In this document: positions 1-54,742 of the stretch, piece by piece | Layout: the number at the start of each line of letters is the position of its first letter | Numbering within the stretch: position 1 is the stretch's first letter | DNA from: Acidobacteriaceae bacterium | GTDB taxonomy: Bacteria; Acidobacteriota; Terriglobia; Terriglobales; Acidobacteriaceae | Assembly (NCBI GenBank): GCA_903970395.1 | Contig: CAJCIM010000131.1 | Coordinates: 1 to 54,742, forward strand | Direction: 5' to 3' | Length of the DNA: 54,742 nucleotides | The notes under the pieces: generated by a model | What the model saw: the letters and a program-made list of their open reading frames with translations, nothing else | What the model was told of the DNA's origin: nothing | The model's database searches: none | Translations under genes and position numbers: made by a program

Positions 1-399
1 ATGCCTGAAAAAATTCAGAAGACCGACGCCGAGTGGCGCGCCGAGCTCACCCCTGAGCAGTACCACATCCTCCGCGAGAAGGGCACCGAGCGCCCCTTCA
101 CCGGTGCCCTCGTCAACAACCACGACGACGGCTTCTACCACTGCGCCGCCTGCAACGCCCCGCTCTTCAAATCCGGCACCAAGTTCGAATCCGGCTCCGG
201 CTGGCCCAGCTTCTTCGAACCCATCTCGCCGGACGCCGTCGAGCTCCACGAAGACAACACCTTCGGCATGAAGCGCGTGGAAGTGACCTGCGCCAAATGC
301 GGAGGCCACCTGGGCCACGTCTTCCCCGACGGCCCCAGAGACAAAACCGGTCAACGCTACTGCATCAACTCCGCCTCACTGGCCTTCGAAAAACAGTAA
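1..399 (+). CDS. msrB: Peptide-methionine (R)-S-oxide reductase MsrB
   Basis: Reduces the R-epimer of methionine sulfoxide in proteins back to methionine, normally in the cytoplasm with thioredoxin as reductant. The 132-residue protein is full length for the family. Two CxxC pairs (Cys48/Cys51 and Cys97/Cys100) form the structural zinc site. The GxGWPSFF block lies near residue 65, and the resolving end RYCINSASL carries the catalytic Cys121. The ATG is the first base of the window, so its ribosome binding site and any upstream partner cannot be seen. It is followed after 8 bases by a small gene on the same strand, so the two are probably co-transcribed and end at the hairpin at 700-738. The family assignment is very secure. 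Confidence 0.97.
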
Positions 400-407
400 G
401 GAGCGTC

Positions 408-671
408 ATGTCCGTCCCGTTGCCGCCTGAGTTCGCCGATCTCACCCGCTTTACGCCACTCGCAACAGGAGATGACGTCGAACGCAGCGCGGCGACGGAT
501 GCCATGTCAGAACAAGACAAGCGCGCCTTCATCGATTTCATATGGCCGCGCATGGACGCAATCAACGCGTACCTAGATGGGCATCAAGACGAAGCCGCCT
601 GCAATCTAGGCGACATTGCTCAAGCCGCGGCCGAACTCGCAATGGATCTGAAGTACTGGCCTCAGTCCTAA
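408..671 (+). CDS. Small hypothetical protein downstream of msrB
   Basis: An 87-residue soluble protein that I do not recognise. The ATG at 408 was chosen because an AAGGAG ribosome binding site sits just before it and it starts right after the msrB stop; the frame stays open further upstream but only as a shadow of msrB. The sequence is acidic and alanine-rich. It has a likely helical middle (SEQDKRAFIDFIWPRMDAIN) and no signal peptide, membrane segment or metal-binding motif. Its position suggests co-transcription with msrB, but nothing visible ties it to oxidative repair. The good start signal and the terminator just after it support it as a real gene. Confidence 0.7.
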   Translation: MSVPLPPEFADLTRFTPLATGDDVERSAATDAMSEQDKRAFIDFIWPRMDAINAYLDGHQDEAACNLGDIAQAAAELAMDLKYWPQS

Positions 672-699
672 ACGTCTTCCCACAACACACACACACGAA

Positions 700-738
700 A
701 AGCCTCGGCGACATCCACCGCCGAGGCTTCGTTCTTTT
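700..738. terminator. Bidirectional rho-independent terminator between msrB unit and rpmB
   Basis: A perfect 11-bp inverted repeat (AAGCCTCGGCG at 700-710, CGCCGAGGCTT at 719-729) encloses an 8-base loop. A T-rich stretch follows on the plus strand, and an A-run precedes it that reads as TTTT on the minus strand. It lies between two convergent genes and can stop transcription from both sides. Confidence 0.85.
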
Positions 739-773
739 TACTCTCTACTCTCTACACTCTTCGAGTCTGGGCG

Positions 774-962
774 TTAGCCCTTAACAACCTTGCCAGCCTT
801 GATGCAGCTGGTGCAGGCCTTCACCCGCTTGGTGCCGCCGGGCGTGGCAGCCTTCACCGACTGCAAATTCGGGTTCCAGCGACGCCGCGTCACATTGTGC
901 GCGTGCGAGATGTTGTTACCAAACTGCGGACCCTTGCCGCAAAGCTCACATACCTGTGCCAT
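774..962 (-). CDS. rpmB: 50S ribosomal protein L28, zinc-ribbon form
   Basis: A structural protein of the large ribosomal subunit. The 62-residue length and the pattern CELCGKGP near the N-terminus, [16 protein letters not shown] in the middle and [11 protein letters not shown] at the end are typical of L28. It is the cysteine-containing (C+) form: Cys5/Cys8 and Cys50/Cys53 should bind one zinc ion. Bacteria often carry a zinc-free paralogue for zinc starvation, but none is seen here. It stands alone between the hairpin at 700-738 and 234 bases of upstream sequence where I see no other gene. Confidence 0.97.
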
Positions 963-1196
963 AACTCACTCCAGTGAAACGAATCTTGTGCCGCAAAACC
1001 TATCTGGCTCTCACCTGACTCTGAACACACAGAATCTCGCTCAGGTCCATTTCATGCTCAGGACAGTTGCGGGGGAGTTGGCCGTCGCGTGGGCTCTCTC
1101 GAGCCTCAATCGCAGACACTGCGCCAGCCCTATAAGAATACCACCAACCCGCCCCAAGGCCAAGCCACTAGATGCGATGGAAGTCAGTAGGCTAAA

Positions 1197-1791
1197 TCAC
1201 GGCAAAGCTATCGTTCGCTTGAAGTCAGCGTGAGCCACCAACTCTGGCGCAATTTTTGCCCCAACCGGTTCAACCAGGACGGTTTGAAGTCCTGCTCGCC
1301 GCCTATACTTTAGCGCTGGCACACAATCCGTATCGCCGCTCACCAACACAATTCGATCGACTGCATGGTTATCAGAGTAAGCAGCGATATCCAGACCAAT
1401 TCGCATATCTACCCCCCTTCTGTTCGAATATGGGCTCGAAATCGGCGTCTGTGAGATGCGCTGGCGTAACTGGGGTTTTCTTTGGCTTGAAACCTCTAAA
1501 TTTCAGTACACCCCGTCTGACAGCGAAAAGATCTTTATGGGAAAGTATCTGCAACCAGGCGTCACTGGACTTTAATACCAGATCTGTACCGGAAACGGGC
1601 TGCTTTACCGTGCCTTGGTATAAGGCACAATCGTAATAGAGAGTTCTAAAGATATTTTCATCGACTGCTTTGCAGGCGTGCGCGAATCGCTCAATGTAAT
1701 CAGGGTCATACAGCTTCTTAGCCTTCTTCGCTATGACGCGCAGAAAACCACCGTCAATTAAGAATCGCAACTTTGAAATCTGGCATTCCAA
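1197..1791 (-). pseudogene. NYN-domain protein gene interrupted by a +1 frameshift in a six-C run
   Basis: NYN domains are PIN-like, metal-dependent RNase folds. The N-terminal part contains LRFLIDGGFLRV, YYDCALYQGTV and ADFEPIFEQKG; the C-terminal part contains VDMRIGLDIAAYSDN and RIVLVSGDTDCVPALKYRRR. Together they give one ordinary NYN protein, but they lie in different frames. The switch falls at the six-cytosine run 1412-1417; deleting one base restores QKGVDMRIG. The start is uncertain. A TTG at 1791 has an AAGGGGG site upstream, formed within a 7-bp hairpin at 1798-1815. An ATG at 1896 is also in frame. The gene looks AT-richer than its neighbours, which suggests acquisition by transfer. 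A sequencing error or translational slippage could equally explain the shift. Confidence 0.8.
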
Positions 1792-1994
1792 ATAGTAAGC
1801 CCCCTTACGGGGGCTGTATATGTGCTCGCCTACGAGCGTAACGGATATTCGCTTATAGTATTGGCCTGATCTCGCTGAAGTCAAGATTCTTTCCATGCTT
1901 CTATGACCGCAGGAACCCCAATTAACCTCCCCGCCACCCCCACTTGCTAGACTTCCCCAAGCCGTACCCAACGGCCATCTTGCAGGAGCCCTCC

Positions 1995-2639
1995 ATGCCC
2001 ATCCCCAACTACAGCGTCCTCAAGGGCGACCCCATCTCCGGCAAAGTCGCCGACGGCAGCAGCTACCACTACCAGATCACCGTCCAGACCGCTCCCGACA
2101 CAACAACCACCATCGACGTCAACGTCCAGTCCGTCGACAAATCCGAGGTCCTTTACTTCATCAATCAGGCCTTCACTCCGCCTGACCCCGCTGGCCTCCT
2201 CGCGCTTCCCGTCGGCCTCACCGCGCTCACCAGCGTCCCCGGCGGCCTCGCTCTAGACTTCGTGCGCACCCAAATCGACGGCCAGCCTATGATCACGCGC
2301 GACCAGATGCAGCTACTCCCCGACACCGTCGCCAAAGGGTCACCCAAAAACGACCTGAACAACGCCGTCATCGACCTCCTCAACGCCGCCATCGCTGATG
2401 CGAACGGCACCATCTACGCCTTCGGTAGCGCCTTCGCCGACCCCGGCGGCATCACCGGCATTCACGACATCCACATGAACCAGGGCAATCCCGCGAACAA
2501 TCACAGCTCCGACAACGGCGTCTGGCAGGACGGCGCAGTCTTCATCAACCTGCCCAGCACTAACACCTGGGCCGCCATCTTCATCGCCTTCCAAACCGAG
2601 TCCTGGAGCACCTACGACACCACCGGCGACGCTGTCTAA
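1995..2639 (+). CDS. DUF2278 (YukJ-like) family protein
   Basis: A 214-residue protein of unknown biochemical role. The family pattern is clear: MPIPNYSVLKGDPISGK at the start, then a DVNVQSVDKSEVLYFI segment, GLALDFVR, NDLNNAVIDLLNAAI, IYAFGSAF, and the hallmark GIHDIHMNQGN followed by DNGVWQDGAVFINLPS near the C-terminus. The HDIHMNQG block has the look of a ligand- or metal-binding motif, but that is inference. The ATG at 1995 was preferred over one 51 bases upstream because AGGAG precedes it and the family start MPI-NY-VLKG begins exactly there. No signal peptide is seen. It is probably transcribed alone. Confidence 0.88.
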   Translation: MPIPNYSVLKGDPISGKVADGSSYHYQITVQTAPDTTTTIDVNVQSVDKSEVLYFINQAFTPPDPAGLLALPVGLTALTSVPGGLALDFVRTQIDGQPMITRDQMQLLPDTVAKGSPKNDLNNAVIDLLNAAIADANGTIYAFGSAFADPGGITGIHDIHMNQGNPANNHSSDNGVWQDGAVFINLPSTNTWAAIFIAFQTESWSTYDTTGDAV

Positions 2640-2697
2640 GCGTCACCCAGCAGCATCGTCGCAAACTCGTCTGCTATCGTTCTGTACAAGGCTGGCC

Positions 2698-3198
2698 GTG
2701 CTCTCACGCGCGGCCAATCTGCCTCGGAGATCCGAACTCTTGTCCTCCCTGCGGGAAAACGAAGCACTCACAAAAGCCTCCTCGGACGCGTCCGCAAAAG
2801 CCGCACCGCGCCCCAGTTGGGCGATCAGCATCACCAGCCTCCTCTTCATCCTGCTCCAGAGCGCCTGCACCTTCGTCATGGCCGTCAGCGGCGTCCGCGT
2901 TCTCATTGGCCTCAGCGCCCTTGCTGCCGCAGCCGGCCTGGGCCGCCCCGCCTCAGGCTTCCACGCCAACATCTATCGCATCCCCATGATGGTCCTCGCC
3001 CTGGGCGGCGCGCTGCTCAACCTCTATATGATCTGGCGCATCCGCTCGCTCCGTGCCCGCCCCTCGTCGCAGTGGCGCATGGCCCCTGTCGGCCCTGGAA
3101 AGATCCGCTCCGAAAACTTCCAGATCGCCCTCTCCATCATCACCCTCATCCTCGTCGCAGCCGAGCAGATCACCCACCTCATCGTCCACAACGCCTGA
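2698..3198 (+). CDS. Hypothetical integral membrane protein
   Basis: A protein of up to 166 residues that I do not recognise. Hydrophobic segments are visible near residues 42-62 (ISITSLLFILLQ...), 66-84, 95-113 (MMVLALGGALLNLYMIW) and 143-160 (IALSIITLILVAAEQ), so three or four membrane helices are likely. A short basic stretch (RIRSLRARPSSQWR) lies between the last two. The start is uncertain: the GTG at 2698 opens the longest form, while a TTG at 2740 has a GGAGA sequence at a better distance. The coding strand has ordinary codon use, and the membrane pattern argues against a chance frame. No neighbour hints at function. Confidence 0.6.
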   Translation: MLSRAANLPRRSELLSSLRENEALTKASSDASAKAAPRPSWAISITSLLFILLQSACTFVMAVSGVRVLIGLSALAAAAGLGRPASGFHANIYRIPMMVLALGGALLNLYMIWRIRSLRARPSSQWRMAPVGPGKIRSENFQIALSIITLILVAAEQITHLIVHNA

Positions 3199-3640
3199 GG
3201 GAAGTACTTTACCGAACCCGGCGAAGAACTCTGTCATCTCGACCGGATGCCGGCGGCCAAAGCGGAGAGATTCCCGCATCTGTTGCCGTCGCTGTTGCTG
3301 CTGTCGTTGCTTTTCTGGCTTCTCAGGCTTGTCATTCCCGAAGGGAATCTGGTTGTGTCGTTGCCATTGCTGTTATCTTCCCTGCGTCGTTCCACCTTCC
3401 ACGAGCAACCCCACTATCGAGCGCCAAGGGCGCGGCCATATCCCAGCCCAGGGCAAGCCCTGGGTGCCGACACATCCCACAACCCAAAGGGCTGAAAGCC
3501 CGCTATAAAATCCATCCGCGCTACCTAACCTTGTCAACCCCACTACCTCTTCCAATCCACGCAACCCCAACAATACAAACCGCTTCCACCACCAAAACAA
3601 AAACACATTCCCCTTCCCCACTCGCTATACTTGAAATAGG
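3199..3640. other. Non-coding, repeat-like stretch of about 440 bases
   Basis: No frame here looks like a real protein; the open frames are rich in Arg, Pro and Ser and lack motifs. The stretch holds a degenerate GTTGCTGTTGCTG-type pyrimidine-biased run (about 3282-3315), a short palindrome ATTCCC-GAA-GGGAAT at 3334-3348, and the structured repeat described separately at 3432-3511. It looks like an accumulation of dispersed intergenic repeats rather than a gene. Confidence 0.6.
3432..3511 (+). repeat. Dispersed intergenic repeat, copy 1 (related to 53076-53141)
   Basis: The element starts with GGCCATATCCCAGC, carries a perfect 8-bp inverted repeat (CCCAGGGC-AA-GCCCTGGG, 3447-3464), and ends with AAGGGCTGAAAGCCCGCTATAAAA-like sequence. 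A shorter relative with the same block order (GGCCGTATCCCAGC, then GGGCTGACGGCCCG and TCTAAAAAT) lies on the same strand at 53076-53141, nearly 50 kb away. Both are intergenic. I associate such repeats with Terriglobia genomes, but their copy number cannot be tested here. Confidence 0.65.
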
Positions 3641-3644
3641 GGGT

Positions 3645-3679
3645 TAAGAAAACGAAGCGGTCGCCTCGCAGCGACCGCT
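3645..3679 (-). terminator. Rho-independent terminator of the anti-sigma/ECF/DoxX operon
   Basis: A 9-bp inverted repeat (AGCGGTCGC at 3656-3664 and GCGACCGCT at 3671-3679) with a 6-base loop. On the minus strand it is followed by TCGTTTTCTT. It lies about 107 bases past the anti-sigma stop codon, in the right orientation to end that leftward operon. Confidence 0.75.
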
Positions 3680-3785
3680 ATCTCGTTTCGTATCAATATC
3701 ACCGGATCTAAGATGAACCGAATCAATATCTTGGCCGACTCTGCAACCTGTAACCCATTGATTTCGCAGATCATGCCCCAAAAGA

Positions 3786-4049
3786 TCAAGGGGGGGAGGC
3801 CCCCCGGCCACCATCCGTGCCCAGCTCCGCCGCCAGCCGCGCGTGCAGCCGCTCGCTGAACCCAGCAGGCAGCTCAAACACCCGCTCGTCCGCCGTCAGC
3901 ACAATAATGTTCCGCGTCGAGTCCAGAATCGCCGAGCAGATCTCGCAGGTCTCCAGGTGCTTCTGGATCACCTCCTGCTCCTCCGCCGTCAACGTGCCGT
4001 CAAGATAACCCGAGATGAGGTTCCACACGTGCTTGCACTCGATCACCAT
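3786..4049 (-). CDS. Zinc-finger (zf-HC2) anti-sigma factor
   Basis: An 87-residue protein that should hold the neighbouring ECF sigma factor inactive. The N-terminal half is a zinc-binding anti-sigma domain: ECKHVWNLISGYLDGTLTAEE followed by HLETCEIC, the H-x3-C-x2-C signature. The C-terminal half (RVFELPAGFSERLHARLAAEL) lacks a membrane helix, so it looks like a soluble sensor rather than a transmembrane one. The ATG at 4049 overlaps the sigma gene stop by 7 bases, and AAGAGGAGG inside the end of the sigma gene is its ribosome binding site, so the two are translationally coupled. The ligand is unknown; the bufferin genes next door make copper or another thiophilic metal a reasonable guess. 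Confidence 0.88.
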   Translation of the reverse strand: MVIECKHVWNLISGYLDGTLTAEEQEVIQKHLETCEICSAILDSTRNIIVLTADERVFELPAGFSERLHARLAAELGTDGGRGASPP

Positions 4050-4669
4050 GGAAACCACCTCCTCTTCGCCGTAGCCGTAACCGTTCGTAGCTGTGGCGCC
4101 AACTGCTTCTGCAGCATCATCCGGGCACGATGCAGCCTTACCTTTACCGCCGGAACGCTCAACGATAGCGCCTCGGCCGTCTCATTCACGCTTAACTCCT
4201 CCACATCGCGCAGCACAAACACGCTGCGATAGATCTCCGGCAGCGCCTCAACCGCGCTGGCGATCATCTGCTTCACCTCGCTGCGCTCCAGCGCCTCGGA
4301 CGGAACCTCGCGCCAGTCCCGCAGCAGCGCCGGAGAAACCGCGCCCTCCTCGTCGGGAGGAACATCCAGAGACTGCATCGGGGCGGCACTCTTCCGCCGC
4401 AGCCGGTTGCGCGCCTCATTCAATGTGATGCTGATCAACCACGTCCCGAACTTCGACTCCGCACGAAAGCTGCTGAGCGCGCGAAACGCCTTCAGAAAAG
4501 CCTCCTGCGCAACATCTTCCGCATCGGCCTCGTTCTTCATGTACGACAAGGCCATCAGGTACACGCTGCGCTCATGCGGACGCACCAGCTCGTGATAGAG
4601 CTGCGTCTCGCCCGCCAGAATCGAGGCAATCATCTTGGCCTCATCTCCGCTGTCGCGCTGCGTATCCAT
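4043..4669 (-). CDS. ECF-type RNA polymerase sigma factor
   Basis: A 208-residue group 4 sigma factor that redirects RNA polymerase to specific promoters. Region 2 is at about residues 30-97 (SYMKNEADAEDVAQEAFLKA, then SKFGTWLISITLNEARNRLRR). Region 4 is at about residues 140-190 (LPEIYRSVFVLRDVEELS, then ALSLSVPAVKVRLHRARMML), with a clear helix-turn-helix. It starts 5 bases after the DoxX stop and overlaps the anti-sigma gene, so it is the middle gene of a three-gene operon. Sigma factors beside bufferin genes control those genes in Caulobacter; the paired promoter-like motifs at 5213-5241 and 5339-5367 suggest the same here, plus autoregulation. Confidence 0.95.
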   Translation of the reverse strand: MDTQRDSGDEAKMIASILAGETQLYHELVRPHERSVYLMALSYMKNEADAEDVAQEAFLKAFRALSSFRAESKFGTWLISITLNEARNRLRRKSAAPMQSLDVPPDEEGAVSPALLRDWREVPSEALERSEVKQMIASAVEALPEIYRSVFVLRDVEELSVNETAEALSLSVPAVKVRLHRARMMLQKQLAPQLRTVTATAKRRWFPW

Positions 4670-4674
4670 CGCGA

Positions 4675-5142
4675 TTACACAGACTCCTTGAGCTTCCTGG
4701 CGATCAGCGTATCCACCGCGAAGTAACCAGCACCGAAGATCAGGATCATCAGCGATGCGAACAGAAACGTATACGGCGAAGCCGCCAGAAAGGTATCAGG
4801 GTCCTTGAAGAACGCCAGCAGCGCGTCACGATCGGCCACGATATAAGCAACCAGCATGTCGCCAGCGAGCAGAAACGCGATCGGTCGAGAGAACAGACCC
4901 AGTATCAGCAGAATCCCACCGACAAGCTCCAGCCCGGCGACAAACGGAGCATTGATCCCCGGAAACGGGATGTTCAGGTTCTGGAAGACATGGATAAATC
5001 CAGCCAGGTTGTGCAGCTTGCCCCATCCTGTCTGGGCAAACTGGAATCCCCAATACAGCCGCACCCCCAGCAGCATCGGCGATTGCAACATATTCAGTAG
5101 TTTTACTGCGCGTTCGTACATCGGCAACACGGTCTTCAGCAT
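4675..5142 (-). CDS. DoxX family membrane protein of the bufferin locus
   Basis: A 155-residue inner-membrane protein with four likely membrane helices (around residues 20-38, 62-82, 85-105 and 125-145). It shows the DoxX features RLYWGFQFAQTGWGKL, then FPGINAPFVAGLELVGGILLILGLFSRP. DoxX proteins are often found with MNIO/bufferin genes and with thiol or redox systems; their chemistry is poorly defined. The ATG at 5142 was chosen because GGAG stands before it and the family-like MLKTVLPMYERAV starts there; the frame is open upstream without such a signal. It is the first gene of the leftward operon, 5 bases ahead of the sigma factor gene. Confidence 0.9.
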   Translation of the reverse strand: MLKTVLPMYERAVKLLNMLQSPMLLGVRLYWGFQFAQTGWGKLHNLAGFIHVFQNLNIPFPGINAPFVAGLELVGGILLILGLFSRPIAFLLAGDMLVAYIVADRDALLAFFKDPDTFLAASPYTFLFASLMILIFGAGYFAVDTLIARKLKESV

Positions 5143-5212
5143 GATCTTAGCTCCATATTCCCTAAAAGTGGACAGTCTATCTGCTCTCTCGGTCTCCCGT
5201 CGGCACATTGGG

Positions 5213-5241
5213 TTAGAGACGCCTTCCGGAGATTGGTTACA
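5213..5241 (-). promoter_or_regulatory. Putative ECF promoter for DoxX-sigma-anti-sigma operon
   Basis: On the minus strand TGTAACC (5241-5235) is followed after 17 bases by TCTAA (5217-5213). The AAC core of the -35 element and the TCWAA -10 element resemble RpoE-type ECF promoters. The same pair, with the same spacing, precedes bufA on the other strand. The DoxX start lies about 65-70 bases downstream. Recognition by the sigma factor encoded at 4043-4669 is inferred. Confidence 0.45.
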
Positions 5242-5338
5242 ATCCGTTTCCCCCTGCACCGCGTATCACGGTAGATACATTTATGTGCGGAGGGCTACAA
5301 TTCCCGTTAGGCTTTATTGCCTCACTGTAACGGAAGCC

Positions 5339-5367
5339 TGTAACCATTCCCACACAGATGTTTCAAA
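5339..5367 (+). promoter_or_regulatory. Putative ECF promoter for bufABC
   Basis: TGTAACC (5339-5345), 17 bases, then TCAAA (5363-5367). It matches the minus-strand pair at 5241-5213 in both elements and spacing, as expected if one ECF sigma factor reads both arms of the locus. The bufA start codon is about 150 bases downstream. Confidence 0.45.
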
Positions 5368-5517
5368 CAATGCGGCTGCCGAGAATCGGGAGCCTGACCT
5401 ACGCTCCTCAATCGGGCCATAACACCTCGATTCACCGCCTCTCTACTTCGTTGGAGCAGGTCTCGACGCCAACGCCCAGGCCTTTGCCTGGCCCAACCCA
5501 AGGAAAAGGACACTTCT

Positions 5518-5811
5518 ATGAAGACCAACTCCATTAAGTCGTTTGCTCTGGCCGCTGCTTGTACGGGCCTGCTCGGTGGTACCTCCGCTCGTCTCAACGC
5601 GCAGCCCACAACCGCTGCCAGCAACAACACGCCGGTCGCCGGCGTGATGCTCGTCAAGCAGGACGCACCCGCGCTCCCCAAGCACTCCTGCAAGGGCAAG
5701 AATGACTGCAAGGGTCAGGGCGGTGGCGATGCCAAGCACGCCGGCAAGAACAGCTGCAAGGGCAAGGGTGCCTGCGCAACCGACGGCTCCAAGCCCTCGA
5801 AGACTGTCTAA
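5518..5811 (+). CDS. bufA: Bufferin-type RiPP metallophore precursor (BufA-like)
   Basis: A 97-residue exported, cysteine-rich precursor peptide. Residues 1-28 form a signal peptide (basic start, hydrophobic core, probable cleavage after LNA). The mature part has only four cysteines, in two matching units: HSCKGKNDC (Cys58, Cys64) and NSCKGKGAC (Cys80, Cys86), both C-KGK-x2-C, separated by a Gly/Lys/His linker. In characterised bufferins an MNIO enzyme turns such cysteines into metal-binding heterocycles and the product holds copper in the periplasm. The KGK/CKG repeats recall the BufA2 group. AAGGA lies ahead of the ATG. It is followed 86 bases later by bufB. The metal bound here is an inference. 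Confidence 0.88.
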   Translation: MKTNSIKSFALAAACTGLLGGTSARLNAQPTTAASNNTPVAGVMLVKQDAPALPKHSCKGKNDCKGQGGGDAKHAGKNSCKGKGACATDGSKPSKTV

Positions 5812-5897
5812 CGAACTCAGCTTCTCTGCTGGAGGCCTGAGCGTCCCTCAAGCCTCCAGCAATCTCCTGCTTCACTCCCCTGCCTACGGAGATACCC

Positions 5898-6779
5898 ATG
5901 CCAGCCAATCGCTTTAACAACTTCACCGACTACGGCGTCGGTATTGGGCTCCGCGTCCCGCACTACGAGCACATCTTCTCCAAAAAGCCAGTGGTTGACT
6001 GGTTTGAGATCATCTCCGAAAACTACATGATCGACGACGGTCGCCCTCTGCGCCTCCTCGACCAGATCCTCGACCAGTATCGCGTCGTCCAGCACGGTGT
6101 CTCCATGTACTTCGGCTCCGCTCAGGAGCTCAACCCGGATCATCTGCGGCGCATCAAGGAGCTCACCCGCCGCACCAAAACGCCATGGCTCTCCGACCAT
6201 CTCTGCTGGGGCTCCGTCGACGGACGCTACACACACGACCTTCTGCCTCTGCCCTACACCTTCGAAGCCGTCCGCACCACCGCCGAGCGCATCCGCCAGG
6301 TGCAGGACACACTGGAGATTCCCGTAGCCGTCGAGAACGTATCCAGCTACGCCGAGTACCACGAGTCCGAGATGACCGAGTGGGAGTTCCTTAACGAGGT
6401 CATCCACGCCGCCGACTGCGGCATCCTACTCGACGTCAACAACATCTATGTCTCCTCGCAGAACCACAGCTTCGACCCCGCAGTCTACGTCGACGCCGTC
6501 CCCGCTGAGCGAGTCGCGCAGATTCACATCGCAGGTCACTCCAAGTTTGAGAAGTACATCCTCGACACCCACGATCATCCGGTCCTGGACCCCGTCTGGG
6601 CTCTCTACGCACGCGCCATCGACCGCATCGGTCCAACCGCAACGCTGCTTGAGTGGGACGACAACATCCCCAGCTTCGATGAGGTCCACAACGAAGCTCT
6701 GAAGGCCAACAAGTATCTCAAGGCCGCAGCCGATAAGATCGCAGCAGCAGCCAATCAGCCCGAAGAGGTCCTCGCATGA
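5898..6779 (+). CDS. bufB: MNIO family RiPP-modifying oxygenase BufB (DUF692)
   Basis: A 293-residue multinuclear non-heme iron-dependent oxidase of TIM-barrel type that should modify cysteines of the bufA peptide. Family blocks occur in order: DWFEIISENYM (residues 34-44), QHGVSMYFGS (65-74), LSDHLCWG (98-105), VAVENVSSY (143-151), LLDVNNIYV (177-185), QIHIAGH (208-214), DTHDHPV (223-229) and LLEWDDNIP (250-258). His66, Glu146, Asp179, His210, Asp223/His225 and Glu252 are the likely iron ligands, by family analogy. The ATG follows CGGAGATACCC. The last four bases overlap the bufC start (ATGA), so the enzyme and its partner are coupled. No signal peptide is present, so it acts in the cytoplasm before export of the precursor. 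Confidence 0.95.
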   Translation: MPANRFNNFTDYGVGIGLRVPHYEHIFSKKPVVDWFEIISENYMIDDGRPLRLLDQILDQYRVVQHGVSMYFGSAQELNPDHLRRIKELTRRTKTPWLSDHLCWGSVDGRYTHDLLPLPYTFEAVRTTAERIRQVQDTLEIPVAVENVSSYAEYHESEMTEWEFLNEVIHAADCGILLDVNNIYVSSQNHSFDPAVYVDAVPAERVAQIHIAGHSKFEKYILDTHDHPVLDPVWALYARAIDRIGPTATLLEWDDNIPSFDEVHNEALKANKYLKAAADKIAAAANQPEEVLA

Positions 6780-7657
6780 ACCTCCTTGAGTTGCAGCGCC
6801 GCATGGCCGAAGACGTTCGCCGCCCTTTGACCGATGACTTCGACATGCAGCAGTCGACCGAAGACGGAACTCCGCTCAGCGACCTCGCAGGCAGCTACAT
6901 CAAGCCCAATGATCGCCTCAGCTCCTTTGAGCGCCTGGAGATCTACAACCGTCAGTACTGGTTTCGCGTCATCGGCGCCGTCTCAGAAGACTACCCTGCG
7001 CTCAACGCATTGCTCGGCGAGAAGCGCTTCGACGCGCTCGTCCTTGCGTACCTCCGCGAGAATCCATCCGTCTCATGGACGCTCCGCGACCTCGGCAAGA
7101 AGCTCCCCGCATGGCTGAGCGAGCACCCCACATTCGCCGGTCGCCGCCATCAGCTCGCTGCCGATGTCGCCGCTCTCGAATGGGCCTACGTCGACGCCTT
7201 CGACGGCCTCAAACTGCCGCCACTCAACGCCGAAGACCTTCAGGGTCTCGGCCCGGATACGCGCCTCGCGCTGCAACCACATCTGCAACTGCTCCAGCTG
7301 CGTTATCCCGTTGACGAACTCGTTCTTGCCGTGCGCCGCGACGCGCCCGAGACCGAGATCGTCAGTAACGCATCCATGCAGCGCAAGCAGGTTGAACGCA
7401 TTAGCCTGCCCACGATGAAGCGCGAAGCCGTCTACCTGGCCGTGCACCGCTACGACGACATCGTCTACTACCGCCGCATCGACCGCGAAGCCTTCACCAT
7501 GCTGACTTCGCTCCGCGACGGCGGCACCCTGGCCGAGGCCCTCGGCACCGCATTCCACCGCAGCCGCCTCAGCGCCGAAAAGCAGGCTGAAAAGATTCAG
7601 TCCACCTTCGCGCACGCTGCGGAACTCGGTTGGTTCTGCCGTGCCGACAAGCATTAA
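6776..7657 (+). CDS. bufC: BufC (DUF2063) partner of the MNIO enzyme
   Basis: A 293-residue protein of the HvfC/BufC family. The N-terminal DUF2063 domain (about residues 1-105: LLELQRRMAEDVRRPL, then RLSSFERLEIYNRQYWFRVIGAVSEDYPAL) is typically followed by a second globular domain, which here covers about residues 130-285. Related proteins act with the MNIO enzyme and are thought to bind the precursor leader. The start overlaps the bufB stop by four bases. The stop codon overlaps that of the opposing MFS gene by three bases, so no terminator fits between the two convergent operons. No DoxX gene follows; it lies instead in the divergent arm. Confidence 0.92.
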   Translation: MNLLELQRRMAEDVRRPLTDDFDMQQSTEDGTPLSDLAGSYIKPNDRLSSFERLEIYNRQYWFRVIGAVSEDYPALNALLGEKRFDALVLAYLRENPSVSWTLRDLGKKLPAWLSEHPTFAGRRHQLAADVAALEWAYVDAFDGLKLPPLNAEDLQGLGPDTRLALQPHLQLLQLRYPVDELVLAVRRDAPETEIVSNASMQRKQVERISLPTMKREAVYLAVHRYDDIVYYRRIDREAFTMLTSLRDGGTLAEALGTAFHRSRLSAEKQAEKIQSTFAHAAELGWFCRADKH

Positions 7658-8913
7658 CTCAACTCTGCATCCCGTGTCTCTGGCAGCAGCAACACACCCA
7701 CAATCATCAGCAGATAAGCAAACACCGCAAACACTGCAATCGCATGTCCCAGCTTCATCCGCACGCTGAAGTATCCAACCAGCGTGGGAAACAACGCGCC
7801 CACACCGCGCCCCAGGTTGTACGCAAAACCCTGTCCCGAACCGCGTACCGATGTCGGAAATAGCTCTGTGAAGAACGCACCCATTGGACTGAACGACCCT
7901 GAAGGGAAAAACCCCAGCGGAAACCCCAGCAGCAGAGTCGCGCTGTCTCCAATAGGAAACATGCTGTAGAAGAACACCGTCACAAACGCGCCGGCAGCAA
8001 ACAGCACCAGCGTCGCCTTGCGTCCAAGCCGGTCCGCAAGGTGCGCGCTCACCAGATACCCCGCGAACGACCCCGCAATCACCACCAGCAGATACATCCC
8101 CGTGTGCGTCACCGAAAGCCCGCGCGCATTCAGGTACAGCGGCAGCCATGTGTTGATCGCGTAGTATCCGCCCTGCGCTCCCAGCGCTACAAGCGACGCA
8201 AACAGCGTAGTCCGGAGCATCGAAGCCGAAAAGATCTCCAGTACGTTGCGAGACTCTGCCGCAACAGAGTCTCGCAGATAGATCTCCGGCTCCTTCACGT
8301 GTCTGCGCACATACACCGCAAGCGCCGCAGGGATCAGCCCGATCCAGAACATTACACGCCACGCTAGATGCTGCGGCAACACTGCGAAGAACCCGGTGTA
8401 ACAGACCGCAGCAATCGCCCACCCTATCGCCCAGCCACTCTGCACCGTACCTACAGCACGCCCGCGAAGGCGCGGACGTATCGCCTCGCCGATCAGCACC
8501 GACCCTACAGCCCACTCACCGCCGAACCCCAACCCCTGCAGTCCGCGAAGCACCAGCAGCTGCCCAAAGTTCTGCGCAAACCCACTCAAAAACGTGAATA
8601 CAGCAAACCACACAATCGTCAGCTGCAGTACGCGCACGCGGCCAAACCTGTCCGCCGCAAGCCCCGCCAGCCAACCACCAAGAGAAGACAGCAGTAGCGC
8701 CGAGGTACCCAGCATTCCCGCCTGACCTTTGCTAATGTGCCACAGCGCAATCAGACTCGGCAGCACAAAGCTGTAGATCATCACATCCAGCCCATCAAGC
8801 ATCCACCCTGCAAATGTGCCCACCAGCGTCGAGCGCTCCGCGGCATCCAGCTGCGTAATCCATACGCCCGCAGACACCTCCGTCTCGCTCTGACCAACCG
8901 GCAAGCGCGTCAT
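7654..8913 (-). CDS. MFS transporter of the hydantoinase operon
   Basis: A 419-residue major facilitator superfamily permease with about 12 membrane helices. The first-half signature is visible as GLAADRFGRVRVL, and GLGFGGEWAVGSVLIGEAI resembles the metabolite:H+ symporter branch (aromatic acid or sialate type). A second-half counterpart reads SAHLADRLGRKATL. The ATG at 8913 overlaps the hyuB stop as ATGA; a longer frame upstream lies within hyuB and is not needed. It is the last gene of a five-gene leftward operon. It probably imports the hydantoin, 5-oxoproline-like or related cyclic amide that the two upstream subunits hydrolyse. The substrate is inferred from context only. Confidence 0.92.
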   Translation of the reverse strand: MTRLPVGQSETEVSAGVWITQLDAAERSTLVGTFAGWMLDGLDVMIYSFVLPSLIALWHISKGQAGMLGTSALLLSSLGGWLAGLAADRFGRVRVLQLTIVWFAVFTFLSGFAQNFGQLLVLRGLQGLGFGGEWAVGSVLIGEAIRPRLRGRAVGTVQSGWAIGWAIAAVCYTGFFAVLPQHLAWRVMFWIGLIPAALAVYVRRHVKEPEIYLRDSVAAESRNVLEIFSASMLRTTLFASLVALGAQGGYYAINTWLPLYLNARGLSVTHTGMYLLVVIAGSFAGYLVSAHLADRLGRKATLVLFAAGAFVTVFFYSMFPIGDSATLLLGFPLGFFPSGSFSPMGAFFTELFPTSVRGSGQGFAYNLGRGVGALFPTLVGYFSVRMKLGHAIAVFAVFAYLLMIVGVLLLPETRDAELS

Positions 8914-10520
8914 CGAGCAGTACTCTTCGCGCGTGCGGATGGCACTCCCCAACCACCGCCACCCGGCGTCTCTAAACGCACAACATCGCCGCGCTTGGCA
9001 TGGATGCTGCACTTCCCAGCAAGCGTCTCTACACTACCGTCCGCATGTTCCAGCTGGGTCGCTCCCACTGCGCCACCTGCGCCACCAGCCAACCCATACG
9101 GATGAAACCTGCGCCGATCAGCCAACAAAGTCACCTGCGCATCGTCGAGCAGCTCAATCTCGCGCACCAGCCCATCACCTCCGACGAACTCACCCGCACC
9201 ACCGGAGCCGCTGCGATACGCATACGAGCGCACCCGAAACGGATACGCATACTCCAGCGCCTCAATCGGAGTATTCAGCGAGTTCGTCATATGGCAATGA
9301 ATCCCCGAGATGCCGTCCAACCCAGGCCGCGCGCCCATGCCACCAGCCGTCGTCTCGTAGTAGGTAAACGGCCTGCCCACACGCGTATCGAGTCCACCAA
9401 TGGTCAGGTTACTCATCGTGCCATAGCTGGCTGCCGGCACACGCTGCGGAGCCGCCTTGCTCAACGCGCGCAACAGCACATCCACAATGCGTTGGCTCGC
9501 TTCCACGTTGCCGCCAGCTACCGCCGCCGGCATCTGCGCATTCACAAACGATCCCGCAGGCGCCGTCACCGCAATCGGTTGCATCAAACCCGCCGTCGCC
9601 GGAGCCTCATCACTCAACAGGCAACGAAACACATAAAAGCAAGCCGAGTACGTAATCGCATACACCGCATTGATGCTGCCCGCGACCTGCGGTGACGTCC
9701 CTCTGAAGTCAATGCTCGCCGCACCTGACTCAGGGTCAAGCGCAATCGCCACAGCAATCCGTATCGGCTCGTCCGTAATCCCATCGGAGTCCATGAAGTC
9801 CTCCGCCGCGAACGTCCCCGCCGGCAGCTTACGTAACTCCGCTCGCATCAGTCTCTCTGAGTACGCCAGCAACTCCGTAGACAACGTAGTCAACTTGGTA
9901 AGCCCATGCTTCGCCACCAGTTCCTTCATTCGCCGTTCGCCCACACGGCACGAACCGATCTGTGCAGAGAGATCGCCCTCGCGCTCCTCCGGCGTTCGCA
10001 CGTTATGCAGAATCAGATCCAGCACCGCCTGATTCATCTCACCCTCGTGCATCAAGTGCACCGGCGGAATTCGAATCCCCTCCTGGCATATCTCGCGCGC
10101 CGTCCCCATCGACCCCGCAAACATTCCACCCACATCGGCATGGTGCGCGCGCGTCGCAGCATAAAATGACGGCGCCCCTTCGCCCTCCACAAAGATCGGC
10201 AGCACCATCGTGATATCCGGCAGATGCGTGCCTCCCGCATACGGATCATTTAGGATCGCGATGTCGCCGTCCTTCAGCGCCAATCGCGCCACCGCAGCCT
10301 CCACCGAAAGCTGCATGGACCCCAGATGCACCGGCATATGATCACCCATCGCAATCACGCGCTGCTGTCGATCGAACAGCGCACACGAGTAGTCGCGCCG
10401 CTCCTTGATGTTCGGCGAGATCGCTGTCCGCCGCAACGCCGCACCCATCTCCTCCGCAATGGAGTGCACGCTGCTCTGGAAGATCGCCAACTCAATCGCG
10501 TTCTGCGCGGCCTCTGTCAT
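8910..10520 (-). CDS. hyuB: Hydantoinase/oxoprolinase subunit B (HyuB)
   Basis: A 536-residue B subunit of an ATP-dependent cyclic amidohydrolase (hydantoinase/5-oxoprolinase/acetophenone carboxylase family). The family pattern is strong: AEEMGAALRRTAISPNIKERRDYSCALFD, split by ordinary residues, near the N-terminus, GDHMPVHLGSM, ILNDPYAGGTHLPDITMV, an internal STTR-free region with GGNVEASQRIVDVL, and the C-terminal GGGGWG glycine run that closes most HyuB proteins. It overlaps hyuA by four bases and the MFS gene by four bases, so the three are tightly coupled. It works with the hyuA product in the cytoplasm. Whether the substrate is 5-oxoproline, a hydantoin or another lactam cannot be read from the sequence. 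Confidence 0.95.
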   Translation of the reverse strand: MTEAAQNAIELAIFQSSVHSIAEEMGAALRRTAISPNIKERRDYSCALFDRQQRVIAMGDHMPVHLGSMQLSVEAAVARLALKDGDIAILNDPYAGGTHLPDITMVLPIFVEGEGAPSFYAATRAHHADVGGMFAGSMGTAREICQEGIRIPPVHLMHEGEMNQAVLDLILHNVRTPEEREGDLSAQIGSCRVGERRMKELVAKHGLTKLTTLSTELLAYSERLMRAELRKLPAGTFAAEDFMDSDGITDEPIRIAVAIALDPESGAASIDFRGTSPQVAGSINAVYAITYSACFYVFRCLLSDEAPATAGLMQPIAVTAPAGSFVNAQMPAAVAGGNVEASQRIVDVLLRALSKAAPQRVPAASYGTMSNLTIGGLDTRVGRPFTYYETTAGGMGARPGLDGISGIHCHMTNSLNTPIEALEYAYPFRVRSYAYRSGSGGAGEFVGGDGLVREIELLDDAQVTLLADRRRFHPYGLAGGAGGAVGATQLEHADGSVETLAGKCSIHAKRGDVVRLETPGGGGWGVPSARAKSTAR

Positions 10521-12487
10521 CCATGCACCTCAATCACCAGGTTGCCCAGCGCATCCACTCGCACAACGTCACCAGGCGGCAAAATCGTCGCAGAGCTGTA
10601 CTCAGAGATAATCGCAGGCCCAGCAAACGTATCACCCGCATGAAGCGCTGCTCGCTCATACAACCGCGTCTCAAGCTCAACGCCATCGAAGTACACTGCA
10701 CGTGTACCAACCAGCGCTGCCGCACCATCCCCTTCGACAACGGATTCTCTCACCGGCTCAAAAGGCTCCGCCGCTGCCACCAGGCGCACTCGCACATTCA
10801 CAATCTCCACTGCACGCTGCTCGTTCGCAAATCCATAACGCCGCTTATGCAGTGCATGGAACGCATTCACCGTCTCCGCGTCATACGGCAGGTTCAGCTC
10901 ATATCCCTGCCCCGCATAGCGCAGATCAACCGAGCGGAACGCCACGCCCTCAAGCCCATCCATACGAAACTCCGCATGGCCCTGCTCCTCCATCGCCACA
11001 AACACCTCTTCGAGATCCGCATCTGCCGCGCGCATCACAGTACGCGAATACTCACGAACTGTATCCGCCAGCAAAATACCCACCGCCGACAGTGCCCCCG
11101 GCAACGCCGGCACCAGCACCCTCGGCACCTGCAATGCACGCGCCAGCGCACAGGCGTGAAGCGGCCCCCCTCCACCAAACGCCACCAGGGTAAAGTCGCG
11201 CGGATCATAGCCACGCTCCACCGAAATCACACGGATCGCCTTCTCCATCGACGTCTCGATCACACGCAGAATCCCCGTCGCAAACTCCTCCACCGACGCA
11301 AGGCTCACCTTGGCCTTATCCATCCAGCTCGCAGCGCGCTCCTGGTCAAGGCTCACCGTCCCACCCAGAAAACGATTCGTATCCAACCGTCCCAGCACAA
11401 GGTTCGCATCCGTCACCGTAGGCTTAGTCCCGCGCCCAAAGCAGATCGGCCCAGGATCAGAACCAGCCGACTCCGGTCCCACATGCAACAAACCGCCCGC
11501 ATCGAACTGCGCGATCGACCCGCCACCCGCACCGGCCGTATGAATGTCCAGCATCGGCACGCCTACCGGAATCCCCGTAATCATCGACTCGTTGCTGATG
11601 CGTGGCCCGCCCGTGCTCGCATCCACGAGACACACGTCCGTCGATGTCCCGCCCATGTCGAATCCGATGATGCGGTCAAACCCCGCTAGCCGAGCCAGTT
11701 TATATGCGCCAATCACACCGCCCGCCGGCCCCGACAGCATCGTCCGCACCGGCTCCTCCGCTGCAATCCGAGCGGAGATAATCCCACCCGAAGACTGCAT
11801 CACCTCAAGCCGCCCCTTCGGATACGCACGAGCCACACTGTTCGCGAGCGTCGCGATATACGATCCCACCTTCGGCCCAACATACGCGTTCGCCACCACC
11901 GTTGACGCGCGCTCATACTCACGAAACTCAGGCAGAATCCTGTGCGAAACCGACAGCGGCAACCCAAGCGCCCTCAACGCCGCTGCAACCTTCGCCTCAT
12001 TCTCAGAGTTTGCAAACGAGAACAGCAACGACACAGCAACCGCATCCACACCGCTCGCTGCAATCGCAGCGCACACCCGCTGCAGGTCTTCCTCCCCGAC
12101 ACCCCGCAGCAACTCGCCGCCCGCACCCACTCTCTCCGCGACCCCAAACCGCAACTCCGCCGGAACCAGACACTCCGGCACAGGCTGAAACCAGTCATAA
12201 AGCTTCGGTCGAGCCTGTCGTCCAATCGCAATCGTGTCTTCAAAACCCTTCGTCGTCACAAACGCAACGCGCGCGCCCTTGCGCTCCAACATCGCGTTGG
12301 TGGCTACGGTCGTTCCATGCCGCACCACGACATCACCACTTGGCTTCAGTTGCGCAAGACCATCCATCACAGCTTTGCCCGGATCAGCAGGCGTGGAGAA
12401 CACCTTCAGCACCGCGAGTTTGCCCTCGTTCAGGTACACGATATCCGTGAACGTGCCGCCCGTATCAATTGCTATACGCATCTGCAT
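10517..12487 (-). CDS. hyuA: Hydantoinase/oxoprolinase subunit A (HyuA), ATP-binding
   Basis: A 656-residue A subunit carrying the actin-like ATPase fold. The N-terminal Hydant_A_N domain starts with RIAIDTGGTFTDIVY, the central domain has IIGFDMGGTSTDVCLV with AGAGGGSIAQFD, and ALARALQVPRVLVP stands in the second half. It phosphorylates the cyclic amide so that the B subunit can hydrolyse it. The start is either 12487 or the second ATG at 12481; a GGCGG sequence serves both about equally. It follows a DUF2891 gene by 18 bases, so it belongs to the same transcript. Length and domains are complete. Confidence 0.95.
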   Translation of the reverse strand: MQMRIAIDTGGTFTDIVYLNEGKLAVLKVFSTPADPGKAVMDGLAQLKPSGDVVVRHGTTVATNAMLERKGARVAFVTTKGFEDTIAIGRQARPKLYDWFQPVPECLVPAELRFGVAERVGAGGELLRGVGEEDLQRVCAAIAASGVDAVAVSLLFSFANSENEAKVAAALRALGLPLSVSHRILPEFREYERASTVVANAYVGPKVGSYIATLANSVARAYPKGRLEVMQSSGGIISARIAAEEPVRTMLSGPAGGVIGAYKLARLAGFDRIIGFDMGGTSTDVCLVDASTGGPRISNESMITGIPVGVPMLDIHTAGAGGGSIAQFDAGGLLHVGPESAGSDPGPICFGRGTKPTVTDANLVLGRLDTNRFLGGTVSLDQERAASWMDKAKVSLASVEEFATGILRVIETSMEKAIRVISVERGYDPRDFTLVAFGGGGPLHACALARALQVPRVLVPALPGALSAVGILLADTVREYSRTVMRAADADLEEVFVAMEEQGHAEFRMDGLEGVAFRSVDLRYAGQGYELNLPYDAETVNAFHALHKRRYGFANEQRAVEIVNVRVRLVAAAEPFEPVRESVVEGDGAAALVGTRAVYFDGVELETRLYERAALHAGDTFAGPAIISEYSSATILPPGDVVRVDALGNLVIEVHG

Positions 12488-12505
12488 CCGCCAGTCGCTC
12501 GCTCG

Positions 12506-13723
12506 TCATCGCGACGCATTGTTCTCGTTCTCGTACATCAATGCGTAGGTCGCCAGCCAATGCGTTCCCAGATAACCAGCGGCGCCAATCTTGTCGAACC
12601 CTTGCTTTGCACTGATGTCCGCCAGCTTGCGATACACCGGCACACGCGGGTCACTCTCAGGCAGTCCCGCCGCCATCCACAGCAGGTCTGTAGCACGCTG
12701 ATAGTTCAAACCAATCAGGTGAGCATTTGGCAACCCCTCTTCATCTGTACCCGTCGTATCGCGGTTGTTGCCGTGCACCGCATCGATCTCCTTGCTGTAC
12801 ACCGCAAACAACTCGGAGTTCGCAGGGGGCAGAAACTCATCGAGCCACCTGCCGTAGGCTTGCTTGTCCAGTACGCGTCCCATGATCGCCGCCTCCGCCA
12901 GGCACGGCGACGTGAAGTCTCCAAACACCGGCTCCATATTCGTCGCGCAGTGCTTGTCGTTGCCGAATAGCCGCACCGCCGTATAGTGGATCACCTTCAT
13001 CACCACCGTATCGTGCGTCTGGCTCGCATAGTCGAGCGCAAATCCCATCGTCAGCGCCGTATTCGGGTGCAACCCCACGCGTACCGGATAGTCGAGGCTC
13101 TGCAAGTACCGCACATACTGGTCCGCCATCCACTTCGCCAGCGGTTCCATCACTATCGCTACCCGCTTGCCGTCAGGGTCGTCCCAGGTCTTCGTCTCTC
13201 CATACAGCTTCAGCAACCACGTATATCCATAGGGCTTCTCGAAGTCCGCTCCCGGGCCCTGCAGGTTCTTGAAAAACGCCAGTTCTCCATCAATGTTCGA
13301 CTTCTGAAAGTGGCGATCCAGCTCGTTGCGAATCGCCGGAGCAAGCGAGATCTTCGGATCGGCCTTCATCAACGACACCATCATCCACATCGAGTTCACG
13401 CTCGAATGCCAGTCCAGGCACCCGTAGAACGCGCGATGGCGCTCATAATCCTCAAGGATCTCCGGCTTGCCCTGCCGCTGCCAAAGATACGGCTGCCGCG
13501 TCGGCGCACTGCCCACACCGCCAGGCCCCGGCGCATGAGGATGATCTTCACAACCCAGCGGATTTGCAGCCAGCGCCAGCCGCTGTACTTCGTCATAGGC
13601 AGGAGGCTTCGCATCAGGCAACTTCTTCAGATACTCCGACAACGCCGTCACATCGCTGCTCTGCGCCACCGCAACTGGAACGCCCACCAGCAGAGCGATC
13701 AACACCGAACTCACAACACGCAT
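12506..13723 (-). CDS. Exported DUF2891 family protein, copy 2
   Basis: A 405-residue protein of unknown function with an N-terminal signal peptide (MRVVSSVLIALLVGVPVAVAQ). It belongs to DUF2891 by the block FYGCLDWHSSVNSMWMM, with the conserved Asp-Trp-His. Other shared stretches are PYGYTWLLKLYGE, HPNTALTMGFALDYA, SPCLAEAAIMGRVLD and GTHWLATYALMYENE. The ATG at 13723 was chosen over one 21 bases upstream because GGAG stands at the right distance and the neighbouring paralogue starts the same way (MRV). It is a tandem paralogue of the next gene and precedes hyuA by 18 bases. Export and the DWH motif suggest an enzyme or binding protein outside the cytoplasm; no substrate can be named. Confidence 0.88.
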   Translation of the reverse strand: MRVVSSVLIALLVGVPVAVAQSSDVTALSEYLKKLPDAKPPAYDEVQRLALAANPLGCEDHPHAPGPGGVGSAPTRQPYLWQRQGKPEILEDYERHRAFYGCLDWHSSVNSMWMMVSLMKADPKISLAPAIRNELDRHFQKSNIDGELAFFKNLQGPGADFEKPYGYTWLLKLYGETKTWDDPDGKRVAIVMEPLAKWMADQYVRYLQSLDYPVRVGLHPNTALTMGFALDYASQTHDTVVMKVIHYTAVRLFGNDKHCATNMEPVFGDFTSPCLAEAAIMGRVLDKQAYGRWLDEFLPPANSELFAVYSKEIDAVHGNNRDTTGTDEEGLPNAHLIGLNYQRATDLLWMAAGLPESDPRVPVYRKLADISAKQGFDKIGAAGYLGTHWLATYALMYENENNASR

Positions 13724-13791
13724 CGTCATCTCCATCTCATTCATGCAGGTTCATCACGCTGACAGCACAAGCCGAGGCCGCCGGTGCAGGA

Positions 13792-15069
13792 TCAGTCACC
13801 GCCAGTCGCAGTCTCTTCAGCGGCATCATTTGCATGGGGCTTCGGCTTCTCTGGGGCCAGCGGTGCCGGCCCCTTCGCCTCGTTCTCATACAACAGCGCG
13901 AACGCCGGCAACCAGTGCTGGCCCTCATACCCTGCGCTGCCCAACTTGTCATACCCATGCTGCGCATTGATCGCCGCCAGCCGTCGGTACACCGCAATCC
14001 GCGGATCGTCCTTTGGCAGCGCATAAGCAATCGTTAGCAGGTCGGTCGCGCGCTGAAAGCACAACCCGATCTTGTGTGAGGCCGCGTTCAACTGCACCTG
14101 CGCATCCGGCTCAGTCACGCTCATGTGGCTAATGTCGACGTCCTTCGCATACACCTGAAATTCGTCCGAGTACACCGGCGGCAAAAATGCATCGAGCCAC
14201 TTCACATACGCGGCCTGGTCCATCACCCGTCCCATCAGCGCCGCCTCACTCAGGCACGACGACACCAAATCCGTGTTCTGTGGCTCTAGTCCTGTCGGGC
14301 AGTCTTTGTCCTCCTCAAACAAACGGATCGCGTTCGCATGGATCGCAGTCTGCAGCGTCGTATCTTCGGATAGATTCACGCCGTCCAGTGCAAGGCTCAT
14401 CGACCACGCCGTATTCGTCTCTATCCCCGTCCGATATGGAAACTTCAGGTTATACAGGTAGAACACGTACCTCTCTGACATCCACTTCGCCAGGGGCATC
14501 AGCGCAGTCGCCATCTTCTTGCCCTCGACGTTGTTGTATCCCTTCGTCTCTCCGTACAGTTTCAGCAGCCACGCATAGCCATACGGCATCTCGAAGGTGA
14601 ATCCTCCACCGCCCTCACCCGGCAGCGCAGGCGCCGTGAAATAGGCATACTCGCCGTCCATATTGGACTTGCGAAAGTGTGTCGTCGCAATGTCCTTGAT
14701 CGACGACGCAACAGCGATCTTCGGGTCCTGCCTCAGCATCGACATCAGCATCCAAGTCGACGCCACCGCGTCATGCCAGTCGCCGCAGCCGAAGAACGCG
14801 CGGTTCTTGTCATAGCTTTCCAGTAACTGCGGAGGCTTCTCATACTGCCACAGATAATTGTTTCGGTTTGACGGACTCTCTTGCGGCCGGTCTTCGCAAC
14901 TCACCGCCTCACCCACCAGCATCTCGCGCCGCGCCTCGTCGTACACCGGCGTCATTGTCGCTGGCAGTGTCTTCTGATACGCAACGATCTTCGCGGCATC
15001 ACCCGTCTGGGCCATCACGCTGCCCGACGCCACCACACACACCACCAACACTCCTGTCAGAACTCGCAT
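13792..15069 (-). CDS. Exported DUF2891 family protein, copy 1
   Basis: A 425-residue paralogue of the 12506-13723 product, from which it is separated by 68 bases. The signal peptide is MRVLTGVLVVCVVASGSVMA. Shared blocks are FFGCGDWHDAVASTWMLM, PYGYAWLLKLYGETKG, ETNTAWSMSLALDG, SSCLSEAALMGRVMD and GQHWLPAFALLYENEA. It also has a Pro/Lys/Ala-rich tail of about 25 residues that the other copy lacks. AGAGGG lies ahead of the ATG. It is the first gene of the leftward operon DUF2891-DUF2891-hyuA-hyuB-MFS and starts 91 bases past the amylase stop. The tandem pair is divergent enough (signal peptide, tail, inserts) that it is not a recent duplication. Confidence 0.88.
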   Translation of the reverse strand: MRVLTGVLVVCVVASGSVMAQTGDAAKIVAYQKTLPATMTPVYDEARREMLVGEAVSCEDRPQESPSNRNNYLWQYEKPPQLLESYDKNRAFFGCGDWHDAVASTWMLMSMLRQDPKIAVASSIKDIATTHFRKSNMDGEYAYFTAPALPGEGGGGFTFEMPYGYAWLLKLYGETKGYNNVEGKKMATALMPLAKWMSERYVFYLYNLKFPYRTGIETNTAWSMSLALDGVNLSEDTTLQTAIHANAIRLFEEDKDCPTGLEPQNTDLVSSCLSEAALMGRVMDQAAYVKWLDAFLPPVYSDEFQVYAKDVDISHMSVTEPDAQVQLNAASHKIGLCFQRATDLLTIAYALPKDDPRIAVYRRLAAINAQHGYDKLGSAGYEGQHWLPAFALLYENEAKGPAPLAPEKPKPHANDAAEETATGGD

Positions 15070-15160
15070 ACAGTGTCCCTCTGGCTTTTTGACAATTCTC
15101 TTTCAGATTACAGACACCGAGCGAAAACAATCCACACTGAGGCTACACATCTACGGACAA

Positions 15161-17053
15161 CTACTGACAAGGAACGACCAACACCGCACCGGGAACGAGT
15201 TGAAGGTGAAGATCTGTACCCGCACTCGACGCACGGCTCCCCGGCGTGGCGAGGAGCGCCTGCTGCAGGCTGCAGGATGCAGCCCCCGTATTCGCCAGTG
15301 GCACATCGAGCGCAGCCGCCTTATCTCGATGGAGAGCAACGAGAACCCGCTGCGATGTGGTCCCATGCGGGATATCCGTGCAACCGCCACCCGCTGCGCC
15401 AGCCACATAAGACCGCAAGTAAACAATCGTCTCTGCGTTCGAGCTCAGCACCTCTTCTGTGCCGCACTGCAGCGCCGGGGACTGGGAACGTAGATGCGTG
15501 AGCGTGGAAACCCATGTGAACATCTCTCGCTGCTCGGGGGTGCGCCCTGCTGCGATGAAGGCGTTGCCGCTCTGGCCCGGAAAGCCGCCTGGGAAATCAT
15601 GACGATTGTCTGGATCATCACCACCTTTTAGCGCAAGCTCATCACCAGAGTAGATCTGCGGCATGCCGCGCGTCGTCAAAATGTAAGCAAACGCCAGAGC
15701 CTCGTAGCCGGGTGCCGTCGCGGCAGTAGCGAAGCGCGATGTATCGTGATTCCCGAAGAACGGCACAAGGCGTTCAGGGTGCGGATACAACGCATCCTGA
15801 GAGAGCACATCGGCAAGCTTCGACATGGGCGCGCCCTTAGTAAAGACATCGCGCAGCGCGAAGTAGGTTGGGAAGTCGAACGGCGTATACAGACGCGTAT
15901 CGGTCCCTGCACGGGTCACACCGCCTGCAAACGATGAGGTGATGATGGGGTCGCTGTTGAAAACCTCACCAACCTCAGTCAGATGCGGGTATAGCGTCGC
16001 AAGCTCACCGTTGAAGGCGTTCCAGAATTCACGGTTAACGTAAGGAAAGGTGTCGATACGCAGTGCATCGGCGCCGGTCTGCTCAATCCACCACTCCGCG
16101 TTCTGACGCAGGTACTTCGCTACCGCTGGATCATCGGTGTCCATATCCGGCAGCGTGTTGCCGAACCAGCCTTGAAGCGTGCCGACGCGGTCGCGATCTG
16201 GCGCATGGGGATCAATCAATGCACGGAAGTTGGTCTCACCATTCAAATGTTGCGCACCAGTACCATGAAACCAGTTCGGCGCGGGTTCGTCTGCCAACCA
16301 GGGATTCGCTGGCCCCACATGGTTGGGCACCGTGTCCAGAGCGAGCTTCATGCCACGGCGATGGAGCTCCGCAGCAAGAGACTGTAGATCGGCAAGCGTG
16401 CCGTAGTGCTCGTCCACACGGTAGAGATTAGTAGCGCCGTATCCGTGATAGCTGCTCTCCTCGTGGTTCTCATAGACCGGCGTAATCCACAGCGTAGTCA
16501 CACCGAGCTGCTGCAGATAGTCGAGATGTTGCTGCACCCCGCGTAGATCGCCGCCGTGCCAGCCGCGCGCCTTGGCACGGTCTGCTACGGCATCAGGAGC
16601 CTCTGCCTTCAGGTTCGCGTTGGGGCCATCATTGGCAAGATCGCCATCGGCAAAGCGGTCCGTCATGACCAGATACATCACATCACGCGACGAAAATCCT
16701 GCCATGCCATCCGTGCGGCGGGCAGCGAAGGTATAGGGCGTATCGACATGCTCCGCACCGTGCTGCGCATAAATATGAATCGTCTCAGGCTGCGCAGGTG
16801 AGGTCGATAGCCAAAGCTGCGCATAGTGCCCATTCGCCGAGATAACCGTGCTATCAATGGTCAGCGCGAGGTCCGAAAGTGTGAACGTCGCACCACTGAG
16901 TCCTTCGCCATGCACAAGCAGCATCGGCTTCGGCAACTGCGCATACCAGTTCGGCGGGTCGATGCTCGTAACACGAAGCGACTGCGCATTCGACACAACG
17001 GGGAACAGAGCGGGGAACAGAAAGATGGCAAATAAAGAGAGCAGAGATTTCAT
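15161..17053 (-). CDS. Exported GH13 alpha-amylase/cyclomaltodextrinase-like enzyme
   Basis: A 630-residue glycoside hydrolase that should cleave alpha-1,4-glucans outside the cytoplasm. Residues 1-23 are a signal peptide. Residues about 25-112 look like the N-terminal beta-domain of cyclomaltodextrinases (SIDPPNWYAQLPKPMLLVHG). The GH13 barrel follows: LALDTVPNHVG (237-247), ALRIDTFPY with nucleophile Asp334, TEVGEVFN with acid/base Glu363, and FFGNHDTSRF with the third acid Asp437. A C-terminal beta-domain ends in Cys-Gln. It lies between a TonB receptor and the DUF2891 operon on the same strand, so it is probably the hydrolase of a receptor-linked alpha-glucan uptake set. The exact specificity (amylase, neopullulanase or cyclodextrinase) is open. 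Confidence 0.93.
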   Translation of the reverse strand: MKSLLSLFAIFLFPALFPVVSNAQSLRVTSIDPPNWYAQLPKPMLLVHGEGLSGATFTLSDLALTIDSTVISANGHYAQLWLSTSPAQPETIHIYAQHGAEHVDTPYTFAARRTDGMAGFSSRDVMYLVMTDRFADGDLANDGPNANLKAEAPDAVADRAKARGWHGGDLRGVQQHLDYLQQLGVTTLWITPVYENHEESSYHGYGATNLYRVDEHYGTLADLQSLAAELHRRGMKLALDTVPNHVGPANPWLADEPAPNWFHGTGAQHLNGETNFRALIDPHAPDRDRVGTLQGWFGNTLPDMDTDDPAVAKYLRQNAEWWIEQTGADALRIDTFPYVNREFWNAFNGELATLYPHLTEVGEVFNSDPIITSSFAGGVTRAGTDTRLYTPFDFPTYFALRDVFTKGAPMSKLADVLSQDALYPHPERLVPFFGNHDTSRFATAATAPGYEALAFAYILTTRGMPQIYSGDELALKGGDDPDNRHDFPGGFPGQSGNAFIAAGRTPEQREMFTWVSTLTHLRSQSPALQCGTEEVLSSNAETIVYLRSYVAGAAGGGCTDIPHGTTSQRVLVALHRDKAAALDVPLANTGAASCSLQQALLATPGSRASSAGTDLHLQLVPGAVLVVPCQ

Positions 17054-17125
17054 CGTGATGATTCGCAGAGATAGGATGGGTCTGAAAAGTACTAAAGAGA
17101 ATGGGGAACAACAGAGGCATTGCCT

Positions 17126-17168
17126 CTAAAAGTAGGGCGGCGCTGCAAGGGGAGTTGCAGTGCCGCCC
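17126..17168 (-). terminator. Terminator downstream of the first TonB receptor
   Basis: A 14-bp inverted repeat with one G-T pair (17135-17148 and 17155-17168), a 6-base loop, and TACTTTTAG following on the minus strand. It sits between the receptor stop (17189) and the amylase start (17053), so the two may be separate transcripts or only partly read through. Confidence 0.7.
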
Positions 17169-17188
17169 CGGTCGAAACGCGAAGCAGG

Positions 17189-20100
17189 TTAGAAGTTGAT
17201 GCGCGCAGCGAACTCCAACTGGCGCTCAGACTGCGAGCGAGTGGCGCTGATCGAACCGAAGCCGAAGCCCGGGCCAGTCGTGACCGTACCCGTCGCATAG
17301 TCCTTAACGCCATCGTTGATGCTGGTGTCGGGGTTCGTGAACTCCGGCGTGTTGAAGAGGTTGTAGGCCTGCGCACGCAACTGGAACTTCACACGTTCGG
17401 TGATTGCGAAGTCCTTGAACAGGCCAATGTCCTCCGATGTGAAACCGGGCCCAAAGAACTGGTTGCGTTCTACGTTGCCAGGACGGAGGTACGCCGGGTT
17501 GCCATTGACGGTAACCGTCGGCGGAGCCGCGAAGGTGCCCGTGAAGTAGGTACGGTTGTTCGCGTTGGCAGAGCCACCCACAAAGTTGCGAGACACATGC
17601 TGGAAGCTGATGACGTCGGCGCGGTTGTCCGTGTTCGCGCCAGCTGAGAAGCTCGCTCCAGCGGCGTTTGTGAATGTAAGCTGCCCGCCTCCGGTGGTAA
17701 TGTCAAACGGCGTACCGCTGTCGACGGTTGTCAGCGAGTTGATCTGCCAACCGCCTAGAGTCTCGTCCAAAATGCGCGGCGCGGATGCACCGAACCTCTG
17801 TCCATGACCATATGGCAGGCTGTAGACGATCGATCCCACGAAGACGTTTCGCTGATCTTGGTCGGAGTTGCCGTAGTTCAGCTTGAACTGTGGTTGACCG
17901 TTCTCAATGAAGAACCGCGAACCCGAAGCTGACGCACCCGTGCCAAACGCTCCGTTGGAGTTGTCACGCGTATGCGACCACGTGTAAGCACCCGTGACGA
18001 ACAGGTTATTCGCCACGCGGCGGTTCAAGGACAGCTGCAGGCCATCGTAACGGCCAGTACCCTCCGCCAGGTTCTCCGTGATGGTCTGCACATTCGTGTA
18101 CGTGGGCACACCGGTCAGCAACTGCGGTGCGTTCGCGTTGAAGTACGTAGCAAGATGGTCTGTTTTGTTGCCAACGTATGCAATCGTGAACGACGTATAG
18201 CGATCGATCTGCTGCTGCAACTGCAGATCGTACTGCTGGGCCGAGCTGTTCTTGTTGTTCGGTACCTCTGCAATCACACTGGAGTTTGCCACCAACGCCG
18301 GAGTAATGGCCGACGCGCCGAAGACCGGCAGCGGCAGCGCCGCTGTGGCCGCAGTGCTGTTGTTATCGCCCGTGGGGCCCTGGCCAGTGAATGTTACTCG
18401 GAAACCATTGGCCGCCGTGTACGTCTGCAGACCGTTGAAGCCCGGGTTATTGGAAAGCTGATTACCGATTCCGCCACGATCAAGGAAGTAGTAGATACCG
18501 TAACCGCCGCGAATCGACGTCCGTCCGTTGCCATAGACGTCATACGCAAAGCCAACGCGCGGAGCGAAGTCACCCTTGTTGGTGTTCACCAGCGACCGCG
18601 AGTTGCCGTTCTGGCCCGCGATCAGCAGCTGGCCCGTGGGGATGTTGTAGTTTGCCTGGTTATTGTTCTGCTCGTAAGGAAACGTGTACAAGTCATAGCG
18701 GAAACCCAGGTTCAGCGTAAGACGTCGCGTCGCTTTCCAGTCGTCCTGGATAAAGTAACCCGTCTCATAGTTGAACGTGCGGAAGAACGTACTGGCCGCG
18801 CCGATCTGATAATCGGTGAAACCAGCCAACAACTCGGAGGTCTCATAACCTGTAAAGCGGCCGGTACCGGGAAAGTTGATACCGCCGATCACAAACGAAC
18901 CCTTCGCATCGTTGCCCTGGAAGAAGTCGACCTCGCGGCGCAGAATGTTGGCGCCGCCCTTGATGGTGTGCAGCCCATGCGTCCAGGTAAGGGCGTCCGC
19001 ATACTGGTACGTCTTCTCTGGCACGGAGTACGGGCCACCATCGCCGGTGTATGCGAGCTCTGTATTGCTGCCGCCAATCAACGCGCCGCCACCAAGTAGG
19101 GAGTTACGGTTCGCATTCACAATGCCGAGGTTCTGCGAGACTGGCGTGCCCTCATCGGGCGGCTCGTATGCGTAGAAGGGACGGTTGTAACCGAAGCGGA
19201 ACTCGTTGACGAGGTTATTGGTGAACAGGTGCGTCTCACCCGCTGCGATACCGCGAGGATGGTTGACGTTATCTCCCGATGCGAAACCCGCAGGCAGCTT
19301 GGTAAACAGGCTGGTGATGGTGTTGTTGTCCTGGCCATAGCTGTAACGGCCAAACACAGAGTCCTTGCCCGACAGGTGGTAGTCAAGCCGAACATTGAAG
19401 TCGTTGTAGTTGGTAATGTTCCGGCGAGTGACGAAGAAGTTATTCAGCACGCCCGCGCGGGTCGGGTTGTCGAACGCGTTCAGGTAATTGATGCCCGCCG
19501 GGTTGATGCGGCTGGTCGGAATAATATTCGCCTGCCCAGTGCCCGCGCCAAATTGCTGGCAGGTGGTGGGGTCGTAGATGCCGCCGTTCACCGCAACCGT
19601 ACCGGTGCAGCCCGTCACGCTGGAGAAGTTGCTGGGGTTCGTGGTCGTGCCCAGCCCAAGCAGCTCTGTAAAGTTGCCCGTGCGCATCAGCGCGGTTGGA
19701 ACTGTCTGGAAGCCGGAGTCCTGTGGCTGCTTCTGACGCAGCGCCTGGTAGTCGCCAAAGAGGAAGAGGCGGTTCTTCAGGATCGGTCCGCCAGCGGCAA
19801 AGCCAAACTGCTTCCGCTGAAACGGAATCGGTGCACTGCCGGGGTTGAAGTACTGGCTGTTCGCATCGAAGATCTGATCGCGGAAGTAGCCAAACGCGGT
19901 GCCGTGGATCTGGTTCGTACCTGACTTGATCGACGCGTTCACAATAGCGCCACCAGCGCGGCCAAACTCTGCAGCCGCAACTGCAGTCGTAACGCGGAAC
20001 TCCTGAATCGCATCAGGCGACGGGAAGATGACGATCGTGTTCACCAGTGACTCGTTGTTGTCCAGGCCGTCTAGCAGGAAGTTGTTCGCCTGCGCACGCA

Positions 20101-20716
20101 GGCCGTTGACAGTCAGTGCACCACCGCCACCGTCGGAATAGCGTATCGTCTCCACGTTCTGGTTCACACCGGATGCGTCAGAGCCATACGCGCCACGCGT
20201 CACACCGGGTGTCAGCTCAGCAAGGTTCAGGAAGTTGCGCTGATCGAGCGGCAGGTCCGTCACCTGGCGTCCTTCAATCACCTCGCCCGTGGAAGACGTC
20301 GAGACATCAACGATCGGCGCCGCTCCGGTGACCTCTACCGTAGTGTTGGTCGCACCGGGATTGAGCTTGAAGTCGATGGCCTGCACCTGCTGCAGCTGCA
20401 GCTCAAACGCCTGCTGCTCAGCCGTAAAGCCCGCGGCGCTCGTCTGGATCGAGTAGTGCCCCCGGACTAGAGCCGGGAACGTGAACGTGCCGTCGCTGCC
20501 TGTGGTGCGAGTTGAGATTGCGCCGGTATCGGTATCGGTCAGGGTGACAGTAGCGCCAGGGATGATGGCTCCCGAGTTGTCCGCGACCGTGCCGGTAACG
20601 CGGCCCGTGTCGGTCTGCGCCGTGAGTGCGGAACCGAAGCCCGCGAGAAGAAGGGCCAGCATCAGGACGCGAAGAAGAGCGCTGCCCATTCGGCTGGTGC
20701 GATGTAGTACTTGCAT
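17189..20716 (-). CDS. TonB-dependent receptor with carboxypeptidase-like N-domain (1)
   Basis: A 1,175-residue outer-membrane receptor of the large Oar-like type common in Acidobacteriota. It has a signal peptide (residues about 10-33), then a carboxypeptidase-regulatory-like beta-sandwich (GRVTGTVADNSGAIIPGATVTLTD, written in parts), a plug-like region (LPLDQRNFLNLAELTPGV, LLDGLDNNESLVN), and a long beta-barrel ending in the aromatic residue Phe (EFAARINF), the usual assembly signal. GGAGG precedes the ATG at 20716. The amylase gene lies downstream on the same strand and a membrane-bound regulator is divergent upstream, so import of an oligosaccharide such as maltodextrin is plausible. The ligand is inferred. 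Confidence 0.93.
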   Translation of the reverse strand: MQVLHRTSRMGSALLRVLMLALLLAGFGSALTAQTDTGRVTGTVADNSGAIIPGATVTLTDTDTGAISTRTTGSDGTFTFPALVRGHYSIQTSAAGFTAEQQAFELQLQQVQAIDFKLNPGATNTTVEVTGAAPIVDVSTSSTGEVIEGRQVTDLPLDQRNFLNLAELTPGVTRGAYGSDASGVNQNVETIRYSDGGGGALTVNGLRAQANNFLLDGLDNNESLVNTIVIFPSPDAIQEFRVTTAVAAAEFGRAGGAIVNASIKSGTNQIHGTAFGYFRDQIFDANSQYFNPGSAPIPFQRKQFGFAAGGPILKNRLFLFGDYQALRQKQPQDSGFQTVPTALMRTGNFTELLGLGTTTNPSNFSSVTGCTGTVAVNGGIYDPTTCQQFGAGTGQANIIPTSRINPAGINYLNAFDNPTRAGVLNNFFVTRRNITNYNDFNVRLDYHLSGKDSVFGRYSYGQDNNTITSLFTKLPAGFASGDNVNHPRGIAAGETHLFTNNLVNEFRFGYNRPFYAYEPPDEGTPVSQNLGIVNANRNSLLGGGALIGGSNTELAYTGDGGPYSVPEKTYQYADALTWTHGLHTIKGGANILRREVDFFQGNDAKGSFVIGGINFPGTGRFTGYETSELLAGFTDYQIGAASTFFRTFNYETGYFIQDDWKATRRLTLNLGFRYDLYTFPYEQNNNQANYNIPTGQLLIAGQNGNSRSLVNTNKGDFAPRVGFAYDVYGNGRTSIRGGYGIYYFLDRGGIGNQLSNNPGFNGLQTYTAANGFRVTFTGQGPTGDNNSTAATAALPLPVFGASAITPALVANSSVIAEVPNNKNSSAQQYDLQLQQQIDRYTSFTIAYVGNKTDHLATYFNANAPQLLTGVPTYTNVQTITENLAEGTGRYDGLQLSLNRRVANNLFVTGAYTWSHTRDNSNGAFGTGASASGSRFFIENGQPQFKLNYGNSDQDQRNVFVGSIVYSLPYGHGQRFGASAPRILDETLGGWQINSLTTVDSGTPFDITTGGGQLTFTNAAGASFSAGANTDNRADVISFQHVSRNFVGGSANANNRTYFTGTFAAPPTVTVNGNPAYLRPGNVERNQFFGPGFTSEDIGLFKDFAITERVKFQLRAQAYNLFNTPEFTNPDTSINDGVKDYATGTVTTGPGFGFGSISATRSQSERQLEFAARINF

Positions 20717-20984
20717 TGACTTGCCTCCAAATGTTCCGGTTGCTCGAGCCGAGGCACAGGTCTATGCGCTAAGACCGTATCGAACCCCGGTCCGCTTAAG
20801 CCTGGGCTGCGAGAACCGTCAGCAACCTTGAACAAAGCGGAACGTTCAACGCAATCCTCCGACGGTCGTTTGTGTCTCAATTCGATATCAACGAGTAAAT
20901 TGTCGTAAATCAGTTACTTGAGCGTATGTCTTCATCAGATAGAAGTCACCACGAATAAGGTGTTACCCTTAAAAGTCGAGGTTT

Positions 20985-23192
20985 GTGAGTACGAGAATGA
21001 CGAGTCCGGTTGCTAATACACGGCTTGCCTTTGGCCTTTTTGAGGTCAATCTGCAGTCAGGCGAGTTGTGGAAGGCTGGCTTCCGGGTCAAGCTCCAGAG
21101 CCAACCCTTCAAGGTGCTGGCTGCGCTGGTGGAACGGCCCGGTCAGGTTGTTTCCCGTGAGGAGCTGCAGGCTCGGCTCTGGGGCAAGGACACAGTCGTC
21201 GACTTTGACCACTCCCTCGGCACAGCTATTAATAAGATCCGCGAAGCGCTCGGAGACTCGGCCGAGAACCCTCGCTTTATCGAGACACTCGCGCGCCGGG
21301 GCTACCGGTTCATCGCCCCCGTAGGCCCAATCGCATCCGACTCGATCTCTGGAACAGCTGCAACTGCCCCGCACACGATCAGAGAAGAAGAGACACCCGC
21401 GCCGATTGAACCGCACTTCCCCGCAGCAGCAACCGTCAATCTATCGACTCCGAAGCAGAGAACTATCTGGCCTTGGGTCGCCACAGGATCCGTCGTTCTT
21501 CTTGCAGCAGGTGGCGGATTCTTCGCTGGCTCGCGGCTCACACGAACGGTTCCTCCAGAGATACACCAGATCACCCACAATGGACATCTCTCCCCAAGCG
21601 TGGACAGCATGGAGAACCTTGCCGCTGTCGCCACCGACGGCGTGCATCTCTACGCCGCCACGCTGGACAACGGTCAGAGCGTACTGACAGCAATTCCCGT
21701 CTCCGGCGGCGAAGGCATACCAGTGAACGTCCCATCCGAGGTCGCCAGCCCCGCACTTGGAGACATCTCGCCTGACGGCGCGCGCCTGCTGCTCCGCGAC
21801 CATCTCTCTCCGGAGAGCGAACAGCCTCTCTGGGTCACGCCGACCACCGGCGGCTCAGCCCTCCGCGTCGGCAACGTCATGGCACACGACGCCACCTGGA
21901 TGCCCGAGTCCGCGGGCGAAGGCGCCGATGCAATCCTCTATGCGAACGGCAACGATCTATATCTTGTGCATCTCTCCGGCCAGCCGCCGGTGCACTTCGC
22001 ATCCCTGACGGGCCGTGCCTTCTGGCTGCGCTGGCAGCCCAACGGAAAAATGCTGCGCTTCACCATCATGGACCCCGTGCGTCACACGCTGGCCATCTGG
22101 CAGATGCCGCGCGGCAGCCATACGCCTCTTCGTATTCTCGACGGGTTCAACGAACCCGCAAGTGAGTGCTGTGGGGTATGGACCTCGGATGGAAAGTCGT
22201 ACGTATTCCAGTCGAGCAAGGGTGGCAACAACGATCTCTGGCAGCTAAAACGCGACGCTATCAGTGGGGCGACACGACTCACCAACGGCCCGCTGGCCTT
22301 TGAATCGCCTGTGGCAGCACGCACCGGCCAGCGCATCTACTTCCTCGGCACCGACTCCCGCTCGGAGCTGCGCGAGGTCACACCGCAGGGCGAACTCACA
22401 CCCGTCAAGGGGTTTCTCGCCGCCGCAGTTCGCGTGGACTACTCCCGCGACGGCCAATGGGTCGCATGGACTGACACCGAGGGCAAACTGTGGCGGGCGC
22501 GAGCCGACGGCAACGAACGCGTGCAGGTCTCGCCTGACACGCTCTACACCTTCCTAGCCCGGTGGTCACCCGACGCCTCTCACCTCGCCATCATGGCCAG
22601 GGAGCCCGGCCAGGCATGGCAAATCTACGTCACACGCTCGGATGGCAGCGATCTCAAGCCTCTACTAGCCGAATCGCGCAACGCCGGTGATCCCTCGTGG
22701 TCGCCCGATGGCCAGTCCATCGCCTTTGGACGCATTAACGACTTCATGGGTAAAGAAACTGCCGCTCGCACCATCGAGATCGTGCACCTCGCCACTGGGC
22801 AGGTCGAGCAGTTGCCGCGCAGTGAAGGCCTCTTCAGCCCGCGCTGGTCGCCGAACGGCCGATATCTCGCCGCCCTCTCTCTCGATCAACGTCGTGTGAT
22901 GCTCTACGACTTTACCACCAAGGCGTGGACGCAACTCCCGGTCGACTCCGGAGCTGACCCCATATGGTCAAAGGATGGCAGCGCACTGTTCGTGCATGCA
23001 TCACTCGACCCCGCGCAACCGATCGTCCGCATCACTGTGCCGGAGAACAAGGTTGACATCATCGTCAAACTCGCCGACCTCAGTCAGAGCGACGCGCTGG
23101 ACTACGTCTTTGGCGGCCTCACACGCGACGGCCACCCCCTCGTGCGAGCACGCAGCTTCACCGGAAACCTCTATTCCATGGACCTGCACTAA
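20985..23192 (+). CDS. Membrane-bound winged-helix regulator with TolB-like propeller
   Basis: A 735-residue CadC/ToxR-like one-component regulator. Residues about 15-105 are an OmpR-type winged helix (FEVNLQSGELWKAG, LLxLVERPGQVVSREEL-like, HSLGTAINKIREALGD, FIETLARRGYRFIAPV). A Pro/Ala linker leads to one membrane helix at about 160-182 (WPWVATGSVVLLAAGGGFFAG). Residues about 200-735 contain WD40-like/TolB repeats (YSRDGQWVAW, WSPDASHLAI, WSPDGQSIAFG, WSPNGRYLAALS, WSKDGSALFV). The start is either GTG 20985 or ATG 20997. It is divergent from the TonB receptor across 268 bases, so it probably controls that gene from the membrane. The signal sensed by the propeller is unknown. Confidence 0.9.
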   Translation: MSTRMTSPVANTRLAFGLFEVNLQSGELWKAGFRVKLQSQPFKVLAALVERPGQVVSREELQARLWGKDTVVDFDHSLGTAINKIREALGDSAENPRFIETLARRGYRFIAPVGPIASDSISGTAATAPHTIREEETPAPIEPHFPAAATVNLSTPKQRTIWPWVATGSVVLLAAGGGFFAGSRLTRTVPPEIHQITHNGHLSPSVDSMENLAAVATDGVHLYAATLDNGQSVLTAIPVSGGEGIPVNVPSEVASPALGDISPDGARLLLRDHLSPESEQPLWVTPTTGGSALRVGNVMAHDATWMPESAGEGADAILYANGNDLYLVHLSGQPPVHFASLTGRAFWLRWQPNGKMLRFTIMDPVRHTLAIWQMPRGSHTPLRILDGFNEPASECCGVWTSDGKSYVFQSSKGGNNDLWQLKRDAISGATRLTNGPLAFESPVAARTGQRIYFLGTDSRSELREVTPQGELTPVKGFLAAAVRVDYSRDGQWVAWTDTEGKLWRARADGNERVQVSPDTLYTFLARWSPDASHLAIMAREPGQAWQIYVTRSDGSDLKPLLAESRNAGDPSWSPDGQSIAFGRINDFMGKETAARTIEIVHLATGQVEQLPRSEGLFSPRWSPNGRYLAALSLDQRRVMLYDFTTKAWTQLPVDSGADPIWSKDGSALFVHASLDPAQPIVRITVPENKVDIIVKLADLSQSDALDYVFGGLTRDGHPLVRARSFTGNLYSMDLH

Positions 23193-23221
23193 ATCTCGTT
23201 ACGACCTCCTTTATGCGGCCG

Positions 23222-23261
23222 CAAAAAATAAAAATAGGCGAGGAGGGTATACCCCCTCGCC
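23222..23261 (-). terminator. Terminator downstream of the second TonB receptor
   Basis: GGCGAGGAGGG (23237-23247) pairs with CCCCCTCGCC (23252-23261) with one bulged base and a TATA loop. On the minus strand it is followed by TATTTTTATTTTTTGC, a strong T-tract. It lies 22 bases past the receptor stop. Confidence 0.85.
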
Positions 23262-23282
23262 TTGAGGAAGAGCGAGTTCGAC

Positions 23283-26200
23283 TTAGAAGTCGATTCTCAA
23301 TGCTGCTTGTCCTGTACGGTTCCCTGCATTTTCCGCCGTCTGTGGTGCCGTCAACGCTCCAAACTGATTATTGTCGATGACAGTCGCAGGCGGTGCAAAG
23401 TTGGTATGGTTCAGTACGTTCGTGAACGTTGTCTCGAAGCGTCCAATAACCTTCTCGGAGAGATGGAACTGCTTCGCGACACCCAAACTGACCGTCTCTG
23501 TTCCTGGCCCTTGCAGAATGCCAACACCCGCGTTTCCGATACGGCCTGCATTGGCAGGTGTAGCAGCAAATGCATGGACATTGAAGTATGCCGCTCTGGA
23601 CTGACCGGCATAGAAGTTGTTGGAGACGACATCGGGACGCACAATAGTCTCACGGCCCGCCGGGTTCGTATTGGACGCGTCGTTGGAGGGGCCAATGACA
23701 GGCGTAAGCCATGGACCGGTTTCCAGCAACGTCACCGTTGTAAGATCCCAGCCACCCAGGACTGCATCTTTGATACCACCGCCATTCAGGAAGGAGCGTC
23801 CCTTGCCGAAAGGCAACTGGTAAACGCCCGTCAGCAACATGCGATTCCGACGAGTGCCTTCAACATTGCCAAGGTCTTGCTTGATGTGGAAGCGGTCTGT
23901 AATTGCCGATCCATAGTTGACCTCGCCTGCGAACGCGCCCGGAGCATCACCCTGGTTGTCCGCGACGTTCTTCGCCAGTGTGTAGTTCGCACTGAAGTAC
24001 AAGCCATGATCCATCCTGCGTGTGGCCTCCAGCACAAACGCCTTGTAGTTGTCCTCCCCGGCGTTGAATGTGCTGAGAAGCGTCGTCCAGTTTTGATAGG
24101 GAGCCCGGTTGTCGACAAACGGGCCAGCAGTGCCGCTGACGGCACTATCGTATGGGGTCGTGCTCGGCTGAACCTGGTTCAGGTCCTCTGTCAGGCTTAG
24201 CCGGTAGGTGTGCATCCCGATGTAGCTGGCCCGCAACACCGTGCTGTTGGTGATCTCGCGCTCAACCGTCACGTTCCACTGATTAGACTGCGGGTCGCGG
24301 TACAGGGGATTGACTCCCTGGTCGAGACCACCGCCACCTATGCTTGAACCACCTGCATTTGGAGGTGCGGTGCTTGGGAAGACGATCTGCGGCGTGTTGG
24401 CCCCAGCCTTATTGCTGTTTGCGTAGGTGAAGAGGCTGGAGGTCGGGTTACCGCTGTTGTTGAAGGAGAGCGGGCCAAGGTTCGTCATTGTATAAATGCC
24501 GAATCCCGCACGCACAACTGTCTTCGTGTCATTGAAGGGACGGTACGCGATAGCGACGCGCGGCTGGAAGTTACCTTTGTAGGTCTGGCGCAGGCTCTGA
24601 GGCAACCCATCCTGGCTGGCCGTGATATACGCCGTGCAAGGCAGGCCGTTAGGAAGGTTGTTGCTGGGTTGGGTGTTGATAGGACTGCCGGACATCGCTC
24701 CGCCACCGCAGGCATTGAAGGAATTCTGGAACGCAGTATTGGAGGCCGTGATGTTCTGGCTCTGGAGGTAGCCAGCAAGCGCATCCGGTACAACAATCGC
24801 GTTCTTCCGCTGATCGAAGTTGGCCAGATTGCCTCCATCTTCCTGGAAGCCTGGAAGAATCTGCCAGCGAAGACCGTAGTTGAGCGTCAAACGGCTGTTG
24901 ATCTGGTACTCATCCTGCCCAAAGAAGCTGTACTGCGTCGCTGTGCCACCGACATCCGGGCTCGACACTGCGAAAAAGAGGTTGGCAGGAGCCCCTTCGA
25001 GGAAGTCTCCGAAAGCATTTCCCGTGAAATGGTCGCCTTGCTGATCGTAAGCGGGTTGAAAGACAAAGGTTCCAAAATCGTCAGACGCAAACTCCGGAGC
25101 GAAGCTCTCCAGGTCGAAGTAGCGCACCCGGCGAATATCCAACCCGCCCTTGAAGGTATGCTTGCCAACGGTAAAGGTCACATTATCGCTGAACTGGGTT
25201 GTCTTCGACTGGGTGATGCCAGCCTTGTCTCTCCCAATGATGCTCCCCGTGCTCTGATTGCTGAGGAAGCCTGTACCCGAGCTGAAGTTGAAGGTGGGGA
25301 AGGCATGAGTCAGCGGGTGCTGGCTGATGTTCACGCCGTTGAGATCGAGCTGGCTGAGCGCGGTTGACCCCTGGATCGGGAAGTTCACGTTGGTAGTGAC
25401 GTTAGTAAAACCGTAGCGGAACTCGTTCAGGACCTTGGGCGTGATGGTGTACGTATGCGAGACCAACAGACTGCGGTTATGAATGCTGTCCGCATCGTCA
25501 GGAAGGAACGGGTTCGCAACATCTTCCGTGATGTTCTTCCGGCTGAAGCGCGCATACAGCGACTGCTTCGATCCAATCGTCTGATCGATCCGCAGGTCTG
25601 CACCGTCTGTCTTTGAGGGTATGGGCTGAAAGTTCTCATAGTTGAAGGGGACATTAGCCTCTTGCCCATTGTTGCAGGCAAGCGTTACCGGCACGTTCGG
25701 CAGCGGGATGTAGGCGAGTAGAGCCTTCGCCGTCGGGTTGATAGCGCCCTGCGCAACCGTGTTGGGGCCACCGCAACCCGTTCCAACAACCTGATCGCTC
25801 AGGTCCCCGGTGCGGTCAGCAACGGAAGGGACCAGAAACTGCTGAAGCGTTGCCGTGCTCTTGCGATTGCCCTCGTAATCCGCGAAGAAGAAGGTCTTGT
25901 TGTGGCCATCGTAGAGGTGGGGAATCGCCACCGGCCCGCCTACCGAGAAGCCAAACGTGTTGTACTTCTTGGGCAGCTTGGTTGGAAAACCATACGGAGC
26001 GGCGTCGAGCGCCTGGTTCTGCAGATACTCGAACACACTCCCGTGATAGTTATTGGTTCCGCTCTTGGTGGTGAATGTAACGTCACTCACCTGGGAAAAC
26101 TCCGCGCTGTTATTGAAGGCCGTAACCTTTACACCAGCGAGACCCTCTTGCGAGGGGTAAGCATCCTGCAAGGCTCCATTCTGTCGGACGTTCGCAGTGG

Positions 26201-26927
26201 AGATGCCATCCACCGAAAAGTTGATCATCGACGAGCTCGCGCCACCGATGGCGATGTTTCCGGCGCTATCCGTCTGCACGTTGGGCGAGAGACCAAGTGA
26301 TCCGAGCGGGCTGGTAGTGGTAGCGCGATTATTCAAAGGCAGCTGCGTCATCTCGATATTGGTCTTCGAGTCGCTGATCGTGCCATTCTCCGTATTGATC
26401 TGATCGGCACCGGTGGAAACCTCAACGGTGGTCGCCTGATCTGCAACCTTGAGCGTGGCTGCCAGCCTCAGGTCCTGACGCGCCTCAACGACGATCCCGG
26501 ACGTAAGTGTGTCGGCGAAGCCTTCGTGATGTGCCTTGAGGCTGTAATGGCCCGCCTTAACATTCTCGAAGAGAAAGTCTCCGGTAGAGTCTGTTGTAAA
26601 GTTCCGGTCTGTATTCTCATCGACACTGTGCAGAATAAGCTCCGTGCCGGGAATGGCGGCGCCAGTGGCGTCCTGTACCGTTCCGCGAACACTGCCGAAC
26701 GTCGATTGCGCGTGCGCGAAGGCGCCGACAACAACACACAGACAACATACGATCGCGCGAACAACACTCATCATGCCGGATTTGCCAGAACCGCTCTCCG
26801 GCTTCACGCATGGGTTTTGCTCGCTCATTTTATTGTGCTTCCGCAACAGGGCCGAACCCTCTACGGGGGACGCTTGTGCTGCTGTTGCTGCTCCAATTGC
26901 TGAAATTGGGCCTCTAAAGACTTCCAT
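23283..26927 (-). CDS. TonB-dependent receptor with carboxypeptidase-like N-domain (2)
   Basis: An outer-membrane receptor of about 1,214 residues. The ATG at 26927 was chosen because AGAGGTG lies six bases before it; the frame is open to 26990, and later ATGs exist. Roughly 50 residues precede the hydrophobic signal segment (VVRAIVCCLCVVVGAFAHAQ), an unusually long n-region. A carboxypeptidase-regulatory-like domain (STFGSVRGTVQDATGAAIPG), a plug region (MTQLPLNNRATTTSPLGSL) and a long barrel ending in Phe follow. It is closely similar in layout and wording to the receptor at 34937-38500. It is divergent from a histidine kinase/response regulator pair, and the intergenic 18-bp motif suggests control by that system. 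The ligand is unknown. Confidence 0.92.
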   Translation of the reverse strand: MEVFRGPISAIGAATAAQASPVEGSALLRKHNKMSEQNPCVKPESGSGKSGMMSVVRAIVCCLCVVVGAFAHAQSTFGSVRGTVQDATGAAIPGTELILHSVDENTDRNFTTDSTGDFLFENVKAGHYSLKAHHEGFADTLTSGIVVEARQDLRLAATLKVADQATTVEVSTGADQINTENGTISDSKTNIEMTQLPLNNRATTTSPLGSLGLSPNVQTDSAGNIAIGGASSSMINFSVDGISTANVRQNGALQDAYPSQEGLAGVKVTAFNNSAEFSQVSDVTFTTKSGTNNYHGSVFEYLQNQALDAAPYGFPTKLPKKYNTFGFSVGGPVAIPHLYDGHNKTFFFADYEGNRKSTATLQQFLVPSVADRTGDLSDQVVGTGCGGPNTVAQGAINPTAKALLAYIPLPNVPVTLACNNGQEANVPFNYENFQPIPSKTDGADLRIDQTIGSKQSLYARFSRKNITEDVANPFLPDDADSIHNRSLLVSHTYTITPKVLNEFRYGFTNVTTNVNFPIQGSTALSQLDLNGVNISQHPLTHAFPTFNFSSGTGFLSNQSTGSIIGRDKAGITQSKTTQFSDNVTFTVGKHTFKGGLDIRRVRYFDLESFAPEFASDDFGTFVFQPAYDQQGDHFTGNAFGDFLEGAPANLFFAVSSPDVGGTATQYSFFGQDEYQINSRLTLNYGLRWQILPGFQEDGGNLANFDQRKNAIVVPDALAGYLQSQNITASNTAFQNSFNACGGGAMSGSPINTQPSNNLPNGLPCTAYITASQDGLPQSLRQTYKGNFQPRVAIAYRPFNDTKTVVRAGFGIYTMTNLGPLSFNNSGNPTSSLFTYANSNKAGANTPQIVFPSTAPPNAGGSSIGGGGLDQGVNPLYRDPQSNQWNVTVEREITNSTVLRASYIGMHTYRLSLTEDLNQVQPSTTPYDSAVSGTAGPFVDNRAPYQNWTTLLSTFNAGEDNYKAFVLEATRRMDHGLYFSANYTLAKNVADNQGDAPGAFAGEVNYGSAITDRFHIKQDLGNVEGTRRNRMLLTGVYQLPFGKGRSFLNGGGIKDAVLGGWDLTTVTLLETGPWLTPVIGPSNDASNTNPAGRETIVRPDVVSNNFYAGQSRAAYFNVHAFAATPANAGRIGNAGVGILQGPGTETVSLGVAKQFHLSEKVIGRFETTFTNVLNHTNFAPPATVIDNNQFGALTAPQTAENAGNRTGQAALRIDF

Positions 26928-26980
26928 TTGAATCACCTCTGTGCCGGCAAAAGACCGACACTCCCAGTGAATCTTGAAAG

Positions 26981-27023
26981 CCGTTAGCAACGCATAAGCA
27001 TGTTCTTAACGGTTTACTTATGG
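26981..27023 (+). promoter_or_regulatory. Putative response-regulator site in receptor 2/kinase 1 interval
   Basis: Holds CCGTTAG (26981-26987) and the 18-mer TTAACGGTTTACTTATGG (27006-27023). CCGTTA and TAACGG form an inverted pair across 20 bases. The 18-mer recurs with few changes at 38576-38593 and 40861-40878, each time beside a two-component gene pair, so it is probably an operator of the OmpR-type regulators encoded nearby. Confidence 0.55.
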
Positions 27024-27070
27024 TGAGCGCTCTATAGTGATTAGAGAGGAGTATCTGCGGGCTTTAACTC

Positions 27071-28519
27071 ATGATCGCCAGGCAAATCCGTACAGTGGTC
27101 AGTAGGGTTTTCCTGGGCAGTATCTCTGCCTTGCTGCTCTCGCTCCTCGCATTCCATCTCCACCTCAATCTCTCTTCAGCAACCTCGATTCACCTGTTTC
27201 TCGTAGTTGTCATTGCGCTTCGCTGGGGGTTTCTCGAGTCCAGCATCGTCTCAATCGTCTCTGTTGTCTGCCTCGACTACTTCTTCACAGAACCGCTGTT
27301 CGCCCTTTTCATCACAGACTCGCGCGACTGGGTAGCCCTTCTTACTTTTGAAGCGGCTGCGCTTCTCGTCAGCAGGCTCTCGAACCGGGTGATCCGGCAT
27401 GCGCGCGAGTCTGAGGCGCACCAGGAGCGTTTGCAGAAGCTGTACGAGTTGAGCCAGCATATTCTCCTGCTCGATCAGATGGCGACCGTCGAACAGCCGC
27501 TCGCGGATCTCATCCGTTCCAACCTGCAAGTACAAGGCGTTGCTCTGTGGAACGCTCTTGACATGCGCATGTGCAGAAGCGGAGCCTGCGACCTTAGCGA
27601 CAAGGACATCCATTCCGTCTTTTACAAGGAAGCAGACGGCGATGACCTTCCCGCCGGCATATCCCGGAGGGTGCTGCGATCAGGAACGCGCGCGATAGGG
27701 GCTTTGGCCTTATGCGGACACTCTCTAGACCCCGTATCTGTAAATGCCGCAGCATCCCTGGCCTCGGTTGCAATCGAGAGGGCCCGTTCCTTTTCCACGG
27801 AAGCGAACGCAGAGGCAGCCCGGCAGAGTGAACAACTTCGGTCTGCCATACTGGATGGCTTGGCGCACGCCTTCAAGAGTCCTCTCACAACAATCAGGGT
27901 GTCGAGTTCGGGTCTACTCGCCATGAACACCCTGTCCGGCTCCGAGGAAAAGTTAGTCGGCCTGATTGATCGGCATGCGGGCCAGCTAAGTGATCTAACA
28001 AATCATCTCCTCCTCACAGCTAGGCTGGACGGAGCCGATCTAAAGCTCTACCGCGAAGACATAGATATCGCTCAGCTGATCGAGAGCAGCGTCGAGGCTT
28101 GCTCACAGGATTTGGGAGACCATGCATTCGAGATTCAGGGACTCGCTGAACCCAGCGTAGTCCGGGCAGACAGAAAGCTTCTCAAGATGGCTCTTGTCCT
28201 GGTACTCGACAACGCCGTGAAGTACAGCAGTCCTGGCTCTCCGGTAGTCGTTGGCGTAAAGCAGCAGGCAGCTGAGGTCGCGCTTACTGTCAGCAACGAA
28301 GGTTCCTTTATTCCCCTTGATGAGAGAGAGAAGATCTTCCAGCGCTTCTATCGCTGCAATGGGTCGGTCGGAAACATCTCTGGCACTGGCATCGGTCTCT
28401 CCGTCGTCAGGCGCATCACCGAGGCACATCAGGGACGTGTCTCGGTCGATAGCGATCGTTCGAATGGAACGGCGTTTACCATCACACTGCCTCGAATCGC
28501 GAGAAAGGACTCGATGTGA
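27071..28519 (+). CDS. KdpD-like sensor histidine kinase 1
   Basis: A 482-residue membrane kinase. Residues about 12-105 hold four closely packed helices of the DUF4118/KdpD transmembrane type. A GAF-like region covers about 125-240, then a HisKA domain with LDGLAHAFKSPLTTI (phospho-acceptor His266) and an HATPase domain (LVLDNAVKYSSPGSP, then GTGIGLSVVRRITEAH). It lacks the N-terminal KdpD and Usp domains, so it is not a potassium KdpD. An in-frame stop just upstream fixes the ATG at 27071 as the earliest start; the AGAGGAG sequence lies rather far ahead of it. It overlaps the regulator gene by four bases. Divergent from receptor 2, it probably senses a signal linked to that uptake system. 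Confidence 0.92.
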   Translation: MIARQIRTVVSRVFLGSISALLLSLLAFHLHLNLSSATSIHLFLVVVIALRWGFLESSIVSIVSVVCLDYFFTEPLFALFITDSRDWVALLTFEAAALLVSRLSNRVIRHARESEAHQERLQKLYELSQHILLLDQMATVEQPLADLIRSNLQVQGVALWNALDMRMCRSGACDLSDKDIHSVFYKEADGDDLPAGISRRVLRSGTRAIGALALCGHSLDPVSVNAAASLASVAIERARSFSTEANAEAARQSEQLRSAILDGLAHAFKSPLTTIRVSSSGLLAMNTLSGSEEKLVGLIDRHAGQLSDLTNHLLLTARLDGADLKLYREDIDIAQLIESSVEACSQDLGDHAFEIQGLAEPSVVRADRKLLKMALVLVLDNAVKYSSPGSPVVVGVKQQAAEVALTVSNEGSFIPLDEREKIFQRFYRCNGSVGNISGTGIGLSVVRRITEAHQGRVSVDSDRSNGTAFTITLPRIARKDSM

Positions 28520-29214
28520 CACTGAAGAGTAAAGTCCTGGTAGTAGAGGATGACGCTGGAATTCGCCAAAGCCTCTTTGAGACTCTCGGCGCGCTTGGAT
28601 TTGCCGTCGGAGAGGCCATCAACGGAGAGGAGGCGCTCGTACGCCTTCGCATGGTCGACTACGATGCAGTATTGCTGGACATCAACATGCCCGGCATGGG
28701 CGGCAAAGAAACATGCCGGAGAATCTTCCAGAGCTACCCTCAGCTTCCTATTATTATGTTGACTGTTCGCGATGAAGAAGCGGACGTCGTAGAAGCTCTC
28801 GATTCGGGAGCATGGGACTACATCACAAAGCCCTTCCAGATTGGAGAGCTGACGGCGAGGCTCCGCGCTGCCATTCGTCGTCCAGGCACTCAGGCAGCGA
28901 AGCCGGAGATCATCGTCGTGGTCGGCGACATCACCCTGGACGACACTAGTCGCCGCGTCGAGAAGCGCGCCAGGGAGATCCACCTTACTCCGAAAGAGTA
29001 TGAAACTCTCCGATTCCTGATTGAACATGCCGGTCTCCCCGTGCGCCACGAAGTTTTGCTCCGCTCCATCTGGGGTCCGACATATGGCAACGAACGCGAG
29101 TATCTCCGCGTCGTCATCAATCAGCTACGGAAGAAACTCGAAGACGATCCCAGTCATCCAACGTACATCCTCACCGAAACACACATCGGCTATCGCTTTC
29201 GAGGAGAGGACTGA
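28516..29214 (+). CDS. OmpR/KdpE-type response regulator 1
   Basis: A 232-residue regulator starting with GTG that overlaps the kinase stop as GTGA. The receiver domain has VEDD (10-13), the phosphorylated Asp55 in VLLDINMPG, and Lys105 in YITKPF. The usual GADDY motif before it reads GAWDY, one acidic residue fewer than in its paralogue. The C-terminal winged helix reads IHLTPKEYETLRFL, then REYLRVVINQLRKKLEDD and YILTETHIGYRF. It is the natural partner of the kinase and a candidate for binding the 18-bp motif upstream of both kinase and receptor. Confidence 0.94.
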   Translation: MTLKSKVLVVEDDAGIRQSLFETLGALGFAVGEAINGEEALVRLRMVDYDAVLLDINMPGMGGKETCRRIFQSYPQLPIIMLTVRDEEADVVEALDSGAWDYITKPFQIGELTARLRAAIRRPGTQAAKPEIIVVVGDITLDDTSRRVEKRAREIHLTPKEYETLRFLIEHAGLPVRHEVLLRSIWGPTYGNEREYLRVVINQLRKKLEDDPSHPTYILTETHIGYRFRGED

Positions 29215-29233
29215 TTCGATCAGAATGCGGGAT

Positions 29234-30664
29234 CTATGGCTTGGGACCGTCTTCCTGTTCGACTTCCTTTCCTTCGCCAGGGAACGGCCACTTGCGATTG
29301 ATGGGTTGCATCTCTTCGCGAACGTCTTTAGGGACGTGATTGATCTTCATATTCTCGAAGATGTGCGCTCCTAGCTTACCTGCACTCGCTAAATCGATAT
29401 CTCCATCATGGTCGAAGTCCGCCGCGATGAACTGAGTTCCGGCGCTCGCTGTTCCGTTTATGGAGAGCGTAATCCGGCTGAAGACAGGATCATGATCGCT
29501 GCTGGCAATGCGCATCGTATCCGAGACCGGCTTCTCTGCCATCGAGCCCGATTGATCCGCGTGTTTTGCTTGAATGGCGGCGAATGCAGCAGCACCCGGA
29601 AGCCTGAACGCATAGACGACGACGGGGTCATACGATCCCGGATCATTCCCAGAGTGGCCACGATACCGCTTCCCTGTAATCAACTCCGGATTGCCATCAC
29701 CATCGATATCAACCAGGGCCAACGCATGCGATTGAGAGAAAGACTCGTCGATGGTGTGGCGAATCCATAGACGATGAGCGGGGGTACCCGCCTGCTCAAG
29801 CCAGTAGAGGCCATAGCCGTGGCCTTGACCATAGATCAGATCCATCTTGCCATCGTGGTTTACATCGTAGCCGAGGATGGGAAAGCCGGTATCGCCAAGC
29901 TCCCAATCCGCATGCCACGTCCATTTATCGTTGTCGGCATCGATCTGCTCAAACCATCCGTGGGTCGTCAGGATATCGGCCTTGCCGTCGCCGTTGATAT
30001 CAACAATGCCGATGCCATGCCCATCCTGCTCGCTGCCTCCAAGGTGGTGCACCCGTGGCTTGGCTTGGCTGAAATCTACCCATAGAACACCAGAGCGGTT
30101 GTAGTGGGCAAGAGCGACATCAGGCTTGCCATCGCCATTGATGTCAGCAAACGCTCCACCTTCGGTGTCAAAACTATCCGTAATCTTTTCGCCCTTCCAG
30201 AGCTCCCCGGCAGCCACAGCCTTTGGGCCAGGGTTGCGATACCACCACAGGCCGTTCGAGATCCACCCCGTGGTGACAAGATCCGGCAGACCATCGTGGT
30301 CAACATCGACGATCCACTCTCCGCAGTCGTTTACGAACTCGTTGTGGGTACCAACCGTGCGGAACTGATGCTGCTTCCACTCCCCGCCGTTGGCACCCGG
30401 ATTCTCGTACCAGTACGCGCCGCTCAGCAGATCGTCAAAGCCATCGCCATTCATGTCCAAGACAGAGATGCCTTCCGCATGATCCGTGCCAAGACGATGC
30501 ACTAAAAACGAGACGCGCGGTTCACCACCGGGACCATCGCCTGGATGTTGCATACGATACTCCGTGGCGTGCGCAGGATCCTGCGCGGACGCGACACTGC
30601 ATACAGCCACGGGCAGTAAAAGCAGAGCGACGCATTTCAAAGACCAGTTCACACTTAGCTCCAT
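29234..30664 (-). CDS. Exported FG-GAP/VCBS repeat protein
   Basis: A 476-residue secreted protein with a signal peptide (residues about 9-27, ending CSVASAQ). It carries at least six calcium-loop repeats of the D-x-[ND]-x-D-G type: VLDMNGDGFDDLL, VDVDHDGLPDLV, ADINGDGKPDVAL, VDINGDGKADIL, YDVNHDGKMDLIY, VDIDGDGNPELI and ADFDHDGDIDLA. These predict a seven-bladed beta-propeller. Such proteins bind carbohydrate or matrix, or act as lyases; no catalytic motif is obvious. It lies 12 bases after the Gfo/Idh gene on the same strand, so the two form an operon. It converges with response regulator 1, with only 19 bases between the stops. Confidence 0.9.
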   Translation of the reverse strand: MELSVNWSLKCVALLLLPVAVCSVASAQDPAHATEYRMQHPGDGPGGEPRVSFLVHRLGTDHAEGISVLDMNGDGFDDLLSGAYWYENPGANGGEWKQHQFRTVGTHNEFVNDCGEWIVDVDHDGLPDLVTTGWISNGLWWYRNPGPKAVAAGELWKGEKITDSFDTEGGAFADINGDGKPDVALAHYNRSGVLWVDFSQAKPRVHHLGGSEQDGHGIGIVDINGDGKADILTTHGWFEQIDADNDKWTWHADWELGDTGFPILGYDVNHDGKMDLIYGQGHGYGLYWLEQAGTPAHRLWIRHTIDESFSQSHALALVDIDGDGNPELITGKRYRGHSGNDPGSYDPVVVYAFRLPGAAAFAAIQAKHADQSGSMAEKPVSDTMRIASSDHDPVFSRITLSINGTASAGTQFIAADFDHDGDIDLASAGKLGAHIFENMKINHVPKDVREEMQPINRKWPFPGEGKEVEQEDGPKP

Positions 30665-30676
30665 CAGATCTGATAG

Positions 30677-32020
30677 CTATACAATCTTCATCGTCTCAGG
30701 GTTCCAGTGCACAACGTTGTCTCGCTCCACACTGAGGTTGCATAGCAAAGCTGCACCCGCGGCACGAAAGCCAAACGTTGCATCTTCAACGACAGGCCTG
30801 CGTGTGCGGACGGCGTTGAAGAAGTTGTGGAAGTGGTCGTAGCTGTCGGAGTATCCGTCAGGCACAACATAGGTCTCAACGTTGCGTGGCGGCGGCCCGT
30901 CAGGATGCACAACTGGATACTTCTTGCGATACTCCTCGACATACTGCTTCTGCATCGCGTCCGCGAATGTGGAGACAGTGTAGCCGGGCTCCTTCGACAT
31001 CGGGCTCCGAATCACGCTGACGGACCTCGTCGTAATCTCCATCGTGCCTTCGGAACCAGTGAAGAGGAAGCCTTCGCTCTCCTCGCCACCATCGACAAAG
31101 TTGACGCGAAGGCTGAGGTTGAACCCCTCTGGATAATCAAGCAGGCCGAGGAGGACATCATTGGCGTCGCGGCCGTCCTTCCAGTAGCGAAGACCACCCG
31201 TTGCCACCGCCCGCGTGGGGCCATGTGAACCGGTGATGAAGTGCGTTCCGCTGAAGAGATGCACGAACAGGTCGCCGGCCACACCCGAGCCGTAGTCCTT
31301 CCACTTGCGCCACTGGAAGAAGCGCTCGCCCGAGAAGGGGACCTTCGGTGCGGTGCCGAGAAAACGCGGCCAGTCGCAGGTCTCAGGCGAAGCATCGAGC
31401 GGAACAGAGTAGTTCCACGCACCTAGGGAGGAGTTGCGGTCCCAACGCGCGGTGACCATGTTCAATTTGCCGATGGCGCCAGAGGTGAGAAGCTCCTTTG
31501 CCTTGGAGTAAAGAATGTTGCTGACGCGCTGGCTGCCGACCTGCAAGATGCGATTCGTCGATTGCGCTGCCTGGATGATCTCCGGCCCATCCGAGTAAAG
31601 GTGGATCATCGGCTTCTCAAGGTAGACATCCTTGCCCGCGCGCATGGCATCGACGGCAGCCTGTTTGTGCCAGTGGTCTGGCGTCGCAATCAAGACCGCA
31701 TCTATGTCCGGGCGACTGAGGATCTCGCGATAGTCACGAGTGGTGAAGATGTCCGCGCCCCACAACTCCTTCGCATGCGTCAAGCGGCCATCGTAGCAGT
31801 CTGCGACTGCTACGAGTTTTACGCCAGGTACCTGTATCGCAGTCTTCGTGTCACCTTGTCCCTGGATACCGGCGCCGATGAGAGCAAGCTGGATGTGGTC
31901 ATTCGGAGACCGTTGCACGTCCGCCTGCCCAAACAAAGGGCGAAGATAGGACGTGGCACCCGCGGCTGCCGCGGTCTTTGCTGCGGTATGAAGAAAAGTC
32001 CTGCGATTGATCGAACGCAT
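30677..32020 (-). CDS. Tat-exported Gfo/Idh/MocA family oxidoreductase
   Basis: A 447-residue NAD(P)-dependent sugar oxidoreductase-like protein. The twin-arginine signal SINRRTFLHTAAKTAAAAG at the start indicates export in folded form. The Rossmann motif is LIGAGIQGQGDT (residues about 48-59), followed by ATPDHWHKQAAVDAM and YLEKPMIH, the EKP motif of the family. The ATG at 32020 was chosen because it gives the Tat signal directly; a TTG at 32173 overlapping the selO stop would add 51 residues with no known feature. It probably acts on sugars or sugar-derived polyols in the periplasm together with the FG-GAP product. The exact substrate is unknown. Confidence 0.92.
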   Translation of the reverse strand: MRSINRRTFLHTAAKTAAAAGATSYLRPLFGQADVQRSPNDHIQLALIGAGIQGQGDTKTAIQVPGVKLVAVADCYDGRLTHAKELWGADIFTTRDYREILSRPDIDAVLIATPDHWHKQAAVDAMRAGKDVYLEKPMIHLYSDGPEIIQAAQSTNRILQVGSQRVSNILYSKAKELLTSGAIGKLNMVTARWDRNSSLGAWNYSVPLDASPETCDWPRFLGTAPKVPFSGERFFQWRKWKDYGSGVAGDLFVHLFSGTHFITGSHGPTRAVATGGLRYWKDGRDANDVLLGLLDYPEGFNLSLRVNFVDGGEESEGFLFTGSEGTMEITTRSVSVIRSPMSKEPGYTVSTFADAMQKQYVEEYRKKYPVVHPDGPPPRNVETYVVPDGYSDSYDHFHNFFNAVRTRRPVVEDATFGFRAAGAALLCNLSVERDNVVHWNPETMKIV

Positions 32021-32169
32021 CGTTGATTCACTCTCGTGTGTCGGCATGGCCTGTTTGAATCCCGGTAGCACTATAGAGCAGTTTGCAGCACATTGGAAAT
32101 CCTGTGTCTCCACAAGTCCTCGACGCAGGTGTGAAACTGGATTAGGAGCGACTCCCGCTGCGCCTATCG

Positions 32170-33708
32170 TCAAGTCCCGCAGAATGTCTGGTGGACATAC
32201 TCTTCAGGACGCGCCGGTGTAGAGTATCGATCCATCCCCGGACTGTCGTTGTAGGGATGTGCCAACGCATCGAGCAGCGCCTCAAAGGGCTGAAAGTCCT
32301 GCTGTTCAGTCGCGGCTTGCAGCGCCGCCTCCACAAGGTGATTGCGCGGAATAAACACTGGATTCACGCGACGCATCCTTGCAGCGCGTTCTTCTGGCGA
32401 AATTTGCTCTTTCATCAAGCGCTGCCGCCACAGAACCTCCCACGCATCGAAGGCCGCAGGTTCCGCAAACAACACACGTACGCCTCGCGCCCCATTCACA
32501 TCCGCAGCCGCATCACAAAGTCTGCGGAAGGTAAGCGTATAGTCTGCGCGGTTCTCTGCCATGCGGTTGAGAAGGTCCGCTGCGAGCTCGGTGTCGCCCA
32601 CATACTCTGCAGTAAGTCCCAGCTTCTCTCGCATACCCGCATCGCGAGCTGCTTCGAACTGCACACCGAACTGCTCTAACGCAGCATGTGCCGATGCCAG
32701 TCCAGCCTCATCGCTCCCCTCTTCCTCCACCAGCAGCGGCAGTAGCGACTCTGCCAGACGGGTCAGGTTCCAGTGCAGAGCGTGTGGTTGATTGCTGTAG
32801 GAGTACCGCCCTTGGTGGTCAATCGAACTGAACACGGTCTTCGGATCATAGGCCTCCATAAACGCACACGGCCCGTAATCAATCGTCTCCCCGGAGATGG
32901 ACGTGTTGTCCGTATTCATGACGCCATGAATGAATCCAAGCAGCATCCACTGCGCGACCAGCTTCGCCTGCCGCGCAATCACTCCATCAAGCAGCGCACG
33001 ATACCTTCGCGGAGCGAAGGCCGCTTCGGGATAGTGACGCGCGATGGCGTACTCAGCCAGCGTACGAATGCCCTCGACATCGCCCTTCGCTAAAAAGTAT
33101 TGAAATGTCCCTACGCGGAGATGACTTGTCGCCACCCTGGTCAGCACCGCGCCGGGGAGAGCAGCCTCTCGAAACACCGGCTGCCCCGTGGCAACCACCG
33201 CGAGCGCTCGTGTCGTAGGCACACCGAGCACCGACATCGCTTCACTCACAATGTACTCGCGCATAACGGCAGCGAGCGTAGCTCGGCCATCGCCGTTGCG
33301 CGAAAACGGAGTCCGTCCGGAACCCTTCAGCTGGATGTCGTAACGAACCCCATCCCGGCCGATCACCTCACCCAGCAGGTTGGCTCGGCCATCGCCCAGC
33401 TGACGCACAAAATAGCCGAACTGGTGGCCTGCGTAAGCCATCGCAAGTGGCTCCGATCCGGTAGCCACACGACTCCCCGCGAGCACCTCAATGCCCTCCG
33501 GCGTTGCGAGCCCGTCGGAATCAAGACCAAGCTCCTTAGCGAGCTGCAAATTCAGCTTTATCAGCTGCGGAGACGGAGCGGGCGTCGGTGCGACTCGCGC
33601 ATAAAACTTCTCCGGCAGACGAGAATAACTATTCTCAAAGTGGATGTGAAACGTCTCGAGCGTGGATCCATCTTTCGATGCCATAGAACTATTGTGCTTG
33701 ATCCGCAT
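32170..33708 (-). CDS. selO: SelO family protein adenylyltransferase (YdiU)
   Basis: A 512-residue pseudokinase-fold enzyme that transfers AMP from ATP to protein Ser/Thr/Tyr and is linked to redox homeostasis. Family blocks are AYAGHQFGYFVRQLGDGRA, YDIQLKGSGRTPFSRNGDGR, MREYIVSEAMSVLGVPTTRA, GFIHGVMNTDNTSISGETID (with the metal-binding Asn/Asp) and the end TFCGT. The near-terminal cysteine corresponds to the Sec/Cys position of SelO proteins. The start is either 33708 or the ATG at 33684; the evidence does not decide. It lies upstream of the Gfo/Idh gene with a 149-base gap, so a shared transcript is possible but not required. Confidence 0.95.
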   Translation of the reverse strand: MRIKHNSSMASKDGSTLETFHIHFENSYSRLPEKFYARVAPTPAPSPQLIKLNLQLAKELGLDSDGLATPEGIEVLAGSRVATGSEPLAMAYAGHQFGYFVRQLGDGRANLLGEVIGRDGVRYDIQLKGSGRTPFSRNGDGRATLAAVMREYIVSEAMSVLGVPTTRALAVVATGQPVFREAALPGAVLTRVATSHLRVGTFQYFLAKGDVEGIRTLAEYAIARHYPEAAFAPRRYRALLDGVIARQAKLVAQWMLLGFIHGVMNTDNTSISGETIDYGPCAFMEAYDPKTVFSSIDHQGRYSYSNQPHALHWNLTRLAESLLPLLVEEEGSDEAGLASAHAALEQFGVQFEAARDAGMREKLGLTAEYVGDTELAADLLNRMAENRADYTLTFRRLCDAAADVNGARGVRVLFAEPAAFDAWEVLWRQRLMKEQISPEERAARMRRVNPVFIPRNHLVEAALQAATEQQDFQPFEALLDALAHPYNDSPGMDRYSTPARPEEYVHQTFCGT

Positions 33709-33985
33709 CGATCTCGCTCGATCCGAGCGTCTGGAGCTTGTTCGTGGTGCATAGTTGGTTCCGTGGGTGCCCTAACGAGTACACCTGAAGAATCCAGAAT
33801 CCCCCGCGATTCGAAAAGGGCAAAATCTCTACTCTCCCAAACTGTAGATGGACGACAAAGAAGCGACTTATGCCATCAAACGAAGAACGGACGTTCGCGA
33901 ACGGACTCGTATCACGCTGATTGTTTCCGGCGGGCGGATCGGCAGCCCTGGACGCAGTCTCAATGACTGGAAATATGGAGGGAAA

Positions 33986-34870
33986 ATGACTCAGGCGAAG
34001 ATGGACTCGTGGGGACGCATCCTCAACGGCAAAGTAGCTATCGTGACTGGAGCGGCACGCGGAATCGGACGCGCGGCAGCAGTAGACTTAGCGCAAAGCG
34101 GAGCGAACGTTGTTGGAATCGACATCTGTGCCGTCGTCGATCCGCGTTCTGGGGTCGAACCTGCCACTCGCGCCGAACTCGACCAGACTGGTGAGATCGT
34201 AAAGAGCGCCGGCGTCCAGTGGAGAAGCTTTGTGCTCGACCAGCGTGACCTTCCCGCATTGCGTGTCGCTGCCGAGAAGATTAATGCCGAATTTGGTCAT
34301 ATCGATATCTTGTTTGCCAACGCTGGTATCCAGGCGTTCCGCCCGCTGCTGCAAATGGAAGACCCCGATTGGCACATCCAGATCGACGTAAATCTCACAG
34401 GCACAGCCAACGCTCTCCGCGCCTTCGCGCCGTACATGGAACTGCAGAAACACGGCCGCATCATCATGACCACATCAACCCAGGGACGACACGGCACACT
34501 GAACGGTGCGGCGTATTCAGCATCGAAGTGGGGCATCATCGGCCTGATGAAGTCTGCGGCAATGGAGCTGGGTCCGCATGGCATCACTGTGAACTGCCTT
34601 GTGCCAGGACTCATCGACACGCCGCTCACGCGTCACGAAGAACGATATGCCCAGGCCCTGCAGGTGTCAGGGCGCACGCCCACAGGTGACAAAGCCGCTG
34701 ACGAAGAGGCGGCTCGCAAGGTGCTGCAGAGCAAATCAATTCTGGGTGTTCCGTGGATCGACCCGGCAGAGATGGCGCCGGTCGTCGTCTTCCTCGCGTC
34801 AGACGCGGCGCGAATGGTCTCAGGTGCCACATACGACGTAACGGGCGGCGACAGCGCCAACAACGTCTAG
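33986..34870 (+). CDS. Short-chain dehydrogenase/reductase
   Basis: A 294-residue classical SDR. The NAD-binding motif is VAIVTGAARGIGRAAA (residues about 17-32), then LFANAGIQ (the NAG motif), MTTSTQGRHG with the catalytic Ser, and AAYSASKWGIIG with the Tyr-x3-Lys pair. The end reads FLASDAARMVSGATYDVTGGD. An acidic residue at the end of the second beta strand (VVGIDIC) favours NAD. An insert after it (DPRSGVEPATRAEL) resembles the mycofactocin-coupled SDR subgroup; no mycofactocin genes are seen here. The ATG at 33986 was chosen for the GGAGGG before it; the frame is open 138 bases further upstream without support. It stands alone, divergent from selO. Confidence 0.92.
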   Translation: MTQAKMDSWGRILNGKVAIVTGAARGIGRAAAVDLAQSGANVVGIDICAVVDPRSGVEPATRAELDQTGEIVKSAGVQWRSFVLDQRDLPALRVAAEKINAEFGHIDILFANAGIQAFRPLLQMEDPDWHIQIDVNLTGTANALRAFAPYMELQKHGRIIMTTSTQGRHGTLNGAAYSASKWGIIGLMKSAAMELGPHGITVNCLVPGLIDTPLTRHEERYAQALQVSGRTPTGDKAADEEAARKVLQSKSILGVPWIDPAEMAPVVVFLASDAARMVSGATYDVTGGDSANNV

Positions 34871-34882
34871 CGGAAACAATAA

Positions 34883-34916
34883 CGGTTGAACCGGGCATGT
34901 GCGCCCGGTTCAGCCG
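34883..34916 (-). terminator. Hairpin terminator downstream of the third TonB receptor
   Basis: A 14-bp stem including one T-G pair (34883-34896 with 34903-34916) and a 6-base loop. On the minus strand TTATTGTTTCC follows, a modest T-tract. It lies between the convergent SDR and receptor genes and may serve both. Confidence 0.6.
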
Positions 34917-34936
34917 TGGAAAGACTACGATGGATG

Positions 34937-37900
34937 TTAGAACTCAACGCGTACGGCTACCTGCCCCGTACGGTTGCCCGCATTCTCCGCCGTCTGTGAA
35001 GCGTTAAGAACGCCGAACGCCCCGGTGCTGCTGATATTCGTAACAGGCGGCGCATAGTTGGTGTGGTTGAGCACATTCGTGAACGTCGACTCCAAACGAA
35101 CGTGCACACCTTCGGTCAGAACAAATACCTTCGCGACTCCCCCGCTGACTGCGATCGTCCCGGGCCCTTCAAGCGATCCGACACTCGCGTTACCGACACG
35201 GCCTGCGTTAACCGGCGTGCTGGCGAAAGCGCTCAGATTGAAGTAATGGCTCGGCGTCCGATTGGCGGGGATAGGATTACCGACCCTGTCCGGGCGAACG
35301 ATGGAACCATCGCGTGCCGGATCCGTATTTGTTTGATCGTTGGAAATGCTGTCAGTGGGCGTCAAATACGGACCTGTCTCCAGGAGCGTAATTGTATTGA
35401 GATTCCAGCCTCCCAGGAATCCATCAACCAGACGGGAAGAGTGCAGCCACTGGCGTCCCTGACCGAACGGAAGCTGGTACGTCCCTGTCGTCAAGAATCG
35501 CTGCCGACGTGTTCCCTCAACATTTCCGCGGTTCGCAGGAATATCAAACCGGTTAAGGTCGGCGAGACCATAGCGAGTCTCTCCCTGAAACGCCGTCGGC
35601 GCATCACCCTGACCATCGCTGAGGTTGTGTGCCCACGTGTAGTTGGCCTGATAGGACAGCCCATGCGACAAGCGATGGTTTGCTTCAAGCTCCAGTCCGT
35701 TATAGCTCTGGTGACCGAGGTTGTTTGTGGAGAAGATCACTCCCCAGTTCTGGAATGGAGCAAGACTTGCATTGAATGGCTGGGTGCTAGGCTTTACCTG
35801 ATTCAAGTCAACCGTCACTGGCAGCCGATAGGTGCTCGATCCGACGTAGCTGACTCGCACTGAGGTATCGGGCGTGATCTCCCGTTCCACAGTGAGGTTC
35901 CACTGCGCAGTCTGCGCATCCCGATAACGAGGATCGGTAGCCTGTTCAAGCTCTCCTCCTCCAAACTGTAATCCGGATCCCGGAGGAGTGACCGACGGAA
36001 ATACAAAGATGGGCTGACCGTTGTTATTGTTCTGCCATGTATTCACCGCTGCTTCGGGGTTGCTCTCGTTGTTATTCTGCAACTGGCCCAACGCCGTCAC
36101 AGTATAGATTCCATAGCCCGCACGGACGACGGTCTTGGTATCCCGGAACGGCCGATAGGCGATGCTCACACGAGGGTCGAAGTTTCTGAGATAGGTCTGC
36201 CGCAGTCCCGCCGGTAGATTGTCTTGCGCGTTCGTGACAACCGGCGTGCATGTGGCAGCGTTGTAGTTCGGGTTGATTCCGGCGAGTCCACACGCATTGA
36301 ATGAAGCCAGAAAGTCTGGCGCTGGCTTGAGACCATTCAGCAGGATATTGTTGACGATCACTGCGCCCTGACCATTTGCTCCCTGACCGTTGTAGTTAGG
36401 GTCAAAGTTTGCCTGGATGCCGTTCTTGTCCACAAATGGAGGTTGCCATGCCCAACGAAGCCCAAAGTTGAAAGTGAGCTTGTTAGTGATCTGCCATTGG
36501 TCCTGACCATAGATACCCGCTTCAGGGCCGCCCGCATCATCGCGCGGACCGGTCACAGCGAAGTATGTTGTATTGGGAGCGCCGAGGAGAAGATCTCCAA
36601 AGGAGCTATTGGTGAATGTCTTCTGGTTGAACGTGAAGAGACCGTAGTCGTCAGAGGGTGTTTCAATCTCGGGAACGGCGAAACGCACCCAACGGACGTC
36701 AACACCAGCCTTGATCGTGTGCCGGCCGCGGTTATAAGTCACGTTGTCCGTGATCTGCTTGGTCGTCGACAGTGTAGGGCCTACGTGGTCGCGTCCAATC
36801 GGCGTGAAGTTGGTACCGTCGCTGAAATTGATCGTGGGGAAACCTTGATCGTTCGGGTGGTTGGAAACATTGACACCTTGATTTCCACCTACCTGCAGAG
36901 TCAAACCCTGCAAGGCAGCAGCGCCTATGATCCCAAAATTCGGTGCGAGAATGGTGTCCGTATATCCAAATCGAAATTCGTTCAGAAGGTGGGTGTTGAT
37001 CACATAGTTGTGCGAGATCAGAAAACTGCGATCGTGCTCAGAATCGACATCGTTTGGCAGGAGCGGATTGACAACATTCACCGTCAGGTTCTTCCTGTTG
37101 AAGCGCGCATAGACCTGCTGCTTGGAGGTCAGTATCTGATCGATACGTGCATCAAACCCATCTGTGTTCGAGGGGATCGGAACAAGTGTCTGATAGTTTA
37201 CCTGCCCGGGAAGTGCCGATAGGTTCGGCAGCGGGTAGTACTGACTAAGAAGCGCTGTCGCAAACGGATTGATAGTCGGAATTATATTGTTCGAATAAGG
37301 CTGTTGAGTGGCAGGGTTTATCAGCACTGGAAACGTGGACGCCAGGTCATTAAGATTGCCGGAGCGATCTTCCGCACTGGGCACTGTGTATTGTTCCGCC
37401 TGAGACGTGCGCCTCCGGTTACCCTCATAGTCGACAAAAAAGAACGTCTTGTTGTGACCATCGTAGAGACGCGGAAGCACGACAGGCCCGCCGAAGCTTC
37501 CGCCAAAGGTATTGAAATGCTTCGGCGCTTTTTGCGTGAAGTTGAGCACGCGAGCGTCCAGCGCATCGTTTTGCAGGTACTCAAAAGCGCTTCCGTGAAA
37601 CGTATTTCCGCCACCGCGGCTTGTGAACGTGACGTCCGCCACCTGCGCAAATTCGGCATTGTTATTGGAAGCAGTAACTTTGAGCTCTTCGATGCCATCT
37701 GGCGAGGGATAAGGATTTGCCCCGGCGGCGCTGTTGAAGATGTTCGCCGTCGAAATGCCGTCTACCGAGTAGCCAATCTGGTTAGCAGTGGCGCTCCCGA
37801 TGGCAATGTTTCCCTGGCTGTCTTGCTGAACGTTCGGAGACGTTGCGAGGGCCGCCAGTGGGCTCGTCGTTGAAGCGCGGAAGTTGAGAGGCAACTGCCC

Positions 37901-38500
37901 GATCTCACCAGTTCCTTTGCTGTCTCCGATCACGCCATTTTCGGTGTTGATCTGGCCTGCGGAGGTTGTAACTTCAACCGTCTGCGACTCGCTTGCGACG
38001 GACATCGTAAGGGTATAACGGCTGTCCTGCCTTGCCTTCAGTACGATTCCGTTGACAATGCTATCCGCGAATCCGGCATGGTTCGCGCGCAGGCTATAGG
38101 TGCCGGAGAGGACGTTCTCCAGAACATAGGCGCCGGCTGCGTCGGATACAACCGTCCGGTTGAAATCGGTGTCGATGCCGTGGAGCGTGACATTCGTATT
38201 CGGGATAGCCGCTCCCGTCGCATCTTGAACGACTCCGCGGATACTGCCGAACGTTGATTGCGCGCCAGCAGCAGTAACAGCAAACAGCAGCACTAGTGTG
38301 ACGGCAATAAAAAATGCGGCGCGCAGGCGACTGTGAGATACAGATGACGTGGAGTGGGGCCGGTGGATCTCTTTTGCTGGCCTCGAAGATACTTGCTGAT
38401 GAATGCGCGCAGCGTCCAAATGAACCATCATCAACGTGTGTGCAGTCAACGTTGAATTTAGACTTGCGGCCCTCCTATAGGTGTTCAAGACTTTCTCCAT
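34937..38500 (-). CDS. TonB-dependent receptor with carboxypeptidase-like N-domain (3)
   Basis: A 1,187-residue outer-membrane receptor, paralogous to the one at 23283-26927. Both share the opening STFGSxRGxVQDATGAAIP and near-identical C-terminal wording (LNHTNxAPP, then QTAENAGNRTGQ). About 58 residues precede the hydrophobic signal segment (FFIAVTLVLLFAVTAAGA), as in receptor 2. The plug region reads IGQLPLNFRASTTSPLAAL and the barrel ends in Phe. The start at 38500 has only a weak ribosome binding site, and the ATG pair near 38430 is an alternative. It is divergent from a second KdpD/KdpE-like pair, with the shared 18-bp motif in between. The ligand is unknown. Confidence 0.92.
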   Translation of the reverse strand: MEKVLNTYRRAASLNSTLTAHTLMMVHLDAARIHQQVSSRPAKEIHRPHSTSSVSHSRLRAAFFIAVTLVLLFAVTAAGAQSTFGSIRGVVQDATGAAIPNTNVTLHGIDTDFNRTVVSDAAGAYVLENVLSGTYSLRANHAGFADSIVNGIVLKARQDSRYTLTMSVASESQTVEVTTSAGQINTENGVIGDSKGTGEIGQLPLNFRASTTSPLAALATSPNVQQDSQGNIAIGSATANQIGYSVDGISTANIFNSAAGANPYPSPDGIEELKVTASNNNAEFAQVADVTFTSRGGGNTFHGSAFEYLQNDALDARVLNFTQKAPKHFNTFGGSFGGPVVLPRLYDGHNKTFFFVDYEGNRRRTSQAEQYTVPSAEDRSGNLNDLASTFPVLINPATQQPYSNNIIPTINPFATALLSQYYPLPNLSALPGQVNYQTLVPIPSNTDGFDARIDQILTSKQQVYARFNRKNLTVNVVNPLLPNDVDSEHDRSFLISHNYVINTHLLNEFRFGYTDTILAPNFGIIGAAALQGLTLQVGGNQGVNVSNHPNDQGFPTINFSDGTNFTPIGRDHVGPTLSTTKQITDNVTYNRGRHTIKAGVDVRWVRFAVPEIETPSDDYGLFTFNQKTFTNSSFGDLLLGAPNTTYFAVTGPRDDAGGPEAGIYGQDQWQITNKLTFNFGLRWAWQPPFVDKNGIQANFDPNYNGQGANGQGAVIVNNILLNGLKPAPDFLASFNACGLAGINPNYNAATCTPVVTNAQDNLPAGLRQTYLRNFDPRVSIAYRPFRDTKTVVRAGYGIYTVTALGQLQNNNESNPEAAVNTWQNNNNGQPIFVFPSVTPPGSGLQFGGGELEQATDPRYRDAQTAQWNLTVEREITPDTSVRVSYVGSSTYRLPVTVDLNQVKPSTQPFNASLAPFQNWGVIFSTNNLGHQSYNGLELEANHRLSHGLSYQANYTWAHNLSDGQGDAPTAFQGETRYGLADLNRFDIPANRGNVEGTRRQRFLTTGTYQLPFGQGRQWLHSSRLVDGFLGGWNLNTITLLETGPYLTPTDSISNDQTNTDPARDGSIVRPDRVGNPIPANRTPSHYFNLSAFASTPVNAGRVGNASVGSLEGPGTIAVSGGVAKVFVLTEGVHVRLESTFTNVLNHTNYAPPVTNISSTGAFGVLNASQTAENAGNRTGQVAVRVEF

Positions 38501-38544
38501 TCTGACTGCCAGTGCGGCTGCCAGATGTCATGAGAAAGCACATG

Positions 38545-38593
38545 CCGTTAGTACGGCGTAACTGCGAGCTCAATCCTTACGGTTTACTAATGG
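38545..38593 (+). promoter_or_regulatory. Putative response-regulator site in receptor 3/kinase 2 interval
   Basis: CCGTTAG (38545-38551, itself part of the inverted repeat CCGT-TAGT-ACGG) and the 18-mer CTTACGGTTTACTAATGG (38576-38593). The 18-mer matches 27006-27023 at 15 of 18 positions, and the flanking CCGTTAG is shared too. It is the strongest sign that the two cassettes are regulated alike. Confidence 0.55.
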
Positions 38594-38662
38594 GTTTTTC
38601 TCTGTCGACTCTCTCAGTCGCAGTAACGAAGCTCATTTAAAGAATATCCTCTTACGTGGGAC

Positions 38663-40117
38663 ATGAGAACTGGACGGAAAATTCTAAGAGCGCTGCAGAC
38701 CGCGGCGGCAGCATCCGTCATCCTCTTGGCGACGTTCCTTGTCTATCAGACTCACGGCAAGGCCCTGACAGCTGGCTTGGTCGATCTCGTCCTGGTGATG
38801 TTGATCGCCTTCCGTTTTGGCTTCGTCGAAGCAGTTGCATCGGCTTTAGCTTCGGTAGCATGTCTGGACTTCTTTTACATGGCTCCCGTGTTTTCGCTCT
38901 CCGAGCGAGATCCACAAGACTGGCTATCCTCGGTAGTGTTTGTGATCATCGCGCTGACAGCAGGACGCTTCGTCACACAGGTCAAAGAGAAGGAAGCGCG
39001 GACCGAAACCGAACGACGGAGACTAGAGAAGCTCTATCTGACCAGTCGAGACATCATTCTGCTGAACGCACGTGAAAACGTCGTCTCTCAACTGACCCAC
39101 CTGATTATCGATACTTTTTCAGTTGATTTTGTAGGTATCTGGGATGTTCGTGCCTCCCTCATGGAAAAGAGCGGAGTCGTTCGCCTCAGCGACGAAGAGG
39201 TAAGGGCAGTCTATTTTGCTGATCGCTCCAGCGACGATCCGGCCGCCCGCAGATTTACAAGGGTGCTTCGATTGGGAACCAGGAGCATCGGCTCGCTCTG
39301 CATCATCGGTTCAGCAACAGGAGATCTTCTCGACGCCCGCTCCGTGGATGCAATCGCGTCGCTCTCTGCCATCGCGCTTGAGCGGGCGCACTCCTTCATC
39401 TCCGAGAGCAATGCCGAAGCGATCGCGCGCAGTGAGCAGTTGCGTTCGACCGTGCTCGACGGGCTGGCCCACGCGTTCAAAACACCGCTGGCGACAATTC
39501 AGAGTGCCAGTTCAGGGCTTCTCGAAATAAATCGTCTGACAGGGGCCGAGGCGGAGTTGATCACAATCATCGATGAGCAGGCTACACGATTGGCCAGGCT
39601 TACAACTCAGGTACTTCGAACCGCGAAACTCGATCAGAGCGATCTCCGGCTGAAACAGGAGCGGATTGAACCGGACCAGCTCTTTCAAAGTCTTCGGGAC
39701 GATCTGGGCGATCTACCGAATAGCAATGCACTCGTCATGCAAGACATAACAGACGGGATAATGACTTGGGGCGACGTTCGTCTGGTAAAGATGGCCATCT
39801 TGCAGTTGCTCGACAATGCAATCAAGTACGCGAGTCCTGGTTCCACAATCATATTGAAGGTCGAAGCCAGCGACTCCGAAGTTCTCTTCAGCGTAGCGAA
39901 TGAAGGGTCATTCATTCCTCCAGACGAGCGCTTGCGAATCTTTGATCGTTTTTATCGATCGCCTGGCTCCCAATATCGCGCAGCGGGAACGGGTATCGGG
40001 CTGGCGGTGACCAAGAAGATTCTTGAGGCCCACCGAGGTAGAGTCTGGGCTGAAAGCCCTACTGACCAGACTACCGTGTTCTTTTTGGCTCTGCCTAGGG
40101 TTTTGAGGGAGGTTTGA
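38663..40117 (+). CDS. KdpD-like sensor histidine kinase 2
   Basis: A 484-residue paralogue of kinase 1 with the same architecture. Four membrane helices lie within about residues 10-105 (ASVILLATFLVYQ, LVDLVLVMLIAFRFGF, VASALASVACLDFFYMAP, VVFVIIALTAGRFV). A GAF-like region follows, then HisKA with LDGLAHAFKTPLATI (His270) and HATPase with LQLLDNAIKYASPGS and GTGIGLAVTKKILEAH. The H-box HAFK[ST]PL is shared with kinase 1 and differs from the common SHELRTPL. The ribosome binding site at the ATG is weak. It abuts the regulator gene with no gap and is divergent from receptor 3. Confidence 0.92.
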   Translation: MRTGRKILRALQTAAAASVILLATFLVYQTHGKALTAGLVDLVLVMLIAFRFGFVEAVASALASVACLDFFYMAPVFSLSERDPQDWLSSVVFVIIALTAGRFVTQVKEKEARTETERRRLEKLYLTSRDIILLNARENVVSQLTHLIIDTFSVDFVGIWDVRASLMEKSGVVRLSDEEVRAVYFADRSSDDPAARRFTRVLRLGTRSIGSLCIIGSATGDLLDARSVDAIASLSAIALERAHSFISESNAEAIARSEQLRSTVLDGLAHAFKTPLATIQSASSGLLEINRLTGAEAELITIIDEQATRLARLTTQVLRTAKLDQSDLRLKQERIEPDQLFQSLRDDLGDLPNSNALVMQDITDGIMTWGDVRLVKMAILQLLDNAIKYASPGSTIILKVEASDSEVLFSVANEGSFIPPDERLRIFDRFYRSPGSQYRAAGTGIGLAVTKKILEAHRGRVWAESPTDQTTVFFLALPRVLREV

Positions 40118-40816
40118 TTGGAAGAGTGTATCGGAAAAATTCTCATCGTTGAAGACGACACCGCTCTCCGGCGAAGTCTGCTTACACCCCTTTCGATGTT
40201 GGGTTTCAGCGTTGCAGAGGCGGGCAGCGGTGAAGACGCCTTAGCCATGATTCGGATGTCCAGCTACGAAGCCGTTCTGCTGGACATCAACATGCCCGGC
40301 ATCGGAGGCATCGAGACCTGCCGCCGACTCCGCAAACTGTTCACTCGGCTGCCCATCATCATGCTCACGGTCCTCGATGAGGAAGACGACAAGGTTGAAG
40401 CTTTGGATGCGGGTGCGGACGACTACGTCACCAAGCCTTTCAAGATGCGAGAGTTGACCGCCAGGATACGCGCCGCCGTTCGAAGATTTCGCGCACCGTC
40501 TCTCCCTGCACAGATGCCAATTGTGAATGGAGAGATTGTCCTCGATCCTGTCCGCCACCGTGTCGAACGCTCTGGAGTTGAAATCCACCTTACCCCCAGA
40601 GAGTTCGACGCGCTCCACTCCTTGATGAATCGCGCCGGGCGTCCCGTCACACATGCGAAGTTGCTATCAGAACTGCGCGGCCCTGGCGCGGCTATGGAAC
40701 GTGGCTATTTGAGGGTCCTGATAGGACAGCTTCGGAAGAAGCTGGAGAAAGATCCCGCACAGCCCGAATACATCTTAACCGACAGCTACATCGGATACCG
40801 CTTCAGAGAAGCCTAA
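40118..40816 (+). CDS. OmpR/KdpE-type response regulator 2
   Basis: A 232-residue regulator starting with TTG directly after the kinase stop; GGGAGG precedes it. The receiver has VEDD, Asp56 in VLLDINMPG and Lys107 in GADDYVTKPF, so the phosphorylation site is intact. The winged helix reads IHLTPREFDALHSL, GYLRVLIGQLRKKLEKD and YILTDSYIGYRF. The DNA-contacting part resembles regulator 1 closely, consistent with both reading the same 18-bp motif; cross-regulation between the cassettes is possible. The motif also occurs 45 bases past its own stop, ahead of the protease gene. Confidence 0.94.
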   Translation: MEECIGKILIVEDDTALRRSLLTPLSMLGFSVAEAGSGEDALAMIRMSSYEAVLLDINMPGIGGIETCRRLRKLFTRLPIIMLTVLDEEDDKVEALDAGADDYVTKPFKMRELTARIRAAVRRFRAPSLPAQMPIVNGEIVLDPVRHRVERSGVEIHLTPREFDALHSLMNRAGRPVTHAKLLSELRGPGAAMERGYLRVLIGQLRKKLEKDPAQPEYILTDSYIGYRFREA

Positions 40817-40860
40817 GTTCCATCGACATAAAGAAGGACACTTATGCATCATTAACGGCT

Positions 40861-40878
40861 TTCACGGTTCACTAAAAG
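40861..40878 (+). promoter_or_regulatory. Third copy of the 18-bp response-regulator motif
   Basis: TTCACGGTTCACTAAAAG aligns with the two copies at 27006-27023 and 38576-38593, giving the consensus ACGGTTYACTWAWRG. TTAACGG (40852-40858) precedes it, giving a second ACGG word 9 bases upstream, in tandem as OmpR-type proteins prefer. It lies between regulator 2 and the protease gene, just upstream of the terminator. Confidence 0.45.
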
Positions 40879-40902
40879 TGTCGGTCGTTTCCGACCCTTT
40901 CA

Positions 40903-40944
40903 GGAAGGCGAGAGGAGTCCCGATCTCGCCTTCCTTCCTTTTAT
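40903..40944 (+). terminator. Rho-independent terminator after response regulator 2
   Basis: A perfect 11-bp stem (GGAAGGCGAGA at 40903-40913, TCTCGCCTTCC at 40924-40934) with a 10-base loop, followed by TTCCTTTTATC. It ends the kinase/regulator transcript. Because the 18-bp motif lies upstream of it, a promoter there would have to read through it to reach the protease gene. Confidence 0.85.
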
Positions 40945-40966
40945 CTCTCGGTAATGGAAGTGTTCC

Positions 40967-42151
40967 GTGATAGGCCCTCGAATCAAGTTCGCTATCCTCC
41001 TCTGCCTTCTTCTGTCGGGTTACGCCCACCTCGTGTACGCGAAGCCGCCGATATCAAAGACCGCCGGTGTAGTCCTGGTCGCCGCAACCGTGGATGGTCG
41101 AGCCGGAACGTTCCTTCTTGACACAGGCACAGACCGCTCATGCCTCGATAGCGGATTCGCAGCACGTCTGCCCCTTCCTTCTACAACTGCTGAGAACGTT
41201 CATGAACCATACAGGGACAGAAGACTCAACGGTGTTCGCGTGCGTGACTTAGGAGTGGGAGCGTCACATCTACAGGATGTGGCAATGCTTTCTACTGACC
41301 TCAGCGCCACGTTCTTGAGAGCGGGTCTCCCTATTGACGGAATCCTGGGGACCGATATTCTGAGACGCTTCATCGTCAAGATCGACTTCTCTTCCGGCTT
41401 AGTCGAATTCGAATCGAAAGCCCCACTTCCTGTTGACGCAGCGGTCATAAAACTCGAGCCCGTCGATGACATGTACTATGTCCCACTCACGTTGCAGGGG
41501 ACCCCGACCAGGCTCTTGCTGGACACCGGTGCGAATTCCACCAGCATCTCTTCCCACGCATGGTCACGCATCACAGCACACTGGCAGCCGCTATCAGTGC
41601 TAAACGGCGTTCGATCGACCGGCAGCACCGAGGACGCACAGTTCGCCCTGGTCCCGACGATCTCAATGAGTGGCGCTTCCTCCAGAGATGTTCCACTGCG
41701 TATACAGCCACAGACAGCACAAGGATTATTTGGCGAAGCTGACTTCGACGGCCTCTTGGGCAGCGATATTCTCCAGCAGTTCAATGTGACGCTGGACCTG
41801 ACCAATAACAATATGTATCTAAGCCATAAACCGAACAGCCGTGTGGATCAGTATCTCTTCACAACCATCGGCATTCAGTTCGCCAAAGACCTCGACGGAT
41901 ACTTCGCGATCATGGCCGTCTGGGATCCCTCTCCTGCGCAGGCGGCGGGGTTGAAGATCGGGGACTTGATTCTCTCCGTCAACCAGCACGATGCTCGACA
42001 GATGAGTCTTGACGATCTGTCGCGAGAAGTTCATGGGAACTCGGGAACGGAAGTCCATCTTCTCATCGAGTCCGCTGGACGCCGATACACCGTGACGGTG
42101 CCGATACGCTGTCTTCTATGCCCCTCACCTCAGACCACTGCGACACGGTAA
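40967..42151 (+). CDS. Exported double retropepsin-like aspartyl protease with PDZ domain
   Basis: A 394-residue protein with a signal peptide (residues about 5-25, ending VYA). Two retropepsin-like halves follow, each with a catalytic-type motif: FLLDTGTDRSCLDS (about residues 49-62) with GILGTDIL, and LLLDTGANSTSISS (about 184-197) with GLLGSDIL. A PDZ domain covers about 300-385 (PAQAAGLKIGDLILSVNQHD). Both Asp-Thr-Gly triads are present, so a single chain could form the two-lobed active site. The start is GTG with GGAAG ahead of it. It lies downstream of regulator 2 and upstream of the GH89 locus. A role in envelope proteolysis is likely; the target is unknown. Confidence 0.88.
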   Translation: MIGPRIKFAILLCLLLSGYAHLVYAKPPISKTAGVVLVAATVDGRAGTFLLDTGTDRSCLDSGFAARLPLPSTTAENVHEPYRDRRLNGVRVRDLGVGASHLQDVAMLSTDLSATFLRAGLPIDGILGTDILRRFIVKIDFSSGLVEFESKAPLPVDAAVIKLEPVDDMYYVPLTLQGTPTRLLLDTGANSTSISSHAWSRITAHWQPLSVLNGVRSTGSTEDAQFALVPTISMSGASSRDVPLRIQPQTAQGLFGEADFDGLLGSDILQQFNVTLDLTNNNMYLSHKPNSRVDQYLFTTIGIQFAKDLDGYFAIMAVWDPSPAQAAGLKIGDLILSVNQHDARQMSLDDLSREVHGNSGTEVHLLIESAGRRYTVTVPIRCLLCPSPQTTATR

Positions 42152-42284
42152 GCCCGATTCGCGATCGCAACATAGATTACTCCCCTCCTGCCAAGAATCA
42201 GACAGGCAAATATACAAATATGCCGCAAACCAGGCCGCCTCAGAAGGAAGGCGTCTTTCGCATAGACCAAACATGGACCGATCT

Positions 42285-42294
42285 GTAACGTTAC
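42285..42294 (+). promoter_or_regulatory. Putative LacI-type operator upstream of the GH89 gene
   Basis: GTAACGTTAC is a perfect 10-bp palindrome with a central CG, the form typical of LacI-family operators. It is 27 bases ahead of the GH89 start codon. Related but longer sites precede the microprotein/transporter unit and the inositol oxygenase gene; the regulator is encoded at 47432-48454. Confidence 0.4.
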
Positions 42295-42321
42295 TAGCAA
42301 CGGATATTCGAGGTGACGACG

Positions 42322-44505
42322 ATGCGGTTCAAGACTTTGGTACTTGCAATAGGTGTAGCTCTACCTGCTGTCATCCCTGTCCGGGCGCAGACATCGGTAC
42401 AGCCCGCAGAACACCTCTTGCAAAGAGTGATGCCGCATCTCGCCTCGCAATTTCATCTCAAACTCCAGCCATCGAAGGACAACTCTGATTCATTTCGCAT
42501 CTCTGGCACTCCTGGTGCCATTCAGGTCAAGGCAGCCACAACGCCCACCCTCCTCTACGGCGTCAACTGGTACCTGAAGTACGTTGCACATTTGAGCGTA
42601 TCCACCAACGGCATGCAGCTGGGACGACCTGGCATGGTCTTGCCAGCACCGCCGGAGCCGATCGAAAAACCCGCTCTCTACAAATGGCGCTACGCGCTGA
42701 ATGAAAATACAGACGGCTATTCGACCCCCTACTGGGACGAAGCCCGCTGGCAGCATGAGATCGACATCCTTGCGTTGTCAGGGACGAACGCGGTTCTGAT
42801 CGAACGGGGCGCAGACCTGATCTACTACGAGATGTTTCGTGAGGCAGGCTATAGTGACGCGGCCATCCGTAGATGGGTCACGCAACCCGCGCACCAGAAC
42901 TGGCAGCTGATGGGCAATATGTGCTGCTTCGTTGAGCCAATCTCGATGGAGCTGTTGCACAAGCGGGCGGACTCCGCGAAGAGGCTCATCGCGATGCTGC
43001 GCGAACTTGGGATCGCTCCCGTCCTGCCCGGCTACTACGGCATTGTGCCTGCGGACTTCGCAACTCTGCATCCCGGCGCACACGTTATAACGCAAGGAGA
43101 CTGGAACGGTTTTACGCGCCCTGGCTGGTTGGACCCCCGCGATCCTAACTTCAAAATCCTCTCGGAGTCCTTCTATCGTCATCAGCATGCTTTGTATGGT
43201 GATGCCCCGATCTATGACATGGAGATATTTCAGGAAGGCGGCGCTGCGGGCGACGTTCCCGCTGGCGAAGCTGCAAAGCTCATTCAAGCGTCACTCGCGC
43301 AAGCGCATCCCGCAGCACTGTGGATGATGATGGCATGGCAGAACAATCCCATGCCCGCGGTGATGGATGCTGTCGATACGAGCCATGTGCTGGTCGCAGA
43401 TATCGAACAGGGACGCATTCCGCGTGATAATCGAGATCAGCAGTTCCGCGGCGCACCGTGGCTCTATGGCGGCCTGTGGGAGTTTGGCGGCCGCACCACA
43501 ATGGGTGCTCCTCTCTACGACTACGCCGTGCGCATGCCGAAGATGGCGAAGATGCCCGGCAACCATATCGTCGGCACAGCACTGTTCACCGAGGGCCTCG
43601 ACACAAACCCCTTCGCGTTCGACCTCTACACCGAGATGGCCTGGCACTCCGAGCCAGTTGATCTGGCGGCGTGGACCGGACAGTATGCGTCGCGACGCTA
43701 TGGCAAAGAAGATGTACACGCCAGCCGCGCATGGAAGATATTGCTGAACACCGCATACGGATATCGCGCCGGCACTGCATCTGGTTCTGGCGAACTCGAT
43801 GCAGCTCACGACTCACTCTTTGACTCTCAGCCTTCATTGACGTCGCTGCATGCTGCAACCTGGTCACCCGACAGGCTGCACTATCGCCCGGAAGATCTGC
43901 GACCGGCTTTGACCGAGTTGTTACAAGTTTCGCCAGAGCTGCGAACCAGCGAGACCTATCGCTACGATCTGGTCGATGTCACGCGGCAGGTCCTGGCCAA
44001 CGAAAGCCGCAGCATGTTGCCGAAGATTCGTGCAGCATACGAGTCCGGTGACCGGCCGGCGTTTGTCACCCTCACCCATCAGTGGCTCGCTCGAATGCAG
44101 TCGATGGACACGCTGCTGCAAACCAACCAGTACTTCCTTCTCGGTCGATGGCTGCAGTTCGTGCCACCTTGGGCGTCTTCTCCGAAGGAGCTGGAACAGC
44201 TCAACTATGACGCGCGCTCGATTCTTACTACCTGGGGAGACCGCACTGCGAGCGAAGCCGGCCTGCATGAGTATGCGAACAAGGATTGGGCTGGCCTGAC
44301 AGCCGGCTACTACATGCCCAGATGGAAGATGTACTTTGATTCGCTTCTCGTGTCACTCGATACGAAGTCGCCACCAACGCCCATCGATTGGTACGCGTAT
44401 GGCGACACATGGAATCGAAGGACCACCACATATGCAACGGCTCCTGTTGGACAAAGCTACACAATTGCCATGAAAATCGCACGTGACTTGAACCTCGCTC
44501 CCTGA
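42322..44505 (+). CDS. Exported GH89 alpha-N-acetylglucosaminidase-like enzyme
   Basis: A 727-residue glycosidase that should release terminal alpha-linked GlcNAc (or a related sugar). A signal peptide ends near residue 23 (VIPVRA). A small N-terminal domain (FRISGTPGAIQVKA, LLYGVNWYL) precedes the catalytic barrel: NENTDGYSTPYWDEARWQ, LPGYYGIVPADF, QGDWNGFTRPGWLDP, YDMEIFQEGG with the likely acid Glu305, and GTALFTEGLDTNP with the likely nucleophile Glu424. An all-helical C-terminal domain follows, as in NAGLU. The ATG at 42322 was preferred to the GTG nine bases upstream because AGGTG fits it. It is followed 13 bases later by the acetyltransferase-like gene, so they form an operon. Confidence 0.9.
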   Translation: MRFKTLVLAIGVALPAVIPVRAQTSVQPAEHLLQRVMPHLASQFHLKLQPSKDNSDSFRISGTPGAIQVKAATTPTLLYGVNWYLKYVAHLSVSTNGMQLGRPGMVLPAPPEPIEKPALYKWRYALNENTDGYSTPYWDEARWQHEIDILALSGTNAVLIERGADLIYYEMFREAGYSDAAIRRWVTQPAHQNWQLMGNMCCFVEPISMELLHKRADSAKRLIAMLRELGIAPVLPGYYGIVPADFATLHPGAHVITQGDWNGFTRPGWLDPRDPNFKILSESFYRHQHALYGDAPIYDMEIFQEGGAAGDVPAGEAAKLIQASLAQAHPAALWMMMAWQNNPMPAVMDAVDTSHVLVADIEQGRIPRDNRDQQFRGAPWLYGGLWEFGGRTTMGAPLYDYAVRMPKMAKMPGNHIVGTALFTEGLDTNPFAFDLYTEMAWHSEPVDLAAWTGQYASRRYGKEDVHASRAWKILLNTAYGYRAGTASGSGELDAAHDSLFDSQPSLTSLHAATWSPDRLHYRPEDLRPALTELLQVSPELRTSETYRYDLVDVTRQVLANESRSMLPKIRAAYESGDRPAFVTLTHQWLARMQSMDTLLQTNQYFLLGRWLQFVPPWASSPKELEQLNYDARSILTTWGDRTASEAGLHEYANKDWAGLTAGYYMPRWKMYFDSLLVSLDTKSPPTPIDWYAYGDTWNRRTTTYATAPVGQSYTIAMKIARDLNLAP

Positions 44506-44518
44506 ACTGGAAAGTGCC

Positions 44519-45727
44519 ATGTTGTTGGAGACAAAAAGATCAATGGACAATGCAGATCTCTCGCCAGTCGTAGATCGCGATGACAACATTGCGAAGCCTC
44601 ACCGCTGGCTCTCGCTCGACGTCCTGAGAGGGCTGACGATCGGGTTCATGATCATGGTGAACAACAATGGCGGAGGATCGACCGCCTATTGGGCCATGAG
44701 GCACGCAGATTGGAACGGCTTTACACCAACCGACCTGGTCTTCCCCACGTTTCTCTTTCTGGTGGGCATCTCAACCGTATTTTCTACAGAGGCCCGTCTC
44801 GCAAAAGGCGATAGCCGCAGGAAGATCTTTGGGCACACCCTTCGTCGCGCAGCAACTCTATTCCTCCTCGGGTTGCTCGTAAACAGCTTTCCACTGTTCC
44901 ATCTCGACAAGTTGCGCGTATACGGAGTGTTGCAACGCATCTCCATCTGCTACCTCGTCATCGCTGCTCTCTACTTGCAGCGCGTCACATGGAAGGGCCT
45001 GTTGACGATCTCCGCAACGGCGCTCATCGGATACTGGGCGCTGATGCGCTTTGTTCCGGTCCCCGGATATGGAGTTCCAAACCACCAGATACCTCTGCTC
45101 GACCACGACAGAAATCTCGTGGCATGGTTGGATCGACAGATCTTTTCAGCCAACCATCTGTACGAAAGGACTCGCGACCCCGAAGGCCTGCTCAGCGACC
45201 TTCCCGCACTGGCTACGGCGCTCTTTGGAATGTTGACAGGCATATGGCTTCGTTCAAGCCGAAGCATCGTTAACAAAGCGAAGGGCATCGCGCTCGCCGG
45301 GCTCACGAGTCTGCTGCTTGGCGGACTCTGGAACTTTGAGTTCCCCATCAACAAAAAACTCTGGACGAGTTCGTACGTGCTCTATGCCGCAGGGTGGAGT
45401 CTGCCGTTGCTGGCTCTGGCAATTTGGGCCGTCGATGTCCGTGGCGCGAAGAAGACGGACGCAGAACGGAGAAGGCAATTTATGCCTCTCCTTGTCCTTG
45501 GAACAAATGCAATCGCCGCGTACGTCTTCTCGGAGTTGTTGCCAGGGGCGTTAGGCCTGATACACCCCGAACCGGGGGTGCCATTGCCGCGTTGGGTGTA
45601 TCTAAAGATCCTGGACGCGATTCAATATCCACCTGTAGCGTCGATGGTGTATTGCGTCGCATTTGTGAGCATCTGCTGGCTTGCAGTCTATGTCTTATAT
45701 CGCCGCAGGGTCTTCTTCAAAATATGA
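44519..45727 (+). CDS. HGSNAT-like membrane acyltransferase family protein (DUF5009)
   Basis: A 402-residue protein with about ten membrane helices. It has the signature of the heparan-alpha-glucosaminide N-acetyltransferase family: LSLDVLRGLTIGFMIMVNN, then HADWNGFTPTDLVFPTFLF with the conserved His (about residue 62), RRAATLFLLGLLVNSFP, and YGVLQRISICYLV. The human relative uses acetyl-CoA on one membrane face to acetylate glucosamine on the other, making the substrate for alpha-N-acetylglucosaminidase. The immediately preceding gene here is of exactly that GH89 family. An acetyl transfer to an amino sugar is therefore plausible, but bacterial members are uncharacterised to my knowledge. 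The ATG at 44519 follows GGAAAG. Confidence 0.88.
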   Translation: MLLETKRSMDNADLSPVVDRDDNIAKPHRWLSLDVLRGLTIGFMIMVNNNGGGSTAYWAMRHADWNGFTPTDLVFPTFLFLVGISTVFSTEARLAKGDSRRKIFGHTLRRAATLFLLGLLVNSFPLFHLDKLRVYGVLQRISICYLVIAALYLQRVTWKGLLTISATALIGYWALMRFVPVPGYGVPNHQIPLLDHDRNLVAWLDRQIFSANHLYERTRDPEGLLSDLPALATALFGMLTGIWLRSSRSIVNKAKGIALAGLTSLLLGGLWNFEFPINKKLWTSSYVLYAAGWSLPLLALAIWAVDVRGAKKTDAERRRQFMPLLVLGTNAIAAYVFSELLPGALGLIHPEPGVPLPRWVYLKILDAIQYPPVASMVYCVAFVSICWLAVYVLYRRRVFFKI

Positions 45728-45872
45728 ATCCGGCCCCGCCTGGGACCCTCGCTTGCTACTCTGGTGATTCAGCGGTCCGCCAGAGGACAAGCAGGACCTA
45801 TCGCGCGTTCTGCCCATCCGAAGATCAGCAAAGGGCCTGAGATGTTGACAGCATTCAAACACGAACGATACT

Positions 45873-45895
45873 GTTACCGCGACGTAACCGCTTAC
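45873..45895 (+). promoter_or_regulatory. Putative LacI-type operator pair upstream of the microprotein/transporter
   Basis: Two overlapping palindromes share the half-site GTAAC: GTTAC-N6-GTAAC (45873-45888) and GTAACCGCTTAC (45884-45895). The latter matches the minus-strand reading of the site at 48565-48576 at 10 of 12 positions, giving GTWACCGCTWAC. It lies 31 bases ahead of the microprotein ATG. Confidence 0.5.
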
Positions 45896-45925
45896 GAAGC
45901 AGTTCCTAAGAGTCAAGGGAGTTCC

Positions 45926-46030
45926 ATGGATTTTATTGCTAAGACGAAAGTCATCCTGACCGACAGTCAGTTTTGGGTCCCGTGTGGTGTGCTCATCGCG
46001 GGCATCATTCTGCTGATGGTGCTGCACTAA
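45926..46030 (+). CDS. 34-residue single-pass membrane microprotein
   Basis: A very short gene with a good start: AAGGGAG lies just ahead of the ATG. The peptide is MDFIAKTKVILTDSQFW followed by a hydrophobic helix VPCGVLIAGIILLMVLH that runs to the C-terminus, so it should insert as a single-pass inner-membrane protein with a short cytoplasmic or periplasmic head. I do not recognise a named family. It lies 37 bases upstream of the transporter gene and downstream of the operator-like pair, so it is the first gene of the transporter transcript and could be a small accessory subunit. The frame is open further upstream, but no start there has support. Function is inference. Confidence 0.6.
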   Translation: MDFIAKTKVILTDSQFWVPCGVLIAGIILLMVLH

Positions 46031-46067
46031 ACAATTGCGGTCAAAGGTACTCCGGAAGATTCTTGCA

Positions 46068-47360
46068 ATGACGAGTGATACAGAATTGGTGGAGATGGAG
46101 AAGAGCCGGCTCTCGCTGCACGGCCTCGGCGTTATCTGCGGGCTTACTGCGGGCGTATGGCTGGGAGCCGCTGAAGCACCCACCAAGCTCGTGAATGCGG
46201 GGTTCTCTCCCTTCGCAATCTCTCTGTGCATGGTGGCAGGTGTGTTCACCGCCCGGTGGACATTCCCAACGCTCCTCAAAGGAACGTCGTACGTCTTCGT
46301 TGACCTCGCAGAAAAGAAGCACCTGATCGTGTGGGCGCTGCTCGCAGGTGCGCTTTGGGCGGTTGCCAACACGCTCACGGTCTTTGCTATCCGAGACGTA
46401 GGCCTGGCCGTCGCGTTTCCTATGTGGAATGCGAACTCGCTGATTGGCCTGCTGTGGGGCAGAGTTCTGTTTCGCGAACTCGAAGGCGCCAGCGGCAGGA
46501 ACGTATCCAAGGTCGTTCTTGGCGGTATCTCCATCGTGATCGCAGCCGTCATGCTCGGCTTCAGCACGCTGCACGGTGGCGCCACAGGCGCACATGCCGT
46601 TCGAGGCATCGTCGCAGCGCTGGGGGCGAGCCTGATGTGGGGGACTATGTATGTTCCATATCGCAAGGCCTACCTCAGCGGTATGAACCCGCTCTCGTTC
46701 GTGACCGCCTTTACCGTGGGCGAGCTTGGAACTGTGCTGGCGCTCACGCTCATGCTCGATGGTGGCATCCACTCATCGGCATTCCAGCTCTTGCATATGC
46801 CTGGCGTATTGTTCTGGCTCTTCCTCGGTGGCTTCGTCTGGGTCATTGGCGACCTCTTCCAGCAGTTCGCGGCGAAGTATCTGGGCATCGGCCGCGGTAT
46901 TCCTCTTTCGAACACAAACCAGCTCTGGGGATTGGCCTGGGGCGCGTTGGTCTTCGGAGAGCTCGCAGGCGCAGACCATCAACACCTCCTCCTGGTTATC
47001 GGCGGGTCGGCAATGATGATCCTCGGGGCGCTCGCCATCAGTACGGCTGTGGCGTCGGCCAAGGAGCACACTTCAACCAACGAAGCTGTGCTGCGCGAAT
47101 GCCACCGCTATGGCCTGGATTACAACAAAACCATGATGGCGCAGGCCGGCGATGAGTTTGGCGGCAAGGAAGAGAGACGTCGCTGGTGGGATTACCTTAT
47201 CGTTCTCACGGCGACAGCGGTCTTCGTCACACTGGGCGTTCGCGCCGTCGTTCCGCCCCTTGCGATGAATCTGCGCTGGGTCGCTGTGCTGGGTCTGCTG
47301 CTCTTTGTCAGCCTTGTCGCAGGTGGCTGGAGCTTATGGCGTCGAACCCGGTTCTGCTAG
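46068..47360 (+). CDS. GRP/DMT-type sugar transporter (TMEM144-like)
   Basis: A 430-residue permease with about ten membrane helices in two repeats, of the drug/metabolite superfamily glucose/ribose porter branch. Typical blocks are LLAGALWAVANTLTVFAIRD, VGLAVAFPMWNANSLIGLLWG and GTMYVPYRKAYLSG in the middle, and GIPLSNTNQLWGLAWGALVFGE in the second half. A cytoplasmic insert of about 55 residues (residues roughly 335-390, with ECHRYGLDYNKTMM) precedes two extra C-terminal helices. The ATG at 46068 has GGAAGA before it; a TTG 33 bases upstream is less likely. It probably imports the sugar released by the GH89 enzyme or an inositol-like polyol. The substrate is inferred from context. Confidence 0.88.
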   Translation: MTSDTELVEMEKSRLSLHGLGVICGLTAGVWLGAAEAPTKLVNAGFSPFAISLCMVAGVFTARWTFPTLLKGTSYVFVDLAEKKHLIVWALLAGALWAVANTLTVFAIRDVGLAVAFPMWNANSLIGLLWGRVLFRELEGASGRNVSKVVLGGISIVIAAVMLGFSTLHGGATGAHAVRGIVAALGASLMWGTMYVPYRKAYLSGMNPLSFVTAFTVGELGTVLALTLMLDGGIHSSAFQLLHMPGVLFWLFLGGFVWVIGDLFQQFAAKYLGIGRGIPLSNTNQLWGLAWGALVFGELAGADHQHLLLVIGGSAMMILGALAISTAVASAKEHTSTNEAVLRECHRYGLDYNKTMMAQAGDEFGGKEERRRWWDYLIVLTATAVFVTLGVRAVVPPLAMNLRWVAVLGLLLFVSLVAGGWSLWRRTRFC

Positions 47361-47431
47361 AAAGCACCTGGACAACCGATGAATTCACTCAGGTTGCGGC
47401 CTTCTTGTGGAATCATTCATAGGGAGAGTGT

Positions 47432-48454
47432 ATGGCGGTTCGGCTTAAAGACATCGCGCGCGATCTCGGAGTCTCCGTTGTAACGGTGTCGAAGGTCCTC
47501 CGTGGCAACGCTGACATCGGTGACGCCACGCGCAAACGCGTGCTCAAGCGCATGAAGGAGCTGAACTACCAGCCCAACATGATGGCCCGCGGCCTTGCCA
47601 GCGGACGCACCTATACAGTCGGCCTGGTTGTGCCGGACCTGGTCCATCCCTTCTTCGCTGAGTTTGCAAAGTCTCTCGGCGGTTTCTTGAGAGAGACCAA
47701 ACGTGCCCTCATCCTCGCATCCTCGGAAGACGAGCCAGAGATTGAGCAGGAAGAGATCCGCACGCTTCTCAATCGTGGCGTGGATGTATTGCTGATCGCA
47801 TCCTGCCAGCAAAATCTTCGCAACTTCTACGAGATAGGCCATGTCCGCACGCCCTATCTCCTCTTCGACCGCAACTTCCCGCATCTAGCGGCAAACTTCG
47901 TCGGATCCGATGATGTCCTGGTGGGTGAGATGGCCACAAACCACCTCATCGGGATTGGGCGCAAGCGCATCGCCCACATCGGCGGAAAAAACTCCAGCCC
48001 GTCATTCGATCGCATGCGCGGTTACCGCGGTGCACTCGTGGATGCGGGATTGCCCGTCGTGGAGGAGCTCATCGTCTCTCGTGAGCGCGTCGAAGAGTCT
48101 GGCGACCGCGTCGGCTTCGAGGTGATGCAGCAGTTTCTGAAGCTGAAAAAACGGCCGGACGCGGTCTTCTGCTACAACGACCTCACAGCTCTCGGTGCAA
48201 TCGACGCCACGCTGCAGGCAGGCTTGCGCGTCCCTGAAGACATCGCCTTCATAGGCTGCGGAAACCTGCGTTACGCGAACTACCTCCGCGTACCGCTCAG
48301 CTCCATAGACCACCAGACCGCTGAGCTTGGCCGGGTCGCCGGCCAGTTCGCGATGGAACTCTCCGCCGATTCGCAACTGCAGCCTAAAAGCATTCTTGTC
48401 CCGTCGGTTCTGGTCGCTCGCGAGTCGACGGTCGGGGCTGCCGCGCGGAAGTGA
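47432..48454 (+). CDS. LacI family transcriptional regulator
   Basis: A 340-residue repressor. The helix-turn-helix is at the N-terminus (RLKDIARDLGVSVVTVSKVL), followed by the hinge helix region YQPNMMARGLASGRTYTVGLV. The periplasmic-binding-protein-like effector domain has VPDLVHPFFAEFAKSL, YLLFDRN and FCYNDLTALGAIDATL, so it should respond to a sugar or polyol. AGGGAGAG precedes the ATG. It lies 71 bases after the transporter gene and 159 bases before the inositol oxygenase gene. Palindromes with GTWAC halves upstream of the GH89 gene, the microprotein and the oxygenase are its likely operators. I see no such site directly ahead of its own gene. Confidence 0.94.
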   Translation: MAVRLKDIARDLGVSVVTVSKVLRGNADIGDATRKRVLKRMKELNYQPNMMARGLASGRTYTVGLVVPDLVHPFFAEFAKSLGGFLRETKRALILASSEDEPEIEQEEIRTLLNRGVDVLLIASCQQNLRNFYEIGHVRTPYLLFDRNFPHLAANFVGSDDVLVGEMATNHLIGIGRKRIAHIGGKNSSPSFDRMRGYRGALVDAGLPVVEELIVSRERVEESGDRVGFEVMQQFLKLKKRPDAVFCYNDLTALGAIDATLQAGLRVPEDIAFIGCGNLRYANYLRVPLSSIDHQTAELGRVAGQFAMELSADSQLQPKSILVPSVLVARESTVGAAARK

Positions 48455-48564
48455 CAAGATCGCCCTAAGCGGCCTTCAACGCCCCACATCCAGGCGAAAT
48501 AGTCTGCAGAGCGGGTTCTTTTCGCTTGCCAGCTGTTCTATCAAGCTCGTATAGTTTCCCCATA

Positions 48565-48576
48565 GTTAGCGGTAAC
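48565..48576 (+). promoter_or_regulatory. Putative LacI-type operator upstream of inositol oxygenase
   Basis: GTTAGCGGTAAC is a 12-bp near-palindrome; its other strand, GTTACCGCTAAC, matches GTAACCGCTTAC at 45884-45895 at 10 of 12 positions. It is 37 bases ahead of the oxygenase start and 110 bases after the LacI gene. Confidence 0.5.
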
Positions 48577-48613
48577 GTAACCTCGCCGCGCCTATCTTCG
48601 GAGAAAACTTCCT

Positions 48614-49474
48614 ATGGCTACCACTGCAACTTCAACCGATGCACCCCTCAAAGACATGGACGAGTGGGATGAGTTTCTTACCGGCCGCTACCAGGAAGGC
48701 AAGAGCGAAGACCAGTTCCGCCAATACGACGAGACCGCAACCCCCGGCGTAGCGGAGTTCTACCGTCTGAACCATCAGTTCCAGACGTACGACTACGTGA
48801 TGGCGAAGGAGAAGCAGTACTTCGGCCTCGACAAGGGCATGAAGAGCATCTGGGAAGCGGCCGAGTTTCTGAACACGCTTGTCGACGACAGCGATCCAGA
48901 CACCGACCTCACGCAGATCGAACACCTGCTGCAGACCTCTGAAGCAATTCGCAAGGACGGACATCCCCGTTGGTTTGTGCTGACCGGCTTTATCCACGAT
49001 CTTGGCAAGGTGCTCTGCCTGTGGGGCGAGCCGCAGTGGGGTGTTGTGGGCGATACCTTCCCCGTAGGATGCGCCTACTCCAAGGACATCGTCTTCCCTG
49101 AGTACTTCAAAGCCAACCCCGACATGAACAACCCGCTGTACCAGACCAAGTATGGCATCTACGAGCCGAACTGCGGCCTCGCGAACGTGCACCTTTCTTT
49201 CGGCCACGATGGCTACATCGGCGAAGTGATGAAGAACTACATGCCGGAAGAGTCACTGTACATGCTGCGTTATCACTCGTTCTATGCGGCGCACCGCCAC
49301 GGCGCATACCGCCATCTCATGAACGATCACGATATCGAGATGCTCGAATGGGTAAACAAGTTCAACGTGTACGACCTGTACTCGAAAGGCCACACGAAGC
49401 CCGACATGAAGGCGCTGAAACCGTACTATGACGATCTGTTCGCAGAGTTCTTCCCTGCAAAGATCGCCTGGTAG
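48614..49474 (+). CDS. myo-Inositol oxygenase (MIOX)
   Basis: A 286-residue mixed-valent diiron oxygenase that cleaves myo-inositol to D-glucuronate. The full ligand set of the eukaryotic enzyme is recognisable: His104 (EHLLQTSE), His128-Asp129 (GFIHDLGK), His198 (SFGHDGY), His221 (RYHSFYAAH) and Asp254 (NVYDLYSK). The substrate region with [17 protein letters not shown] and [15 protein letters not shown] also matches. Length is normal for the family. MIOX is mainly eukaryotic and is scattered in bacteria. No glucuronate pathway genes lie in the window, so the product must be processed elsewhere. It is probably a monocistronic unit, with an operator-like site upstream and a terminator at 49495-49527. 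Confidence 0.95.
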
Positions 49475-49494
49475 CCACGCATTTTGCGGCAACC

Positions 49495-49527
49495 AAGCCC
49501 TGAGACGCTCTTCGCTCAGGGCTTTGT
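49495..49527 (+). terminator. Rho-independent terminator after inositol oxygenase
   Basis: AAGCCCTGAG (49495-49504) pairs perfectly with CTCAGGGCTT (49515-49524) across a 10-base loop, followed by TTGTCAT. It lies 21 bases past the oxygenase stop codon. Confidence 0.75.
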
Positions 49528-49650
49528 CATAACCTCGGCGGAAAGAGGATGGGAATGTCCAGCGCGGAGATCAAGAAACACCACCGCACACGGTTGAGAT
49601 CCGTGTGGAAGAAATCCACTCCGGTTGCTTCAGATTTTGAAGGGGGGAAA

Positions 49651-49727
49651 TGGTAGGCACGATTGGATTCGAACCAACGACCTCTACCGTGTCAAGGTAG
49701 CGCTCTAACCAACTGAGCTACGCGCCT
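49651..49727 (-). tRNA. tRNA-Val (anticodon GAC), CCA encoded
   Basis: On the minus strand the acceptor AGGCGCG pairs with CGTGCCT (one G-T), followed by discriminator A and an encoded CCA. The D-arm reads GCTC-AGTTGGTTA-GAGC. The anticodon arm is CTACC-TTGACAC-GGTAG, giving anticodon GAC for valine. The T-arm contains GGTTCGAATCC. The total is 77 bases including CCA. It lies alone between the oxygenase terminator and the phosphatidyltransferase gene. Confidence 0.95.
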
Positions 49728-49784
49728 GCGTTTTATAAGTCTACAGCCAACCTTGGCCCACCGCAACCAGTGGCTATCGCGGCA

Positions 49785-50360
49785 CTACGACTTGCTCGGC
49801 ACCGTCGGCATGCTCACCCGCCGAAAGACAATCCACGCATACTCCGCGGCCGACACCGGCGCCATCACCGCAATCGACCACAGCAGCATCCCCTTCATCT
49901 CCGACAGCCTCGCTCCCGGAAGCACCTGGCACGTCATCACTGTCAGCACGCCCAGTATCTGCACCAGCGTATTCGCCTTGCCCAACAGGCTCGGACGAAA
50001 ATCCCGCAGGGTGTTCGTCGCAAATAACAGCGTCGAAATCAGCAGAATCCCAAGATCGCGGCTGAACACCAGCACCGTCACGAACCTCGGCACAAGGTTC
50101 ACGTGCGTCAGCACCACAAACAACGTGCTCAGCAGCAGCTTGTCTGCAATCGGGTCAAGATACTGCCCCAGCACCGTGCGCTGCTTCAGCACCCGCGCCA
50201 GCAGCCCATCCAGCCCATCGCTGATGCCCGCCACCCACAGCAGCACGAACGCAGCCACCCACCGCCCGTCCAGGATCGTAATCACCAGGAACGGCAAGGC
50301 AAACAAACGCAGCATCGTCAACAGATTCGGTGCCGCGCCAAATTGTTTCAGGGTAGCCAC
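49785..50360 (-). CDS. CDP-alcohol phosphatidyltransferase (PgsA-like)
   Basis: A 191-residue membrane enzyme that moves a phosphatidyl group from CDP-diacylglycerol to an alcohol, most likely glycerol-3-phosphate in phospholipid synthesis. The diagnostic motif D-x2-D-G-x2-A-R-x8-G-x3-D-x3-D is intact: Asp48, Asp51-Gly52, Ala55-Arg56, Gly65, Asp69 and Asp73. About five membrane helices surround it (ALPFLVITIL, WVAAFVLLWVAGI, LLLSTLFVVLTHV, NTLVQILGVLTVMTC, LWSIAVMAPVSAA). The start at 50360 is the only good one. It is divergent from the Rrf2 regulator gene. Cardiolipin synthase or another alcohol acceptor cannot be excluded by eye. Confidence 0.92.
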   Translation of the reverse strand: MATLKQFGAAPNLLTMLRLFALPFLVITILDGRWVAAFVLLWVAGISDGLDGLLARVLKQRTVLGQYLDPIADKLLLSTLFVVLTHVNLVPRFVTVLVFSRDLGILLISTLLFATNTLRDFRPSLLGKANTLVQILGVLTVMTCQVLPGARLSEMKGMLLWSIAVMAPVSAAEYAWIVFRRVSMPTVPSKS

Positions 50361-50475
50361 GCCTCACCGAGCATAGCCCATTCTCGCCCTGTGCGCGAAG
50401 CGCGTCTCGCCGCCCGCGAAAGACCGGCGAAGGACAATATGCGACCAAATGAGTCTTGCTTCTAACCGCGGGATT

Positions 50476-50504
50476 CCGTAGACTATATTCAAGCGGAACT
50501 ACGG
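50476..50504 (+). promoter_or_regulatory. Candidate operator upstream of the Rrf2 regulator gene
   Basis: CCGTAG (50476-50481) and CTACGG (50499-50504) form a perfect inverted repeat around 17 bases that include ACTATATTCAAG. It is 31 bases ahead of the rrf2 start codon, in the position of an autoregulatory site. The half-sites are short, so a chance occurrence is possible. Confidence 0.35.
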
Positions 50505-50534
50505 CCTCACAATCCCTCCTCCGCGCTCACCCCT

Positions 50535-51017
50535 ATGCTGCGGCTCACAAAAAAAGCGGACTACGGCCTCATGGCCCTCAAGTATCTCGCCGAACAGGCG
50601 CAGTGTCCCACGTCCACGCAGTCCATCAGCGGGGCCGCATCGGCCAAGGCTATCGCCGACGCCTACCACATCCCTCCGCAGCTGCTTGCCAAGATTCTGC
50701 AGACCCTCGCCAAGGCCGGCCTGCTCGTTTCGCACGCCGGCACCAACGGCGGCTACGCGCTCGCGCGTCCAGCGCATGAGATCTCCGCCTTTGAGGTCAT
50801 CCGCGCCATCGACGGCCCGCTCTTCATCACCAGCTGCATCACCATTCACGGAACCTGCGACCTCGCCGGTCATTGCACCATCAAAGAACCATTGCGCAAA
50901 GTGAACGACAGCATCACCGGTCTGCTCTCCGAACTCCATATCTCGGATCTCATCGAGCCTACCGACCACCCGCTCGACAACGCGCTCGCTGGTGGTCTGG
51001 TCACCATCGCGCGATAA
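50535..51017 (+). CDS. Rrf2 family iron-sulfur regulator (IscR-like)
   Basis: A 160-residue transcription factor. It opens with the family sequence MLRLTKKADYGLMALKYLA and has a winged helix with IADAYHIPPQLLAKILQTL, KAGLLVSHAGTNGGYALAR and the EISAFEVIRAIDGPL segment. An insert relative to IscR (STQSISGAASAKA) lies between the first helix and the recognition region. Three cysteines (Cys101, Cys108, Cys114; C-x6-C-x5-C) can bind an Fe-S cluster as in IscR. It is followed after 66 bases by iscS and then iscU, so it probably represses the assembly operon when clusters are sufficient. The candidate operator is at 50476-50504. Confidence 0.93.
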   Translation: MLRLTKKADYGLMALKYLAEQAQCPTSTQSISGAASAKAIADAYHIPPQLLAKILQTLAKAGLLVSHAGTNGGYALARPAHEISAFEVIRAIDGPLFITSCITIHGTCDLAGHCTIKEPLRKVNDSITGLLSELHISDLIEPTDHPLDNALAGGLVTIAR

Positions 51018-51083
51018 GTTTTGTACTTCCTGACAACTGAAAACTGACAACCCGCGCGCAGCGCACCCTTTAGGAGCAACCTC

Positions 51084-52355
51084 ATGGCAGAAACACTCGG
51101 CATCAGCGTCACCCAGTCCAACAAGCCCCTTCCCGAGGGCGTCAAGCTGCCCATCTACATGGACAACCACGCAACCACACCGCTCGACCCCCGCGTGCTC
51201 GAAGCCATGATGCCCTACTTCACAGGCATCTTCGGCAACGCCGCCAGCCGCAACCACAGCTTCGGCTGGGAAGCCGAGCAGGGCGTCGAGAAGGCGCGTG
51301 AACAGATCGCCAAGCTCATCGGAGCCACCGCCAAGGAGATCATCTTCACCTCCGGCGCCACCGAGTCCACCAACCTCGCCATCAAGGGTGTCGCCGAGAT
51401 GTACAAGGAGCGCGGCAACCACATCATCACCCAGATGACCGAGCACAAAGCCACGCTCGACACCTGTAAAAAGCTCGAAAAGCAGGGCTACCGCGTAACC
51501 TACCTGCCTGTGCAGGCCGACGGCCTCATCGACATCGAAGACCTCAAGCGCGCCATGGACGATAAGACCATCCTCGTCAGCATCATGTACGCCAACAACG
51601 AGATCGGCGTCATCCAGCCCATCCAGGAGATCGGCAAGCTCTGTCACGAGAAGGGCATTCTCTTCCACACCGACGCCGTCCAGGCCGTCGGCAAGATCCC
51701 CGTCAACGTCATCACCGACAACATCGACATCCTCTCGCTCTCCGGCCACAAGATCTACGGGCCCAAGGGTGTCGGCGCTCTCTACGTCCGTCGCCGCAAC
51801 CCGCGCGTCCAGATCTCCGAGCAGATCAACGGCGGCGGCCACGAGCGCGGCATGCGCTCTGGCACGCTCAACGTCCCCGGCATCGTCGGTCTCGGCAAGG
51901 CCTGCGAGATCTGCGGCGAAGAGATGGCAGCCGAAGCCGCCCGCGAGATCGAGCTCCGCGACTACCTGAAGAACAAGCTCGAGACCGCCCTCGACTACAC
52001 CCAGGTCAACGGCAACCTGGACCACCACCTGCCCGGCAACCTGAATATGAGCTTCATCTACGTCGAAGGCGAATCGCTCCTGATGGGCATCAACGACATC
52101 GCTGTCAGCTCCGGCTCGGCCTGCACCTCCGCCACGCTGGAACCCAGCTACGTCCTCAAGGCCCTCGGCCTCGGCGACGACGTCGCCCACAGCTCCATCC
52201 GCTTCGGCCTCGGCCGCTTCAACACCAAGGCAGAAGTGGACTACGTCTCCGACAAGATCATCTCCGTCGTCCAGCACCTCCGCGAGCTCAGCCCGCTCTA
52301 CGAGATGGTCAAGGAAGGCATCGACCTCAGCAAGATCGAGTGGGCCGCCCACTAA
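51084..52355 (+). CDS. iscS: Cysteine desulfurase IscS
   Basis: A 423-residue PLP-dependent enzyme that takes sulfur from cysteine for Fe-S cluster assembly and other thio-cofactors. The N-terminal part [14 protein letters not shown] is typical. The PLP lysine is Lys223 in [13 protein letters not shown], His121 lies in MTEHKATL, Asp197 in HTDAVQ, and the catalytic Cys347 is in [10 protein letters not shown], the long active-site loop form of group I (IscS/NifS). About 20 extra residues precede the usual start; AGGAG before the ATG supports it. It lies between the Rrf2 regulator and iscU in the same direction. A 190-base gap with palindromic repeats separates it from iscU. Confidence 0.97.
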
Positions 52356-52410
52356 GCCTTGCTTGCAACTCACCAACAATCAAGTTGGTGGGGCACGAAC
52401 CGGAAGGGCA

Positions 52411-52479
52411 CGGCTTCAGCCGGGCCATCGAGCCGGCCTCAATTTTCCCTTGTCTCGCGGCTAAAGCCGCGAGACAAGG
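52411..52479 (+). repeat. Palindromic intergenic repeat element between iscS and iscU
   Basis: It contains CGGCT-TC-AGCCG (52411-52422) and a perfect 15-bp inverted repeat (52448-52462 with 52465-52479, outer arm CCTTGTCTCGCGGCT) with only two central bases, 32 bp in all. No T-tract follows on the plus strand, so it is not an ordinary terminator. It resembles REP-like mobile palindromes of Acidobacteriota. In an operon it could pause RNA polymerase or stabilise the iscS message. Confidence 0.7.
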
Positions 52480-52545
52480 CAAGTAACCCAACCCGGGCGC
52501 ACCCAACCAGCCCGGAGTATCATCTAAAGAAGCGAGGAATACACC

Positions 52546-52965
52546 ATGGCATACAGCGATAAGGTAGTCGATCACTACGAGAATCCCCGCAACGTCGGCA
52601 CTCTCGACAAGTCATCGTCCGAAGTAGGCACCGGCCTCGTCGGCGCCCCCGAGTGCGGCGACGTCATGCGTCTCCAGATCAAGGTCAACCCCGTCACTCA
52701 GGTCATCGAAGACGCTAAGTTCAAGACCTTCGGCTGCGGCTCGGCCATCGCCTCCAGCTCACTCGCCACCGAGTGGGTCAAGGGCAAGACTGTCGCCGAG
52801 GCCCTGACGATCTCCAACACCGACATCGTCAAGGAACTCGCGCTCCCGCCGGTCAAGATCCACTGCTCGGTTCTCGCAGAAGACGCGATCCGCGCAGCCA
52901 TCGGCGACTGGAAGACCAAGAACGGCGTCGCCGAAGAGGCTCCAGTAGCCGTCGCCGCCCACTAA
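52546..52965 (+). CDS. iscU: Iron-sulfur cluster scaffold IscU
   Basis: A 139-residue scaffold on which [2Fe-2S] clusters are built from sulfur supplied by IscS. The three ligand cysteines are Cys37 (GAPECGDVM), Cys64 (TFGCGSAIASSS) and Cys107 (VKIHCSVLAEDAI); Asp39 is the conserved acidic residue. LPPVK at 100-104 is the motif bound by the HscA chaperone. No hscA or hscB gene is seen in the window. The last 15 residues are an alanine-rich tail. GAGG precedes the ATG. A strong terminator follows, so it ends the rrf2-iscS-iscU unit. Confidence 0.97.
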   Translation: MAYSDKVVDHYENPRNVGTLDKSSSEVGTGLVGAPECGDVMRLQIKVNPVTQVIEDAKFKTFGCGSAIASSSLATEWVKGKTVAEALTISNTDIVKELALPPVKIHCSVLAEDAIRAAIGDWKTKNGVAEEAPVAVAAH

Positions 52966-52976
52966 TCTTCACCTGC

Positions 52977-53020
52977 AAGCCCCACTCCGGACGCGATGCG
53001 CGTCAGGGGTGGGGCTTTCG
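52977..53020 (+). terminator. Terminator of the rrf2-iscS-iscU operon
   Basis: A long hairpin: AAGCCCCACTCC (52977-52988) pairs with GGGGTGGGGCTT (53006-53017) with one T-G pair, and the inner GACGCG-ATG-CGCGTC continues the stem. TTTCGTG follows. It lies 11 bases past the iscU stop. Confidence 0.75.
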
Positions 53021-53075
53021 TGTATCGTCGTTACGCTAGTGACCGTTTAGGGTTCGTCTTTGAGGGCCAACGTCC

Positions 53076-53141
53076 CGGCCGTATCCCAGCACTGGGCTTC
53101 CGTCAGCTATCAGGCAGAGGGCTGACGGCCCGATCTAAAAA
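53076..53141 (+). repeat. Dispersed intergenic repeat, copy 2 (related to 3432-3511)
   Basis: It starts with GGCCGTATCCCAGC, continues with ACTGGGC, and ends with AGGGCTGACGGCCCG and TCTAAAAAT. Block order and wording match the element at 3432-3511, though the middle is shorter and the first hairpin is degraded. It lies between the iscU terminator and the DUF4242 gene. Confidence 0.6.
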
Positions 53142-53180
53142 TGACCAGATAAGCGGTGCCCATTCATGACCACGGTATCT

Positions 53181-53495
53181 TCACATCCCTAACACCGGCG
53201 GCAGCGTCTCATTGCCACTGCGGATCGTTCGGGCCAGCGGATCGATCACTCTCTTCACCACCAGCACCGAGTCCGCCGGAAATCCGCCCAGCATCGCGTG
53301 CTGCCGCACCGTCTCCGCATCCGGAGCCACGTAGATGCAGTAGATCTTGTCATCCGTCACATACGATTCGATCCACTGGATCTGCGGTCCAATCGTCTTC
53401 ACCACCTCACACGAGGCAGTCATCATCTCCGCCAGCTCTTCCTCTGGCAGTCCGCCCACACCCGGCATGGTTCGCTCGATGACGAACTTCGGCAT
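53181..53495 (-). CDS. DUF4242 family protein (SCO4226-like, possible nickel binder)
   Basis: A 104-residue soluble protein with a ferredoxin-like alpha-beta fold predicted from the family. It starts MPKFVIERTMPGVGG, then has QIQWIESYVTDDKIYCIYVA (in parts) and AETVRQHAMLGGFPADSV, the usual DUF4242 order. A Streptomyces relative binds nickel; whether this one does is not visible, though the cysteine in IYCIYVAP and the histidine in RQHAML are candidate ligands. The ATG at 53495 was chosen for the GGGAGG ahead of it. It is transcribed against the iron-sulfur genes, between iscU and the A-type carrier, and is probably unrelated to them. Confidence 0.85.
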   Translation of the reverse strand: MPKFVIERTMPGVGGLPEEELAEMMTASCEVVKTIGPQIQWIESYVTDDKIYCIYVAPDAETVRQHAMLGGFPADSVLVVKRVIDPLARTIRSGNETLPPVLGM

Positions 53496-53628
53496 AACCC
53501 AGCCTCCCGACAGTGCCCTGCAGCCTTTCACTCTTTACGTTACGCCTCACAATTAGGACGCACAAACCCGCACAAGCCCCCGAAAACCGCCTGAACCCTT
53601 CCCAATCCAGATAGAATCAAATCAGAGT

Positions 53629-54126
53629 ATGTCTACGGTCTCCATCTCGTCTACCACTAGCCAGGCCATGAGTGCACCCGCGCCCGAGGCCAATGCAAAC
53701 CCGCTCGCGGGTATGACCCTCCTCACCGCAGAAGGCTACGAACCCCGCGCCAAGGCCAGCATCGAGATCACCAAGAACGCGCTCAAGCGCATCCGCATAG
53801 CCATGGCGAAGGAGGGCATCACGCCCGAAGCCGGCGGTCTGCGCCTCGGCATCACCGGAGGCGGCTGCTCCGGCCTCAGCTACAACATCCGCTTTGACAC
53901 CCAGCCCCGCGAGCGGGACCGCACCTTCACCTTCGGTGCCGGTCTAGAAACCCCCAACGACCCCAGCGGCGCGAAACCCGTCCGCCTCTTCGTTGACCCC
54001 AAGTCCTTCCTCTACCTCGCCGGCATGGTGTTGGACTTCGAAGAAACCCTCATGCGCCAGGGCTTCAACTTCATCAACCCCAACTCCACAAAATCCTGCG
54101 GCTGCGGATCGTCTTTCTCTGCGTAG
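53629..54126 (+). CDS. A-type iron-sulfur carrier (IscA/ErpA family)
   Basis: A 165-residue protein that carries Fe-S clusters from the scaffold to client proteins. The three conserved cysteines are Cys80 (GITGGGCSGLSYNI), Cys157 and Cys159 (KSCGCGSSFSA, at the C-terminus). VDPKSFLYLAGMVLDFEE is the usual middle block. It is longer than the typical 107-120 residues, through a Ser/Ala-rich N-terminal extension of about 40 residues and an insert around 105-117 (ETPNDPSGAKP). An ATG at about codon 14 is an alternative start. It is separated from iscU by the terminator and the opposing DUF4242 gene, so it has its own promoter. Confidence 0.93.
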   Translation: MSTVSISSTTSQAMSAPAPEANANPLAGMTLLTAEGYEPRAKASIEITKNALKRIRIAMAKEGITPEAGGLRLGITGGGCSGLSYNIRFDTQPRERDRTFTFGAGLETPNDPSGAKPVRLFVDPKSFLYLAGMVLDFEETLMRQGFNFINPNSTKSCGCGSSFSA

Positions 54127-54192
54127 ATGGATCTAGCAATCTTAGATTGACGCCTTTGAACCTAACTACTAGTCTTTAGTAGGAGGTGTCTG

Positions 54193-54742
54193 ATGGGTAC
54201 TATTCTCGAAAATAGGAAGGCTCCGGAACCGGATGCCACCCAAACCCTTGATCTGACAGTAGCGGATGCCGTCTGGGTAGGCGTAGCTCTCCTCCATCGC
54301 AGATTCGACAAGCGTTCGCAATTCTCTGTGGATGAAATTGTCGAATCAGTCGTTTCAAATCATCTGACTGATCGGGCGCTCAAGACCATTAAGGAGCACG
54401 TTCGGTGGCATTGTGTTGCCAACAGACCCGCACGTCCGAACCGAAGCTGTATGCTTTACGCGACCCGCGATCCAGGCGATCCAGGCGACACGCACCGTAG
54501 GATCGTTCTCGATTGCGATGTCCCCCGTATCCATCCGGATCGCAGAGGCGCTCCGACACATCCAGCATGGGAAAAGCTTCCGAAGCAATATGCAGACCTT
54601 CGCGACTGGTATGAAATAGAGCGCAAAAAAGGATCTGAACAACGAATCGACCCACTTCTCGCGCTCGCCGGTACGGGCAGGGGAATGTTTGGCGACCAAG
54701 GTGCCGACGCCTATGTTCATTCCCTGCGTGATGGCTGGACCG
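54193..54742 (+). CDS. Partial gene, antitoxin-like uncharacterised protein (runs off the window)
   Basis: An open frame of 183 codons with no stop before the window end. The start is strong: TAGGAGGTG precedes the ATG at 54193 by six bases. The N-terminal half (VADAVWVGVALLHRRF, FSVDEIVESVV, then HVRWHCVANRPARPNR) looks like a helical, possibly DNA-binding domain. The visible end, LLALAGTGRGMFGDQGADAYVHSLRDGW, split here as two motifs GTGRGMF and ADAYVHSLRDGW, resembles the toxin-binding tail of VapB-type antitoxins paired with PIN toxins. If so, a PIN-domain toxin gene should start just beyond 54742. The family is not firmly recognised, and the base composition looks slightly less GC-rich than its neighbours. 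Confidence 0.7.
   Translation, partial: MGTILENRKAPEPDATQTLDLTVADAVWVGVALLHRRFDKRSQFSVDEIVESVVSNHLTDRALKTIKEHVRWHCVANRPARPNRSCMLYATRDPGDPGDTHRRIVLDCDVPRIHPDRRGAPTHPAWEKLPKQYADLRDWYEIERKKGSEQRIDPLLALAGTGRGMFGDQGADAYVHSLRDGWT

Follow-up and report, generated by a model that had tools for sequence, protein, structure and literature searches.

A predicted captophorin (bufferin-type) cluster with its own ECF sigma and anti-sigma factor genes in a Granulicella-like acidobacterium

Within the 54,742-nucleotide stretch of DNA analysed here (the window), six genes at positions 3786-7657 form two arms that point outward from one shared intergenic region (Table 1). The minus-strand arm consists of doxX followed by the sigma and anti-sigma factor genes, and the plus-strand arm encodes a precursor peptide, an MNIO and a DUF2063 protein. 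We found that all six open reading frames are present, with Pfam matches for five and a hydrophobic N-terminus on the precursor, confirming the gene content and facing-away arms given in a preliminary description of this DNA; the ATGA overlap of the MNIO and DUF2063 genes reported there is likewise real (6776-6779). The MNIO passes the bufferin-maturase cut-off (NF050167), as a BufB-type enzyme should, and the DUF2063 gene lies directly behind it across that overlap, as expected of its partner. The earlier assignment to the bufferin type, which named these two genes, therefore holds (NF050167, PF09836). Judged from its sequence, the region is a captophorin (bufferin-type) cluster in a Granulicella-like acidobacterium.

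Table 1. Features of the locus and its surroundings, with window coordinates.
Feature	Position	Strand	Basis
Small conserved membrane protein, function unknown, possible accessory part	2698..3198	+	convergent with anti-sigma gene
Terminator-like hairpin behind the doxX-sigma-anti-sigma operon	3656..3679	-	10-pair stem, 7 G-C, then TCGTTTTCTT; consensus match only
Soluble zinc-type anti-sigma factor, zf-HC2, CHCC ZAS	3786..4049 (ATG 4049)	-	PF13490 48.5 bits
ECF sigma factor	4043..4669	-	PF04542 67, PF08281 56.9 bits; TIGR02937 106.5 over cut-off 42.9
DoxX membrane protein	4675..5142 (likely ATG 5142)	-	PF07681 65.7 bits
Predicted ECF promoter, doxX-sigma-anti-sigma arm	5213..5241	-	TGTAACC-N17-TCTAA
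Predicted ECF promoter, bufABC arm	5339..5367	+	TGTAACC-N17-TCAAA
BufA2-related precursor peptide of 97 aa with signal peptide; mature cysteines at 58, 64, 80 and 86	5518..5811	+	BufA2 profile and alignment with relatives
MNIO (DUF692) maturase, BufB type	5898..6779	+	PF05114 359.2 bits; NF050167 349.6 over cut-off 310
DUF2063 partner protein of MNIO, PME1/RRE type	6776..7657	+	PF09836 64.7 bits over cut-off 27.2

The precursor, whose signal peptide was judged by hydropathy, sits directly ahead of the MNIO gene and is cysteine-rich, with four mature cysteines, as a captophorin precursor should be. It carries CK motifs. When the FonB-Phe250 site was mapped onto the MNIO through the 3BWW alignment, Asp255 fell at that site; this residue follows a conserved E-W-D and occurs in 79 of the 80 sequences of an alignment that includes the window, and 'Cys-Lys' MNIOs, BufB2 for example, are reported to be marked by an Asp here (PMC12668002). 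In the Pfam and NCBIfam profile searches proposed in the preliminary description, BufB and PF09836 held up, and the precursor scored 24.5 bits against BufA2 (NF050166), under the cut-off of 60, so that its reading as a bufferin stands by alignment with BufA2 relatives and fails by profile. The precursors of seven acidobacterial relatives behave similarly against NF050166 (19.1-36.2 bits for six, no match for one). DUF2282, the Buf1 precursor domain, gave no Pfam match in the precursor at E<=1, and the protein has four mature cysteines rather than the 6 (or 12) conserved in BufA2/Buf2. The DUF2063 protein and DoxX scored under the cut-offs of the HvfC (NF050145, 42.3 against 142) and HvfX (NF050144, 51.7 against 80) families.

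Aligned with its relatives, the precursor is a four-cysteine member of the six-cysteine BufA2 group, lacking Cys 3 and 4 of the six-cysteine core. Among the named relatives (the best 80 of 436 loci), six cysteines occur in 50 precursors, four in 25, eight in 2 and five in 1, and 2 loci have no precursor within the DNA examined. The four-cysteine form is kept throughout one branch of 22 rows (99/96) and turns up again at two other places on the tree, with a strongly conserved core, CKGKN-x-CKGQGG...CKGKG. The middle cysteine pair thus appears to have been lost repeatedly. Such a loss predicts which cysteines of Buf2-like peptides are dispensable. It is also relevant to how Buf2 peptides are modified, a pattern that was reported as still to be identified (PMC12452194). 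In its signal peptide, CKG repeats, bufABC order and 'Cys-Lys' MNIO Asp, the locus resembles BufA2/Buf2 bufferins; it differs from Buf2 clusters, from which sigma and anti-sigma genes are reported to be absent (PMC12452194), in having its own. A Buf2-like cluster with such genes is new, as is the recurrent four-cysteine precursor.

The preliminary description had supposed, conditionally, an acidobacterial host. This proved correct, because Granulicella paludicola has the closest named MNIO (91%) and because 77 of the 80 named relatives are labelled acidobacteria, the remaining three being MAGs or bins labelled Betaproteobacteria, Verrucomicrobia and Methylacidimicrobium. In tblastn searches of these 80 loci, we found a BufA-like ORF in 78, DUF2063 in 80, DoxX in 73 and, within the flanking DNA examined, an ECF and zf-HC2 pair at >=50% identity in 37; this recurrence indicates that the gene set is not a chance assembly. 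All 37 loci with the pair are acidobacterial, 14 being divergent like the locus described here and 15 co-directional, so that the pair keeps company with the cluster across several gene arrangements. The expected extension of the system to another phylum holds as to the host, and the phylum is not wholly new since DUF2063 was noted in an acidobacterium in 2009 (PMC2954202). Many DUF692 clusters have also been counted in a metagenome from soil, with acidobacteria among its members (PMC8692599). We found no description of an acidobacterial bufferin or MNIO cluster in the open-access literature searched, and in the literature examined the bufferin-type clusters with described regulation are proteobacterial.

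The neighbour of the sigma gene, whose end its ATG overlaps, is a zf-HC2 protein rather than an NrsF-type membrane anti-sigma factor: hydropathy revealed no 19-residue stretch above KD 1.1. Its ZAS motif, C5-x25-H31-x3-C35-x2-C38, is of the CHCC type, and all 40 homologues from named loci retain its four ligand positions. The spacing equals that of MseR (C4/H30/C34/C37) and of RsrA (C11/H37/C41/C44), which requires its N-terminal Cys to sense redox changes (PMC4960319). The protein is soluble and shares C-x25-H-x3-C-x2-C with RsrA-type anti-sigma factors, but falls under the RsrA equivalog cut-off (TIGR03988, 32.7 against 62.5 bits), and its partner regulon differs. With an AlphaFold model of pTM 0.48, Foldseek returned sigma/anti-sigma complexes as the top 8 of 13 matches, none significant; a profile of 25 picked homologues found only RsiW in the PDB (E 0.006). 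A close ECF-zf pair also occurs in at least six genomes that are negative for the MNIO, and the switch is therefore not tied to bufferin. A further protein may belong to it. The conserved membrane protein encoded beside the anti-sigma gene, new to this work, is present in 33 of the 37 named loci where a zf homologue reaches >=50% identity, and in 26 of those 33 is convergent with, and directly behind, that homologue; searches of Pfam, of the PDB and with Foldseek gave it no significant match (AlphaFold pTM 0.47).

The soluble zinc-finger anti-sigma factor had been proposed as another mode of sensing. The protein is indeed there; the mode is not new to MNIO clusters, because soluble zinc anti-sigma factors serve MNIO/DUF2063/DoxX operons in Neisseria (MseR, PMC2893595) and Haemophilus (HrsE, PMC7907618). 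The Neisseria rpoE operon NMB2140-NMB2145 encodes DoxX, unknowns, sigma-E and MseR (PMC2893595), gonococcal counterparts being named as MNIO and DUF2063. With these systems the acidobacterial locus shares the ECF sigma factor and CHCC ZAS partner, DoxX/MNIO/DUF2063 and, in its predicted regulon, a methionine sulfoxide reductase. It differs in phylum, in its CK-type precursor (EGKCG, Lys-Cys, in theirs), in the -35 element (GTAAGGTT there) and, from Neisseria, in not being a single operon.

Outward sites of the form TGTAACC-N17-TCWAA precede both arms. In the window alone, two matches at <=1 mismatch were reached in 7 of 100 shuffles, and over 120 genomes the motif was not enriched (131 matches, against 218 for a backwards control). 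Single matches therefore mean little; we rejected the motif as a genome-wide marker and restricted its use to position relative to genes. By that measure, the relaxed motif lies ahead of doxX in 20/20 loci where doxX starts its own unit (window included), in 0/54 where doxX stands behind bufC, and in 0/81 MNIO coding controls. Of the 42 bufA genes in sigma-linked loci, the window's among them, 24 have the relaxed motif upstream, as do 10 of the 35 with no sigma gene close by. Seven of the 18 sigma-linked bufA genes without the motif carry, with unchanged spacing, TGTTACC or TGTTACT, and at bufA in seven co-directional six-cysteine loci TGTTACC occurs in six and TGTTACT in one. Co-variation of promoter and sigma factor found no support: a shifted specificity would predict matching msrP sites, and TGTTACC, TGTGACC or TGTCACC with strict spacing occurred in 0/95 msrP upstream regions. 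Two further motif matches in the window's own genome looked like chance.

The strict motif lies ahead of 9 of 31 MNIO-positive msrP genes and of 0 of 64 others (antisense, 0/95; Fisher 1.7e-5); counted by genus, the contrast is 6/23 against 0/46 (p 8e-4). The site is absent from the other 22 of the 31 MNIO-positive msrP genes, the bufA side is without a match in 5 of the 9 genomes that have it, and the relaxed motif gives a weaker contrast (15/31 against 7/64). These data point to a predicted acidobacterial regulon, itself new, that would include msrP.

A comparable regulon is that of Caulobacter sigma-F, which comprises bufferin-type operons and an MsrPQ-like cluster, uses the site GTAACC-N16-CGAA and, when sigF is lost, leaves cells copper-sensitive (PMC3511200, PMC8224329). 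The sigma-F/NrsF system (CC3252-CC3257; CCNA_02999-03001; CCNA_02834-02833) has in common with the acidobacterial one the ECF sigma factor, MNIO, DUF2063, DoxX and precursor, the -35 GTAACC, sigma and buf units that appear to diverge and, as predicted in acidobacteria, one sigma factor over both functions. The layout had been described as divergent rather than one operon. The divergence is real; the contrast with Caulobacter fails, because sigF-CC3252(nrsF) and CC3254-CC3257 are separate operons there, which appear divergent from their oppositely running locus numbers (PMC3511200). In contrast to the acidobacterial locus, Caulobacter has in NrsF an anti-sigma factor listed with six membrane spans, doxX in the buf rather than the sigma operon, a DUF2282 (Buf1) precursor, and a spacer of 16 to CGAA.

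We think it likely that the locus is a stress-switched captophorin cluster that works through anti-sigma release, twin promoters, a copper peptide and msrPQ in trans. At rest, the CHCC zinc protein would hold the sigma factor, until its zinc site is opened by a signal that reacts with thiols, perhaps too much copper or another soft metal of that kind, or else an oxidant, as in disulfide- or HOCl-type stress. The freed sigma factor would then fire both promoters, one driving doxX-sigma-anti-sigma (autoregulation) and the other bufABC; a stress-sensing pair thus seems to switch on the peptide genes and itself from one spot on the DNA. The MNIO and DUF2063 proteins would turn cysteines of the CK-rich precursor into thiooxazoles before Sec export, and the exported peptide would chelate copper in the periplasm; the gene set of these soil acidobacteria probably makes a copper-binding peptide. 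In trans, the sigma factor may drive msrPQ and so the repair of oxidised methionine in periplasmic proteins.

The response might instead be to oxidants (HOCl/disulfide), with the thiooxazole peptide and DoxX acting mainly against oxidation and copper secondary. The RsrA-like CHCC site, the motif sites at msrPQ and beta-propeller lactonase genes, and Haemophilus, where RpoE2 with its ZAS anti-sigma factor drives msrAB and a doxX/MNIO/DUF2063 operon on HOCl (PMC7907618), would all fit. However, H2O2, diamide and singlet oxygen elicited no response from meningococcal sigma-E (PMC2893595), characterised MNIO-DUF2063 products are generally said to bind Cu (PMC12668002), and the Caulobacter sigF mutant is copper-sensitive; we consider this reading rather doubtful.

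That the four-cysteine precursor is a decayed bufferin, its modification or metal binding lost, we hold to be unlikely: two core cysteines are gone and the profile score is low, but the form persists through its branch and arises elsewhere on the tree, its core is conserved, and the MNIO and DUF2063 frames are intact. It is very improbable that the sigma/anti-sigma/doxX arm is a mere neighbour and bufABC is under other control. The pair does lie near under half of the named relatives within the flank examined, and the relaxed motif is missing from 18 of the 42 bufA genes linked to a sigma gene, but both arms carry the matching pattern, the doxX contrast depends on whether the gene starts its own unit, and the linkage survives rearrangements.

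From 131 motif sites, 13 outside the clusters were picked by eye in seven MNIO-positive genomes; two are lactonase homologues and six are without theme, a lead rather than a count. Among the rest are what we take, by eye, to be the same NmrA-like gene three times, one DUF1223-like and one MsrB-like gene. We tentatively raise the possibility of an Acidobacteriaceae envelope-damage regulon, in which the CHCC-ZAS/ECF pair may jointly switch a new class of four-cysteine thiooxazole copper peptide, DoxX, MsrPQ and a periplasmic beta-propeller lactonase, the conserved Cys/His membrane protein perhaps serving the pair as envelope-side sensor. If so, captophorin and Msr repair under an ECF sigma factor with interchangeable anti-sigma factors (NrsF, ZAS) would be a general rule across phyla. 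The locus family and its precise promoter predictions offer a test, in another phylum, of copper peptide and methionine repair as one envelope-stress programme, and one that would hold whatever the type of anti-sigma factor. Three things go beyond the earlier reading of this DNA: its two outward promoters, the link to msrPQ and the change to four cysteines.

Contig C131, part of a 3.82 Mb draft genome, carries two units that diverge outward at about 3.6-7.7 kb of the window (see table). We found that the MNIO protein scored 349.6 bits against NF050167 (MNIO family bufferin maturase; cut-off 310), whereas the precursor matched NF050166 (BufA2) weakly, at 24.5 bits against a cut-off of 60. Among the best 80 of 436 confirmed MNIO loci (the named loci), the closest relatives belong to Granulicella, Edaphobacter, Terriglobus and further Acidobacteriaceae, with 91% MNIO identity to Granulicella paludicola. 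MNIO matches occurred in 75 of 297 genomes drawn evenly across the phylum (E<=1e-20) and in 37 of 120 family genomes (E<=1e-30), one of which (G378) reached only 35% identity. At the search thresholds applied, the window's genome contains a single MNIO gene and a single DUF2063 gene, and a precursor search of it returned the precursor itself as the sole strong match. The cluster is real, recurrent across Acidobacteriaceae and mechanistically legible.

Features of the divergent units, their intergenic region and the adjoining membrane protein gene (window coordinates)
Feature	Position	Strand	Location	Family match
small membrane protein gene	2698-3198	+		none
terminator-like hairpin	3679-3656		leftward unit, 3' of zf-HC2 gene	
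zf-HC2 gene	4049-3786	-	leftward unit	Pfam, above cut-off
ECF sigma gene	4669-4043	-	leftward unit	Pfam, above cut-off
doxX	5142-4675	-	leftward unit	Pfam, above cut-off
predicted promoter TGTAACC-N17-TCTAA	5241-5213	-	intergenic region	
predicted promoter TGTAACC-N17-TCAAA	5339-5367	+	intergenic region	
precursor gene	5518-5811	+	rightward unit	no Pfam match above cut-off
MNIO gene	5898-6779	+	rightward unit	Pfam, above cut-off
DUF2063 gene	6776-7657	+	rightward unit	Pfam, above cut-off

Alignment with relatives showed that the window precursor, with the core KHSCKGKNDCKGQGGGDAKHAGKNSCKGKGACATDG, lacks the third and fourth cysteines of a six-cysteine core that in most relatives resembles KHxCKGKNDCKGQGGCKSSDNGCKGKNSCKGKGGCATDG. 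Counting cysteines only past residue 25, we found six in 50, four in 25, eight in two and five in one of the 80 named loci (best 80 of 436); in two of the 80 the precursor was absent from the examined DNA. The main four-cysteine group forms a single 22-row branch of the MNIO tree that includes the window (support 99/96). Two more four-cysteine pairs, loci L067/L071 and L076/L086, are placed elsewhere on this tree, in which some deeper forks are weak; because they fall outside the 22-row branch, loss of the middle cysteine pair seems to have happened repeatedly. Buf2 precursors have six cysteines in 90% of cases and 12 in the remainder (excerpts of PMC12452194), so the four-cysteine form lies outside that description. 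All seven acidobacterial precursors scanned against the BufA2 model, including four with six cysteines, fell under the cut-off. In the MNIO, Asp255 directly follows a conserved E-W-D and is present in 79/80 aligned sequences; an alignment with 3BWW (E-R-D-F) places it at the position of FonB-Phe250, at which Phe is the hallmark of Lys-Cys enzymes and Asp that of Cys-Lys ones, BufB2 among them (excerpts of PMC12668002). From a sub-cut-off, four-cysteine precursor, yet an MNIO with the Cys-Lys-type Asp255, we conclude that the cluster is captophorin-type with a BufA2-related precursor, the precursor itself not being classed as BufA2.

The ECF sigma and zf-HC2 anti-sigma pair (at least 50% identity) was present in the examined flanks of 37 of the 80 named loci (best 80 of 436), and in 30 of the 57 that have both flanks full. 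Among these 37, bufABC-doxX-sigma-anti-sigma are all co-directional in 15, divergent as in the window in 14, and arranged in five further gene orders in eight; because it is kept in several orders, the pair stays with the cluster despite rearrangement. Loci whose examined flanks lack the pair are common, and are mainly six-cysteine clusters with doxX 3' of bufC.

The strict promoter motif gave 131 matches across 120 family genomes, versus 218 for the backwards control, and a single match is therefore uninformative: it is the position relative to genes that counts. In the window's genome, TGTAAC-N18-TCNAA occurs six times and its backwards control twice. We scored the relaxed motif within 300 bp upstream of genes in the window and the best 80 of 436 loci, and found it upstream of doxX in 20/20 cases when doxX begins its own unit, in 0/54 when doxX lies behind bufC, and in 0/81 MNIO coding controls. 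Upstream of bufA, it was present in 24/42 sigma-linked loci (any ECF and zf-HC2 tblastn match) versus 10/35 unlinked ones. Seven of the 18 sigma-linked bufA genes lacking it carry TGTTACC or TGTTACT at equal spacing, and eight others carry TGTAAC with a divergent -10 part.

Elsewhere in the window's genome, a motif match ends 26 bp upstream of the ATG of msrP (NF003767, 432 bits vs 207), and msrQ (NF003831, 149.8 bits vs 130) follows. We examined the DNA upstream of 95 msrP genes in the 120 family genomes, leaving out two at contig ends, and found the strict motif in 9/31 with a bufferin MNIO versus 0/64 without (Fisher 1.7e-5), and on the opposite strand in 0/95. Tallied by genus, the contrast was 6/23 versus 0/46, with a few genera in both classes; with the relaxed motif it was less clean (15/31 versus 7/64). 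On the bufA side, five of the nine genomes having the strict msrP site gave no motif match. Another strict match in the window's genome (L121:1944-1916, minus strand) stands upstream of a signal-peptide beta-propeller lactonase gene (PF10282; 1833-703), homologues of which follow two of 13 hand-picked motif sites in relatives (loci L285 and L287). At least six genomes negative for the MNIO also have a close ECF-zf pair. At locus L295 in one of them, outward motifs separate a lactonase gene, itself linked to the pair, from cytochrome b561 and molybdopterin-oxidoreductase genes; in another (L300), redox genes of the cytochrome b561/molybdopterin-oxidoreductase type lie just upstream of the pair. 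From these pairs and redox genes in MNIO-negative genomes, the sigma/anti-sigma switch appears to be a general device for envelope redox, often with a bufferin attached.

The anti-sigma protein has 87 residues and, by hydropathy, no membrane span. Among 40 homologues from the named loci (best 80 of 436), C5, H31, C35 and C38 are conserved in all and H7 in 36. The spacing of C5, H31, C35 and C38 is identical to that of MseR and RsrA (excerpts of PMC2893595); the N-terminal Cys of RsrA is required for redox release (excerpts of PMC4960319), and none of the oxidants tried elicited a response from meningococcal MseR (excerpts of PMC2893595). Homologues of the adjoining small membrane protein occur in 33 of the 37 loci with a zf homologue (best 80 of 436), in 26 of these 33 convergent and directly 3' of the anti-sigma gene; no variation was seen among 44 sequences at C57, H89, R94, L118, R119, W126, R127 and E156.

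In excerpts of PMC3511200 and PMC8224329, Caulobacter sigma-F (NrsF) governs bufferin-type operons and an MsrPQ-like cluster via GTAACC-N16-CGAA, acts in trans on a further MNIO operon under its control and contributes to copper tolerance. Neisseria sigma-E/MseR and Haemophilus RpoE2/HrsE combine a soluble ZAS anti-sigma factor with a DoxX/MNIO/DUF2063 cluster and msrAB (excerpts of PMC2893595, PMC2954202 and PMC7907618). The acidobacterial system shares its -35 box and MsrPQ with the Caulobacter system, and its anti-sigma type with Neisseria. Sigma and NrsF genes are stated for Buf1 but not Buf2 clusters in excerpts of PMC12452194; in contrast, the acidobacterial BufA2-related clusters often carry their own sigma gene.

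An msrB gene (TIGR00357, 182.5 bits) occupies window positions 1-399 (+), with roughly 3.4 kb between it and the anti-sigma gene; because the contig starts at its first base, its promoter region lies outside the contig. In genome G356, a gene labelled MsrB-like by eye (locus L292) has the strict motif upstream. The window also encodes the protein adenylyltransferase SelO (PF02696; 32173-33708, minus strand), an enzyme tied to oxidative stress elsewhere. Two alike pairs of a DUF4118 histidine kinase and a response regulator lie at 27071-29214 and 38663-40816 (+), and at 42313-45727 (+) an alpha-N-acetylglucosaminidase (NAGLU) gene adjoins a heparan-glucosaminide N-acetyltransferase-like gene.
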